In this document: in pieces, positions 1 to 33,528 of the stretch
How positions within the stretch are numbered: the stretch's first letter is position 1
How the letters are laid out: the number at the start of each line of letters is the position of its first letter
Source: Halorussus amylolyticus
Lineage (GTDB): Archaea; Halobacteriota; Halobacteria; Halobacteriales; Haladaptataceae
Reading direction: 5' to 3'
Length of the DNA: 33,528 nucleotides
Assembly (NCBI RefSeq): GCF_004143485.2
Contig: NZ_ML974141.1
Coordinates: 1,303-34,830 of the forward strand
Translations under genes and position numbers: made by a program
Notes under the pieces: generated by a model
What the model was told of the DNA's origin: nothing
Seen by the model: the letters and a program-made list of their open reading frames with translations, nothing else
Database searches by the model: none

Positions 1-291
1 CGTCGGGCGCTCGAAGCCGCGGATGCGTGGGCGCGCCTGCCCGACGCACTCGCGGGCGCGGTGCGCGCGGCGGGGTTCTCGCTCTCGGCACCGCCGGTCG
101 CGGCCCCGCCCTACGTCGCGGTCACGAGTCGCGGGCCGGTCCTTCGCGCGACCGTTCCGGCGGGTCGGCTGGTCGTCCTCCTGTGTACGTTCGACGTCGA
201 GCGCGGCGATTCGACTCGGTACGTTCGGGGAGCGACGACGCCCGATTCGGCGGTTCGCGCGACGTTCAAACCGCGACGGGACGCGAGATAA
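1..291 (+). CDS. C-terminal part of an unknown haloarchaeal protein (cut by window edge)
   Basis: The reading frame is open from the first base to a TAA at 289-291, with strongly GC-rich third positions, so I read it as the last 96 residues of a gene that begins outside the window. The piece starts with an Ala-rich helix-like stretch (ALEAADAWARLPDALAG) and continues with likely beta strands (PPYVAVTSRGPVLRATV, then RLVVLLCTFDVERG). I see no catalytic motif, membrane segment or Cys cluster and do not recognise the family. Its last 26 bases overlap the end of the convergent membrane-protein gene. An internal GTG at 61 could give a 76-residue protein, but the frame upstream has the same codon bias, so truncation by the window is more likely. 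Confidence 0.55.
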   Translation, partial: RRALEAADAWARLPDALAGAVRAAGFSLSAPPVAAPPYVAVTSRGPVLRATVPAGRLVVLLCTFDVERGDSTRYVRGATTPDSAVRATFKPRRDAR

Positions 292-1663
292 TCCAGAGCG
301 ACAGCACGGTGTAGCCGACCATCAGTACGGTCAGCGGCGCGTGCGTCCGGCCGATTCGCGAGATTTCGAGTCGCTCGACGACGCCGTGGGCCGCGACCAC
401 CGCGACGACGTGGCCCGCAACGACGAGCAGGACTTGCACCGCCCAGAACACGGAGAGCGGGAGCCACGCGAGGGGCGCGATTTCCGGCCCGCCGACCAGT
501 CCCACGAAGTCGCCGAGTCGCGTGAGGACGAACGCCGCGTTGTGCGCGAGTTCGTAGCCGACCGCGATGGGGAGAACCGTCGGCGCGATTGCGAGGGCCG
601 TCGTCGCTCGCGATTCGGCGCGACGACCGCCCTCGCAATCGCTGGCAATCCGTCGGGTCAGGCGCGCGACGCCGACGAACGCCGCGAGGAAGCCGAGGTA
701 GCCGAGCAGGTAGACGACCACGGAAATCGCGGGACCGACTCCGATGGCGTCCCTGACCGCGAAGACGAGCGTCTGGTACTCGGGGGTGCTGGCGAAGCCG
801 TCGAAGCTGACGGTGTACACCGTCGCGACGACGAACGCCGCGAGCGCGCCGGACGCCACCGGGGTCCGGCAGGCGGCCCACGGCGCGCGAACCGAGAGTT
901 CGAGACCGCGCTCGGTCCGGGTTGGCTCCACCGGCGCGACCCGGCCGAACAGTCGATAGAGGACCGCGAGGAAGTCGGCGCGACGGAGCCACTCCGGGCC
1001 GAAAACAACGGCTCCGAGGACCATCGCGGTCGCGTAGCCCGCGAGCAGAACCGCGGTCGTCGCGGGGCGACTCGGGACCACGGTCAGATTTTCGAGGACG
1101 CCCACGACCACGAGGAAGCCCGCGAGCGCGGGCCAGTCGCCGAGTCGGTCGGGGTAGGACGCGAGCCCGACCCGCCCGCCCTCCAGTCTGGTCAGGCCGT
1201 CGTAGAGGGTTCGCCACGGCGAGAGATGGGGCCACGGGTCGCCGACGAGCGCGGCCACGACCGCGAGGCCCTTCAGCCAGAGCGCCCACACGAACACGGT
1301 CGCGACGTTCTCGGCGGGCGTCTGCGTTCCGAACAGGCCGACGAACAGCGCGCCGACGAACGCGAGCAGGAAGCCGACGCGCGCCACTGTCCGAATCGCG
1401 TCGGCGACCCAGTGAGATACGACGACCGAGCGGGCCGAACCGACCGACTGGGTCGCGCCGACTGACCGACCGGACATCGAGAGGAGGACGGCGGTGAGCG
1501 CCACCGTCGTTCCCGCCCCCGCGTACAGCAGACCGAGCGGAATCGGCGCTTCGAACCGCGTCGTCACGGTGTGGGCGCTGGCGACACCCGAAAGCCCAAG
1601 GAGCGCGACGACCGCGAGGGTCGCGGCGAACGAGCGACCGGCGAGTCTGCGAGACGACGCCAT
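266..1663 (-). CDS. Polytopic membrane protein, possibly of the actinobacterial 'fenitrothion hydrolase'-annotated family
   Basis: The product has 465 residues and about 11-12 hydrophobic segments. The first segment (residues about 11-30, ending in SAHT) could be a cleaved signal sequence. Known-family inference: the early 'APIPLGLLYAGAG' and the later 'DPWPHLSPWRTLYDGL' resemble integral membrane proteins of actinobacteria that databases label fenitrothion hydrolase; I recall this similarity and have not tested it. No metal site or catalytic residue is obvious, so the function is unknown. I chose the ATG at 1663 because the predicted signal-anchor follows it and because a TATA-like GCCTTTTGCC (about 1684-1695, minus strand) lies at the right distance for a leaderless mRNA. 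An in-frame ATG at 1783 would add 40 Pro/Arg-rich residues and is unlikely. Confidence 0.72.
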   Translation of the reverse strand: MASSRRLAGRSFAATLAVVALLGLSGVASAHTVTTRFEAPIPLGLLYAGAGTTVALTAVLLSMSGRSVGATQSVGSARSVVVSHWVADAIRTVARVGFLLAFVGALFVGLFGTQTPAENVATVFVWALWLKGLAVVAALVGDPWPHLSPWRTLYDGLTRLEGGRVGLASYPDRLGDWPALAGFLVVVGVLENLTVVPSRPATTAVLLAGYATAMVLGAVVFGPEWLRRADFLAVLYRLFGRVAPVEPTRTERGLELSVRAPWAACRTPVASGALAAFVVATVYTVSFDGFASTPEYQTLVFAVRDAIGVGPAISVVVYLLGYLGFLAAFVGVARLTRRIASDCEGGRRAESRATTALAIAPTVLPIAVGYELAHNAAFVLTRLGDFVGLVGGPEIAPLAWLPLSVFWAVQVLLVVAGHVVAVVAAHGVVERLEISRIGRTHAPLTVLMVGYTVLSLWIISRPVAV

Positions 1664-1775
1664 GTTCGACTCTCGCCGCCCGGCGGCAAAAGGCGCGTCG
1701 GTGTCGGTCCGCGAGTGCGCCCGCACCGCGGGCGCACTCGCGGGCGGAGGCCAGCCACCCGTGAATCCGCCCTCG

Positions 1776-1798
1776 AAAAACACCGGAAACGCCGGTGT
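1776..1798 (-). terminator. Stem-loop with T-run after the zinc-ribbon gene
   Basis: On the minus strand a 7-bp stem (ACACCGG pairing with CCGGTGT, 5-nt loop) is followed at once by five T residues (1776-1780). It lies 19 nt past the zinc-ribbon stop codon and before the membrane-protein promoter. The layout fits an archaeal T-run terminator. Termination itself is inferred. Confidence 0.5.
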
Positions 1799-1804
1799 CG
1801 GCTT

Positions 1805-1836
1805 CGGACCCGCGGCTCAGTTGAGCCGCGGGTCCG
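1805..1836. repeat. Perfect inverted repeat (15-bp arms, 2-nt spacer) across the zinc-ribbon stop codon
   Basis: Bases 1805-1819 are the exact reverse complement of 1822-1836, leaving only GT between them. The minus-strand stop codon of the zinc-ribbon gene (1817-1819) is the last triplet of the left arm. The palindrome could shape the 3' end of the mRNA together with the T-run hairpin just downstream. A protein-binding role is equally possible. Confidence 0.6.
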
Positions 1837-1957
1837 GAGCCGCTATCTCGGTGCCACACCGGGGACAGACGTACCTCGACCCGCCCTCGACCGCGAACTT
1901 CCGGGTCGGGCCGACGTACCAGCAGTTCGGACACCGGCGGACGGGAAGTTTGAGCAT
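1817..1957 (-). CDS. Small zinc-ribbon protein, 46 residues
   Basis: This short frame begins MLKLPVRRCPNCWYVG and ends with CPRCGTEIAAPDPRLN. The four cysteines form a CPxC...CPxC pair (residues 9, 12, 31 and 34), the usual zinc knuckle layout of the many very small zinc-finger proteins in haloarchaea. Eighteen residues separate the two pairs, and the basic stretch GPTRKFAVEGG lies between them. The ATG at 1957 is supported by a TATA-like GCCTTTCATG at 1981-1990 (minus strand), placed for a leaderless mRNA. The gene has its own hairpin upstream (end of the ABC transporter unit) and another downstream, so it looks like a separate transcription unit. Its partner (RNA, DNA or protein) cannot be told from sequence. 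Confidence 0.72.
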   Translation of the reverse strand: MLKLPVRRCPNCWYVGPTRKFAVEGGSRYVCPRCGTEIAAPDPRLN

Positions 1958-1980
1958 CCGGTCGCTCAGACACCGCGCGC

Positions 1981-1990
1981 CATGAAAGGC
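1981..1990 (-). promoter_or_regulatory. TATA-like box of the zinc-ribbon gene
   Basis: The minus strand reads GCCTTTCATG, centred about 28 nt before the ATG at 1957. The distance fits a leaderless transcript. The match to the haloarchaeal TTTATA-type box is only partial. Confidence 0.35.
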
Positions 1991-2002
1991 CTTCCCCCGA
2001 AA

Positions 2003-2023
2003 GACACCGGAAACGGTGGTGTC
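2003..2023 (-). terminator. Stem-loop after the ABC transporter gene
   Basis: GACACC (2003-2008) pairs with GGTGTC (2018-2023), and an alternative stem CACCG/CGGTG is nested inside. On the minus strand it is followed by TCTTTC. It begins 31 nt past the ABC transporter stop. Its sequence closely resembles the hairpin at 1776-1798 (shared core ACACCGGAAACG), so the two probably do the same job. Confidence 0.42.
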
Positions 2024-2053
2024 GGTCGCTGTGCGCTCGGTGCACTTCTTCGC

Positions 2054-3985
2054 TCACGGCGCGAACTCGAACTCGCCGTCCTCGCCCGCCGGTTCGGACT
2101 CGACCGTCGCGCCCCTGTCGGCGACTCGCGCGAGGAACTCCGGCGGGAGGTCGTCCACGTCGCCGACGTGGACCCGCCAGAGGTTCGCGTACAGGCCCTC
2201 GCGCGCGAGGAGTTGGTCGTGGGTGCCCCGCTCGGCGACCCGTCCCTCGTCGAGGACCACGATTTGGTCGGCGTCACGAACCGTCGAGAGTCGGTGGGCG
2301 ATGGCGAACGTGGTCCGGTCGGCCGCGAGCGCGCCGAGGCTCCGCTGGATGAGCGCCTCGGTTTCGGCATCGACGTGGCTCGTCGCCTCGTCGAACACGA
2401 GGATGTCGGGGTCCTTGAGAACCGCCCGCGCGATGGCAATGCGCTGGCGCTGGCCGCCCGAGAGTTTGACGCCGCGCTCGCCGACCTCGGTGTCGTAGCC
2501 CTCCGGGAGATTCTGGACGAACTCGTGGGCTTCGGCGGCTTTCGCGGCCGCTTCGATTTCCCCGCTGTCGGCATTGAAGCTCCCGTAGGCGATGTTCTCG
2601 GCGACGGTGCCGTCGAACAGGAACGGCTCTTGGCTCACGTACCCTACGGTGCGACGGAGGCTCTGCGCGCTCACGTCCCGAACGTCGGTGCCGTCGATGC
2701 GAATCGCGCCCTCGTCGGGGTCGTAGAGCCTGAGCAGGAGCTTGAGGAGGGTGGACTTCCCTGCACCGGTCGGGCCGACGACGCCCACCGTCGAACCGCC
2801 CGGTACGTCGATGTCCACGTCCGAGATGGTCGGTTCGTCGGCGTCGGCGTCGTCGTAGCCGAAGGTCACGCCGTCGAACTCGACGGCCCCCTCGGTCACG
2901 GTGAGGTCGGGCGCGTCGTCGCGCTCTGAGAGGACGGTCTCCTCGTTCAGCAGGTCGTAGACGCGGGCGCTCGACGCTTCGGCGCGCTGGTAGCCGTTGA
3001 TAATCTGGCCGAACTGGGCGATGGGCCAGATGAACTGCTGGGTGTAGATGACGAAGGTGACGAACTCGCCGGGCGTGAGCGACCCAGAGAGGAACAGCGG
3101 CGGGCCGACCAGCACCCAGTACCCCCCGACCGCGAAGGTGAGCGCGAACCCCAGTCCCGAGACGACAGAGAGCGTCGGGAAGAACGTGATTCGGGTGCGA
3201 ATCGCGTCCCAGTTGGCGTCGAAGTACTCCCGGGAGGCGTCGGCGAATCGCTCGGCCTCGAACCGCTCGGTGCTCTCGGTCAGGATGGTCTCCATCCCGC
3301 CGAGGTTGTTTTCGAGGCGGGTGTTGAGCGCGCCGACGCTGGCGCGCATTCTGGCGTACTTCGGCTGGACGATGCCGACGAACCGATAGGTGAACAGCGC
3401 CAGCACCGGCACCGGGACGAGCGCGATGAGCGCCAACTGGGGGTTCAGCGCGACCATAATCGCGCCGATGCCCGCCACGACGACGAGGATGCGGAGCGCC
3501 GCGCTCACGCCGTCGTTCAAAAAGGATTCGAGCTGATTCACGTCGTTGCTCAGTACGCTCATGAGTTCGCCGGTCCGGCGCTCCTCGAAGAAGGCCATGT
3601 CGAGCGACTGGACTCGGTCGTAGGCCGCGGTTCGGAGCGCGTGCTGGACGTTCTGCGCGAAGGCGTTCCACCCCCAACTCTGGAGCCACGAGACGGCTCC
3701 GCCGAGAACCGTCGCGCCGACCAGAATCCCTATCGAGAAGAGGAGTTGGTCGGTCGTCCCGGTCGGAATCCACTCGCCGGGCACGAGCGGGAGCCGGTAC
3801 GGTCCCGCGCCGAGAAACACCGCGTCTATCGTCACCCCGACCACGAGCGCCGGAAGCAGTCCGAGCAGCCGAGAGACGATAGTTCCCACGACTCCGACGG
3901 CCCCGTATCGGGCGTTCGGGCGTCCGAATTCGGTGTAGAGACGCCACATCGGGCGGTCGGCGGGCGAGTCGTCGGTTGCGTCCAT
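2054..3985 (-). CDS. ABC exporter half-transporter: fused permease and ATPase (MsbA/LmrA type)
   Basis: The 643-residue protein carries an N-terminal transmembrane domain of about six helices (residues about 30-330), including the ERRTGELMSVLSNDV coupling region typical of exporters. An ATPase domain follows (about 365-600) with Walker A GPTGAGKST (404-412), Q-loop Q452, signature LSGGQRQR (508-515), Walker B ILVFDEATS (528-536) and switch His564. All catalytic residues are intact and the length is normal, so it should act as a homodimer, or as a heterodimer with a partner elsewhere. The substrate cannot be inferred. The ATG at 3985 is preferred over an in-frame ATG 59 codons upstream because the upstream part is not protein-like and a TATA-like ACATAACGA sits at 4007-4015. 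No other transporter gene lies beside it. Confidence 0.93.
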   Translation of the reverse strand: MDATDDSPADRPMWRLYTEFGRPNARYGAVGVVGTIVSRLLGLLPALVVGVTIDAVFLGAGPYRLPLVPGEWIPTGTTDQLLFSIGILVGATVLGGAVSWLQSWGWNAFAQNVQHALRTAAYDRVQSLDMAFFEERRTGELMSVLSNDVNQLESFLNDGVSAALRILVVVAGIGAIMVALNPQLALIALVPVPVLALFTYRFVGIVQPKYARMRASVGALNTRLENNLGGMETILTESTERFEAERFADASREYFDANWDAIRTRITFFPTLSVVSGLGFALTFAVGGYWVLVGPPLFLSGSLTPGEFVTFVIYTQQFIWPIAQFGQIINGYQRAEASSARVYDLLNEETVLSERDDAPDLTVTEGAVEFDGVTFGYDDADADEPTISDVDIDVPGGSTVGVVGPTGAGKSTLLKLLLRLYDPDEGAIRIDGTDVRDVSAQSLRRTVGYVSQEPFLFDGTVAENIAYGSFNADSGEIEAAAKAAEAHEFVQNLPEGYDTEVGERGVKLSGGQRQRIAIARAVLKDPDILVFDEATSHVDAETEALIQRSLGALAADRTTFAIAHRLSTVRDADQIVVLDEGRVAERGTHDQLLAREGLYANLWRVHVGDVDDLPPEFLARVADRGATVESEPAGEDGEFEFAP

Positions 3986-4006
3986 CGGTGGTGGTAAGCG
4001 GTCAGT

Positions 4007-4015
4007 CGTTATGTG
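4007..4015 (-). promoter_or_regulatory. TATA-like box of the ABC exporter gene
   Basis: The minus strand reads ACATAACGA about 26 nt before the chosen ATG at 3985, as expected for a leaderless transcript. It lies in the 439-bp gap 3986-4424 shared with the divergent FAD oxidoreductase gene. That gap also holds structured element copy A and no convincing gene. Confidence 0.4.
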
Positions 4016-4170
4016 TCGTTCGTCGGGAACGCTACCCGAATCGCCCGGTGAATCGTCTGCCGAGAAACGGCCGGTGACACAACCCACCGAAAATAGACAG
4101 TGACGCAAACCACCGCGAACCGCCCGACAACACAGTTCACCGGAACGCGCTCGGTGTATCATTCTCGGGG

Positions 4171-4297
4171 GTGGGAATGAAAGGGGCCGCCCGGTCGCGC
4201 TTGCCTTGGTCGTCTCTGCGGGCCAGTATTTCCGTGCGGGTGTTGCTGAGAGCGCGGAAATATCCCGCAGAGCGACCGCGACCGGGCGGGGGCTTTC
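4171..4297. ncRNA. Structured repeated element, copy A (candidate RNA, strand undecided)
   Basis: The plus strand begins GTGGGAATGAAAG and ends CTTTC. Three nested helices can be drawn. P1 pairs 4187-4199 with 4277-4289 (13 perfect pairs) and is capped outside by GAAAG (4179-4183) with CTTTC (4293-4297). P2 pairs TCTGCGGG (4215-4222) with CCCGCAGA (4264-4271). P3 pairs 4227-4237 with 4252-4262 (11 pairs, one T-G wobble). The apical loop 4238-4251 reads GGGTGTTGCTGAGA. A second copy at 30333-30461 keeps this fold with changed stem sequences and an almost identical loop, which argues for selection on structure. A small hairpin (ATTCTC/GGGAAT) may precede it from about 4161. The element lies between divergent genes. 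It could be a non-coding RNA or the hairpin of a miniature mobile element. Confidence 0.6.
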
Positions 4298-4390
4298 GAA
4301 GTCCGATTTACTGAGTTTATGCGATTTCTAACGTAAGTGAACAGCAAGTCGTCTCGCCATCCCCAAACCGGCAGAACCGAGCGCGGACCC

Positions 4391-4400
4391 AGTACTTACG
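4391..4400 (+). promoter_or_regulatory. TATA-like box of the FAD oxidoreductase gene
   Basis: AGTACTTACG is centred about 29 nt before the ATG at 4425, the spacing expected for a leaderless transcript. It resembles the inferred box before the E1 alpha gene (TAC-TTATG core when read on the plus strand at 30273-30280). Confidence 0.4.
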
Positions 4401-4424
4401 TCGCTCGCGGACCACTTCCGAGGT

Positions 4425-4979
4425 ATGCCCACAGTAGCAATCGTCGGCGGCGGCCCCGCTGGACTCAGTACCGCCCTGTTCACCGCGAAGAACGACCTCG
4501 ATACGGTCGTGTTCGACACCGACGAGACGTGGATGCACAAGGCGAGACTGTACAATTACCTCGGCATCGACGAAATCGACGGAAGCGAGTTCGTCGAGAA
4601 GGCCCGCTCGCAGGTCGAGCGCTTCGACGGCGACCTTCGGGTCGGCGAGGAGGTCACGGGCGTCGAGCAAGACGGCGACGGTTTCGCGCTCACCACGGAC
4701 GACGGCGAGTACGACGCCGAGTACGTGGTGTTCGCCACCGGGACCGACACCGACCTCGCCGAATCGCTCGACTGCGCCACGACCGACGAGGGTCTCGTGG
4801 ACGTGAATCTCCAGATGCAGACGAGCGTCGAGAACGCCTACGCCGTCGGGTCGATGATTCGCAATCAGACCTGGGAGGCCATCATCTCGGCGGGCGACGG
4901 CGGTGCGGCCGCGCTCGACATCCTGAGCACCGAAGCGGGCGAACCGGTCCACGACTTCGACACGCCCGACAGCGAGTAG
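4425..4979 (+). CDS. Small single-domain FAD-dependent oxidoreductase (thioredoxin reductase-like)
   Basis: The 184-residue protein opens with a dinucleotide-binding fingerprint (VAIVGGGPAGLS, residues about 4-15) followed by an acidic strand end (VVFDTDE). It also has the ATG motif (YVVFATGTDTD) and the C-terminal NAYAVGSM motif that contacts the flavin in thioredoxin reductase-like proteins. It is about 120 residues shorter than a true thioredoxin reductase: the NAD(P)H domain is missing and there is no CxxC redox pair. It therefore looks like the FAD fold alone and may need another electron donor, or it may bind flavin without reductase activity. This shortened type is, to my knowledge, common in haloarchaea, often annotated as FAD-dependent or NAD(P)/FAD-dependent oxidoreductase. 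It stands alone downstream of element copy A. Confidence 0.85.
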   Translation: MPTVAIVGGGPAGLSTALFTAKNDLDTVVFDTDETWMHKARLYNYLGIDEIDGSEFVEKARSQVERFDGDLRVGEEVTGVEQDGDGFALTTDDGEYDAEYVVFATGTDTDLAESLDCATTDEGLVDVNLQMQTSVENAYAVGSMIRNQTWEAIISAGDGGAAALDILSTEAGEPVHDFDTPDSE

Positions 4980-5079
4980 GCAGTCCTCCTTACGCCCCGT
5001 ATCTTCCGCGCTCCGATTCTCACACCTCCGATTCCCTCTGTCCCGCCGTTCACACATCACGAACGGATTCGACCGAATC

Positions 5080-6420
5080 TCAGACGGTCGTTCGAATCAG
5101 GTCGCCGACCTCCGCCGTAGTCGGCGGCGTGGCCCGAGCTATCGAGTCCACGAGAACGTACTGACCGAGTTCGCGAGTGAGCCACTCGACCGAGATGTCG
5201 TCGTCTGTGTCGTGGCGTTCGAGTCGGTCGTCGGCGTACTCGATACCGGCCGCGGCGTCCGCGAGAATGTGTCGGCCGAGGTTCGGATTCGACCCCGACT
5301 CGACCGCCGCTTCGACCGACTGAATCGCGCCGTTCCGAAGGTCTCGAACGTCGCCCGCGCTCTCGACGGTCACGTAGTCGCCGTCCTCGGCGCGCTCGCG
5401 GAGCGATTCGAACGCCCGAATGCGGACCAGCGTCTCGTGGACGGAGCGGACGGCACTCGCGTACTGACCCGTCTCGCGCTCTCCTTCGACTCCGTGGGCG
5501 TAGTCGATGGGGTGGAGGAGGTCGCTCAGCGCCGAAGCGACCGGCGTGTCCTCGATGTCGCGGTCCACGAGCGACGACGCGCCTCCGGAGTGGTCGTGAG
5601 GGACGGCCTCGCGCCGGTCGTCGAGTAGTCCCGAGAGCGACTTCACGGCGGTTTCAAGCCCGTTTCGAACGTCTCGCGTCTCGTCGAGCGACGACTCGTA
5701 TCGGTCGAAGAGGTATCCGGCGTCGTCGAGCGCGGCGCGCGCGTGTTCGACTTGCCCCGCGAACTCACCAATCGTCACCGGGTTCTCGGGTTCGTTGTCG
5801 CTCCGTCTGACACCGCTTTGGACCTGTCGAACTGCGGACGCCACCAATTCCTCGATTCGCGCGTGGGCTACCACCGCGCGAATCGAGTCGTCGCCGACGT
5901 AGCGCCACCGGCCGCGGAACGTCTCGACGCCGTTTCGGACCTCGGACGCAATCTCTCGCACGTCCCCGCTCGTGAGGCCGCTGTCGATGGTCTTCCACCC
6001 CGCCGCGACCGCTCGGGCGGACTCGCGCGCCCCTCGAATCTCGGCCGCCGATTCGACGCCTGTCTCCGCACGTTCCGCCCGTTCGAGGTGTTCGTTCGCT
6101 TGCTCGTGCATGGACGTGAGTTCCGCCCGAATCGCACCGTTTGGAATCTCGTCGGCGTCGAACGGCGCGGGAACCGATTCGAGGTCGTCCCGAGCGCGGG
6201 CCGCCGTCGCGTCGAGGTGCGACTGCTCGATGCGAACCGGGAACCGCTCGGACACGGTCGGAACGTCGCCCGAAATCGCATCGCGAAGGTCGTCACCGTC
6301 GATTTCCGGCGGGTCGTCCTCGAAGAAGTCGCTTCCGAAGCCGCCACATCCGGCGAGGGTCGCGCTCCCCGCGAGCGCCAAAAAGCCGCGCCGGGTGGCG
6401 GCCGACCTGTCACGCGTCAT
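5080..6420 (-). CDS. Tat-exported lipoprotein, mostly alpha-helical, function unknown
   Basis: The 446-residue protein begins with a twin-arginine signal (R10-R11-GFLALAGSA) ending in a lipobox LAGC with Cys25, so the mature protein should be lipid-anchored outside the membrane. The rest is hydrophilic and rich in Ala, Glu, Arg and Asp with long helix-forming stretches (for example HEQANEHLERAERAETG and SAVRQVQSG), suggesting a helical bundle. It has no Cys beyond the lipobox and no enzyme motif I recognise. The ATG at 6420 overlaps the stop codon of the preceding lipoprotein gene (ATGA arrangement), which points to translational coupling and a joint role at the cell surface. A longer in-frame start would destroy the signal peptide and is not plausible. 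Confidence 0.75.
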   Translation of the reverse strand: MTRDRSAATRRGFLALAGSATLAGCGGFGSDFFEDDPPEIDGDDLRDAISGDVPTVSERFPVRIEQSHLDATAARARDDLESVPAPFDADEIPNGAIRAELTSMHEQANEHLERAERAETGVESAAEIRGARESARAVAAGWKTIDSGLTSGDVREIASEVRNGVETFRGRWRYVGDDSIRAVVAHARIEELVASAVRQVQSGVRRSDNEPENPVTIGEFAGQVEHARAALDDAGYLFDRYESSLDETRDVRNGLETAVKSLSGLLDDRREAVPHDHSGGASSLVDRDIEDTPVASALSDLLHPIDYAHGVEGERETGQYASAVRSVHETLVRIRAFESLRERAEDGDYVTVESAGDVRDLRNGAIQSVEAAVESGSNPNLGRHILADAAAGIEYADDRLERHDTDDDISVEWLTRELGQYVLVDSIARATPPTTAEVGDLIRTTV

Positions 6421-7166
6421 CGACCGTCCTCCGTGGTTTCGGTGGTGTTTGCGGTCCCGCTGGTCTCTGCCGTCTCGGTCGTGCTGGTCGCGGATTTCGG
6501 GCCGAGGTCGGGCGCTTCGGTCGTGGCCCTCTCCTCGCGGGGGCGCTCGCGCCGACAGCCGCTGCTGCTCCACCCCGACCCGTGGCTGTTGACGTGCTCG
6601 GGGTCGATTCGTTCGGGAATGCGAATGAGGGTCGAAACCGACACTCTGGCGTCCGCGTCGCACGACACGTCGGCATCGCGGTATCCGCCACCGTACTGTG
6701 TGTCGATATCGGTGTCGGACCACGTCACCGAACAGAGTTCGAGGGTCTGACACTCGCCGACCGGGCGAGTTTCGACGTAGAGCGTCTCGGCGTCGAAGTC
6801 GGTGTTCGCCACGAACTTGCGGGCTTCGTCCGCACCATCGACGTCGCCGAACCACACGCGGGCGGCTTCGCCCTCCGTCGCGACGAATCCGCTCCGGCGT
6901 CCGCTCTCCGGGCGCGTTTCGGGCGGTGATTCGGCCGTCGTCTCGTCGTTCGAGTCGTCTTCGTCGGTGGGAAGTACGACGGGTGATTCCTCGCCGGAGT
7001 CTCGGAGCATACGGTGGTCGGGAACCGGTCCGTCGTTCGGTCGATTCGAATTCGTCGCCGTTGCCGACGATGAAGACGACTGCTCTATCGACTCTCCGCA
7101 CCCTGCCATCGCCGTCAGGAGGCCGACGGTGCCGTGGAGGAGGCGTCTGCGAGTGGTAGGGACCAT
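6417..7166 (-). CDS. Tat lipoprotein with acidic linker and C-terminal beta-rich domain
   Basis: The 249-residue protein has an N-terminal RRR, a short hydrophobic stretch and a lipobox AMAGC with Cys23. A Ser/Thr/Asp/Glu-rich linker (residues about 26-90) of the type seen on haloarchaeal surface proteins follows. A domain (about 95-200) then contains FVANTDFDAETLYVETRPVG, four Cys and STLIRIPERIDPE, and the tail is again Thr/Glu-rich. The pattern FVxxTDF...LYV...STLxR recurs in the broken lipoprotein gene at 9636, so I infer one family. The start at ATG 7166 puts the Tat motif near the N-terminus; an in-frame ATG at 7232 would place 22 extra residues before it. It precedes the larger lipoprotein gene with a 4-bp overlap. 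No function is known to me. Confidence 0.7.
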   Translation of the reverse strand: MVPTTRRRLLHGTVGLLTAMAGCGESIEQSSSSSATATNSNRPNDGPVPDHRMLRDSGEESPVVLPTDEDDSNDETTAESPPETRPESGRRSGFVATEGEAARVWFGDVDGADEARKFVANTDFDAETLYVETRPVGECQTLELCSVTWSDTDIDTQYGGGYRDADVSCDADARVSVSTLIRIPERIDPEHVNSHGSGWSSSGCRRERPREERATTEAPDLGPKSATSTTETAETSGTANTTETTEDGR

Positions 7167-7239
7167 GTTATTTGTCGTTCGGTGACAGAATATGAAGCTC
7201 CCGAATTCGACCGGTTTCGTGGTTACCGACATAGCGAAT

Positions 7240-7259
7240 TATTTGAATTATTTCAAATA
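7240..7259. promoter_or_regulatory. AT-only inverted repeat, candidate operator
   Basis: TATTTGAA and TTCAAATA form 8-bp arms around a TTAT spacer. The site lies in the AT-rich gap 7167-7343 between two divergent promoters. That stretch stands out sharply from the surrounding GC-rich DNA. Binding by a regulator is inferred from symmetry only. Confidence 0.4.
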
Positions 7260-7308
7260 TATGTAAATTTAGACATCGAAATTAAATATTGACTATTCGC
7301 ATACATAA

Positions 7309-7318
7309 ATTTATAATG
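7309..7318 (+). promoter_or_regulatory. TATA box of the secreted Cys-containing protein gene
   Basis: ATTTATAATG matches the TTTATA-type haloarchaeal box and lies about 30 nt before the ATG at 7344, giving a leaderless or nearly leaderless mRNA. It is one of the best TATA matches in the window. Confidence 0.55.
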
Positions 7319-7343
7319 GTGTAGTATTTCTATTTTCATTGCA

Positions 7344-8237
7344 ATGGAAGATAAAAATAATATTACGCGACGGAAAACCCTCTCGGCTACTGCCGGAATC
7401 GGCAGTGCGTTAGTCGGAGTTCCGGCCGTCGTGGCAGGCGACCCGAGCGGAAACGAAAATTCGGACGACCCGTCGGTAGCAGAACTCAAGGAATCGCTCC
7501 GAGAGTCCGAACACATAGTCGCGGAACCGGAGGCGTACCATCGGTTTACCGAAGAGTCGGTCTCCTTCGACTCTCTCAGTGCTTCCGACCTTCCCGACGA
7601 CCCCGAAATCTACTTCGGGGAGTACAAGAATGCGGAAGCACCGTCGGGTAAGTACGTCGAAGTTGGAAGTCCGACCGAACTGCAACAGCGCGACGTTCCC
7701 CTAGCCCTGCAGGGAGAAGCTGAGAGTCGTGTTGTTGGAGAGAACAACGTCGTAGAACCGGAGGTTAGCGACTTCTTCTACGTGGAAGGAGACGTCGGCT
7801 CGGCGACCCTCGAAGCCCACGGTCACGGTATCACCGTCGATGTGGCCGTCGGTGCCGGTCTCACAATCGACCTGATAACTTCGGACCTTCAGGTCGGTGC
7901 TACCCTCTCGATGGACATCACGTTCACCGTCAACGGGGTCAGCTTCACCGTGAGTCCCGTAAGCTTTGGCGTGTCCGCAGGACCGAGCGACAGAGATGGA
8001 TACTGCATCGGTCCGATAGGTATCGATTGGGGGTACCTGCCCGGCGGAGAAGTCGAACTGTGCGGGTCCTTCCAAATCAACTCACATCCCAACGGCGAAA
8101 TCAGCCTCGTCTTCTCGGTCGGCGGGCTCGATGTCTGTGCGGACCCGTGTCCGGGAATCAACTGTCCCGTTTGTGCGTCGGTGGTGGCGAGTTCGATCAG
8201 CTTCGAGACTCCCAGCTTCGACCCGAACCCCTTCTAG
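7344..8237 (+). CDS. Tat-secreted, Cys-containing beta-rich protein, function unknown (halocin-like organisation possible)
   Basis: The 297-residue protein starts with a Tat signal (TRRKTLSATAGIGSALVG, then PAVVAGDP) without a lipobox Cys, so it should be released. An acidic N-terminal half (residues about 32-150) is followed by alternating hydrophobic strands (HGITVDVAVGAGLTIDL and similar). The last 75 residues hold all six cysteines of the mature part, four of them in CADPCPGINCPVC. Halocin C8 is made as a Tat-dependent precursor with a Cys-rich C-terminal peptide; the layout here is reminiscent but I see no sequence match, and other secreted proteins fit as well. Codon use is less GC-biased than in neighbouring genes and the promoter region is very AT-rich, which suggests acquisition by transfer. 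A membrane-protein gene converges from the right. Confidence 0.7.
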   Translation: MEDKNNITRRKTLSATAGIGSALVGVPAVVAGDPSGNENSDDPSVAELKESLRESEHIVAEPEAYHRFTEESVSFDSLSASDLPDDPEIYFGEYKNAEAPSGKYVEVGSPTELQQRDVPLALQGEAESRVVGENNVVEPEVSDFFYVEGDVGSATLEAHGHGITVDVAVGAGLTIDLITSDLQVGATLSMDITFTVNGVSFTVSPVSFGVSAGPSDRDGYCIGPIGIDWGYLPGGEVELCGSFQINSHPNGEISLVFSVGGLDVCADPCPGINCPVCASVVASSISFETPSFDPNPF

Positions 8238-8245
8238 CGTTCGTC

Positions 8246-8292
8246 GGACGACCGGGAACCTTCTAGTCGTCCAAACGCTTTCCAGAATTTTT
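8246..8292 (+). terminator. Stem-loop and T-run after the secreted protein gene
   Basis: GGACGAC (8246-8252) pairs with GTCGTCC (8266-8272), extended outside by AGCGTT/AACGCT across a small internal loop. A run of five T (8288-8292) follows, within 55 nt of the stop codon. Further hairpins, GATGCG/CGCATC (8298-8311) and CGGGCAG/CTGCCCG (8412-8433), occupy the rest of this convergent gap. Confidence 0.45.
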
Positions 8293-8463
8293 CGGACGAT
8301 GCGAACGCATCAGTGTTGTCACCTACGATTCTGGGACTCCGGTGTGGTTTAGACTACTGTTTTCTGACCGCGCATCGGCTCTGTCGCGGTCTCGCGTACG
8401 ACTGCGTTCCACGGGCAGTGAGTGCTCTGCCCGGGCCGATGCGAAGCGTGCAAATTACCGGAT

Positions 8464-9348
8464 TCACCCGGACGTGGAGAACGCGAGTATCAAGAAGACG
8501 ACGAGGAGGGCGGCAAAGGTAGCGACGTACCCGAGAGCCACGCGTCCCGATAGTTCAATCGTCTCGGATGGCTCCGACGGCGTAAACCATGCGGCGTATC
8601 CCCCGGGGTCCGGCATCTGTTCTGCACGGTATCGACCCCACTCCAGACCGAGTTTCACCGCGAGGAACGAACCGGCCCACAGCACGTCGAATCCCCACGT
8701 GGGAAGTATCGACCCTGTGAGCACACTGACCGAGAGCGAGTAAAACAGTACCAGAGGAAGAGACAACACGTACACGAGGATGAACCGAACCGGTAGTTCG
8801 AGGGTCATGTACGCCGACAGTTCTTCGTATCGCTTACTTCGAATGTAACGACGGTGAATAGTGACTACGTGGGTGCCGAGTATGCCCAGTCCGACCCCGA
8901 AGACGACCGGCGATGTGAACGCCGAGAAGGCCGATAGAAATTCGGCGATGTCTCCGGCCCCGCCGCGTATCCCCAAATCCGGGTCGCCCGCCAGTCCGCT
9001 CGCTCCGAACACCACGACGACGAACGTCACGAAGAGCACCGTTGGAAGTACAACTCTCAGATTTCGGGTGTAAATCGGCGGGAGAGACCGAGCGATAGAC
9101 CGAGGCGCTTCGCTCCAGTATCCGTCCCCAATTGTCCCCGGAAGAAGCGTGGACTCGCGCTCCTCGACGGTGCTCTCCGACTGTGCGAACATCGCGTAGC
9201 CGCTGTAGACGAGCAACAACGCCACTACATCGAACCAGTAGAGTAGTCCGAGCGTCATAAACTCCAAGTCGAACAGAAAATACCCTACTAGTGGTAGTAG
9301 ATTGGCAATTCCTATCAGTCCGAAATCGAGGATGTCACTTTTGTCCAT
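8464..9348 (-). CDS. Polytopic membrane protein, DUF6498-like
   Basis: The 294-residue protein has about seven hydrophobic segments. It starts with IGIANLLPLVGYFLFDLEF and LGLLYWFDVVALLLVYSG; the pattern 'NLxPLxG...LLYWxxxV' resembles the DUF6498 family of membrane proteins as I remember it. A charged cytoplasmic or external loop with HRRYIRSKRYEEL separates the two halves. No active-site residues are apparent. The gene converges on the secreted Cys-containing protein gene. A link between the two, for example immunity or export, is only a guess from position. A strong TATA-like CATATAAATA at 9361-9370 lies about 18 nt before the ATG, slightly closer than usual, so the true start or transcription start is not fully settled. 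Confidence 0.72.
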   Translation of the reverse strand: MDKSDILDFGLIGIANLLPLVGYFLFDLEFMTLGLLYWFDVVALLLVYSGYAMFAQSESTVEERESTLLPGTIGDGYWSEAPRSIARSLPPIYTRNLRVVLPTVLFVTFVVVVFGASGLAGDPDLGIRGGAGDIAEFLSAFSAFTSPVVFGVGLGILGTHVVTIHRRYIRSKRYEELSAYMTLELPVRFILVYVLSLPLVLFYSLSVSVLTGSILPTWGFDVLWAGSFLAVKLGLEWGRYRAEQMPDPGGYAAWFTPSEPSETIELSGRVALGYVATFAALLVVFLILAFSTSG

Positions 9349-9635
9349 CTCTCTGGCTAGTATTTATATGCCTATGTACGGCGGATAATAGTATCGGTTG
9401 AGAACCCCCAGCCGATTGCTGCACTATATCTGTCTCGTATGGTCTGGCACTCTTCAGATGGTCTGCAGGACGAGGTGGTCGAACGATGGCGCAAACGCAT
9501 TCATGTTAAAATGGGTACGACCGTCTGACGACCTCGTCCGCGTCCTCGAATAGACTCGTATCGACCGACTTCGAGGGGAAAACGGACGTTTCACTTTACC
9601 CAAAACACTTGTACATCAGTTACTAACCCAACCAT

Positions 9636-10295
9636 ATGAGGCGGCGCGAGGTTTTCGCCGGTATCGGGGCCGTCGCTCTCACCGCTGGCTGCCTCGGCGA
9701 CACGACCGGAGCACCGGAAACGACCGACGAGGGGGACCGAGAGACGGCCCGGAAGGGGGCCGACGAGGATGCGGCGGACAGCGAGTCCGCCGAGGGCAAA
9801 CTGAAGGAGATGCCCGCAGATATGGACGAGATAGAGTACCGAGAGAGATACTTCGCGCGGACCCACGAGACGCCGACATGGGCTGAATCTCAGGAACGAC
9901 CTTTCGGGAACCTAGAGCTGTACGATTCAGCCGATTGGGCTCGCGAGGCCCTCCCGTTCGAGGCGGTCGCGGATGGGCGGGAAGACGAACTCCGCGAGTT
10001 CGTCGACGGGACCGACTTCGGCCGCTCACGGCTCCTCTATGTGGTCGCGGTCGGACTGGGGACAAGCGACCTCGTGACGGGAGTCTAATAGCTCGGCGTT
10101 CACGACGACAGAATCGTCGGTACCGCAACGATACGAAACGGCGAGGAGGGCGATTCGATGGATATGTACGCGTCCACGCTCGTGCGCGCCACATTTGACG
10201 AGGACGCCCATCTCCCCGACCGAGCGGTGCTATCAGTCGCTTCGTACAACGCTAGAACGGGTGTTGTCGAAGCGACAACAGACGGGAGCAACTAG
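9636..10295 (+). pseudogene. Tat lipoprotein gene interrupted by tandem in-frame stop codons
   Basis: The intact first part encodes 150 residues: a twin-arginine start (MRRREVF), lipobox LTAGC with Cys19, an acidic linker, and a domain with LREFVDGTDFGRSRLLYVVAVG. It stops at TAA 10086-10088, immediately followed by TAG 10089-10091. The same frame then stays open for 67 more codons to TAG 10293-10295, encoding LGVHDDRIVGTATIRNG and ASTLVRATF. This tail continues the domain pattern seen in the lipoprotein at 6417-7166 (FV..TDF...LYV...STLIR), so I infer that one longer gene was broken. A truncated protein could still be made and exported. Suppression of both stops is unlikely but would restore a protein of about 219 residues. 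Confidence 0.65.
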
Positions 10296-10330
10296 CGACG
10301 CGGAGAAAATATGATATAGCGTTTTTCAGT

Positions 10331-11608
10331 TTATTTGCGGCCCTCGAACGCCGCTCGAAGCTCCTCCTGCATGAACTCCCGGCGGACCTTCCGCGCGCGC
10401 TCGTCCGAGAGATAGTTCGACATGACCACGCGCGGGTCGTCGCTCCCCTGCTCGGCAGCGATGTCTTCCAGTCCCTCCAGCACCGCTTCCAGGACCGAGG
10501 TGTACGTGTCGTACCAGAATCGGCGACAGAGCTGCGGACTCGGGCGCTCGCCGTCGATTTCCTCAGGGAGTCCCGCACGGTCCGCGAGGTCGCGGAACCA
10601 CGCCCAGACGCGCTCGCGGGTCACGTGCGGGTCCGCGCCCTGCCGCGACGGAAAGAGGTGACCCGACCAGGTCTCGCGGTCGGCGAGTTCGTCGAGTCGG
10701 GCGTCGAGCGCGTCCAATCCGTAGACGACGTTGACCTCGCCCGGCCCGTTCTTTCGCTCCTCGAACGCGACGTACGGCACCTCGTCGTCGGCCACGTCGC
10801 GGACGATTTGGGAGACGTGAAGCCGTGCGACTTCGTTCGCGCGCAGGCCCCACGCCGCGAGCGCGACGACCAGCAGGCGTTCGCGGGGCGAGTCGGCCGT
10901 GCCGACGAGCGCCCGGACGTGCCCGGCCGCGAGCGGCGACGGGTCAGAGTTCTCGGCTTGCCACCGGAATTCGTCGTACAGTCCCGTCGCGGGGTTGACT
11001 GCGGCGAGGCGGCGGCCGACGAGGTGCTGGTACCAGTCGTCCACTACCCCTCGAACGCGCGCTTTGGTCCGCGCGCTGTACGAGCGACCGTCGAGCCAGT
11101 CGAACGCGGCGTAACACGCGCTGACTGCCTCGTGGGTTGGAGTCTCGCTGCCGATGGCGACCGGCGAGAGCAGGTCGTCTGCGTCGTTCGCCGCGCGATA
11201 CGCCCGGACGTAAAGATTCAGGCGACGGCGCTTGGTTTCGATTGACGACTCGCGGAGCGAGTGTCGGGTACGCCGCCGGTCGAGGAACGTTTCGAGCGCG
11301 TCCCGCGTGTCGGCGTGGTCGGTCGCCCAATCGTACCCCTCATCGCCGCCGAGACCGAGGTCCTCGCGCCAGAAGTCGCCGAACGACCGGCCGTGGTGTC
11401 GTCGCAGGGCGGCGAGAAACCCCCTGAGTCCGCGGTCGCGAAACCACTGGTGGGTCGGTCTGTGAGTTTCGGGGTCGTATCCCTCGACTTCGAGGCGAGG
11501 TGCGACGGTCCCCCAGTAGAGGCTCTGGAAATCCGCGAGCGAGAGCGTCGTCCAGCGAACGTCGCCGAAGGGCCCCGAGTCGGTCGTTTCGGTGGGTTTC
11601 TCGGTCAC
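10331..11608 (-). CDS. Tyrosine-type site-specific recombinase (integrase family)
   Basis: The 425-residue protein has an N-terminal core-binding-like helical region (residues about 100-200) and a C-terminal catalytic region. I assign Arg256 (AAWGLRANEVARLH), Lys286 (EERKNGPGE), Arg362 (PSPQLCRRFWYDTY) and Tyr399 (VVMSNYLSDE) to the RKHRHY scheme. The usual box II His appears replaced by Gln359, which is atypical. To my knowledge similar proteins occur widely in haloarchaeal chromosomes, so it may be a resident recombinase rather than the integrase of a recent element. The only start in frame before an upstream stop is GTG 11608. That GTG overlaps the stop of a 30-codon ORF, so translation may be coupled. 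The neighbouring 7.2-10.3 kb has accessory features, but I found no attachment-site repeats. Confidence 0.8.
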   Translation of the reverse strand: MTEKPTETTDSGPFGDVRWTTLSLADFQSLYWGTVAPRLEVEGYDPETHRPTHQWFRDRGLRGFLAALRRHHGRSFGDFWREDLGLGGDEGYDWATDHADTRDALETFLDRRRTRHSLRESSIETKRRRLNLYVRAYRAANDADDLLSPVAIGSETPTHEAVSACYAAFDWLDGRSYSARTKARVRGVVDDWYQHLVGRRLAAVNPATGLYDEFRWQAENSDPSPLAAGHVRALVGTADSPRERLLVVALAAWGLRANEVARLHVSQIVRDVADDEVPYVAFEERKNGPGEVNVVYGLDALDARLDELADRETWSGHLFPSRQGADPHVTRERVWAWFRDLADRAGLPEEIDGERPSPQLCRRFWYDTYTSVLEAVLEGLEDIAAEQGSDDPRVVMSNYLSDERARKVRREFMQEELRAAFEGRK

Positions 11609-11697
11609 GGCGGCCCTCCCGAGCGTGTTTCGATTTCGAGTCGCGTCCGTCGCGGGAGTCCGCTCGATTCCCGACGTTGGAATTTTAAGGCGGCCAT
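11605..11697 (-). CDS. Possible 30-codon leader ORF ahead of the recombinase gene
   Basis: An ATG at 11697 opens a frame for MAALKFQRRESSGLPRRTRL and ten more residues, with the stop at 11605-11607. Its TGA overlaps the GTG start of the recombinase (GTGA). A very AT-rich TATA-like stretch at 11715-11728 lies about 25-27 nt before the ATG, so a leaderless mRNA would begin at this ORF. The peptide is basic and resembles nothing I know. The alternative is that the ORF is untranslated and the recombinase has a 90-nt leader. Confidence 0.35.
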   Translation of the reverse strand: MAALKFQRRESSGLPRRTRLEIETRSGGPP

Positions 11698-11714
11698 ACG
11701 CGGGCGTTTCGGCA

Positions 11715-11728
11715 GATATATCTTATTA
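11715..11728 (-). promoter_or_regulatory. TATA-like box upstream of the recombinase unit
   Basis: The minus strand reads TAATAAGATATATC, well suited as a TATA box. It would start transcription near 11697-11700, at the leader ORF. Confidence 0.45.
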
Positions 11729-11804
11729 GTTATGGTTTCGTGGGGATAACGGGCGGCAAGGGCCTGTTAGACCCACGGATTTCGTCGGCTAAATCGGCGT
11801 GGCC

Positions 11805-11815
11805 GGTATAAATCC
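11805..11815. promoter_or_regulatory. Orphan TATA-like box in the gap 11698-11945
   Basis: The sequence reads GGTATAAATCC on the plus strand and GGATTTATACC on the minus strand; the latter contains the TTTATA core. Neither direction leads within 40 nt to a convincing gene. Leftward it could start a longer leader for the recombinase unit; rightward it runs antisense into the DUF6789-type gene. I see no tRNA, no inverted repeat and no other gene in this gap. Confidence 0.3.
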
Positions 11816-11945
11816 TTTACCGCTATACGAAATCCGGGGTCGCATGTGGCCGGAGAGACCTGAACGAACAGCGTCCAGAGTCCTTGGCAAGGCCATTCAT
11901 ATCAATTCGGTACTCAAATTGCGGCTCAATCGGAGAGCGCGGCGC

Positions 11946-12455
11946 TCAGACCAGCGTATCCGGACGGTCCCCGAGGTAGTCGAACACCGCGCCGAGCGTG
12001 AATCCGTACGAGAAGTGCGCGCCGAGGGTCAACACGAGGTAGAGGACAAGCGCGAGTCCGGTGTACCCCTCGTAGAAGGCGGGCGCGAACCCGGTCCAGA
12101 GGACGAACCCGTAGGGAAGCCCCTTCGTCGCGTACTTCTCGCCGGGCAGGTACGACCCGATTGACGCGAACAGGAGCGGCCACATCACCATGCCGGTCAG
12201 CAGGAACAGCACGTAACCGACCGCGGCCGGGTTCGGCGCGAACAGCGCGTCGAGACCCGTGAGTTCGGCGAGCGTGGCGAACGACCCGAGTTCGAACGCG
12301 TCGAGCGACCTAGCGATGAGCAGTCCCACGGTCAGCGCAGCGGTGCCGACGAGACCACCGACTGCGCCGATGAGTCCGTCGGTGACGATGCCGCTCAGGT
12401 GGTCGAAGTCCGGTTCCCCGGTTTCGGAAGTCTCGTCGCTCACGGATACCCCCAT
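11946..12455 (-). CDS. Membrane protein, DUF6789-like
   Basis: A short acidic N-terminus (SDETSETGEPDFDHL) is followed by four hydrophobic segments containing GLIGAVGGLVGTAALTVGLL, LLTGMVMWPLLFASIGSYLPG and LTLGAHFSYGFTLGAVF. The same order of motifs, GxxGTAxLTxGL...WPLxFxxxxxYLPG...YGFVLW...AHxxYGxxxGAV, occurs in the gene at 30650-31093, so the two are paralogues. The start is open to debate. An SD-like GGAGG lies 8 nt before ATG 12455, which I prefer. ATG 12476 lies about 29 nt from a TATA-like AACACTTTTG (12501-12510) and could be used in a leaderless mRNA. The function is unknown. The second copy sits near a terminal oxidase gene. Confidence 0.78.
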   Translation of the reverse strand: MGVSVSDETSETGEPDFDHLSGIVTDGLIGAVGGLVGTAALTVGLLIARSLDAFELGSFATLAELTGLDALFAPNPAAVGYVLFLLTGMVMWPLLFASIGSYLPGEKYATKGLPYGFVLWTGFAPAFYEGYTGLALVLYLVLTLGAHFSYGFTLGAVFDYLGDRPDTLV

Positions 12456-12500
12456 ATCGCGTTCCTCCCCATCCATGTGATTTACCACCACGCGAGAGTG

Positions 12501-12510
12501 CAAAAGTGTT
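12501..12510 (-). promoter_or_regulatory. TATA-like box of the DUF6789-type gene
   Basis: The minus strand reads AACACTTTTG. Its distance suits a transcript starting near 12478, giving either a leaderless start at 12476 or a roughly 22-nt leader that includes the GGAGG before 12455. Confidence 0.35.
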
Positions 12511-12575
12511 CTCCGAGCGCGGGTCCCAATCTTCGCGCCGCAACCGCAAAGTCGGTCTCGCCCGTTCGTCGAGAC

Positions 12576-12773
12576 ATGGCTCGACAGACTCAGGCCGACG
12601 CCGGGCGGTCGCTGGTCGAACGCGTGACGCTCCTCGCACTGACGTTCGCGGTCGGCTACGTCCTCGGCTCCCGAACCGGAAGAGACGCTGACGCGTGGGA
12701 AGACGCCGACCGCGAGCCGACTCGAATCACCATCGACGACGCCGAGGAATCGACCGAAGAGACCGAGGAGTAA
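12576..12773 (+). CDS. Small membrane protein with one transmembrane helix
   Basis: The 65-residue protein has a polar start (MARQTQADAGRSLVER), one hydrophobic helix (VTLLALTFAVGYVLGSRTGR) with a glycine pattern, and a very acidic C-terminus (TIDDAEESTEETEE). Codon bias is typical of the genome and it is divergent from the DUF6789-type gene. Small one-helix proteins of this layout are frequent in haloarchaea and uncharacterised. The chosen ATG follows CGTCGAGAC; an extended upstream frame from 12399 is not protein-like. The acidic tail would face the cytoplasm or the outside depending on orientation, which the sequence does not settle. Confidence 0.68.
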   Translation: MARQTQADAGRSLVERVTLLALTFAVGYVLGSRTGRDADAWEDADREPTRITIDDAEESTEETEE

Positions 12774-12801
12774 TTCGGAGGAGCCGTCAGTAGCGTCCGG
12801 G

Positions 12802-14469
12802 CTAGAAGCCGTGCGCGGTGCCGTCCTTCCGGGGTTCGGTCGCGCCCGAGAGCACGTCGTCGTCGCCCGATTCGAGGCGGGTAATCTGTGCGCCGCCGAA
12901 CGAGACCGGCGGGAGGACGCGCACGTCGTGGCCCATGCGCGCGAGTTTCGACTGGACGTTGCCGTCCATCCGGCCCTCGACCGCGAGCGACCCGTCCTCG
13001 CGGTAGCGCCACCGCGGTTGGTCGAGTGCGGCCTGAAGGGGCATGTCGTAGTCCACGATGTTCGAGATGACCTGCACGTGGCCTTGCGGTTGCATGTAGC
13101 CGCCCATCACGCCGAACGCGGCCCAGTCGTCGTCGCCGAAGTTGGCGACGGCGGGAATCAGCGTGTGGAACGGGCGCTTGCCGGGTTCGAGGTGGTTCGG
13201 GTGGTCGGGGTCGAGCGAGAACGACGACCCCCGGTTCTGGAGCGCGATGCCGGTGTCGCCAGCGACGAGACCCGACCCGAAACCGGCGAACCGGGAGTTG
13301 ATGTACGAGACGACGTTGCCCTCGTCGTCGGCGACGGTCAGCAGCACCGTGTCCGCGTCCTCGGCGTTCGACCCCGGCACGCCGAACGAAACGTCGCTAG
13401 CGGTGTCGCCGATGTCAGCGGCGCGCTCGGCCGCGTACGATTTGGATTCGAGCGGTGGAATCTCCTCGTACTCGGGGTCGGTGATGTAGCGGTGGCCGTC
13501 GTGGAACGCGCGCTTGGTGGCCTCCGCGAAGTAGTGGACGCGCTCGGGCGAACCGACGGGGTGGTCGCCCGCGCCGATTTCCTCCGCGATGTTGAGCGCC
13601 TCCAAGGCGATGAGACCCTGATTGTTCGGCGGGAGTTCGTAGATTTCCGCGCCGTTGTAGGTGGTCGAGACGGGGTCCAAAAATTCGGGTTCGAAGTCAG
13701 CGAGGTCAGAGACGGTCATGAAGCCGCCGTGTTTCTGGACCTCCGCCGCGATTTGCTCGGCGATGTCGCCCTCGTACACCACGTCAGCCCCTTCGTCTGC
13801 GATTTTCTGCATCGATTCGCCGAGGCGGGGGAGTCGTGCGACTTCGCCGACCTTCGGCGCGCGACCGTCCATCAGGTACGCTTCGCGGGCGTTCTCGTCG
13901 GTGAAGAGGTCCTCCGCGCCCGACCAGTAGGAGGCGATGACCTCCGAAACGGGGTAGCCCTCGGTGGCGTACTCGATGGCCGGGCCGAGCGCGTCGGCGA
14001 GCGAGAGACGGCCGAGTTCTTCGATTGTCGTCTCCCACCCGCGGGCCGTACCGGGAATCGTGACCGCGTGGGGACCGTAGAACGGCATCCCGGCGTCTTC
14101 GGTGTCGTCCACCGCGTATCCGCCGTCGTCGGGGTAGTACTCCGAGAGGTCGTCTTTCTTTCGCAGGGCTTCGCGGACGTTCTCGATGGTCGCGTCGGCG
14201 GGCGCGCCCCCGCACGACCGCATCGCGCCGACCTCGCCGTCGGCGGTCCGGTAGAGCGCGAACACGTCGCCGCCGAGACCCGTGCTCGTGGGTTCGACTA
14301 CGTTGAGCGCCGCGGCGGTCGCCACCGCAGCGTCGAAGGCGTTGCCGCCCTCCCGCAACATCTGGACGCCCGCCTCGGCGGCGAGCGGTTGGCTCGTGGC
14401 AACGAGACCGTTCGGGGCGTACGTCGTAGAGCGTCGAGACGTGAATCTGTCGAGGTCGGGGTCGGGCAT
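12802..14469 (-). CDS. ggt: Gamma-glutamyltranspeptidase family protein
   Basis: The 555-residue protein belongs to the Ntn-hydrolase family that cleaves or transfers the gamma-glutamyl group of glutathione-like substrates after self-cleavage into two chains. It shows the N-terminal GGNAFDAAVATAAALNVVEP and STGLGGDVFAL motifs. The self-cleavage and catalytic Thr is most likely Thr374 (NAEDADTVLLTVADDEGNVVS), and SSFSLDPDHPN and MGGYMQPQGHVQV follow. No signal peptide is visible after the chosen ATG 14469, so it is probably cytoplasmic, unlike many bacterial forms. Haloarchaea use gamma-glutamylcysteine as their main thiol, which makes it a plausible substrate; this is inference. It stands alone between unrelated genes. 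Confidence 0.92.
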   Translation of the reverse strand: MPDPDLDRFTSRRSTTYAPNGLVATSQPLAAEAGVQMLREGGNAFDAAVATAAALNVVEPTSTGLGGDVFALYRTADGEVGAMRSCGGAPADATIENVREALRKKDDLSEYYPDDGGYAVDDTEDAGMPFYGPHAVTIPGTARGWETTIEELGRLSLADALGPAIEYATEGYPVSEVIASYWSGAEDLFTDENAREAYLMDGRAPKVGEVARLPRLGESMQKIADEGADVVYEGDIAEQIAAEVQKHGGFMTVSDLADFEPEFLDPVSTTYNGAEIYELPPNNQGLIALEALNIAEEIGAGDHPVGSPERVHYFAEATKRAFHDGHRYITDPEYEEIPPLESKSYAAERAADIGDTASDVSFGVPGSNAEDADTVLLTVADDEGNVVSYINSRFAGFGSGLVAGDTGIALQNRGSSFSLDPDHPNHLEPGKRPFHTLIPAVANFGDDDWAAFGVMGGYMQPQGHVQVISNIVDYDMPLQAALDQPRWRYREDGSLAVEGRMDGNVQSKLARMGHDVRVLPPVSFGGAQITRLESGDDDVLSGATEPRKDGTAHGF

Positions 14470-14552
14470 GGGTAGGAGTAGCGTGGCAGGGGTCAAAAAC
14501 GGCCGGGAAGGGGCAGTGTGGGCCAGAAAACGCTGAGAATTGATGGTTTGGA

Positions 14553-15248
14553 CTACGGAGTGTCCGACATCGGAACGACGTAGGACTCGATGAAGTCCAC
14601 TATTTTGTCGATTAGGTCTTCTCTGTCGGTGAAGTATTTGAATCGAAGGTCGTACGCGTCGTCCATCTCGTCGATTGACGCGCTACTAAATTTCGGGTCG
14701 TACGTGTTCGTTCCGTTCGTACTTTTTTCGGCCTCTGCGAGGATGGCAAACGTTCTCGGGTCCCGTTCTCTATCGTCACGGGAGCGTAGCTGAAAATGTT
14801 CCGGGATTGCACCGGCTTCGGCTCCTGTACCCGTCGTGAGACCCGCTTTCGTGAAAATAAACGCGTTTCCATCGCTCGCTTCTGCAAATGCGACTGACTG
14901 GTCGATGACAGCCATTCCCAGTTCGTCCAAGTCGTTACGCACTACCTCTTGCTTGGTGGGAATCTGGACATCGCTTGCGATGAACGCCGTCGTGGCCGTT
15001 TCCTCGGAGACACGTCTGGAAATTGTGCGCAGAGTGGCTTCGATTTTGTCCGGGGCTACTTCGTCAGCGGTCGGGGCAAGGGGGTCGCTTGGTAGTGGAT
15101 ACCCCCGATCTGGGTAGAGGTACGAAGGGTCGAGGAGCCGATACGGCCCCATGAGGAATACGAATATGTCTGTCGGGTCCGCGTCAGGAATGGAGTCCGC
15201 GATGATGTTCGTCACATCTGTTTCCTCGTATTCCGTTAGTTCGTTCAT
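14553..15248 (-). CDS. Uncharacterised protein with FLMGPY motif (DUF7509-like)
   Basis: The 231-residue soluble protein begins with an acidic helix and then DIFVFLMGPYRLLDPSYLYP. Other visible stretches are TTAFIASDVQIPTKQEVVRND, ELGMAVIDQSVAFAEASDGNAFIFTKAGL and a C-terminal RFKYFTDREDLIDKIVDFI. A strand ending in 'FLMGPY', later 'DQSVAFAEASDGNAFIF' and a closing helix recall Rossmann-like nucleoside deoxyribosyltransferase or TIR-type folds, in which a similar strand-loop binds nucleotide. I think databases hold it as DUF7509, but I cannot confirm this. Its codon use is less GC-biased than in flanking genes. It is divergent from a winged-helix regulator gene, with both promoters in the 99-bp gap, so regulation by that protein is likely. 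Confidence 0.65.
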   Translation of the reverse strand: MNELTEYEETDVTNIIADSIPDADPTDIFVFLMGPYRLLDPSYLYPDRGYPLPSDPLAPTADEVAPDKIEATLRTISRRVSEETATTAFIASDVQIPTKQEVVRNDLDELGMAVIDQSVAFAEASDGNAFIFTKAGLTTGTGAEAGAIPEHFQLRSRDDRERDPRTFAILAEAEKSTNGTNTYDPKFSSASIDEMDDAYDLRFKYFTDREDLIDKIVDFIESYVVPMSDTP

Positions 15249-15270
15249 CTCGTCTTCGAGGTGTAATCAC

Positions 15271-15282
15271 TACTAATTAAAA
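15271..15282 (-). promoter_or_regulatory. TATA box of the FLMGPY-motif gene
   Basis: The minus strand reads TTTTAATTAGTA, centred about 28 nt before the ATG at 15248, giving a leaderless mRNA. Confidence 0.5.
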
Positions 15283-15301
15283 CGAATGATTCGGTAGGTG
15301 T

Positions 15302-15317
15302 CTTAACGAGCATTAAG
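15302..15317. promoter_or_regulatory. Inverted repeat in the divergent promoter region, candidate operator
   Basis: CTTAA (15302-15306) and TTAAG (15313-15317) flank CGAGCA. The right arm overlaps the likely TATA region (CATTAAGAATAAG, 15311-15323) of the winged-helix gene, whose ATG is 15348. The natural inference is that the winged-helix protein binds here and represses itself, and perhaps its divergent neighbour. Confidence 0.4.
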
Positions 15318-15347
15318 AATAAGTGGATGTGGACGCTATCGTCTCGT

Positions 15348-15713
15348 ATGAGCGAACGTGAGGTCACGAAAGACGACTGCTCCGAAGGGCGGGCCCGAGT
15401 CGAATCGGAACTCCTCGGCGGGGTTTTAGACCTCGACCGCGAAGCGAACCGCCTCGCCGTGATGGGCGAACCGACTCGATTCGTCGTCCTGTATCTGCTC
15501 GCCAAAGATGGACAGGTCCGGAGCGGAGAGTTGGCTGACCAACTCGACCGACGACAGAACGACCTCTACCACCACCTCAACACGCTGGAGGACGCAGGAC
15601 TCGTCGGAAAGTTCCGCGACGGTTCCAGTCGAGTGTACGAACTCTCACCGCTCGCCGAACAGTTCGTCCCCTCGGTCTTCGATTCGATAGGCGACCGCGC
15701 AGAAACCGTGTGA
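15348..15713 (+). CDS. Winged helix-turn-helix transcription regulator (ArsR-like)
   Basis: The 121-residue protein has a typical winged-helix domain (residues about 35-100). EPTRFVVLYLLAKDG forms the first helix, ELADQLDRRQNDLYHHLNTLEDAGLV the helix-turn-helix, and GKFRDGSSRVYELS the wing. The phrase 'LYHHLNTLEDAGLV' matches the DNA-reading helix of many haloarchaeal ArsR/MarR-type regulators. There is no obvious effector domain and only one Cys (residue 11), so metal sensing is unlikely. The ATG 15348 is supported by a TATA-like sequence 25-35 nt upstream; an in-frame ATG at 15327 would lie inside the promoter. It is divergent from the FLMGPY-motif gene, and an inverted repeat overlaps its promoter, which suggests autoregulation. 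Confidence 0.85.
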   Translation: MSEREVTKDDCSEGRARVESELLGGVLDLDREANRLAVMGEPTRFVVLYLLAKDGQVRSGELADQLDRRQNDLYHHLNTLEDAGLVGKFRDGSSRVYELSPLAEQFVPSVFDSIGDRAETV

Positions 15714-15758
15714 ACAGCGAACTGAACCGCAGTTTTCGGATTCCGGTACTGTGGTGAC

Positions 15759-17183
15759 TCAGCCCTGCACCACACCCTCCGGCCCGCGCGCCAGATACTC
15801 CCGACCGCCCTTCTCGACCTGCAACTCTCCGTCCTCGACCACGACTTCGCCACCGACAATCGTGTGCGTCGGAAGCCCGGTGAGTTCATCGCCGTGGAAC
15901 GTCGAGTAGCGCGGTTCCATGGTGTGGTAGAAGTCGTCGTCCACGACCGCCGATTTTTCGAGGTCCACGACGACCATGTCGGCGTCCGAGCCTTCGACCA
16001 AGGCCCCTTTCCGGGGATAGAGACCCCACCGTTTGGCGTTGTTCTCGCAGGCGACTTCCACGAGGCGCTCCATCGAGATGCGGTTCTGGTTCACGCCCTC
16101 GCTCATCATCACCGGGAGGAAGTACTCGATGCCGTTGTTGTCCCCCGGAATCGCGTCCCACACGTCGCCGTACTTGCCGCCCTCCTTCTCCTTGAACTCG
16201 ATTTTGTGCGGGCAGTGGTCGGTGCCGAGGTACTCGACCGTGCCGTTTCGAAGCCCTTCCCAGAGGCGTTTCTTGCTCGCCTCGCCCCGGAGCGGCGGCG
16301 AGATTTTGCCCCAGATGCCGAGGTCCTCGTCCTTGGTGTGTGCGAGGAACGCGGGCAGGGTCTCGGCGTGGAGGTTCACGCCCTGCTCCTGAAATCGCTC
16401 GCAGATGTCCACGCCCTCGCCCGTGGACATGTGGACGATGTAGGCGCGCGAATCGGTGTACTCGGTCAGCCTGCCGATTTGCTCTATTTGCATCGCCTCG
16501 CAGATGTTGGGCGCGGCTTCCGACCACGCTTCGAGGTCGTTGCGACCCTCGTCCTGCAACTCCCGCCTGCGCTCGATGGCGAGGTCCTCGTTCTCGGCGT
16601 GAAACATCACCACGCCGTCGTTGATGTCCGAGACTTTGTCGAGGACTTTGTACACTCGTCCGGCGTCGGAGTGGTCGATGCCGAGTTCGGGGGAAGCGTG
16701 CTTGTACCAGTTGAAGAAGACTTTGAACGACCGGACGCCCTCATCCGCAAGTCCCTCTATCTCCTCGACGTGGTGGTCCTGATGGACGATGGCGTGGTAC
16801 GCGAAGTCAATGTAGGAGTTCTCCGCGCCCACCTCCCGGAAGAAGTCCATGTCGGGCAGGTAGGGGTCTGGCTGGAGCAGGAAGTTCACCACGGTCGTCA
16901 CGCCGCCGTGGACCGCGCCGCGAGTCTCGGTCTCGAAGTCGTGGGCGAGGCCCTCGTGGTAGTCGTACTCGTAGCGTGACAGCCCCCAGTGGACGTGCGG
17001 GTCGATGAATCCCGGAATCAGATAGTTGCCCTCTGCGTCGATGGTCCGGTCGGCGTCGGGGAGGTTTCGGTCGGAATCGACCGCGACGATTTCGCCGTCC
17101 GCGGCCGCGACCCCGCCCATTCTCGTTCCGCTCGGGGTGACGACGCGCGCGTTGACCACTCGGAGTTCTGCTTGCTCGTCCAT
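15759..17183 (-). CDS. Dihydropyrimidinase / hydantoinase-type amidohydrolase
   Basis: The 474-residue protein has the complete binuclear metal site of the cyclic amidohydrolases: His63 and His65 (GFIDPHVHWG), the Lys154 that becomes carboxylated (GVRSFKVFFNWY), His195 (VVMFHAENED), His251 (AYIVHMSTGEG) and Asp322 (YLGTDHCPHK). Such enzymes open or close cyclic amide rings of dihydropyrimidines, hydantoins or dihydroorotate. The fit and length favour dihydropyrimidinase or D-hydantoinase over dihydroorotase, but the substrate is not proven. No other pyrimidine-degradation gene is near. The ATG 17183 is chosen because MDEQAELRVVNARVV is the usual N-terminal strand and a TATA-like ACTTCTAAGT lies about 29 nt upstream. 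It should be cytoplasmic. Confidence 0.9.
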   Translation of the reverse strand: MDEQAELRVVNARVVTPSGTRMGGVAAADGEIVAVDSDRNLPDADRTIDAEGNYLIPGFIDPHVHWGLSRYEYDYHEGLAHDFETETRGAVHGGVTTVVNFLLQPDPYLPDMDFFREVGAENSYIDFAYHAIVHQDHHVEEIEGLADEGVRSFKVFFNWYKHASPELGIDHSDAGRVYKVLDKVSDINDGVVMFHAENEDLAIERRRELQDEGRNDLEAWSEAAPNICEAMQIEQIGRLTEYTDSRAYIVHMSTGEGVDICERFQEQGVNLHAETLPAFLAHTKDEDLGIWGKISPPLRGEASKKRLWEGLRNGTVEYLGTDHCPHKIEFKEKEGGKYGDVWDAIPGDNNGIEYFLPVMMSEGVNQNRISMERLVEVACENNAKRWGLYPRKGALVEGSDADMVVVDLEKSAVVDDDFYHTMEPRYSTFHGDELTGLPTHTIVGGEVVVEDGELQVEKGGREYLARGPEGVVQG

Positions 17184-17243
17184 AACACACCACACAGAGC
17201 AGTGGGACTTAGAAGTATCCCCTCGGTGGAACGTTCCGCATCG

Positions 17244-17289
17244 AAATCAGGCCGAACGCCCGGCTCGCCGGGCGTTCGGCCGATGATTT
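17244..17289. repeat. Long inverted repeat between divergent genes
   Basis: The inner arms (17250-17263 and 17268-17281) are a perfect 14-bp match around a CTCG tetraloop. The outer arms AAATCA (17244-17249) and TGATTT (17284-17289) add six pairs across a 2-nt bulge. The outer right arm overlaps the position where the TATA box of the KTSC gene would lie. The structure may be a cruciform, a regulator site or an RNA hairpin. Confidence 0.6.
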
Positions 17290-17318
17290 GAGTGTCGTCC
17301 CCGTCGTGCCTCCGGCGC

Positions 17319-17663
17319 ATGAAAGCCACCACGACCGAGGGCGAGCGAATCGAGTGCGACGAAGTCGAGGAGGGAGACCGAGGCCTGTTCTGCTACCACG
17401 GCGGGCGCGTGGTCGGCTACGTCCCCTACGAAACGCTCGACAGCGTGGCCGAGACCAGAACCCCCGTCGCGTCGAGTAGCATCCGGAGCGTGGGCTACGA
17501 CGCCGACGAGCGCGCGCTCGAAATCGAATTTCAGAGCGGCGGCATCTACCGGTACGCCGACGTTTCCCAAGAGACGTACGAGGGCCTCGTCAGCGCGTCG
17601 TCGCAGGGGTCGTACTTCCACGAAAATCTCCGAGGTGAGTACGACTACCGCCGGGTTCGGTGA
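17319..17663 (+). CDS. KTSC-domain protein
   Basis: The 114-residue protein has an N-terminal part rich in charged residues (EGERIECDEVEEGDRGLFCYHGGRVVGYVPYETL) and a C-terminal KTSC domain (residues about 50-112). That domain carries the features SSSIRSVGYDADERALEIEF, GGIYRYADVS, the YxxLxxASSxGSYFHENLR core, and YDYRRV. The KTSC domain is named after its occurrence with lysyl-tRNA synthetases; its molecular role is not established, and binding to nucleic acid has been suggested. The ATG 17319 is preferred over an in-frame start at 17292 because the latter would lie in the promoter region (ATGATTTGAG about 29 nt upstream). It ends 12 bp from the convergent rtcA gene, so the two may share termination. 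Confidence 0.8.
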   Translation: MKATTTEGERIECDEVEEGDRGLFCYHGGRVVGYVPYETLDSVAETRTPVASSSIRSVGYDADERALEIEFQSGGIYRYADVSQETYEGLVSASSQGSYFHENLRGEYDYRRVR

Positions 17664-17675
17664 GTCGTCACGGAA

Positions 17676-18818
17676 TCAGTGACCCTCGGCGACGAGCGTC
17701 GGCGGTGACCCCTCGATTACGGTCACGTCGAGTCCGAACTCCGCGACGAGGTCGATACCGGTCCGAACGTGGTCGGTGACCTCGGGAACCGTCACGCGTC
17801 CGCCACACAGCGCGAGGAAGACGACCAGTTGGTCGGCGGTGTGGGCGTCCACCGCGGGCGTGTTCCCCGACGTGGTCGCGTTCGCGGGCGACGGCGCGGC
17901 CGCGCCGTCGCCCGCGTCAGGACTCGAATCCGTGTCCGAGCTTGAATCCGCGTCAGGACCCGAATCGCGGCGGTGAAACGACACCGCGGCGTCGACGACT
18001 CTCGCCCCGACTTCCTCGGCCGGAGTTCCGCGCTCGCCGAGCGCGTCGAACCCCGCGACCGTCTCCTCGTAGTCGAGAACAACTGTGGCCGTCGAACCGG
18101 TCGAGGGCGTTTCGGCGGTCGAAATCGTTCGCTCGACGACCGGAATCTCTGCATTGCGGAGCGACTCGGCCGCGTTCGCGGCCTGTCGCGCCGCGACGTC
18201 GCGGTCGGCGAGGTCCGCGGATTCGGTCGAGTAGATTCGCGCGCCTTCGAGGTCGCCGCGCTCGATGCGTTCGAGTCGGGACGGTGACGAGGGCGCGAGC
18301 AGTAGGGTGGCTCGCCCGCCGCCTGCAGGGTAGAACCCCACCTGTTCGCGTTCGACGGCGGCGAACAGTCCCCACTCTCGGAGCAGTCGGAGCTTCGCCC
18401 GTCGGTAGTGGGCTATCGTCGGCGACCACTTCACGTCGGTTCCGCCGGTGGCCGCGACGACCAGCGGACGGTCGAGTCCGAGCGCGACCGGGAGGAGCGC
18501 GTCGAACGCGAGCGTGACGCTCCCGGCGGTTTCGATGTCGATTTCGACCCGCCCGCCGGTCGGCGCTCCGGGTCGGAACGTCACCGTCTCGGAGCCGAGT
18601 TCGTCGCCCGAGACCGTGGCGTCGCACACCGACGCCGCGGCCCGGACCGCGGCGAGGTGCTGGGGTTTGAGTCCGGGTGTCGGGCGTGACCCCCGGACGC
18701 GACGCATCTGAAACGCCCGGCCGGTCGCCATCGAGAGGCCGAGCGCGGTCCGAAGGAGCTGTCCGCCGCCCGCCGAGCCGTCGAGTTCGAGGAGGTCGGG
18801 TTCGGAGTCCTCATTCAT
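17676..18818 (-). CDS. rtcA: RNA 3'-terminal phosphate cyclase
   Basis: RtcA uses ATP to convert an RNA 3'-phosphate into a 2',3'-cyclic phosphate through a covalent enzyme-AMP. The 380-residue protein shows the family N-terminus (LLELDGSAGGGQLLRTALGL), the RPTPGLKPQHLAAVRAAA motif, and the catalytic His326 in AVDAHTADQLVVFLAL. It is about 35-40 residues longer than usual because of a Ser/Asp/Pro/Ala-rich insert (residues about 285-320) directly before the catalytic His. The insert DNA contains 18-bp tandem repeats and a 34-bp palindrome. The reading frame remains intact, so the enzyme is probably active with a flexible loop. No rtcB or archease gene is in the window. The gene diverges from the glycerate kinase gene. 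Confidence 0.93.
   Translation of the reverse strand: MNEDSEPDLLELDGSAGGGQLLRTALGLSMATGRAFQMRRVRGSRPTPGLKPQHLAAVRAAASVCDATVSGDELGSETVTFRPGAPTGGRVEIDIETAGSVTLAFDALLPVALGLDRPLVVAATGGTDVKWSPTIAHYRRAKLRLLREWGLFAAVEREQVGFYPAGGGRATLLLAPSSPSRLERIERGDLEGARIYSTESADLADRDVAARQAANAAESLRNAEIPVVERTISTAETPSTGSTATVVLDYEETVAGFDALGERGTPAEEVGARVVDAAVSFHRRDSGPDADSSSDTDSSPDAGDGAAAPSPANATTSGNTPAVDAHTADQLVVFLALCGGRVTVPEVTDHVRTGIDLVAEFGLDVTVIEGSPPTLVAEGH
17883..17916. repeat. 34-bp perfect palindrome without loop, inside rtcA
   Basis: Bases 17883-17899 are the exact reverse complement of 17900-17916, with the centre between 17899 and 17900. All bases are G or C except one A-T pair. It encodes residues about 302-312 of the RtcA insert (DAGDGAAAPSPA region). 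Such loopless palindromes are usually unstable, which makes its presence in an enzyme gene notable. Confidence 0.8.
17914..17967. repeat. Three tandem 18-bp repeats inside rtcA
   Basis: Units lie at 17914-17931, 17932-17949 and 17950-17967. The first and third share GCGTCAGGACxCGAATC and the middle one is diverged. They encode six-residue repeats of the type SSxDxD. They adjoin and slightly overlap the 34-bp palindrome. Slippage could change the length of the linker in steps of six residues. Confidence 0.65.
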
Positions 18819-19003
18819 CTTCGCGGTCCGTGGAGGGGTCGGTTCCGAGCGAGCGCGATGGCGGTCATGTCGTCGGCTACGAGGACCCGAGGGAAATGAC
18901 TTTCTTCGAATCGGAAACGGCCGTTTCTTCGAGATGGCGACGGTCGCTCCCGTTCGCTTCGCCGACCACAGCAGTTACCACACACCACGCGCAATTCGAA
19001 CCG

Positions 19004-20350
19004 ATGACCGACGACGTTGCGATTCGCGACCGGGCCGCCCTCGAAACGACGTCCGCCCGCGAACTCGCACTCGATTGTGCGGCCGCCGGAATCGCGGCGG
19101 CCCGGCCCCGGCGCGTCGTCCGCGAATCGGTCTCGGTCGCGGGCGACGACCTGACCGTCGGGGACGCGACCTACGACCTCCGAGACTACGACGAAGTGGT
19201 CGTCCTCGGCGGCGGCAAAGCCGCGGGCGGCGTGGCCGGAGCGCTCGAAACCGCACTCGGCGACCGCATCGACCGCGGCGTCGTCGTCACGAACGCGCCC
19301 GCCGACTGCGACCGAGTAGCGGTCCGCGAGGGTGACCACCCGGTACCGAGCGAGCGCGGGGTCGCTGGCGCACGCGAGGTCCTCGAACTCGCCGACGACG
19401 CCGACGAGAACACGCTCGTCCTCGCGACGATTACCGGCGGCGCGAGCGCGCTCCTGCCCGCGCCCGCTGACGGAATTTCACTGGCCGACCTCCGGGCCGT
19501 CACGACCGACCTGCTCGAAAGCGGCGCGACCATCGGAGAGATAAACGCGGTCCGAAAGCACCTCTCGGCGCTGAAGGGCGGCCGACTCGCCGAGCGGGCC
19601 GCGCCCGCCGAGGTCGTCGGTCTCGTGCTGAGCGACGTGGTGAGCGACGACCTCGAAGTCATCGCCAGCGGGCCGCTTTCGCCCGATTCCTCGACCTACC
19701 GGGACGCGCTCGGTGTGCTCGACCGCCGCGAAATCGACCCGCCCGCCGGGGTCCGCGACCGACTCGAACGCGGTGCGCGCGGCGAGATTCCTGAGACGCC
19801 GACGGAGGGCGACCCGGCTTTCGACCGCGTCTCGGTCCACGTCCTCGCGGACGGGATGACCGCGCTCGACGCCGCGGCAGAGGTCGCCCGAGACGCGGGC
19901 TACGAACCCATCGTCCTCTCGTCGCGAGTCCGGGGCGAGGCCCGCGAGGCCGCCAAGACCCACGTCGCGATTGCGGAGGAGGTTTGCGCGACCGGAAATC
20001 CTCTCGGCGCGCCAGCGGTACTCCTCTCCGGCGGCGAGACCACGGTAACGGTCCGGGGCGACGGCGAGGGCGGGCCGAATCTGGAGTTCGCGCTGTCGGC
20101 CGCGCTCGAACTCGATGTCGACGATGTGGCAATCGCGAGCGTGGACACCGATGGGAGCGACGGCGGGACCGACGCCGCGGGCGCGCTCGTGGACGGCGAC
20201 ACCGTGGGTGAATCGCTGTCGGCGCGCGCCGCGCGCGCGGCGCTCGCCGACAACGACTCGTTCGGTGCGCTCGACGCCGCGAACTGCGTGCTTCGGACGG
20301 GCGCGACCGGGACGAACGTCAACGACCTGCGAATCGCGGTCGTCGAGTGA
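19004..20350 (+). CDS. Glycerate 2-kinase (MOFRL family)
   Basis: The 448-residue protein has the two parts of the MOFRL-type glycerate kinases. The N-terminal DUF4147 domain carries VVVLGGGKAAGGVAGALE, REGDHPVPSERGVAGAREVLEL and ITGGASALLPAPADGISLADL, and EINAVRKHLSALKGGRLA supplies the conserved Lys/Arg. The C-terminal MOFRL domain carries LLSGGETTVTVRGDGEGGPNLEFAL and SVDTDGSDGGTDAAGALVDG. The enzyme phosphorylates D-glycerate with ATP to 2-phosphoglycerate, feeding glycolysis. In haloarchaea this step belongs to sugar-acid or glycerate use. The ATG 19004 is chosen from the family start (MTDDVAIRDRAAL); the open frame further upstream to 18677 is not protein-like and runs opposite rtcA. 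Confidence 0.9.
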   Translation: MTDDVAIRDRAALETTSARELALDCAAAGIAAARPRRVVRESVSVAGDDLTVGDATYDLRDYDEVVVLGGGKAAGGVAGALETALGDRIDRGVVVTNAPADCDRVAVREGDHPVPSERGVAGAREVLELADDADENTLVLATITGGASALLPAPADGISLADLRAVTTDLLESGATIGEINAVRKHLSALKGGRLAERAAPAEVVGLVLSDVVSDDLEVIASGPLSPDSSTYRDALGVLDRREIDPPAGVRDRLERGARGEIPETPTEGDPAFDRVSVHVLADGMTALDAAAEVARDAGYEPIVLSSRVRGEAREAAKTHVAIAEEVCATGNPLGAPAVLLSGGETTVTVRGDGEGGPNLEFALSAALELDVDDVAIASVDTDGSDGGTDAAGALVDGDTVGESLSARAARAALADNDSFGALDAANCVLRTGATGTNVNDLRIAVVE

Positions 20351-20451
20351 CGCGACTCGGAGTGCGGGACGTGACCCGAGTTGTGAGACCTGGCCCGAGA
20401 TGCTGAAAGCGACCTGAAATTTCAAGAGGCTGTGGGGAGTCCGTCGAACCA

Positions 20452-21063
20452 ATGTCACTCATCGCCCGACTGCTCGGCGGCGACGACGACGAAGCGAAGG
20501 ACCGAATCGAGACCGCACAGGACGCGGCTGACGACGCGCTCGACGCCAGCGTGAACCCCGACACGCACGGGCTGGAGGAGTTCGGAATCACGGGCGTCGC
20601 GGTGGTCAACGAGGGACCCGACGGCGAACCCGTGACGGTTCCCATCGCCCGCTTCTCGCTCGGGAAGGACGTGGACGAACTCGACCGGGATTCGGTCTGG
20701 CCGCTGGTCGCGGCCGGAGTCGAAGCCATGTTCGACGCCTTCGACCGCGAGGGGGTGTTCGTCCGTCACTACGACGTACAGTTTGCGTTCGGCGGAAAGG
20801 GGCTGTTCGAGGCCGAGGAGTGTCGTCGGGTGGCGATACACCCCGAACTCGCCGAGCGATTCGTCGCGGACCGCGAGTTCGACGCCGACCGACTCCGCGA
20901 GGTGGTCGAGCGCGAGGACGACATCGACGACGTGGTCGCGCCGGTCGCGTGGGGCGAGTGCGAGGACTACTCCGCCGCATCGAACGCGGCGGTCGTGACG
21001 ACCGCCGCAGTGGGAGCCAGCGCCGCGAGCTGTGGCGGCGCTGGCGGAGCCGGTGGGTGCTGA
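20452..21063 (+). CDS. Uncharacterised protein with Cys/Gly-rich C-terminus
   Basis: The 203-residue protein starts MSLIARLLGGDDDEAKDRIETAQDAADDALDA and has a globular middle with GVFVRHYDVQFAFGGKGLF and EECRRVAIHPELAERFV. It ends in VVTTAAVGASAASCGGAGGAGGC, where the final residue is Cys. I know no function. A hydrophobic-then-Gly/Cys tail ending in Cys could be a site of lipid attachment, metal binding or processing, but nothing confirms this. A 10-bp palindrome TGAAATTTCA (20417-20426) occupies the promoter position about 30 nt before the ATG. The gene ends 1 bp from the end of the convergent hflX gene. Confidence 0.7.
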   Translation: MSLIARLLGGDDDEAKDRIETAQDAADDALDASVNPDTHGLEEFGITGVAVVNEGPDGEPVTVPIARFSLGKDVDELDRDSVWPLVAAGVEAMFDAFDREGVFVRHYDVQFAFGGKGLFEAEECRRVAIHPELAERFVADREFDADRLREVVEREDDIDDVVAPVAWGECEDYSAASNAAVVTTAAVGASAASCGGAGGAGGC

Positions 21064-21064
21064 A

Positions 21065-22351
21065 CTACGGTTCTGACGATAGTTTCTCGGCTCTCCCCCG
21101 CGCTCGCTCGACCACCGACTCGGGACCCGCGAACGCGATTCGGACCTCGCTGTCGGTGTAGTTCACGTCCTCGACGCTCGCGCGGTCGTAGAGCCACGAC
21201 ACGAGGCTCATCGCCTCGTCGTCGTTCGGCAGGGCGAGTTCGGCGTCTCGGCGCTCGGGTAGCGCCGCCGCGATTCGGTCGCGGAGCGCGTCGAGATTTC
21301 GCCCCTCGGTCGCGCTGACCGCAATCGGGTCGGCGGAAATTTCGCCGATTGCCTCCCTGCGCGCTTCGAGTTCTTCCTCCGAACACAGGTCGGCCTTGTT
21401 CAGCACTGTGACGACTTCGCCTTCGGCGTCGGCGAGCAGGTCCGCGCTCGTTTCGAGCTTTCGTCTGAGTTCGTCCGGCGGGTCGCTCGCGTCGGCCACG
21501 AGAATGGCGCAGTCGGCCGTTTCGGACTCCGAGAGCGTGTCGTGAAACGACGCCACGAGGTCGTGGGGCAGGTCGTCCACGAATCCCACGGTGTCGGTCA
21601 CGAGGGTTCGCCGTCCGTCGATTGTCGCCCGACGGGTGGTGGTGTCGAGCGTCTTGAACAGTCTGTCCTCGATTTCGGCGGTCGCGTCGATGTCGCCGTG
21701 GTCGGCCTCTCGATTCTCAAATTCGAGGTCGTCGGCGAGTCGGTGGAGAAGCGTGGACTTCCCGGCGTTGGTGTAGCCCGCGAGCGCGACGAACTCGAAG
21801 CCCTCCTCGCGTCGGCGTTGGCGGCGGTTCTCTTCGTCCTCGGTGAGGTCCGCGAGTTCGGCGTCGAGGGCTTCGATTCGGCGCTCCACGTCGCGGACGC
21901 GCTGGCCGCCTTTCTCGTCGTGAGCGAGGAGTTCGCCCGCTCGCTCGCGCGTTATTTCCTCGCGGATTCGCGGCAGGTCGTGTGCCAACTGCGCGCGCTT
22001 GACCTGTAGTTTGGCTCGCTTGCTCCCCGCCTGCTCCTCGAAGATGTCGAGGACGAGTCGTCTCCGGTCGAGTATCTCGGTGCCGTCCGGACACGAGTTC
22101 GCGAGTCCGAACGTCTGTCCGGGCGTGAGTTCGTTGTCGAAGATGACGACGCTCGCGCTCGTCTCGGCGACCGTCTCTGACAGTTCCTCGACCTTCCCGC
22201 GTCCGAACTGGAGGCCCGGATGTTCCGCGCGGGTCTGAGTCAGTTCGGCGACGATGTCGTAGCCCGCCGCCTCGGCGAGCGCGCGGATTTCGTCGGTTTC
22301 GACCGCGCCGGAGTCGGCGCGCTTCGCGATTACTGCGTCTGTTGCTTGCAT
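21065..22351 (-). CDS. hflX: GTPase HflX
   Basis: The 428-residue protein has the HflX N-terminal domain (residues about 1-110, with TRAEHPGLQFGRGKVEEL and FDNELTPGQTFGLA). An Arg-rich helical linker follows (RAKLQVKRAQLAHDLPRIREEITRERAGE), then a G domain with G1 AGYTNAGKST (191-200), G3 DTVGFVDDLP, G4 NKAD and G5 SATEGRN. HflX binds the large ribosomal subunit and splits or rescues stalled ribosomes in bacteria; an archaeal homologue exists and binds the 50S subunit. All nucleotide-binding motifs are intact. There is no good TATA box immediately upstream. The nearest, at 22584-22593, would leave a leader of about 200 nt. Confidence 0.95.
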   Translation of the reverse strand: MQATDAVIAKRADSGAVETDEIRALAEAAGYDIVAELTQTRAEHPGLQFGRGKVEELSETVAETSASVVIFDNELTPGQTFGLANSCPDGTEILDRRRLVLDIFEEQAGSKRAKLQVKRAQLAHDLPRIREEITRERAGELLAHDEKGGQRVRDVERRIEALDAELADLTEDEENRRQRRREEGFEFVALAGYTNAGKSTLLHRLADDLEFENREADHGDIDATAEIEDRLFKTLDTTTRRATIDGRRTLVTDTVGFVDDLPHDLVASFHDTLSESETADCAILVADASDPPDELRRKLETSADLLADAEGEVVTVLNKADLCSEEELEARREAIGEISADPIAVSATEGRNLDALRDRIAAALPERRDAELALPNDDEAMSLVSWLYDRASVEDVNYTDSEVRIAFAGPESVVERARGRAEKLSSEP

Positions 22352-22583
22352 GGATGTGTAGTAGTGCGTTCGCTCGTCGGTACCCCGACTGCTCGGCGAT
22401 TCGACTCTCGTCTGGCGACAGTGACGACCAATCCGGACCGGCGCACCCTGCGGCCGAGAGGCGCTCGACTGCGACAGCGCGGAGACGACGACTCTCGGTG
22501 CGACTCGCGGCCGCGAACGCTTCCCCGGTCACCGACGAACGAAAGAGAGCTCCATGCGACGTATCGGTCAGTTATCCGGCATG

Positions 22584-22593
22584 ATGTATAAAC
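22584..22593 (-). promoter_or_regulatory. TATA-like box between the protease-fold gene and hflX
   Basis: The minus strand reads GTTTATACAT, a strong TTTATA-type match. It would start transcription near 22560, about 200 nt before hflX, and no convincing gene lies between. The plus-strand reading (GTATAAAC) would lead antisense into the protease-fold gene. I favour hflX with a long leader. Confidence 0.4.
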
Positions 22594-22619
22594 GTTCGGG
22601 CGTCAGCGCGGTCGGTACG

Positions 22620-23750
22620 TCAGAACGTGTAGCCGTGGGTCTCGGTGATGTGGTACGCTCCGGTCCCCCAGATGTAGTTCTCACCCGGCCACCACGTCCG
22701 GGCGTTGTTCAGGCCGCCGACGAGAACTCCTAAATCGGGGTTCTCGGGGTCCGCGTGGAAGTTCACCGACCCGCTGTCGCCGTCGGTGAAGTCCGACTCG
22801 CGGCCCCACTTGACCTGCCCGCGCTTGCAAATCGCGCCGTACGCGCAGGTAAGCCCGTCTATCGCCTGAATCCGCCCCGTGGTGTGGCCCGTCCTCGCGC
22901 CGATTTTTTCGAGGGGTTCGCCCGCCGCCTTCAGGTCGGCGAGACCGGCGCGCGTGAACTGCCCGAGGACCCGGCCCGGCGACCCGTCCCGAATTCGGTG
23001 GAGGGGTTCGAAGTCGCCCTCCGGCCCGACGCAGACGAGGTCGGCTTTCGGAAAGCTCTCCCGAACGGTCCCGATTCTCGGCCTGCCGTCGCCGAGCAGG
23101 TAGAGCGGACTGCCGCTGCTGTCGCTCGCGTCGAAGACGTGATTCGCCGTGGCGAAGTACACCGACCCGTCGCCGGGGTCGCGAAGCGCGGGCGCGAGCG
23201 TCCCGAACAGGCCGTCGCTCGCGACCGGGACGCTGCCGGGGACGCCCGGCCCGACCGACGCGGGCGCGCTCGGTTCGCCGTCGGCTTTCGGGTCGCGCTC
23301 GCCGGGTTCGACGCGCGTGACTTCGACCGGCACCTCCTCGACCACTTCGGGCACCGCACCGAAGGCCTCCTCGGTCGTGACTTCGACGTGAATCGCCGCG
23401 TTCGACCCGCCGAATTCGCCGGGCGCGACCGCCGAGGTCGCGACGTCCTCCTCGTCGACGACGCCGAGCGCGCGGTGGACGCTCACCGCGGTTCGAAAGT
23501 CATCGTACCAGTCGCTCGGCACCGTCTTGCGGCGCGGTCGTAGTTCGCCCTCGTCGCCGTCGCGGGTCAGCCCGTAGACGATTGGCACCTCGTCGTCGCT
23601 CGCGGCCCGAACGTCGCCAGCCGTCAGAAACGCCGCGGAAAGCGCGCCGAAGCCGAGCGTTCGTAGCGTGTCCATGAATCGTCGCCGCCCCATCGTCCCC
23701 ACGGGCTCGTCGTGAATCGCGCCCGTGCGGTGTTCGCTCTCGTCGTGCAT
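22620..23750 (-). CDS. Tat-exported trypsin-fold protein, probable serine protease
   Basis: The 376-residue protein carries a Tat signal (GRRRFMDTLRTLGFGALSAAFLTAG, residues about 21-45) and no lipobox. I see the likely trypsin-family triad: His204 in VYFATANHVFDAS, Asp237 in KADLVCVG, and Ser326 in FTDGDSGSVNF. NARTWWPG and YHITETHGY close the domain. A Gly after the Ser and Cys302/Cys308 flanking YGAI also fit that fold. It would therefore act outside the cell. The region before the domain (46-175) is acidic and contains HVEVTTEEAFGAVPEVVEEV. I start at ATG 23750; ATG 23693 would also leave a complete Tat signal. The substrate is unknown. Confidence 0.78.
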   Translation of the reverse strand: MHDESEHRTGAIHDEPVGTMGRRRFMDTLRTLGFGALSAAFLTAGDVRAASDDEVPIVYGLTRDGDEGELRPRRKTVPSDWYDDFRTAVSVHRALGVVDEEDVATSAVAPGEFGGSNAAIHVEVTTEEAFGAVPEVVEEVPVEVTRVEPGERDPKADGEPSAPASVGPGVPGSVPVASDGLFGTLAPALRDPGDGSVYFATANHVFDASDSSGSPLYLLGDGRPRIGTVRESFPKADLVCVGPEGDFEPLHRIRDGSPGRVLGQFTRAGLADLKAAGEPLEKIGARTGHTTGRIQAIDGLTCAYGAICKRGQVKWGRESDFTDGDSGSVNFHADPENPDLGVLVGGLNNARTWWPGENYIWGTGAYHITETHGYTF

Positions 23751-23862
23751 CCCCCATTTCCCCGCACACCGGTACGCCGGTCTGTCACTTCAAGCTGCTT
23801 GCCCGAGAGCGAGACGGAGAGCGAGCGAGACGGGGTCTCGCTCGACGAGTTCGACGCGAGAG

Positions 23863-24126
23863 TCACCCCGAGTAGTCGAGGACGGCGTCCGTCTCGACGG
23901 TCGTCACGCCGTCGAGTTCGCATATCTCGCCCAGTCGCTCGTGGCCGACGCGCACGAGCAGTCGTCCAAGCTGTAGCTCCCGAACCACCTCGCCGCCGAC
24001 CGACTCGACCACGTCGCGAACGTCGTCGATTCGAGCGTCGTCGTCGAGCGTCAGCACGAGACCGACGGTTTCGCCCGGAATCGGGTCGCGCCGGAGCGAC
24101 CTGACGGTGTGGCTCACGTAGGTCAT
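23863..24126 (-). CDS. Small ACT-like or CTD-like unknown protein, 87 residues
   Basis: The protein MTYVSHTVRSLRRDPIPGET continues with VGLVLTLDDDARIDDVRDVVESVGG and EVVRELQLGRLLVRVGHERLGEICELDGVTTVETD. The alternation (strand, acidic helix, strand, strand, helix, strand) suggests a small ferredoxin-like fold such as the I9 propeptide domain of subtilases, in which 'LxxLxxVxxVExD' is typical. This is inference from pattern only. Its ATG overlaps the stop codon of the M24 peptidase gene (ATGA), so it is co-transcribed and probably translationally coupled with it. A longer frame through to 24909 exists but lies inside the peptidase gene and is a shadow. Confidence 0.7.
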   Translation of the reverse strand: MTYVSHTVRSLRRDPIPGETVGLVLTLDDDARIDDVRDVVESVGGEVVRELQLGRLLVRVGHERLGEICELDGVTTVETDAVLDYSG

Positions 24127-25238
24127 TCGCCGAGCGCCTCCCACGTCCGGGGCGAGTCGTTGAGTCGCTCGCATCCGTCCTCGGTCACGATAACGAGGTC
24201 CTCGATTCGGACCCCGAATTTTCCGGGGAGGTAGACGCCGGGTTCGACGCTGAAGACCATCCCCGATTCGAGTTCGACCTCGTTGCCCGCCACGATGTAG
24301 GGCGCTTCGTGTACGTCGAGTCCGACGCCGTGGCCCGTCCGGTGGACGAATCGGTCGCCGTAGCCCGCCGCCTCGATGACTTCGCGCGCGGCGCGGTCGA
24401 TTTCCTCGGCCGGGACTCCCGGCTCGACCGCCTCGACCGCGGCCTGCTGGGCCGATTGGACGGTTTCGTGGACTGCCTGATACTCCTCCGGCGGGTCGCC
24501 AGCGAACACGACCGTCCGGGTCTGGTCGCCGGGGTAGCCGTTCACGTACGCACCGAAATCGAGTACCACGGGGTCGCCGGGTTCGATTTCCCGGTCTGAG
24601 CGACGGTGGTGAGGCTTCGCGCCGTTCGGCCCGGAGCCGACGACCGTCTCGAACGAGACGCCCTCGCCGCCGCGCTCGGCGAGCAGGCGGTCGATTTCGT
24701 CGGCGAGGTCGGCTTCCGTCAGTCCGATGGCGTCCGCGCCGAGGCTCCGAATCTCGACGCTCACCTCGTCGGCGAGCGCGCCCGCCCTCCGAAGCGCGTC
24801 GAGTTCCGCGTCGTCCTTGCGAAGTCGAAGGTCGTCGAACACCTCGCTCGCGAGGCCGAAGCTCGCTTCGGGAAGCGTCTCCCGGAGGTCCTGAGTGAAC
24901 AGCGCCCACATGGTGTCGTCCGCGAGGAGGTGGCCCTCTCGGAGGTCGAGTTCGTCGGCGAGGTCGGCGACGAGCGCCATCGGGTCCTCACCGTCGGCCC
25001 ACAGGCGAAGGTCCGACACCCACGAGGCGTCGCGTATCTGCTCGTCGTACATCTCGGGCGCGACGAAGACGGGGTCGCCCTCGCTCGGAACGACCAGAAA
25101 CAGGTGTCGCTCCATCGGCTCCTCGCGGAAGCCCGAGGCGTAGAAGAGGTTCGTGCTCGGGAACAGAATCGCGGCGTCCGCGCCGACCTCAGGGAGTCGG
25201 TCCTGACACCGCCGGGTTCGGCTCTCGAAGGCGTCCAT
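24123..25238 (-). CDS. M24-family metallopeptidase (Xaa-Pro aminopeptidase / dipeptidase type)
   Basis: The 371-residue protein has the creatinase-like N-terminal domain (residues about 1-140, ILFPSTNLFYASGF) and the pita-bread catalytic domain with all five metal ligands: Asp227 (VVLDFGAYVNGY), Asp238 (GDQTRTV), His303 (TGHGVGLDVHE), Glu332 (FSVEPGVY) and Glu346 (VRIEDLVIV). It also has the supporting His310. It should cleave peptides with proline in the second position in the cytoplasm. A choice between aminopeptidase P and prolidase cannot be made from sequence. The ATG 25238 is supported by the TATA box CATTTAAATC centred 27 nt upstream. The downstream 87-residue gene overlaps by 4 bp. 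Confidence 0.92.
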   Translation of the reverse strand: MDAFESRTRRCQDRLPEVGADAAILFPSTNLFYASGFREEPMERHLFLVVPSEGDPVFVAPEMYDEQIRDASWVSDLRLWADGEDPMALVADLADELDLREGHLLADDTMWALFTQDLRETLPEASFGLASEVFDDLRLRKDDAELDALRRAGALADEVSVEIRSLGADAIGLTEADLADEIDRLLAERGGEGVSFETVVGSGPNGAKPHHRRSDREIEPGDPVVLDFGAYVNGYPGDQTRTVVFAGDPPEEYQAVHETVQSAQQAAVEAVEPGVPAEEIDRAAREVIEAAGYGDRFVHRTGHGVGLDVHEAPYIVAGNEVELESGMVFSVEPGVYLPGKFGVRIEDLVIVTEDGCERLNDSPRTWEALGE

Positions 25239-25260
25239 GTCGAGGGGTTGCGCCCGATTC

Positions 25261-25270
25261 GATTTAAATG
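25261..25270 (-). promoter_or_regulatory. TATA box of the M24 peptidase operon
   Basis: The minus strand reads CATTTAAATC, centred 27 nt before the ATG at 25238. It predicts a leaderless mRNA and is one of the clearest promoters in the window. Confidence 0.55.
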
Positions 25271-25292
25271 TACGTACGCAGGGTGGCGATTT

Positions 25293-25598
25293 CTACTCGC
25301 GCGACCGCCCGGCCCACCGAACGATTCGGAATCGGTCGTAGCCGCCGTACGCGAGTTCGAGCGCGCCGACCCACCAGTTCCACCGTTCGGGGAGCGAGCA
25401 GTCGTCCGGGGCATCTCGAAGATTTTCGAGGACTTCTCTCGCGTTCAGCGGACGGCCCGTGTCGGCGTCGAATCGCCCGGAGTCGGCGAGGTCTCGGGCC
25501 TGTCGCGCCACGACTCGTCGCGTCTCGGGAGTGCCGCCGAACGCCTCGGCGAGCAGTCGTTCGAATCCGTCGTCGATTCCGGTTTCGGGACCCGCCAC
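25293..25598 (-). CDS. Uncharacterised 101-residue protein downstream of TFB
   Basis: The protein begins MAGPETGIDDGFERLLAEAFGG and contains RRVVARQARDLADSGRFDADTGRPLNAREVLENL and SLPERWNWWVGALELAYGGYDRF. It is mostly helical and soluble with an unusually Trp/Tyr-rich C-terminal part. I do not recognise the family. Its ATG lies 3 nt after the tfb stop codon, so the two genes form one transcription unit. A link with transcription is possible but unproven. Confidence 0.72.
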   Translation of the reverse strand: MAGPETGIDDGFERLLAEAFGGTPETRRVVARQARDLADSGRFDADTGRPLNAREVLENLRDAPDDCSLPERWNWWVGALELAYGGYDRFRIVRWAGRSRE

Positions 25599-25601
25599 CG
25601 C

Positions 25602-26564
25602 TCAGTTGTACAGCCCGATTGCCTTTATCTGCTCTTGATACCGATTTCGGATGGTGACCTCGGTGACTTGGGCCACGTCGGCGACCTCGCGTTGGGTCTT
25701 CTTCTCGTTGCAGAGCAGCGATGCAGCGTAAATCGCGGCCGCGGCATATCCGGTCGGCGACTTCCCGGAGAGAAGGCCTTGTTCCGAGGTCACGTCGATA
25801 ATTTCGTTCGCCTTCGACTGGACCTCCTCGCTGAGTTGGAGTTCAGAACAGAACCGCGGGACGTACTTCTTGGGGTCTACGGGTTCCATTCCGAGACCGA
25901 GTTCCTGGGAGATGTACCGATACGTCCGGCCGATTTCCTTGCGCTCGACCCGCGAGACTTCCGCGACCTCTTCGAGGCTTCGCGGGATACCCTCCTTCCG
26001 GCAGGCGGCGTAGAGCGCGCTGGTGGCGACGCCCTCGATGGACCGGCCCCGAATCAGGTCCTCCTTGAGCGCGCGCCGGTAGATGACCGACGCGACCTCC
26101 TGCACCGACCGCGGGACGCCGAGCGCGCTCGCCATCCGATTGAGTTCGCTCAGCGCGAACTGGAGGTTTCGCTCGCCCGCGTCCTTGGTTCGGATGCGCT
26201 CCTGCCACTTCCGGAGGCGGTGCATCTGGCTCCGTTTCTCCGAGGAGAGCGACCGACCGTACGCGTCCTTGTCCTTCCAGTCGATGGTCGTCGTCAGCCC
26301 CTTGTCGTGCATCGTGTTCGTGGTCGGCGCGCCCACGCGCGACTTCTTCTGGCGCTCGGCGTGGTTGAACGCGCGCCACTCCGGCCCCCGGTCCACGTTG
26401 CGCTCCTCCACGACCAGCCCGCAATCCTCGCACACCAGTTCACTTCCGCCAGCGTCTGCAATTAGCGACTTCGACTCGCATTCGGGGCACGTCTCCGCGC
26501 CCTCGGTCTCTTCTACTCCCTCGGTAGTTTCCTCCGGTTCTCGCTGGCGGATGGGCCCCGTCAT
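25602..26564 (-). CDS. tfb: Transcription initiation factor TFB
   Basis: TFB is the archaeal counterpart of TFIIB; it bridges TBP at the TATA box and RNA polymerase. The 320-residue protein has the N-terminal zinc ribbon (Cys26, Cys29, Cys45, Cys48 in CPEC...CEDC), the B-finger/linker region ([27 protein letters not shown]) and two cyclin repeats. The second repeat ends with the helix-turn-helix that reads the BRE ([22 protein letters not shown]). The length is normal and no key residue is missing. Haloarchaea carry several TFB genes; which one this is cannot be told here. A TATA-like GTTTATCTAC lies about 27-35 nt upstream of ATG 26564. Confidence 0.97.
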
Positions 26565-26674
26565 AAGTCTATCCTAGTTAAGCGGGTTTGGTAGATAAAC
26601 CCTACGCGCGTCACACTCTCACACACCTCTCGCGGTTGGCGACTCTGAATTCACCATCCGCGGCTCGTGCGGGG

Positions 26675-26684
26675 CTTTTATTAG
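26675..26684 (+). promoter_or_regulatory. TATA box of the 95-residue protein gene
   Basis: CTTTTATTAG is centred about 27 nt before the ATG at 26707, predicting a leaderless mRNA. Confidence 0.5.
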
Positions 26685-26706
26685 CTCCCTCGTCGGGAGT
26701 ACGAAT

Positions 26707-26994
26707 ATGCCAGCCTCCCGACCGACCGTCTTCGCGGTGGACGAGTACGACGCGCTGGAGTTCGACGCGGTCCTCGTGCGCGAGAACGCCGTGGTCTGTC
26801 TCGACGGCACCGACGAACTCCGGGTCATCCCGATGGAGAAGGTGAACCACATCGACGCCGACCCCGACTCGATGCTCGTCGAGCGCGAAATCCCCGAGAC
26901 GTTCTACGGCGGCGGCGAGTACGGCTTCGTGGACATCGACGAGTACCCCGAACTCCAACACCACCTCGACGACCTCGAAGCCGAGCAGTACTGA
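26707..26994 (+). CDS. Uncharacterised small acidic protein
   Basis: The 95-residue protein reads MPASRPTVFAVDEYDALEFD, then AVLVRENAVVCLDGTDELRVIPMEKVNHIDADPDS and ends YGFVDIDEYPELQHHLDDLEAEQY. The alternating hydrophobic pattern in the first half (VLVRENAVVCLDGTDELRVIPMEKVNHI) suggests a small beta sheet, perhaps an SH3- or Sm-like barrel, with an acidic helix at the end. I do not know the family. Codon bias and a good TATA box make it a real gene. It converges on the alcohol dehydrogenase gene with a strong hairpin between. Confidence 0.78.
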   Translation: MPASRPTVFAVDEYDALEFDAVLVRENAVVCLDGTDELRVIPMEKVNHIDADPDSMLVEREIPETFYGGGEYGFVDIDEYPELQHHLDDLEAEQY

Positions 26995-27041
26995 ATCGGA
27001 GCGGTTACTGAATCGGGGAATTTATCGAGTCGGAACCGAAG

Positions 27042-27085
27042 CGAACGCCCGCGCCCGCCGCGTTCGCGGCGGGCGCGGGCGTTCG
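27042..27085. terminator. Bidirectional stem-loop between convergent genes
   Basis: Bases 27042-27062 are the perfect reverse complement of 27065-27085, leaving only TT between them (21-bp arms). It lies in the 106-bp gap between the ends of the 95-residue protein gene and the ADH gene. On the plus strand it is followed by AAAATAG; no T-run is seen on either side, so intrinsic termination is uncertain. Confidence 0.5.
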
Positions 27086-27100
27086 AAAATAGTTCGCGGC

Positions 27101-28150
27101 TCAGAACGACACGAGCGGCTTTATCACGCCGTCTTCTTTCGACGCCATCAGGTCGAACGCCTCGTCCACGTCGTCGAACTCGAACTCGTGGGTCGTCATC
27201 GGCGTCGGGTCTACCCGCCCGGCGTCGAGCAGGCGGAGAAGCCGTCGGAGTCGCACTCTCCCGCCCGGACACAGGTCGGTCACGATGTCCTTCTCGGCCA
27301 TGCCGACGCCCCACGCCTCGCGCGGAATCCCGACGGTGTCGCCCTCGCCGTAGTAGCCCACGCTCGAAATCGTGCCGCCGGGCTTGGTCGCGGCCACGCA
27401 CCCCGCGAGCGTCTCCTCGCGCCCGAGCGCCTCGATTGCCGAATCGACGCCCTCGCCGTCGGTCAAGTCGAGAATTTGCTCGGCGGGGTCGCCCTCCTCG
27501 AAATCGACGATTTCGTCGGCCCCGTATCGCCGCGCGAGGTCCTGACGCTCGGGTACACTCTCGACGGCGAAGATTTCGCCCGCACCCTGCAGGCTCGCGC
27601 CCTTCGTCGCCATCAGGCCGACCGGTCCCTGCGCGAACACCGCGACCGTCCCGCCGACGGGAATTCGGGCGTTCTCAGCGGCTCTGAAGCCCGTGCTCAT
27701 CATGTCGCAGACGTAGACCGCCTCCTCGTCGGGGACGCCCTCCGGAATGTGAGCCAAGTTCGCGTCGGCGTCGTTGACGTGGGCGTACTCCGCGAAGATA
27801 CCGTCCTTCTCGTTGGCGAACTTCCACCCGCCGAGCGGGCCGCCCGACTGCGAGGAGTGGCCGTCTTGGGCCGCCTCCGACCCCCAATCGGGCGTGATTG
27901 CTCCGACGACCACGCGGTCGCCCTCCGCGAAGTGCTCGATTTCCGACCCCACCTCGTCCACGACTCCGGCCGCCTCGTGGCCGAGCGTGAGATTTTCGCG
28001 GTTGCCGATTGCGCCGTGGACGGTGTGAACGTCGGACGTACAGACCAGCGCCTCGGTCGGTCTGAGTATCGCGTCGTTCGGACCGGGTTCTGGTCGTTCC
28101 TTTTCTACGATTTCAGTCTCACCGATGCCGTTCATCACGAATGCTTGCAT
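27101..28150 (-). CDS. Zinc-dependent alcohol dehydrogenase of the secondary-alcohol type
   Basis: The 349-residue medium-chain dehydrogenase has catalytic zinc ligands Cys37 (ALVCTSDVHTV), His58-Glu59 (LTLGHEAAGVV) and Asp149 (AVYVCDMMSTGF), and the coenzyme motif FAQGPVGLMA (172-181). These positions match the Thermoanaerobacter and Clostridium secondary-alcohol dehydrogenases (Cys37, His59, Asp150), and the structural-zinc cysteines are absent, as in some members of that group. It should interconvert a secondary alcohol and a ketone with NAD(P)H. After the motif comes VESVPERQDLARRYG; Glu at the strand end favours NAD. It follows the E1 beta gene by 42 nt on the same strand, so it is probably part of the same transcript. 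The ATG 28150 fits the family start MQAFVMNGIGE. Confidence 0.92.
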   Translation of the reverse strand: MQAFVMNGIGETEIVEKERPEPGPNDAILRPTEALVCTSDVHTVHGAIGNRENLTLGHEAAGVVDEVGSEIEHFAEGDRVVVGAITPDWGSEAAQDGHSSQSGGPLGGWKFANEKDGIFAEYAHVNDADANLAHIPEGVPDEEAVYVCDMMSTGFRAAENARIPVGGTVAVFAQGPVGLMATKGASLQGAGEIFAVESVPERQDLARRYGADEIVDFEEGDPAEQILDLTDGEGVDSAIEALGREETLAGCVAATKPGGTISSVGYYGEGDTVGIPREAWGVGMAEKDIVTDLCPGGRVRLRRLLRLLDAGRVDPTPMTTHEFEFDDVDEAFDLMASKEDGVIKPLVSF

Positions 28151-28192
28151 TGGAATCCCCCGGTCGGTGGACAACCCCGAGTCCCATAGCTC

Positions 28193-29161
28193 TCACGCCG
28201 ACAGCACGCGCTCGATTCCTCGACGAATTCGCTCGGAATCGGGGCGGTAGGCGTCTTCGCGGGCGAACAACGGAAACGGAACGTCGTAGCCCGTCACTCG
28301 CTCGACCGGCGCTTCGAGGTGGTAGAGCGCGTCGTCGTTGATTCGTGCGACGACCTCCGCGGCGAGTCCGCCCGTCCGGGGCGCTTCGTGGACGACGACG
28401 CACCGGCCGGTCTTTCGGACCGACTCGACAATCGTCGCCGAATCCATCGGGGAGGCGGTGCGGAGGTCCACGACCTCGACGCTCGCGTCGCTCGCTTCGA
28501 CGGCCGAGAGGGTTTCGGGAACCATGCCGCCCCACGCGACTGCGGTCGCGTCCTCGCCCTCTCGCACGACCGCGGCCTCACTGAGCGGGACAGTGTGGTC
28601 GCCCTCCGGAACGGACTCGCGCATCGCGCGGTAGAGTCGGGTCGGTTCGAGGAACATCACGGGGTCGGGGTCCCGAATCGCGCTCGCGAGCAGTCCCTTC
28701 GCATCGGCGGGATTCGACGGAATCACCACTTTCAGTCCGGGGATGTGGGCGTACCCCGCTTCGAAGCTCTCGGAGTGGAGTTCGAGCGCGCGGATGCCGC
28801 CGCCGTAGGGCATCCGAACCGTCATCGGGACGTTCAGGGTTCCCCGCGTCCGACTCCGCATTCGGGCGGCGTGTTGCTGAATCTGGTGGAACCCCTGATA
28901 CGCGAAGCTGGCGAACTGGATTTCGGCGACGGGCGTCATGCCGTAGGCTCCGAGACCGACGCCGAGACCGATGATGGCGGCCTCCGCGACCGGCGTGTCG
29001 TACACCCGGTCGGGGTACTCGTCGCGCAACGCTTGGGTCGCGCGGAACACACCGCCGTTGACGCCTACGTCCTCGCCGTAGACGACCATCGACTCGTCGC
29101 GGGCCATCTCCTCGTCGAGGGTCTGGCGAATCGCCTCCACGAGTCGGAGTTCATTCGTCAC
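28193..29161 (-). CDS. 2-oxoacid dehydrogenase E1 component, beta subunit
   Basis: The 322-residue protein is the pyrimidine-binding half of a heterotetrameric thiamine diphosphate enzyme. It has MVVYGEDVGVNGGVFRAT with the Glu that contacts thiamine, the RVYDTPVAEAAIIGLGVGLG motif, the EIQFASFAYQGFHQIQQHAARMR segment and the C-terminal transketolase domain (VVDLRTASPMD, VVVHEAPRTGG). It starts at GTG 29161, overlapping the end of the alpha-subunit gene by 11 bp, which indicates coupled translation and equal amounts. Which 2-oxoacid it uses (pyruvate, branched-chain acids or acetoin) is not decided by sequence alone. Longer in-frame starts lie inside the alpha gene and are rejected. Confidence 0.93.
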   Translation of the reverse strand: MTNELRLVEAIRQTLDEEMARDESMVVYGEDVGVNGGVFRATQALRDEYPDRVYDTPVAEAAIIGLGVGLGAYGMTPVAEIQFASFAYQGFHQIQQHAARMRSRTRGTLNVPMTVRMPYGGGIRALELHSESFEAGYAHIPGLKVVIPSNPADAKGLLASAIRDPDPVMFLEPTRLYRAMRESVPEGDHTVPLSEAAVVREGEDATAVAWGGMVPETLSAVEASDASVEVVDLRTASPMDSATIVESVRKTGRCVVVHEAPRTGGLAAEVVARINDDALYHLEAPVERVTGYDVPFPLFAREDAYRPDSERIRRGIERVLSA

Positions 29162-30251
29162 GCTCGAATCCCTCCTCTTTTCCCCCTCTCTCGTTCTCGC
29201 TCTTCCACTCCTCCTTCTGTCGCCGCAATTCGGGCGGCATCTCCGCGAACACGTAGTCGAACATCTCCGCGGGGTCCACCTCCTCGCGGCCCGCCTTCGC
29301 CAAGTCGATTTCGTCGGCGAGCGTCTCCTCGATTTCGCCCTCGATGGCGGCAATGGACTCGCCGTCGAGCACGTCGGTTTCGAGCAGATGGCGCTCGAAT
29401 CGCTCTATCGGGTCGCGGGTGCCCCACTCTTCTTCCTCGTCCTCGGTTCGGTAGACGGTCGGGTCGTCGCTCGTGGTGTGCATCGACCGCCGGTAGGTGA
29501 GCGCCTCTATCAGCACTGGGTCGCCCTCGCGCGCCTTCGCGAGCGCGTCCTGCGTGACCGCGCGGACGCCCAGCACGTCGTTGCCATCGACCTGAATCCC
29601 CTCGATTCCCGCCGAGACGGCCTTCTGCGCCAGGGTCTCTGTGCGAGTCTGGATTCGCCGGGGCGTCGAAATCGCGTACTGATTGTTCTGGCAGAAGAAG
29701 ACGGTGTGGGCGTCCAGCACTCCCGCGACGTTCATCGCCTCGTACACGTCGCCCTCGCTGGTCGCGCCGTCGCCGAAGTAGCAGATAGTCGCCTCGTCGC
29801 TCTCTGCCATCTCCTGGGCCCACCCGAGACCCGCGGCGTGGAGCGACTGACTCCCCACCGGAATCGACGGCGGGAAGTTACTCCCCGCGACCTCCGCGCC
29901 CTCCTCCATTCCGAGCGCGTACCACAGCAGGCGGTGGACGGGCGTTCCCCGCGCGAGGTACGCCGCGCTCTCGCGGAACGATGGCACCATCCACTCCGAC
30001 TCGCCGAGCGCGAGTGCCGACCCCACCTGCGCGGCTTCCTGTCCGATTCCGGGCGCGTAGGTCCCTAATTCGCCCCGGCGCTGGAGCGCGACCGCGCGCT
30101 CGTCGGCCCGGCGCGAGAGCTTCATCAGGCGATACGTCTCGCGGAGGCTCTCGTCGTCCAACTCCGGCGCTTCGTCCTCGTCCACCGCCCCGTCCTCCCC
30201 CAGTGCTTGCACGTACTCGACCGAAAACTCGGCCACTTGTTCGCGAACCAC
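29151..30251 (-). CDS. 2-oxoacid dehydrogenase E1 component, alpha subunit
   Basis: The 366-residue protein carries the thiamine diphosphate motif GDGATSEGDVYEAMNVAGVLDAH...NN (Gly160 to Asn190), MVPSFRESAAYLARG, PVGSQSLHAAGLGWA, and the phosphorylation-loop-like TYRRSMHTTSDDPTVYR region. Together with the beta subunit it decarboxylates a 2-oxo acid and passes the acyl group to lipoyl-E2. No E2 or E3 gene lies in the window; in this position an alcohol dehydrogenase follows instead. The start GTG 30251 is supported by a TATA-like CATAAGTACG centred 25 nt upstream, so the mRNA is leaderless. The N-terminal 30 residues are acidic and variable. Copy B of the structured element lies 82 nt upstream. 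Confidence 0.94.
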   Translation of the reverse strand: MVREQVAEFSVEYVQALGEDGAVDEDEAPELDDESLRETYRLMKLSRRADERAVALQRRGELGTYAPGIGQEAAQVGSALALGESEWMVPSFRESAAYLARGTPVHRLLWYALGMEEGAEVAGSNFPPSIPVGSQSLHAAGLGWAQEMAESDEATICYFGDGATSEGDVYEAMNVAGVLDAHTVFFCQNNQYAISTPRRIQTRTETLAQKAVSAGIEGIQVDGNDVLGVRAVTQDALAKAREGDPVLIEALTYRRSMHTTSDDPTVYRTEDEEEEWGTRDPIERFERHLLETDVLDGESIAAIEGEIEETLADEIDLAKAGREEVDPAEMFDYVFAEMPPELRRQKEEWKSENERGGKEEGFERDE

Positions 30252-30270
30252 GCCCGGAGTACCACGGCTT

Positions 30271-30280
30271 CGTACTTATG
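30271..30280 (-). promoter_or_regulatory. TATA-like box of the E1 alpha, E1 beta, ADH unit
   Basis: The minus strand reads CATAAGTACG, centred about 25 nt before GTG 30251. It lies in the 398-bp gap 30252-30649. That gap also contains structured element copy B and otherwise shows no gene. Confidence 0.45.
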
Positions 30281-30332
30281 TGCGATTGCCGACGCGAGAT
30301 GTTTCGTGAGCCAGCGACACGGTCCACCACGG

Positions 30333-30461
30333 GTGGGATTGAAAGGGGCCGTCCGGTCGCGGCCGAAGGCCGTGGTCGCTTGCGCAAGCAACTATCCGCG
30401 CGGGTAGTGCTGAGAGCGCGAATATCCTGCGCAACGACCGCGACCGGAGGGGGGGGCTTTC
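30333..30461. ncRNA. Structured repeated element, copy B (candidate RNA, strand undecided)
   Basis: The element begins GTGGGATTGAAAG and ends CTTTC, as in copy A. P1 pairs 30353-30362 with 30438-30447, with GAAAG (30341-30345) and CTTTC (30457-30461) outside. P2 pairs TTGCGCA (30380-30386) with TGCGCAA (30428-30434). P3 pairs 30393-30401 with 30416-30424, with one mismatch on the plus strand that becomes a G-U pair on the minus strand. The 14-nt loop 30402-30415 is GGGTAGTGCTGAGA, differing from copy A at two positions. An extra small hairpin CGGCC/GGCCG (30360-30372) replaces the corresponding segment of copy A. Again the element lies between divergent genes (E1 alpha and a DUF6789-type protein). 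The identity is unknown. Confidence 0.6.
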
Positions 30462-30649
30462 TACAACGCTACCGCAAAATTCGTTGTAGAACTCAAGTGT
30501 GAATATCCAAGCAGCGAGCAGAAGGCTACTCACGGCGCATCTGAAACCGCATCCGCACCGCGAACTGACAGAGGCTTTCGCGGACGACTACTCACAGCAA
30601 GTCCGCCCACGGCGAAAAGCTTCTTTGCCGCGAAACTGGCAATTCGCGT

Positions 30650-31093
30650 ATGAACAAAGCGTTCCGGGCGGTGGCGGGCGGCGTCGCCGGAACCGCGGTG
30701 CTGACGCTCGGCCTCGTCGTGACCGACGTCGAGACCGGCTACCGAATCGGCATCTTCGAGACCATCGCGAACTTCGTGGGGACGCCCGGACAGGTCACGC
30801 TCGGATTCGCGCTGTTCGTCTTGGCCGGGGTGTTCGCGTGGCCACTGGTGTTCGTCGCGGTCGAGGGGTACCTCCCCGGCGGGCCGGACCCCGCAGTTCG
30901 GGCGATACCGTTCGCGTTCGTTCTCTGGGTCGCGTTCGTGCTGACCGCGCCGCCCGGCATCGACTTCCCGCTCATTATCCCGTACCTCGCGCTCACGTTG
31001 GCCGCCCACCTCGCATACGGCTACATCGTCGGCGCGGTGTACGCCCAACTGGACGAGAGCGAGGTCGAGCGAGACGTGGGGACGAGCGCGTAG
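30650..31093 (+). CDS. Membrane protein, DUF6789-like
   Basis: The 147-residue protein has four hydrophobic segments and the motif order AGGVAGTAVLTLGLV, FVLAGVFAWPLVFVAVEGYLPGG, AIPFAFVLWVAFVL and LALTLAAHLAYGYIVGAVYAQ. It is clearly a paralogue of the protein encoded at 11946-12455 but lacks the acidic N-terminal extension. Proteins of this type, as I recall, often sit near haloarchaeal respiratory oxidase genes, and an oxidase subunit I gene follows here. An accessory role in respiration is a guess. The ATG 30650 has AAAGCTTCTTT at promoter distance. Confidence 0.8.
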   Translation: MNKAFRAVAGGVAGTAVLTLGLVVTDVETGYRIGIFETIANFVGTPGQVTLGFALFVLAGVFAWPLVFVAVEGYLPGGPDPAVRAIPFAFVLWVAFVLTAPPGIDFPLIIPYLALTLAAHLAYGYIVGAVYAQLDESEVERDVGTSA

Positions 31094-31111
31094 AACGAGA
31101 CGCCGACGGCA

Positions 31112-31576
31112 TCACTCTCGCGAGCGAAGCGACAACGACGCGTAGGTCATCAGCGAGGTAGTGACGCCGAACAGTCCGACCATCACGAGTCGGAGAACGA
31201 GGCCCATGTCCTCGGTATCGACGAACGGAATCGCCGCGAACGCGGCGATTCCGACGAGTGCGAGGACGACGGCGAGAATTCGGTCGTACTTCTTGTCGTA
31301 CTCGATGTTCGCGACTTTGGTCCACCACGTGTCCTCGGGGTCGGGGCGTCGTCGCTCGATGCCGTCCGGCGTCCGAAACGCCCGAAATCGCCACCGGATG
31401 GTGAACAGCAGGTAGCCGACACACCCGCCGTACACGAGGCCCGTCGTGAAACTCTCTGACCCGCGGAGTAGAGCGAAGCCGACCCCGCCGACAAGCGCCG
31501 GGAGGACGAACGCCGCGACCGATTCCAGCAGGTCCACGACGGGCGCTCGCGTCTTGGAGTCGGCGTTCGGGGACAT
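31112..31576 (-). CDS. Small membrane protein with four predicted helices
   Basis: The 154-residue protein has two hydrophobic segments in the first half (SVAAFVLPALVGGVGFALL, GLVYGGCVGYLLFTI), a charged loop (RWRFRAFRTPDGIERRRPDPEDTWWTKVANIEYDKKYDR), and two more segments (ILAVVLALVGIAAFAAIPFV, GLVLRLVMVGLFGVTTSLM). I know no function. It lies between the DUF6789-type gene and the oxidase gene, 92 bp from the end of the latter on the same strand, so it might be co-transcribed with the oxidase. Confidence 0.72.
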   Translation of the reverse strand: MSPNADSKTRAPVVDLLESVAAFVLPALVGGVGFALLRGSESFTTGLVYGGCVGYLLFTIRWRFRAFRTPDGIERRRPDPEDTWWTKVANIEYDKKYDRILAVVLALVGIAAFAAIPFVDTEDMGLVLRLVMVGLFGVTTSLMTYASLSLRSRE

Positions 31577-31668
31577 CGCGTCTCGCAGTTGCTACCCCGT
31601 AGCCTCGACTGTCCTAAAAGTATTCTGAGACGAATCGCGTCTCGGTTTCCCGTTTCGATTGTTTCGCC

Positions 31669-33483
31669 TCAGTCGTCTCGTCCCGCTTGCTCGCGCCCCG
31701 CTTGCTCTCGTTCGGCGCGTCGTCGCTCGCGCGCCTGCTCGCGCTCGAATCGGTTCTCGAACCACTGCCACTCGCGAGTGTAGAAGCCGGTGCCCTTGAG
31801 ATTCCACACGTCGGGGTCGGTAAGTCTCTCGCCGGTCCGGTAGGAGTGGACCATGTTCCAGAGCCAGACGAACTGCGCGGCCATCAGGAGGTAGGCGGTG
31901 ACGGTCACGACCTGCTGGGCGAGCGCGAACTCCGCCGGAAACGCCGCCAGTCGCCGGGGGAGACCCTCCATACCGATGACGAGCATCACGAAGAAGGTGG
32001 GCATCACCGTGACCATCGAGACCCAGAAGTGAATCTTGGCGAGTCGCCGGTCGTACATCCGGCCCGTGATGAGCGGGTACCAGTAGTAGTTCGCCGCGAA
32101 CATCGCGAACAGAATCGTGCCGACGAGGATGAGGTGGAAGTGACCGACCACGTAGTAGGTGTCGTGGACGAGCAGGTCTATCGGGACCGACGCGAGGAAG
32201 ACGCCCGTCACGCCGCCAATCATGAAGTTGGCGATGGCCCCCACGCAGAACAGCATCGGCGTGGCGAGGTGAATCCGGCCGGTGTACATCGTCGTAATCC
32301 AGTTGAACGTTTTGACCGCACTCGGCACCGCGATGGCTATCGAGACGGCCATGAACGACCCCCGTATTCGGGGGTCCATCCCGACCGCGAACATGTGGTG
32401 CGCCCACACGCCGAAACTCAGGACACCAATCGCCAGCGTCGAGTAGACCACGAATTTAAAACCGAACAGCTTTCGCCGAGAGAACTTCGGGATGATGAGA
32501 CTGAGCAGGCCCATCGGAGGTAGGACGAGAATGTACACCTCGGGGTGGCCGAAGAACCAGAACAGGTGCTGCCACAGCAGAGGACCCCCACCCTCCGTCG
32601 CGAAGAACGTCGTTCCGACCACGCGGTCGAGCAGAAGCATGATGAGCGCGCTCCCGAGCAGGGGAAACGCGAACAACACGAGTCCCGAGGTCGTCAGCAT
32701 CGTCCACGAGAAGATGTCGAGTTCCTCCCAGCCGACCTTCTCGCTCCGCTCAGTGAAGATGGTCGCGATGACGTTTATCGCACCGAGCGTGGTGCTGACC
32801 CCCGAAAGGTGAAGCCCGAGCAGCATCACGTCTATCTGGCGGTTCGGGAGTTCGGCGCTCATCGGGGCGTACATCGTCCACCCCGTCTCGGGCGGCGCGA
32901 GTTCGGTCACGCCCACGAGGTCCGAGATGAGACCGAACCGAATCAGCAACAGCGCGGGCGGCAACAGCCAGAACGCGATGGCGTTGATGCGCGGGAACGC
33001 CATGTCGTCCGCGCCGATGAACACGGGGAGGAAGTAGTTCGCGAGGCCGAACAGCACCGGCGTGGCGAACAGGAACAGCATCGTCAGCCCGTGCATCGTG
33101 AACAGCGCGTTGTACATCCCCTCGCTGACGACGTTCGCGCTCGGCGTGAGCAGTTCCGTCCGGAGCATGACGGCGTCTATCGCTCCCCAGAGGCCCGCCG
33201 CCGCGCCGAAGACGATGTAGAGGACGCCGATGTCCTTGTGGTCCACCGTGGTGAGCCATCGAGTCAGTCCCGGCGGCTTGTTCCGGAGTTCGTCGGGCAG
33301 GCCGACGTACTGGTCCACTACGTCGGGAAATTCGGGCAATCGACTCCGAAATCGGAGGACGCCGACGCTCACGACGCCGATACAGAGAACTGCGGTCACG
33401 GCCAGCACGAGACGCGCGAACGACTCCAAGCGTGAAACCCCTAAACTTCCTTCGAGGTTCTCCCCGAAAACGCTTATCGCCAC
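31669..33483 (-). CDS. coxA: Heme-copper terminal oxidase subunit I
   Basis: The 604-residue protein reduces oxygen to water in the membrane. It has the heme ligand His131 (TMHGLTMLF), the CuB ligands His313 (FGHPEVY) and His362/His363 (WAHHMFAVGMD), and the two His of GHFH (448, 450) for the hemes. Glu315 and Tyr317 in GHPEVY are those of A-type oxidases, and Lys391 (PSAVKTFNW) is the usual K-channel Lys. Twelve or more helices follow an extra N-terminal hydrophobic segment (RLVLAVTAVLCIGVVSVGVL). The C-terminal tail is rich in Arg, Glu and Gln (repeat EREQAR, AGREQ). The start GTG 33483 is the only one after an upstream TGA but has no checked promoter because the window ends. Subunit II is not in the window. 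Confidence 0.94.
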   Translation of the reverse strand: MAISVFGENLEGSLGVSRLESFARLVLAVTAVLCIGVVSVGVLRFRSRLPEFPDVVDQYVGLPDELRNKPPGLTRWLTTVDHKDIGVLYIVFGAAAGLWGAIDAVMLRTELLTPSANVVSEGMYNALFTMHGLTMLFLFATPVLFGLANYFLPVFIGADDMAFPRINAIAFWLLPPALLLIRFGLISDLVGVTELAPPETGWTMYAPMSAELPNRQIDVMLLGLHLSGVSTTLGAINVIATIFTERSEKVGWEELDIFSWTMLTTSGLVLFAFPLLGSALIMLLLDRVVGTTFFATEGGGPLLWQHLFWFFGHPEVYILVLPPMGLLSLIIPKFSRRKLFGFKFVVYSTLAIGVLSFGVWAHHMFAVGMDPRIRGSFMAVSIAIAVPSAVKTFNWITTMYTGRIHLATPMLFCVGAIANFMIGGVTGVFLASVPIDLLVHDTYYVVGHFHLILVGTILFAMFAANYYWYPLITGRMYDRRLAKIHFWVSMVTVMPTFFVMLVIGMEGLPRRLAAFPAEFALAQQVVTVTAYLLMAAQFVWLWNMVHSYRTGERLTDPDVWNLKGTGFYTREWQWFENRFEREQARERRRAEREQAGREQAGRDD

Positions 33484-33528
33484 GACGAAGGCGACGAAGG
33501 CGTACCACGCTCACGCAGGTCGGCGCGC

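Follow-up and report, generated by a model that had tools for sequence, protein, structure and literature searches.

The genes of few halocins are known. According to PMC11509114, the halocin C8 precursor is 283 aa long, and immunity is credited to HalI, a part of that same precursor. PMC12893001 describes the release of active C-terminal fragments from both HalH4 and HalC8, halocin H4 (HFX_5264, Haloferax mediterranei) being a secreted precursor that the HlyR4 protease converts into its active C-terminal fragment, and presents HmHapP (HFX_0892) as a precursor that a serine protease activates outside the cell. In the same paper, the antagonism exerted by H. mediterranei is said to survive deletion of halH4, and a hapP knockout still makes inhibition zones. 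Halocin H4 is also reported, in PMC6759562, to influence DNA uptake in H. mediterranei.

We analysed a 33,528-nt stretch of Halorussus amylolyticus DNA, hereafter the window, in which a gene for a Tat-type secreted precursor (SEC) lies convergent to a gene for a polytopic membrane protein (Table 1). Together they represent a module with a two-part effector and an exchangeable membrane partner, and this much is well supported. From the anatomy of the secreted protein and the company it keeps, we read the pair as a halocin-type effector–immunity module, a reading to which we give a little better than an even chance.

SEC resembles halocin C8 (ProC8, TIGR04449 halocin_C8_dom) in being a Tat-type precursor of similar length with a Cys-rich C-terminal part. 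It differs in having six cysteines in a domain of ~150 residues, against 10 in most of the C8-like precursors compared, and in the proposed source of immunity, a separate membrane gene instead of a part of the precursor. The parallel with halocin C8 drawn in a preliminary description of this DNA holds for the design and not for sequence kinship: 0 of 17 SEC members matched TIGR04449 at E <= 1 in an NCBIfam scan, and membership of the halocin C8 family was rejected. Among 18 genomes of the genus, TIGR04449 itself had matches in 8, at 14 places altogether, including one in the H. amylolyticus genome. Compared by description only, SEC can be likened to halocin H4 as a secreted precursor with a C-terminal fragment, putative in the case of SEC, whereas the active part of HmHapP is N-terminal and helical and the Cys domain of SEC is C-terminal and, in weak models, strand-like. 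A primer-derived halH4 pattern revealed no halH4 in 170 genomes.

Table 1. Features of the SEC locus and its surroundings (positions in the window)
Feature	Position	Strand	Basis and remarks
Lipoprotein-like left neighbour, conserved, outside the module; left border of the variable spot	6417..7166	-	Syntenic in G009, G006, G003 and G001
AT-rich intergenic region, 5' of the SEC gene	7167..7343	.	31.1% G+C; TATA-like TTTATA at 7310-7315
SEC gene, encoding a 297-aa Tat-type secreted precursor	7344..8237	+	ORF, start motif, relatives, 17-row alignment
Putative pro-region, residues 33-147	7440..7784	+	Acidic, Cys-free; IYFGEYKNA-type motif conserved at residues 89-97
C-terminal domain, residues 148-297	7785..8234	+	Hydrophobic, low charge; Cys 221, 240, 265, 269, 274, 277
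Polytopic membrane protein of 294 aa, DUF6498-like; proposed immunity protein	8464..9348	-	Pfam match below cut-off, relatives, hydrophobicity
Short lipoprotein-like ORF, 150 aa, inside the segment absent from relatives	9636..10088	+	Pfam and NCBIfam: nothing at E <= 1
Tyrosine-recombinase-like gene, right border of the variable spot	10331..11608	-	Phage_integrase 18.6 bits (cut-off 27.1); NCBIfam XerC/D-type under cut-off

Layout and distribution of the secreted protein family

The SEC protein has a Tat-type start (TRRKTL), and the two arginines at residues 9-10 are invariant in all 17 aligned SEC proteins, so that export by the Tat route is predicted. Equally invariant are G92, A97, G172, C221, C240 and C269, and G152, C265, C274 and C277 are kept in at least 90% of the 17 proteins. 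The Tat-type start and the six terminal cysteines had been recognised beforehand; the latter occupy the last 77 residues, the first being residue 221, and not the last 75 as then stated. All 17 members measured have the same two-part layout. Their pro-regions are acidic (D+E 14-29%) and devoid of cysteine, with GRAVY values of -0.45 to -1.36, and their last 150 residues contain 5-15% D+E and 6-8 cysteines, with GRAVY values of 0.00 to 0.56. The left border of the pro-region was placed at the signal end by analogy, and the right one at the start of the last 150 residues used for composition.

Two AlphaFold2 models suggested, with low confidence, a C-terminal domain made mostly of beta strands; their mean pLDDT (41.2 and 33.1) was too low for a fold search. 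A PDB search with SEC gave no convincing match, the four matches at E 0.02-0.21 all falling on the N-terminal half, and a further PDB search gave none. The SEC protein of the window had no match in Pfam, NCBIfam, PHROGs or PADLOC, and its 17 aligned relatives returned just the Tat signal and scattered weak matches in library scans. SEC is a haloarchaeal family that none of the searched libraries describes.

The initial statement that no homology was seen did not survive, as relatives were found for both genes. SEC relatives occur in 4 of 99 related genomes. In the order, a five-row SEC profile matched 18 of 392 genomes at E <= 0.001, and SEC was found over a substantial length in 13 of the 392, which is a patchy presence. 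A 17-row profile added one genome, G464, when run on 170 genomes of another family, and the SEC matches listed for 294 sampled genomes of the phylum all lay within the same order. Among plasmid records there was one SEC match, on pHME132 of H. mediterranei ATCC 33500 (30.7% identity over 93%), and a scan of genome contigs gave one locus, in Halorussus aquaticus. No SEC relatives were found in viral contigs or in phages. The candidates G060, G099, G106 and G244, as well as most weak rows of two wider profile searches, were rejected because the match was confined to the Tat region, and G123 (locus L100) was set aside, its match covering 24 C-terminal positions only.

Altogether 23 SEC loci had usable flanks. 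Left out of this count were the window's own duplicate on contig C16, the contig-end fragments L095 and L141, and L100; retained in it were four imperfect loci: L097, where a stop interrupts the signal region; L098, whose partner lies in two frames; L140, whose SEC lacks the N-terminus; and L099, with two of the six cysteines out of place. As for the duplicate, the window (contig C7) occurs twice in the assembly: contig C16 (34830 bp) is a near-exact repeat of the C7 start, with 99.89% identity over its first 16 kb and, over 19992 bp, 99.96% with 8 mismatches. Either the duplication is genuine or it arose in the assembly. Beside the SEC fragment of L095, positions 1924-2863 hold repeated peptide-like motifs, in overlapping ORFs, that resemble a translated CRISPR-type repeat array.

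Linkage to exchangeable membrane partners

The convergent gene had been described as encoding a polytopic membrane protein, and a Kyte-Doolittle scan indeed gave six hydrophobic segments. Against Pfam DUF6498, the window protein scored 15.9 bits, under the gathering cut-off of 23.7. Partners of other SEC genes exceeded that cut-off (L086, 42.4 bits; L092, 39.9; L088, 34.8), and the window protein is 47% identical to that of L086. DUF6498 (PF20108) was matched at E <= 0.01 by 16 of the 17 proteins of partner alignment A3; the L094 partner, which had no match to the DUF6498 model, was assigned via the profile of its relatives before its own inclusion (E 1.8e-36). DUF6498 has no recorded function, and the term was not found in the literature searched.

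A membrane-family gene adjoins SEC in 21 of the 23 loci. Twelve of these partners are DUF6498-like (window, L039, L041, L042, L086, L088, L092, L094, L096, L097, L098 and L140), seven are GIDE-like (L040, L087, L089 with two copies, L090, L091, L103 and L099) and two belong to DUF4870 (L101 and L102, whose short SEC members are orthologous). The two SEC genes with none of these are L093 (G250; 6034-6846) and L139 (G464; 4542-5348), orthologues from two genomes of one genus. L099 has an extra DUF4870 gene further along. The GIDE-like name is a putative one, resting on matches beneath the Pfam cut-off: 3 of 8 such proteins match the Pfam GIDE model at E <= 0.01, and those seen were under the cut-off.

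SEC and its partner are 22 to 283 bp apart (20 pairs measured, L140 left out), in no fixed order. Indeed, DUF6498 pairs occur in all four arrangements, namely convergent (window, L039, L097), divergent (L041, L042, L092), tandem with the partner downstream (L086, L088, L098) and tandem with the partner upstream (L094, L096 and, from coordinates, L140). Six GIDE-like partners are in tandem downstream of SEC, and one (L099) is convergent. Partner type followed the SEC phylogeny: mapped on a 22-protein SEC tree, the four states of the partner needed 4 changes, the least possible being 3, and shuffled states needed 9.6 on average, with 0 of 200 shuffles as low as 4. Gene order needed 6 changes on the SEC tree. 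Distances among SEC proteins and among their DUF6498 partners were correlated (r = 0.955; 0 of 5000 permutations as high) over 9 of the 12 pairs, L097, L098 and L140 being left out, a correlation that may stem partly from shared species history, although several genomes supply two copies. At L097, with its interrupted SEC copy, the DUF6498 partner is of a long, common type.

What was found is thus what is looked for in an effector–immunity pair, that is, an adjacent cognate partner that is kept beyond gene order. The preliminary description had proposed to check co-occurrence and would have given up its idea had the two genes not gone together. They were found together; since this is so in different gene orders, and since partner type tracks the SEC phylogeny, that objection fails.

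In the genus, the spot that holds the window pair is variable, and the SEC/partner pair behaves there as a unit that can be present or absent, through gain or loss. With a thioredoxin-reductase-like gene and two lipoprotein-like genes as left markers and a membrane marker on the right, the same stretch was found in four genomes of the genus, and the pair is missing at the spot in all four. The matches of the left lipoprotein and of the right marker are 81 bp apart in G009, and 102 bp separate the lipoprotein from the recombinase-like gene in G006. Copies of this last gene, 81% identical, are present in G006 and G003, both of which lack the pair, and absent there in G009 and G001. The G+C content of the pair is 57-58%, against at least 66% for its left and right neighbours. 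In G014, the pair is separated by other genes from the same right marker, which is ~10 kb away. The short lipoprotein-like ORF next to the window pair was not found in L162-L166, L039, L041 or L042 (E <= 1e-5); its protein has a short stretch in common with that of the left lipoprotein-like neighbour (12/26 identical, E 0.007).

DUF6498-like and GIDE-like genes are both more widespread than SEC: the former were matched in 31 of 99 genomes (52 rows), against four for SEC, and the latter in 26 of 98 (32 rows). No SEC lay near any of 14 further DUF6498 loci (L043-L056), two Natribaculum plasmids carry DUF6498 without SEC, and 5 of 6 GIDE-like plasmid records had no SEC around the best place (3 kb on each side). 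On a tree of 25 DUF6498 proteins, paired versus orphan status needed 5 changes, and 3 of 500 shuffles were as low. Two orphans (G001, G018) are nested in paired clades; orphan L043 groups with the window and L039 (support 100/99), and orphan L051 with L092, L041 and L042 (support 94/91). Four others (L046, L049, L050, L054) have one common chromosomal setting, and its fixity suggests a general role for DUF6498-like genes. Lone partners are what orphan immunity genes would look like; some chromosomal settings suggest other roles.

A GIDE-like 2-TM gene is also convergent to 5 of the 14 halocin-C8-domain genes (L177, L178, L180, L181, L182). Among these C8-linked genes, one of the four scanned was above the Pfam GIDE cut-off. 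A profile built from four of their proteins matched the L099 partner (E 5.4e-13) and, to a moderate degree, the main group of SEC partners (probability 83%, E 8.9e-6). The five cases look orthologous and therefore amount to one event, and the remaining 9 places lack such a gene. The H. amylolyticus example, on contig C2 (L180:2325-3991), is a halocin-C8-domain precursor with its convergent GIDE-like 2-TM gene, an arrangement common to four other genomes of the genus.

Readings of the pair

In the effector–immunity reading, SEC would leave the cell folded, via Tat, as an inactive precursor, whose acidic pro-region an extracellular protease would strip off. The freed C-terminal domain would be compact, hydrophobic and probably disulfide-linked, and might act on rival haloarchaea at their surface or membrane. 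The DUF6498-like protein would guard the producer, either by binding the mature domain or by shielding its membrane target. This reading draws on the linkage, the placing of partner type on the SEC tree, the correlated distances, the two-part layout, the orphan partners and the patchiness of SEC, and also on the GIDE-like gene beside halocin-C8 genes and the SEC/GIDE-like pair of H. mediterranei. Against it count the two SEC loci without a partner, the much greater commonness of DUF6498-like genes, the fixed settings of some orphans, the common type of the L097 partner, the sub-cut-off GIDE-like name, the single event behind the C8/GIDE link and the location of HalI within the halocin C8 precursor. 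SEC is also less variable than many toxins, which counts against the reading as well. A secreted antimicrobial with an immunity partner, suggested beforehand as one possibility, is nonetheless the best explanation: the pairing is borne out by linkage and by partner type following the SEC phylogeny, while the antimicrobial activity is what we infer from them.

The main rival is the export role that the preliminary description had also named for the membrane gene. SEC would then be a surface or matrix protein, and its neighbour would be devoted to exporting, folding, anchoring or processing it, with no antagonism involved. The same linkage and co-divergence fit such a pair, and DUF6498-like genes are common, so that they may have a general membrane role. 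Yet a single partner family would be expected, whereas unrelated membrane families were found, and partners exist without SEC. Moreover, the patchiness of SEC is unlike that of a core surface protein. We regard this rival as unlikely, and still less probable is that SEC acts as a pheromone-like secreted signal with the membrane protein as its receptor, for instance in mating or DNA uptake. A ligand and its receptor would co-diverge too, and the effect on DNA uptake reported for halocin H4 would suit the idea. However, Pfam scans of the DUF6498-like, GIDE-like and DUF4870 partners showed no signalling domain. An acidic pro-region followed by a hydrophobic Cys domain is, besides, more typical of toxin precursors.

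Adjacency might finally reflect an insertion hot spot or shared locus ancestry, the partners being mere neutral neighbours. The window pair does have a recombinase-like gene next to it, at a spot that varies, and SEC loci are related, hence not independent. This is nonetheless very improbable in view of the four gene orders of DUF6498 pairs, of the 6 order changes on the SEC tree and of the G014 pair, whose flanking genes differ from those of the window pair. Were the loci independent, the rough P for the linkage would be ~1e-33 for DUF6498 (11/21) and ~1e-21 for GIDE-like genes (7/21), values that are too small because the loci are related.

Returning to the effector–immunity reading, H. mediterranei ATCC 33500 carries on pHME132 a SEC/GIDE-like pair (L103:6001-7766), WP_004060528.1 (SEC) and WP_004060527.1 (GIDE-like), both annotated as hypothetical protein. 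We tentatively put forward, as a possible though rather doubtful extension, that SEC is a new halocin class with interchangeable immunity proteins (DUF6498-like, GIDE-like or DUF4870, depending on the effector branch), and that WP_004060528.1 is one of the antagonistic precursors of H. mediterranei. With this pair, the antimicrobial question can be put to a direct test. More broadly, the SEC family, with its precursor layout and dedicated membrane gene, provides named genes to delete and express, and gives DUF6498 and archaeal GIDE-like proteins first testable roles. If true, the reading would mean that haloarchaea have effector–immunity pairing with separate immunity genes.

The AT-rich region upstream of the secreted protein gene

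The region ahead of the SEC gene had been singled out as strikingly AT-rich, and with 31.1% G+C, against 65.3% for the whole window, it is indeed its most AT-rich stretch. Only 70 of 33351 segments of 177 bp were equally poor in G+C, all of them beginning at 7162-7239, and elsewhere in the window the minimum for a segment of that size was 42.9%. The TATA box noted earlier is there as well: TTTATA lies 34 nt 5' of the SEC ATG, and the + strand of the entire window has 4 occurrences of TTTAWA. The 8-bp inverted repeat is likewise present, in two instances (7240/7252 and 7264/7306), and was rejected as a signal, being at chance level: when the gap was shuffled 1000 times with its dinucleotides preserved, such a repeat was present in 406 cases. 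In the SEC family, the 180 bp upstream of the gene were below the G+C of the locus, taken as its own yardstick, in 19 of the 19 members measured.

Follow-up and report, generated by a model that had tools for sequence, protein, structure and literature searches.

How did a perfect palindrome come to lie within the coding sequence of an RNA 3'-terminal phosphate cyclase? The question was raised by rtcA of Halorussus amylolyticus, located in the 33,528-nucleotide stretch of DNA analysed here (the window), which corresponds to contig C16 from base 1303. The profile search showed that the rtcA product scored 270.6 bits against TIGR03399, above the curated equivalog cut-off of 250, and matched both PF01137 (RTC) and RTC_insert, with the Pfam RTC_insert covering residues 186-280. 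The two domains, the TIGR03399 score and a His in the C-terminal motif were the features looked for in an RtcA, and all were found. His350 (TDHVRT) aligned with the nucleophile motif SCHLLT of E. coli RtcA, whose His309 we take to be the nucleophile, and is predicted to be the catalytic His of the Halorussus enzyme. The first-pass annotation had assigned this role to His326 (VDAH), which was not correct, since that position was occupied by H, Y, F or N in the relatives. In H. caseinilyticus, a frame change split rtcA, which was annotated as two pieces (L024 ~2060-2121; NZ_CP119810.1 ~55160-55228), and a 14-bp hairpin was located 30-60 nt downstream of this frame change.

The loopless palindrome of 34 bp was found exactly at the position reported for it (17883-17916), and the reading frame was kept in the 380-aa RtcA. 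When folded as RNA or DNA, it formed a 15-bp stem with a 4-nt loop. Its 17-nt arms were far beyond chance, as a Markov-5 model of the genome gave no loopless arm longer than 13 in 8 Mb. When about 50 RtcA proteins of haloarchaea were aligned, the linker, from the end of RTC_insert to the AVDAH motif, was about 40 aa in this species versus 3-5 aa in most haloarchaea, and was longer to a varying degree in a few others (H. pelagicus, H. limi, G008, and Haloglomus). The linker is therefore indel-tolerant, and the insert is not common ancestral sequence. The insert was lineage-specific, as had been suspected, and an ordinary sequence shared by all relatives was not what the alignment showed. The three 18-bp tandem repeats were present as well, at 17912-17966 instead of the 17914-17967 originally given; compared with the first copy, the third was 95% identical and the middle one only 74%. 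The features of the window are listed in Table 1.

Table 1. Coordinates in the window of rtcA, of the elements in its linker and of the perfect hairpins
Feature	Position	Strand	Extent	Remarks
rtcA, RNA 3'-terminal phosphate cyclase	17676..18818	-	380 aa	catalytic His predicted at 350
Hypervariable Ser/Asp/Ala/Pro-rich linker	17856..17975	-	codons 282-321	between RTC_insert and C-terminal part of large domain
Perfect loopless palindrome, 34 bp	17883..17916	.	codons 301-312	17-nt arms, no spacer
Three 18-bp tandem repeats	17912..17966	-		encode hexapeptide repeat
Hairpin	1709..1743	.	stem 16, loop 3	inside a gene
Hairpin	1805..1836	.	stem 15, loop 2	
Hairpin	17250..17281	.	stem 15, loop 2	between hydantoinase-like gene and 17292-17663 ORF
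Hairpin	27042..27085	.	stem 21, loop 2	
Hairpin	31226..31253	.	stem 13, loop 2	

Within its own genome, the rtcA palindrome is not unusual. When a hairpin was defined as a perfect stem of at least 14 with a loop of 0-5, 232 hairpins were found in 1.60 Mb of the genome (145/Mb), versus 1 in 4 Mb (0.25/Mb) in the Markov-5 simulation. The whole 3.78-Mb genome is estimated to contain about 550 of them (145/Mb x 3.78 Mb). Loopless palindromes with arms of at least 14 (35 in 1.63 Mb) formed a separate hump at 15-20 nt. The distribution of loop sizes peaked at 2 nt and dropped sharply past 5; loops of 0-5 match the short spacers of template-switch mutations. The hairpin sequences were all distinct, except for short GC-rich overlaps and two poly-G runs. 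According to a simple home-made gene caller, 131 of the 238 hairpins were inside genes, and the density was about threefold lower in called genes (~100/Mb) than outside (~300/Mb), with the caller covering 81% of the sequence and some of the “outside” hairpins possibly located in missed genes. Transcription terminators were rejected as a general explanation because only 31 of the 238 hairpins lay between convergent genes and over half were intragenic. In 24 alignments, with more than one relative at some sites, the identity to relatives was 29% at the hairpins versus 58% over the whole proteins. An insertion was present at the hairpin in half of these alignments; the hairpins lay in insertions or in stretches of weak conservation.

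Rich and poor species were both found within the genus. The densities of the rich Halorussus were 145/Mb in H. amylolyticus, 124/Mb in G006, 194/Mb in H. caseinilyticus and 240/Mb in H. vallis, and G003 showed 172/Mb from 12 kb only. No hairpin was present in H. limi (122 kb), H. pelagicus (99 kb), H. aquaticus (62 kb) or H. halophilus (62 kb), 346 kb together, and G010 contained one in 76 kb. At the rate of the H. amylolyticus genome, the Poisson probability of the counts in the poor species was 2e-8 to 2e-4, in a comparison that leaves aside eight further species with too little sequence. Chance in GC-rich DNA was ruled out by the Markov-5 simulations and by the GC-matched sister species. 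The rich species also had an excess of hairpins with 1-3 mismatches, which fits the birth of hairpins followed by their decay; in the poor species such hairpins were far fewer and the excess was small or absent. Complete plasmids on record for H. caseinilyticus and H. vallis contained 10 and 13 hairpins per 50 kb, respectively. On these annotated plasmids the setting of the hairpins was the same as in the H. amylolyticus genome, and one of them, of 14 bp, lay within the rtcA of H. caseinilyticus. In the 40-60 kb samples of other haloarchaeal genera, the count was mostly zero; one genus had three copies of one sequence and one other hairpin, and one more had two hairpins. Two GC-matched, GC-rich bacterial plasmids had 0. 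G053 contained a 30-bp loopless palindrome, CAGGTGGAGGTCTGCGCAGACCTCCACCTG, in three identical copies (L200:12414, L201:7624, and L202:2852), and this palindrome is probably a repeat element unlike the Halorussus hairpins. The longest stem in the samples, 28 bp and perfect with a 3-nt loop, was located in G006 (L185:4363-4421).

On a two-protein tree, the rich and poor species were interleaved, and this scattering suggests more than one gain or loss. H. caseinilyticus was placed beside poor species, with supporting nodes of 30-63% only, leaving the number of changes uncertain. Loss of a hairpin nuclease was rejected as the switch because Mre11/SbcD-like matches were present in 18 of 18 species, though below the bacterial cut-off. 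Loss of DHH (RecJ-type) proteins was rejected too, as the gene counts were similar and did not track the on/off pattern. The Rad50 zinc-hook model was uninformative, as it matched only 3 of 14 control genomes, none of them a halophile.

How such hairpins arise could be followed in alignments of three genes across the genus. In a PLD-like gene, the arm CGGCGCGACCGACTTC (LGATDF) was near-invariant across 18 Halorussus. The adjoining 16 nt, GAAGTCGGTCGCGCCG, were its exact reverse complement only in H. amylolyticus and its sister G006; elsewhere the second arm was, for example, GGCGTCGCCCGGACCG or GAAGTCGCCCGGACCG, of equal length and without an indel. Similarly, GCCGCGGTGGTCGCC (AVVA), the right arm of a hairpin in a MobA-like gene, was identical in G009 and the left arm was 53% identical, again without an indel. 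At both sites, the variable arm has been overwritten in place by the reverse complement of the conserved arm. In the linker of an ABC-ATPase, conserved DALA codons, or close variants of them, paired with different left arms in H. amylolyticus, G006 and G003, and G001 had an imperfect hairpin. Over the gap-free set of nine sites, the more conserved arm scored 0.78 and the less conserved arm 0.60, on average a moderate contrast that is inflated by the choice of larger and smaller, and some of these sites had no clear template arm. The pairing in the relatives at hairpin sites was 53-81% in some and near chance in others. Neither arm of the rtcA palindrome was conserved or had an alignable counterpart in the relatives, so no template arm can be named for it. 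It is therefore assigned to the hairpin class by its shape, genome and setting rather than by a reconstructed event, and on these grounds we infer the same origin for it.

The evidence for template switching is all comparative, mostly at 60-80% protein identity, and on this evidence the rtcA palindrome is likely to be a mutational “scar” of template switching (quasipalindrome correction), one of about 550 in the genome. We infer that the conversions happened during replication. The growing strand would fold back, or switch to the opposite one, at a short inverted repeat already in place. After copying about 14-26 nt of the adjacent arm it would return, and the outcome would be a perfect inverted repeat whose spacer is 0-5 nt. 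Genic scars would persist if the new arm leaves the frame intact and lies in a loop that tolerates it; the rtcA linker is such a loop, and it has also been lengthened by 18-bp tandem duplication. Selection would filter the scars into variable loops and intergenic DNA. For the difference between species, there is about an even chance that a heritable factor within this one genus activates a strong template-switching mutator, or shuts down the removal of its products, by which some species gain hundreds of hairpins making new protein loops and their sisters none.

Fold-back priming in break repair, with end resection and snap-back synthesis instead of template switching at the fork, would account equally well for the short spacers and for perfect stems of limited length. 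It is an unlikely source, because the replacement of an arm in place by one of equal length, with normal flanks on both sides, needs two switches and is explained more simply by quasipalindrome correction than by end joining. That the hairpins are functional, namely selected RNA or DNA structures in some species (terminators, mRNA stabilisers or protein sites), appears distinctly improbable. Their density was higher outside genes and one of them was identical in two species; against this, over half were intragenic and in the least conserved parts, sites and sequences mostly differed between species, and close relatives with orthologous genes had zero. One hairpin in H. amylolyticus (C7:142402) was also present in the rather distant H. 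caseinilyticus (L272:43378), in the same codons, differing by one mismatch in an arm and in the loop; it may have survived for long or have recurred. Another was identical in G006 despite ~70% protein identity. Such shared hairpins leave room for maintenance by selection. The first-pass annotation had also suggested a hairpin that slows translation; a dedicated pause of this kind is unlikely, since the palindrome was not kept in the other RtcA genes and hairpins like it were also found between genes.

A mobile palindromic element inserted into rtcA, similar to Rickettsia palindromic elements or REP/BIME, would agree with the linker being an insertion relative to the relatives. It is scarcely credible given the whole-genome search, in which the full palindrome region matched only itself and the redundant second contig, the 20-nt core had no other match at one mismatch or fewer, and no family was found with either; the hundreds of other hairpins differed in sequence, and several arose without an insertion. 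The identical copy was confined to the redundant 34.8-kb stretch, with no dispersed element. This stretch belongs to a draft-quality assembly, in which C16:1-34830 and C7:1-34835 started at the same base and were 99.9% identical over 34.8 kb, the differences being an N gap and a cluster of eight mismatches. The duplication probably represents redundancy in the assembly, and the scaffold sharing its start with the 34.8-kb contig then enters poly-C junk and an N gap. The eight differences were located within 73 bp (window 20172-20244), and otherwise only the last bases of the contig differed. The patch resembles a local sequence error in one of the copies; it makes no hairpin and was rejected as a fresh template switch. 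With such an assembly, an artefact of assembly or sequencing has to be weighed, and it is extremely unlikely as the source of the hairpins: the frames were kept, the hairpins avoided conserved protein sites, and the complete plasmids of H. caseinilyticus and H. vallis were equally hairpin-rich. Together with these plasmids, a 32-bp palindrome that is identical at the orthologous position in another species, assembled separately, largely removed the worry about an artefact.

The larger phenomenon was unexpected, and the reading of the insert as a “palindromic element” is not supported. Perfect hairpins are usually taken as a sign of function, whereas hundreds of them here, genic and intergenic, resemble by-products of erroneous copying. 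In this way, variable protein linkers, that of RtcA among them, may be written from neighbouring sequence in single steps. Since rich and poor species are sisters, the responsible factor can be sought by comparison.

Rickettsia palindromic elements and REP/BIME are short palindromes, some of them intragenic, that occur as families of similar copies. Unlike these elements, including the described REP families (PMC3733652), the Halorussus hairpins were all different, and multiple similar copies were not found. Our literature search, thin on subscription journals, found no earlier reports of such hairpins in Halorussus or other haloarchaea; a 2026 inverted-repeat survey of 118,019 genomes gives archaeal averages, and a text search of it found no mention of halophiles. 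The palindromes in the mitochondrial protein genes of Nematomorpha, for which template switching has been proposed, are similar in that many perfect inverted repeats lie in protein genes and are gained and lost between species (PMC6649704). Those repeats reach 284 bp, both of their arms encode conserved residues and their identity is all-or-nothing, whereas the Halorussus hairpins are short, usually have one conserved arm or neither, and belong to a cellular genome instead of an organelle. Strict all-or-nothing identity of the arms was absent, as hairpins with 1-3 mismatches were common. In RNA hairpins made and maintained by template switching, a single event likewise creates a perfect stem (PMC8794818); those cases are RNA genes, and the present ones are mostly in protein genes with no RNA function indicated. 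Quasipalindrome template-switch mutations are known in E. coli, yeast and other eukaryotes (PMC7202029, PMC8604942, PMC8794818). In the E. coli and yeast cases, clustered changes in one arm turn an imperfect repeat into a perfect one, as may have happened in Halorussus; the hairpins resemble these cases in the short spacers, in the recurrence at the same site and in the coding effects (PMC8604942). The yeast cases comprised 39 genes with arms of 7-16 bp (PMC8604942), compared with arms of 14-26 bp and an estimated 550 per 3.8-Mb genome here. Unlike the E. coli and yeast cases, the Halorussus hairpins occur in an archaeon and follow a strong on/off pattern between species.
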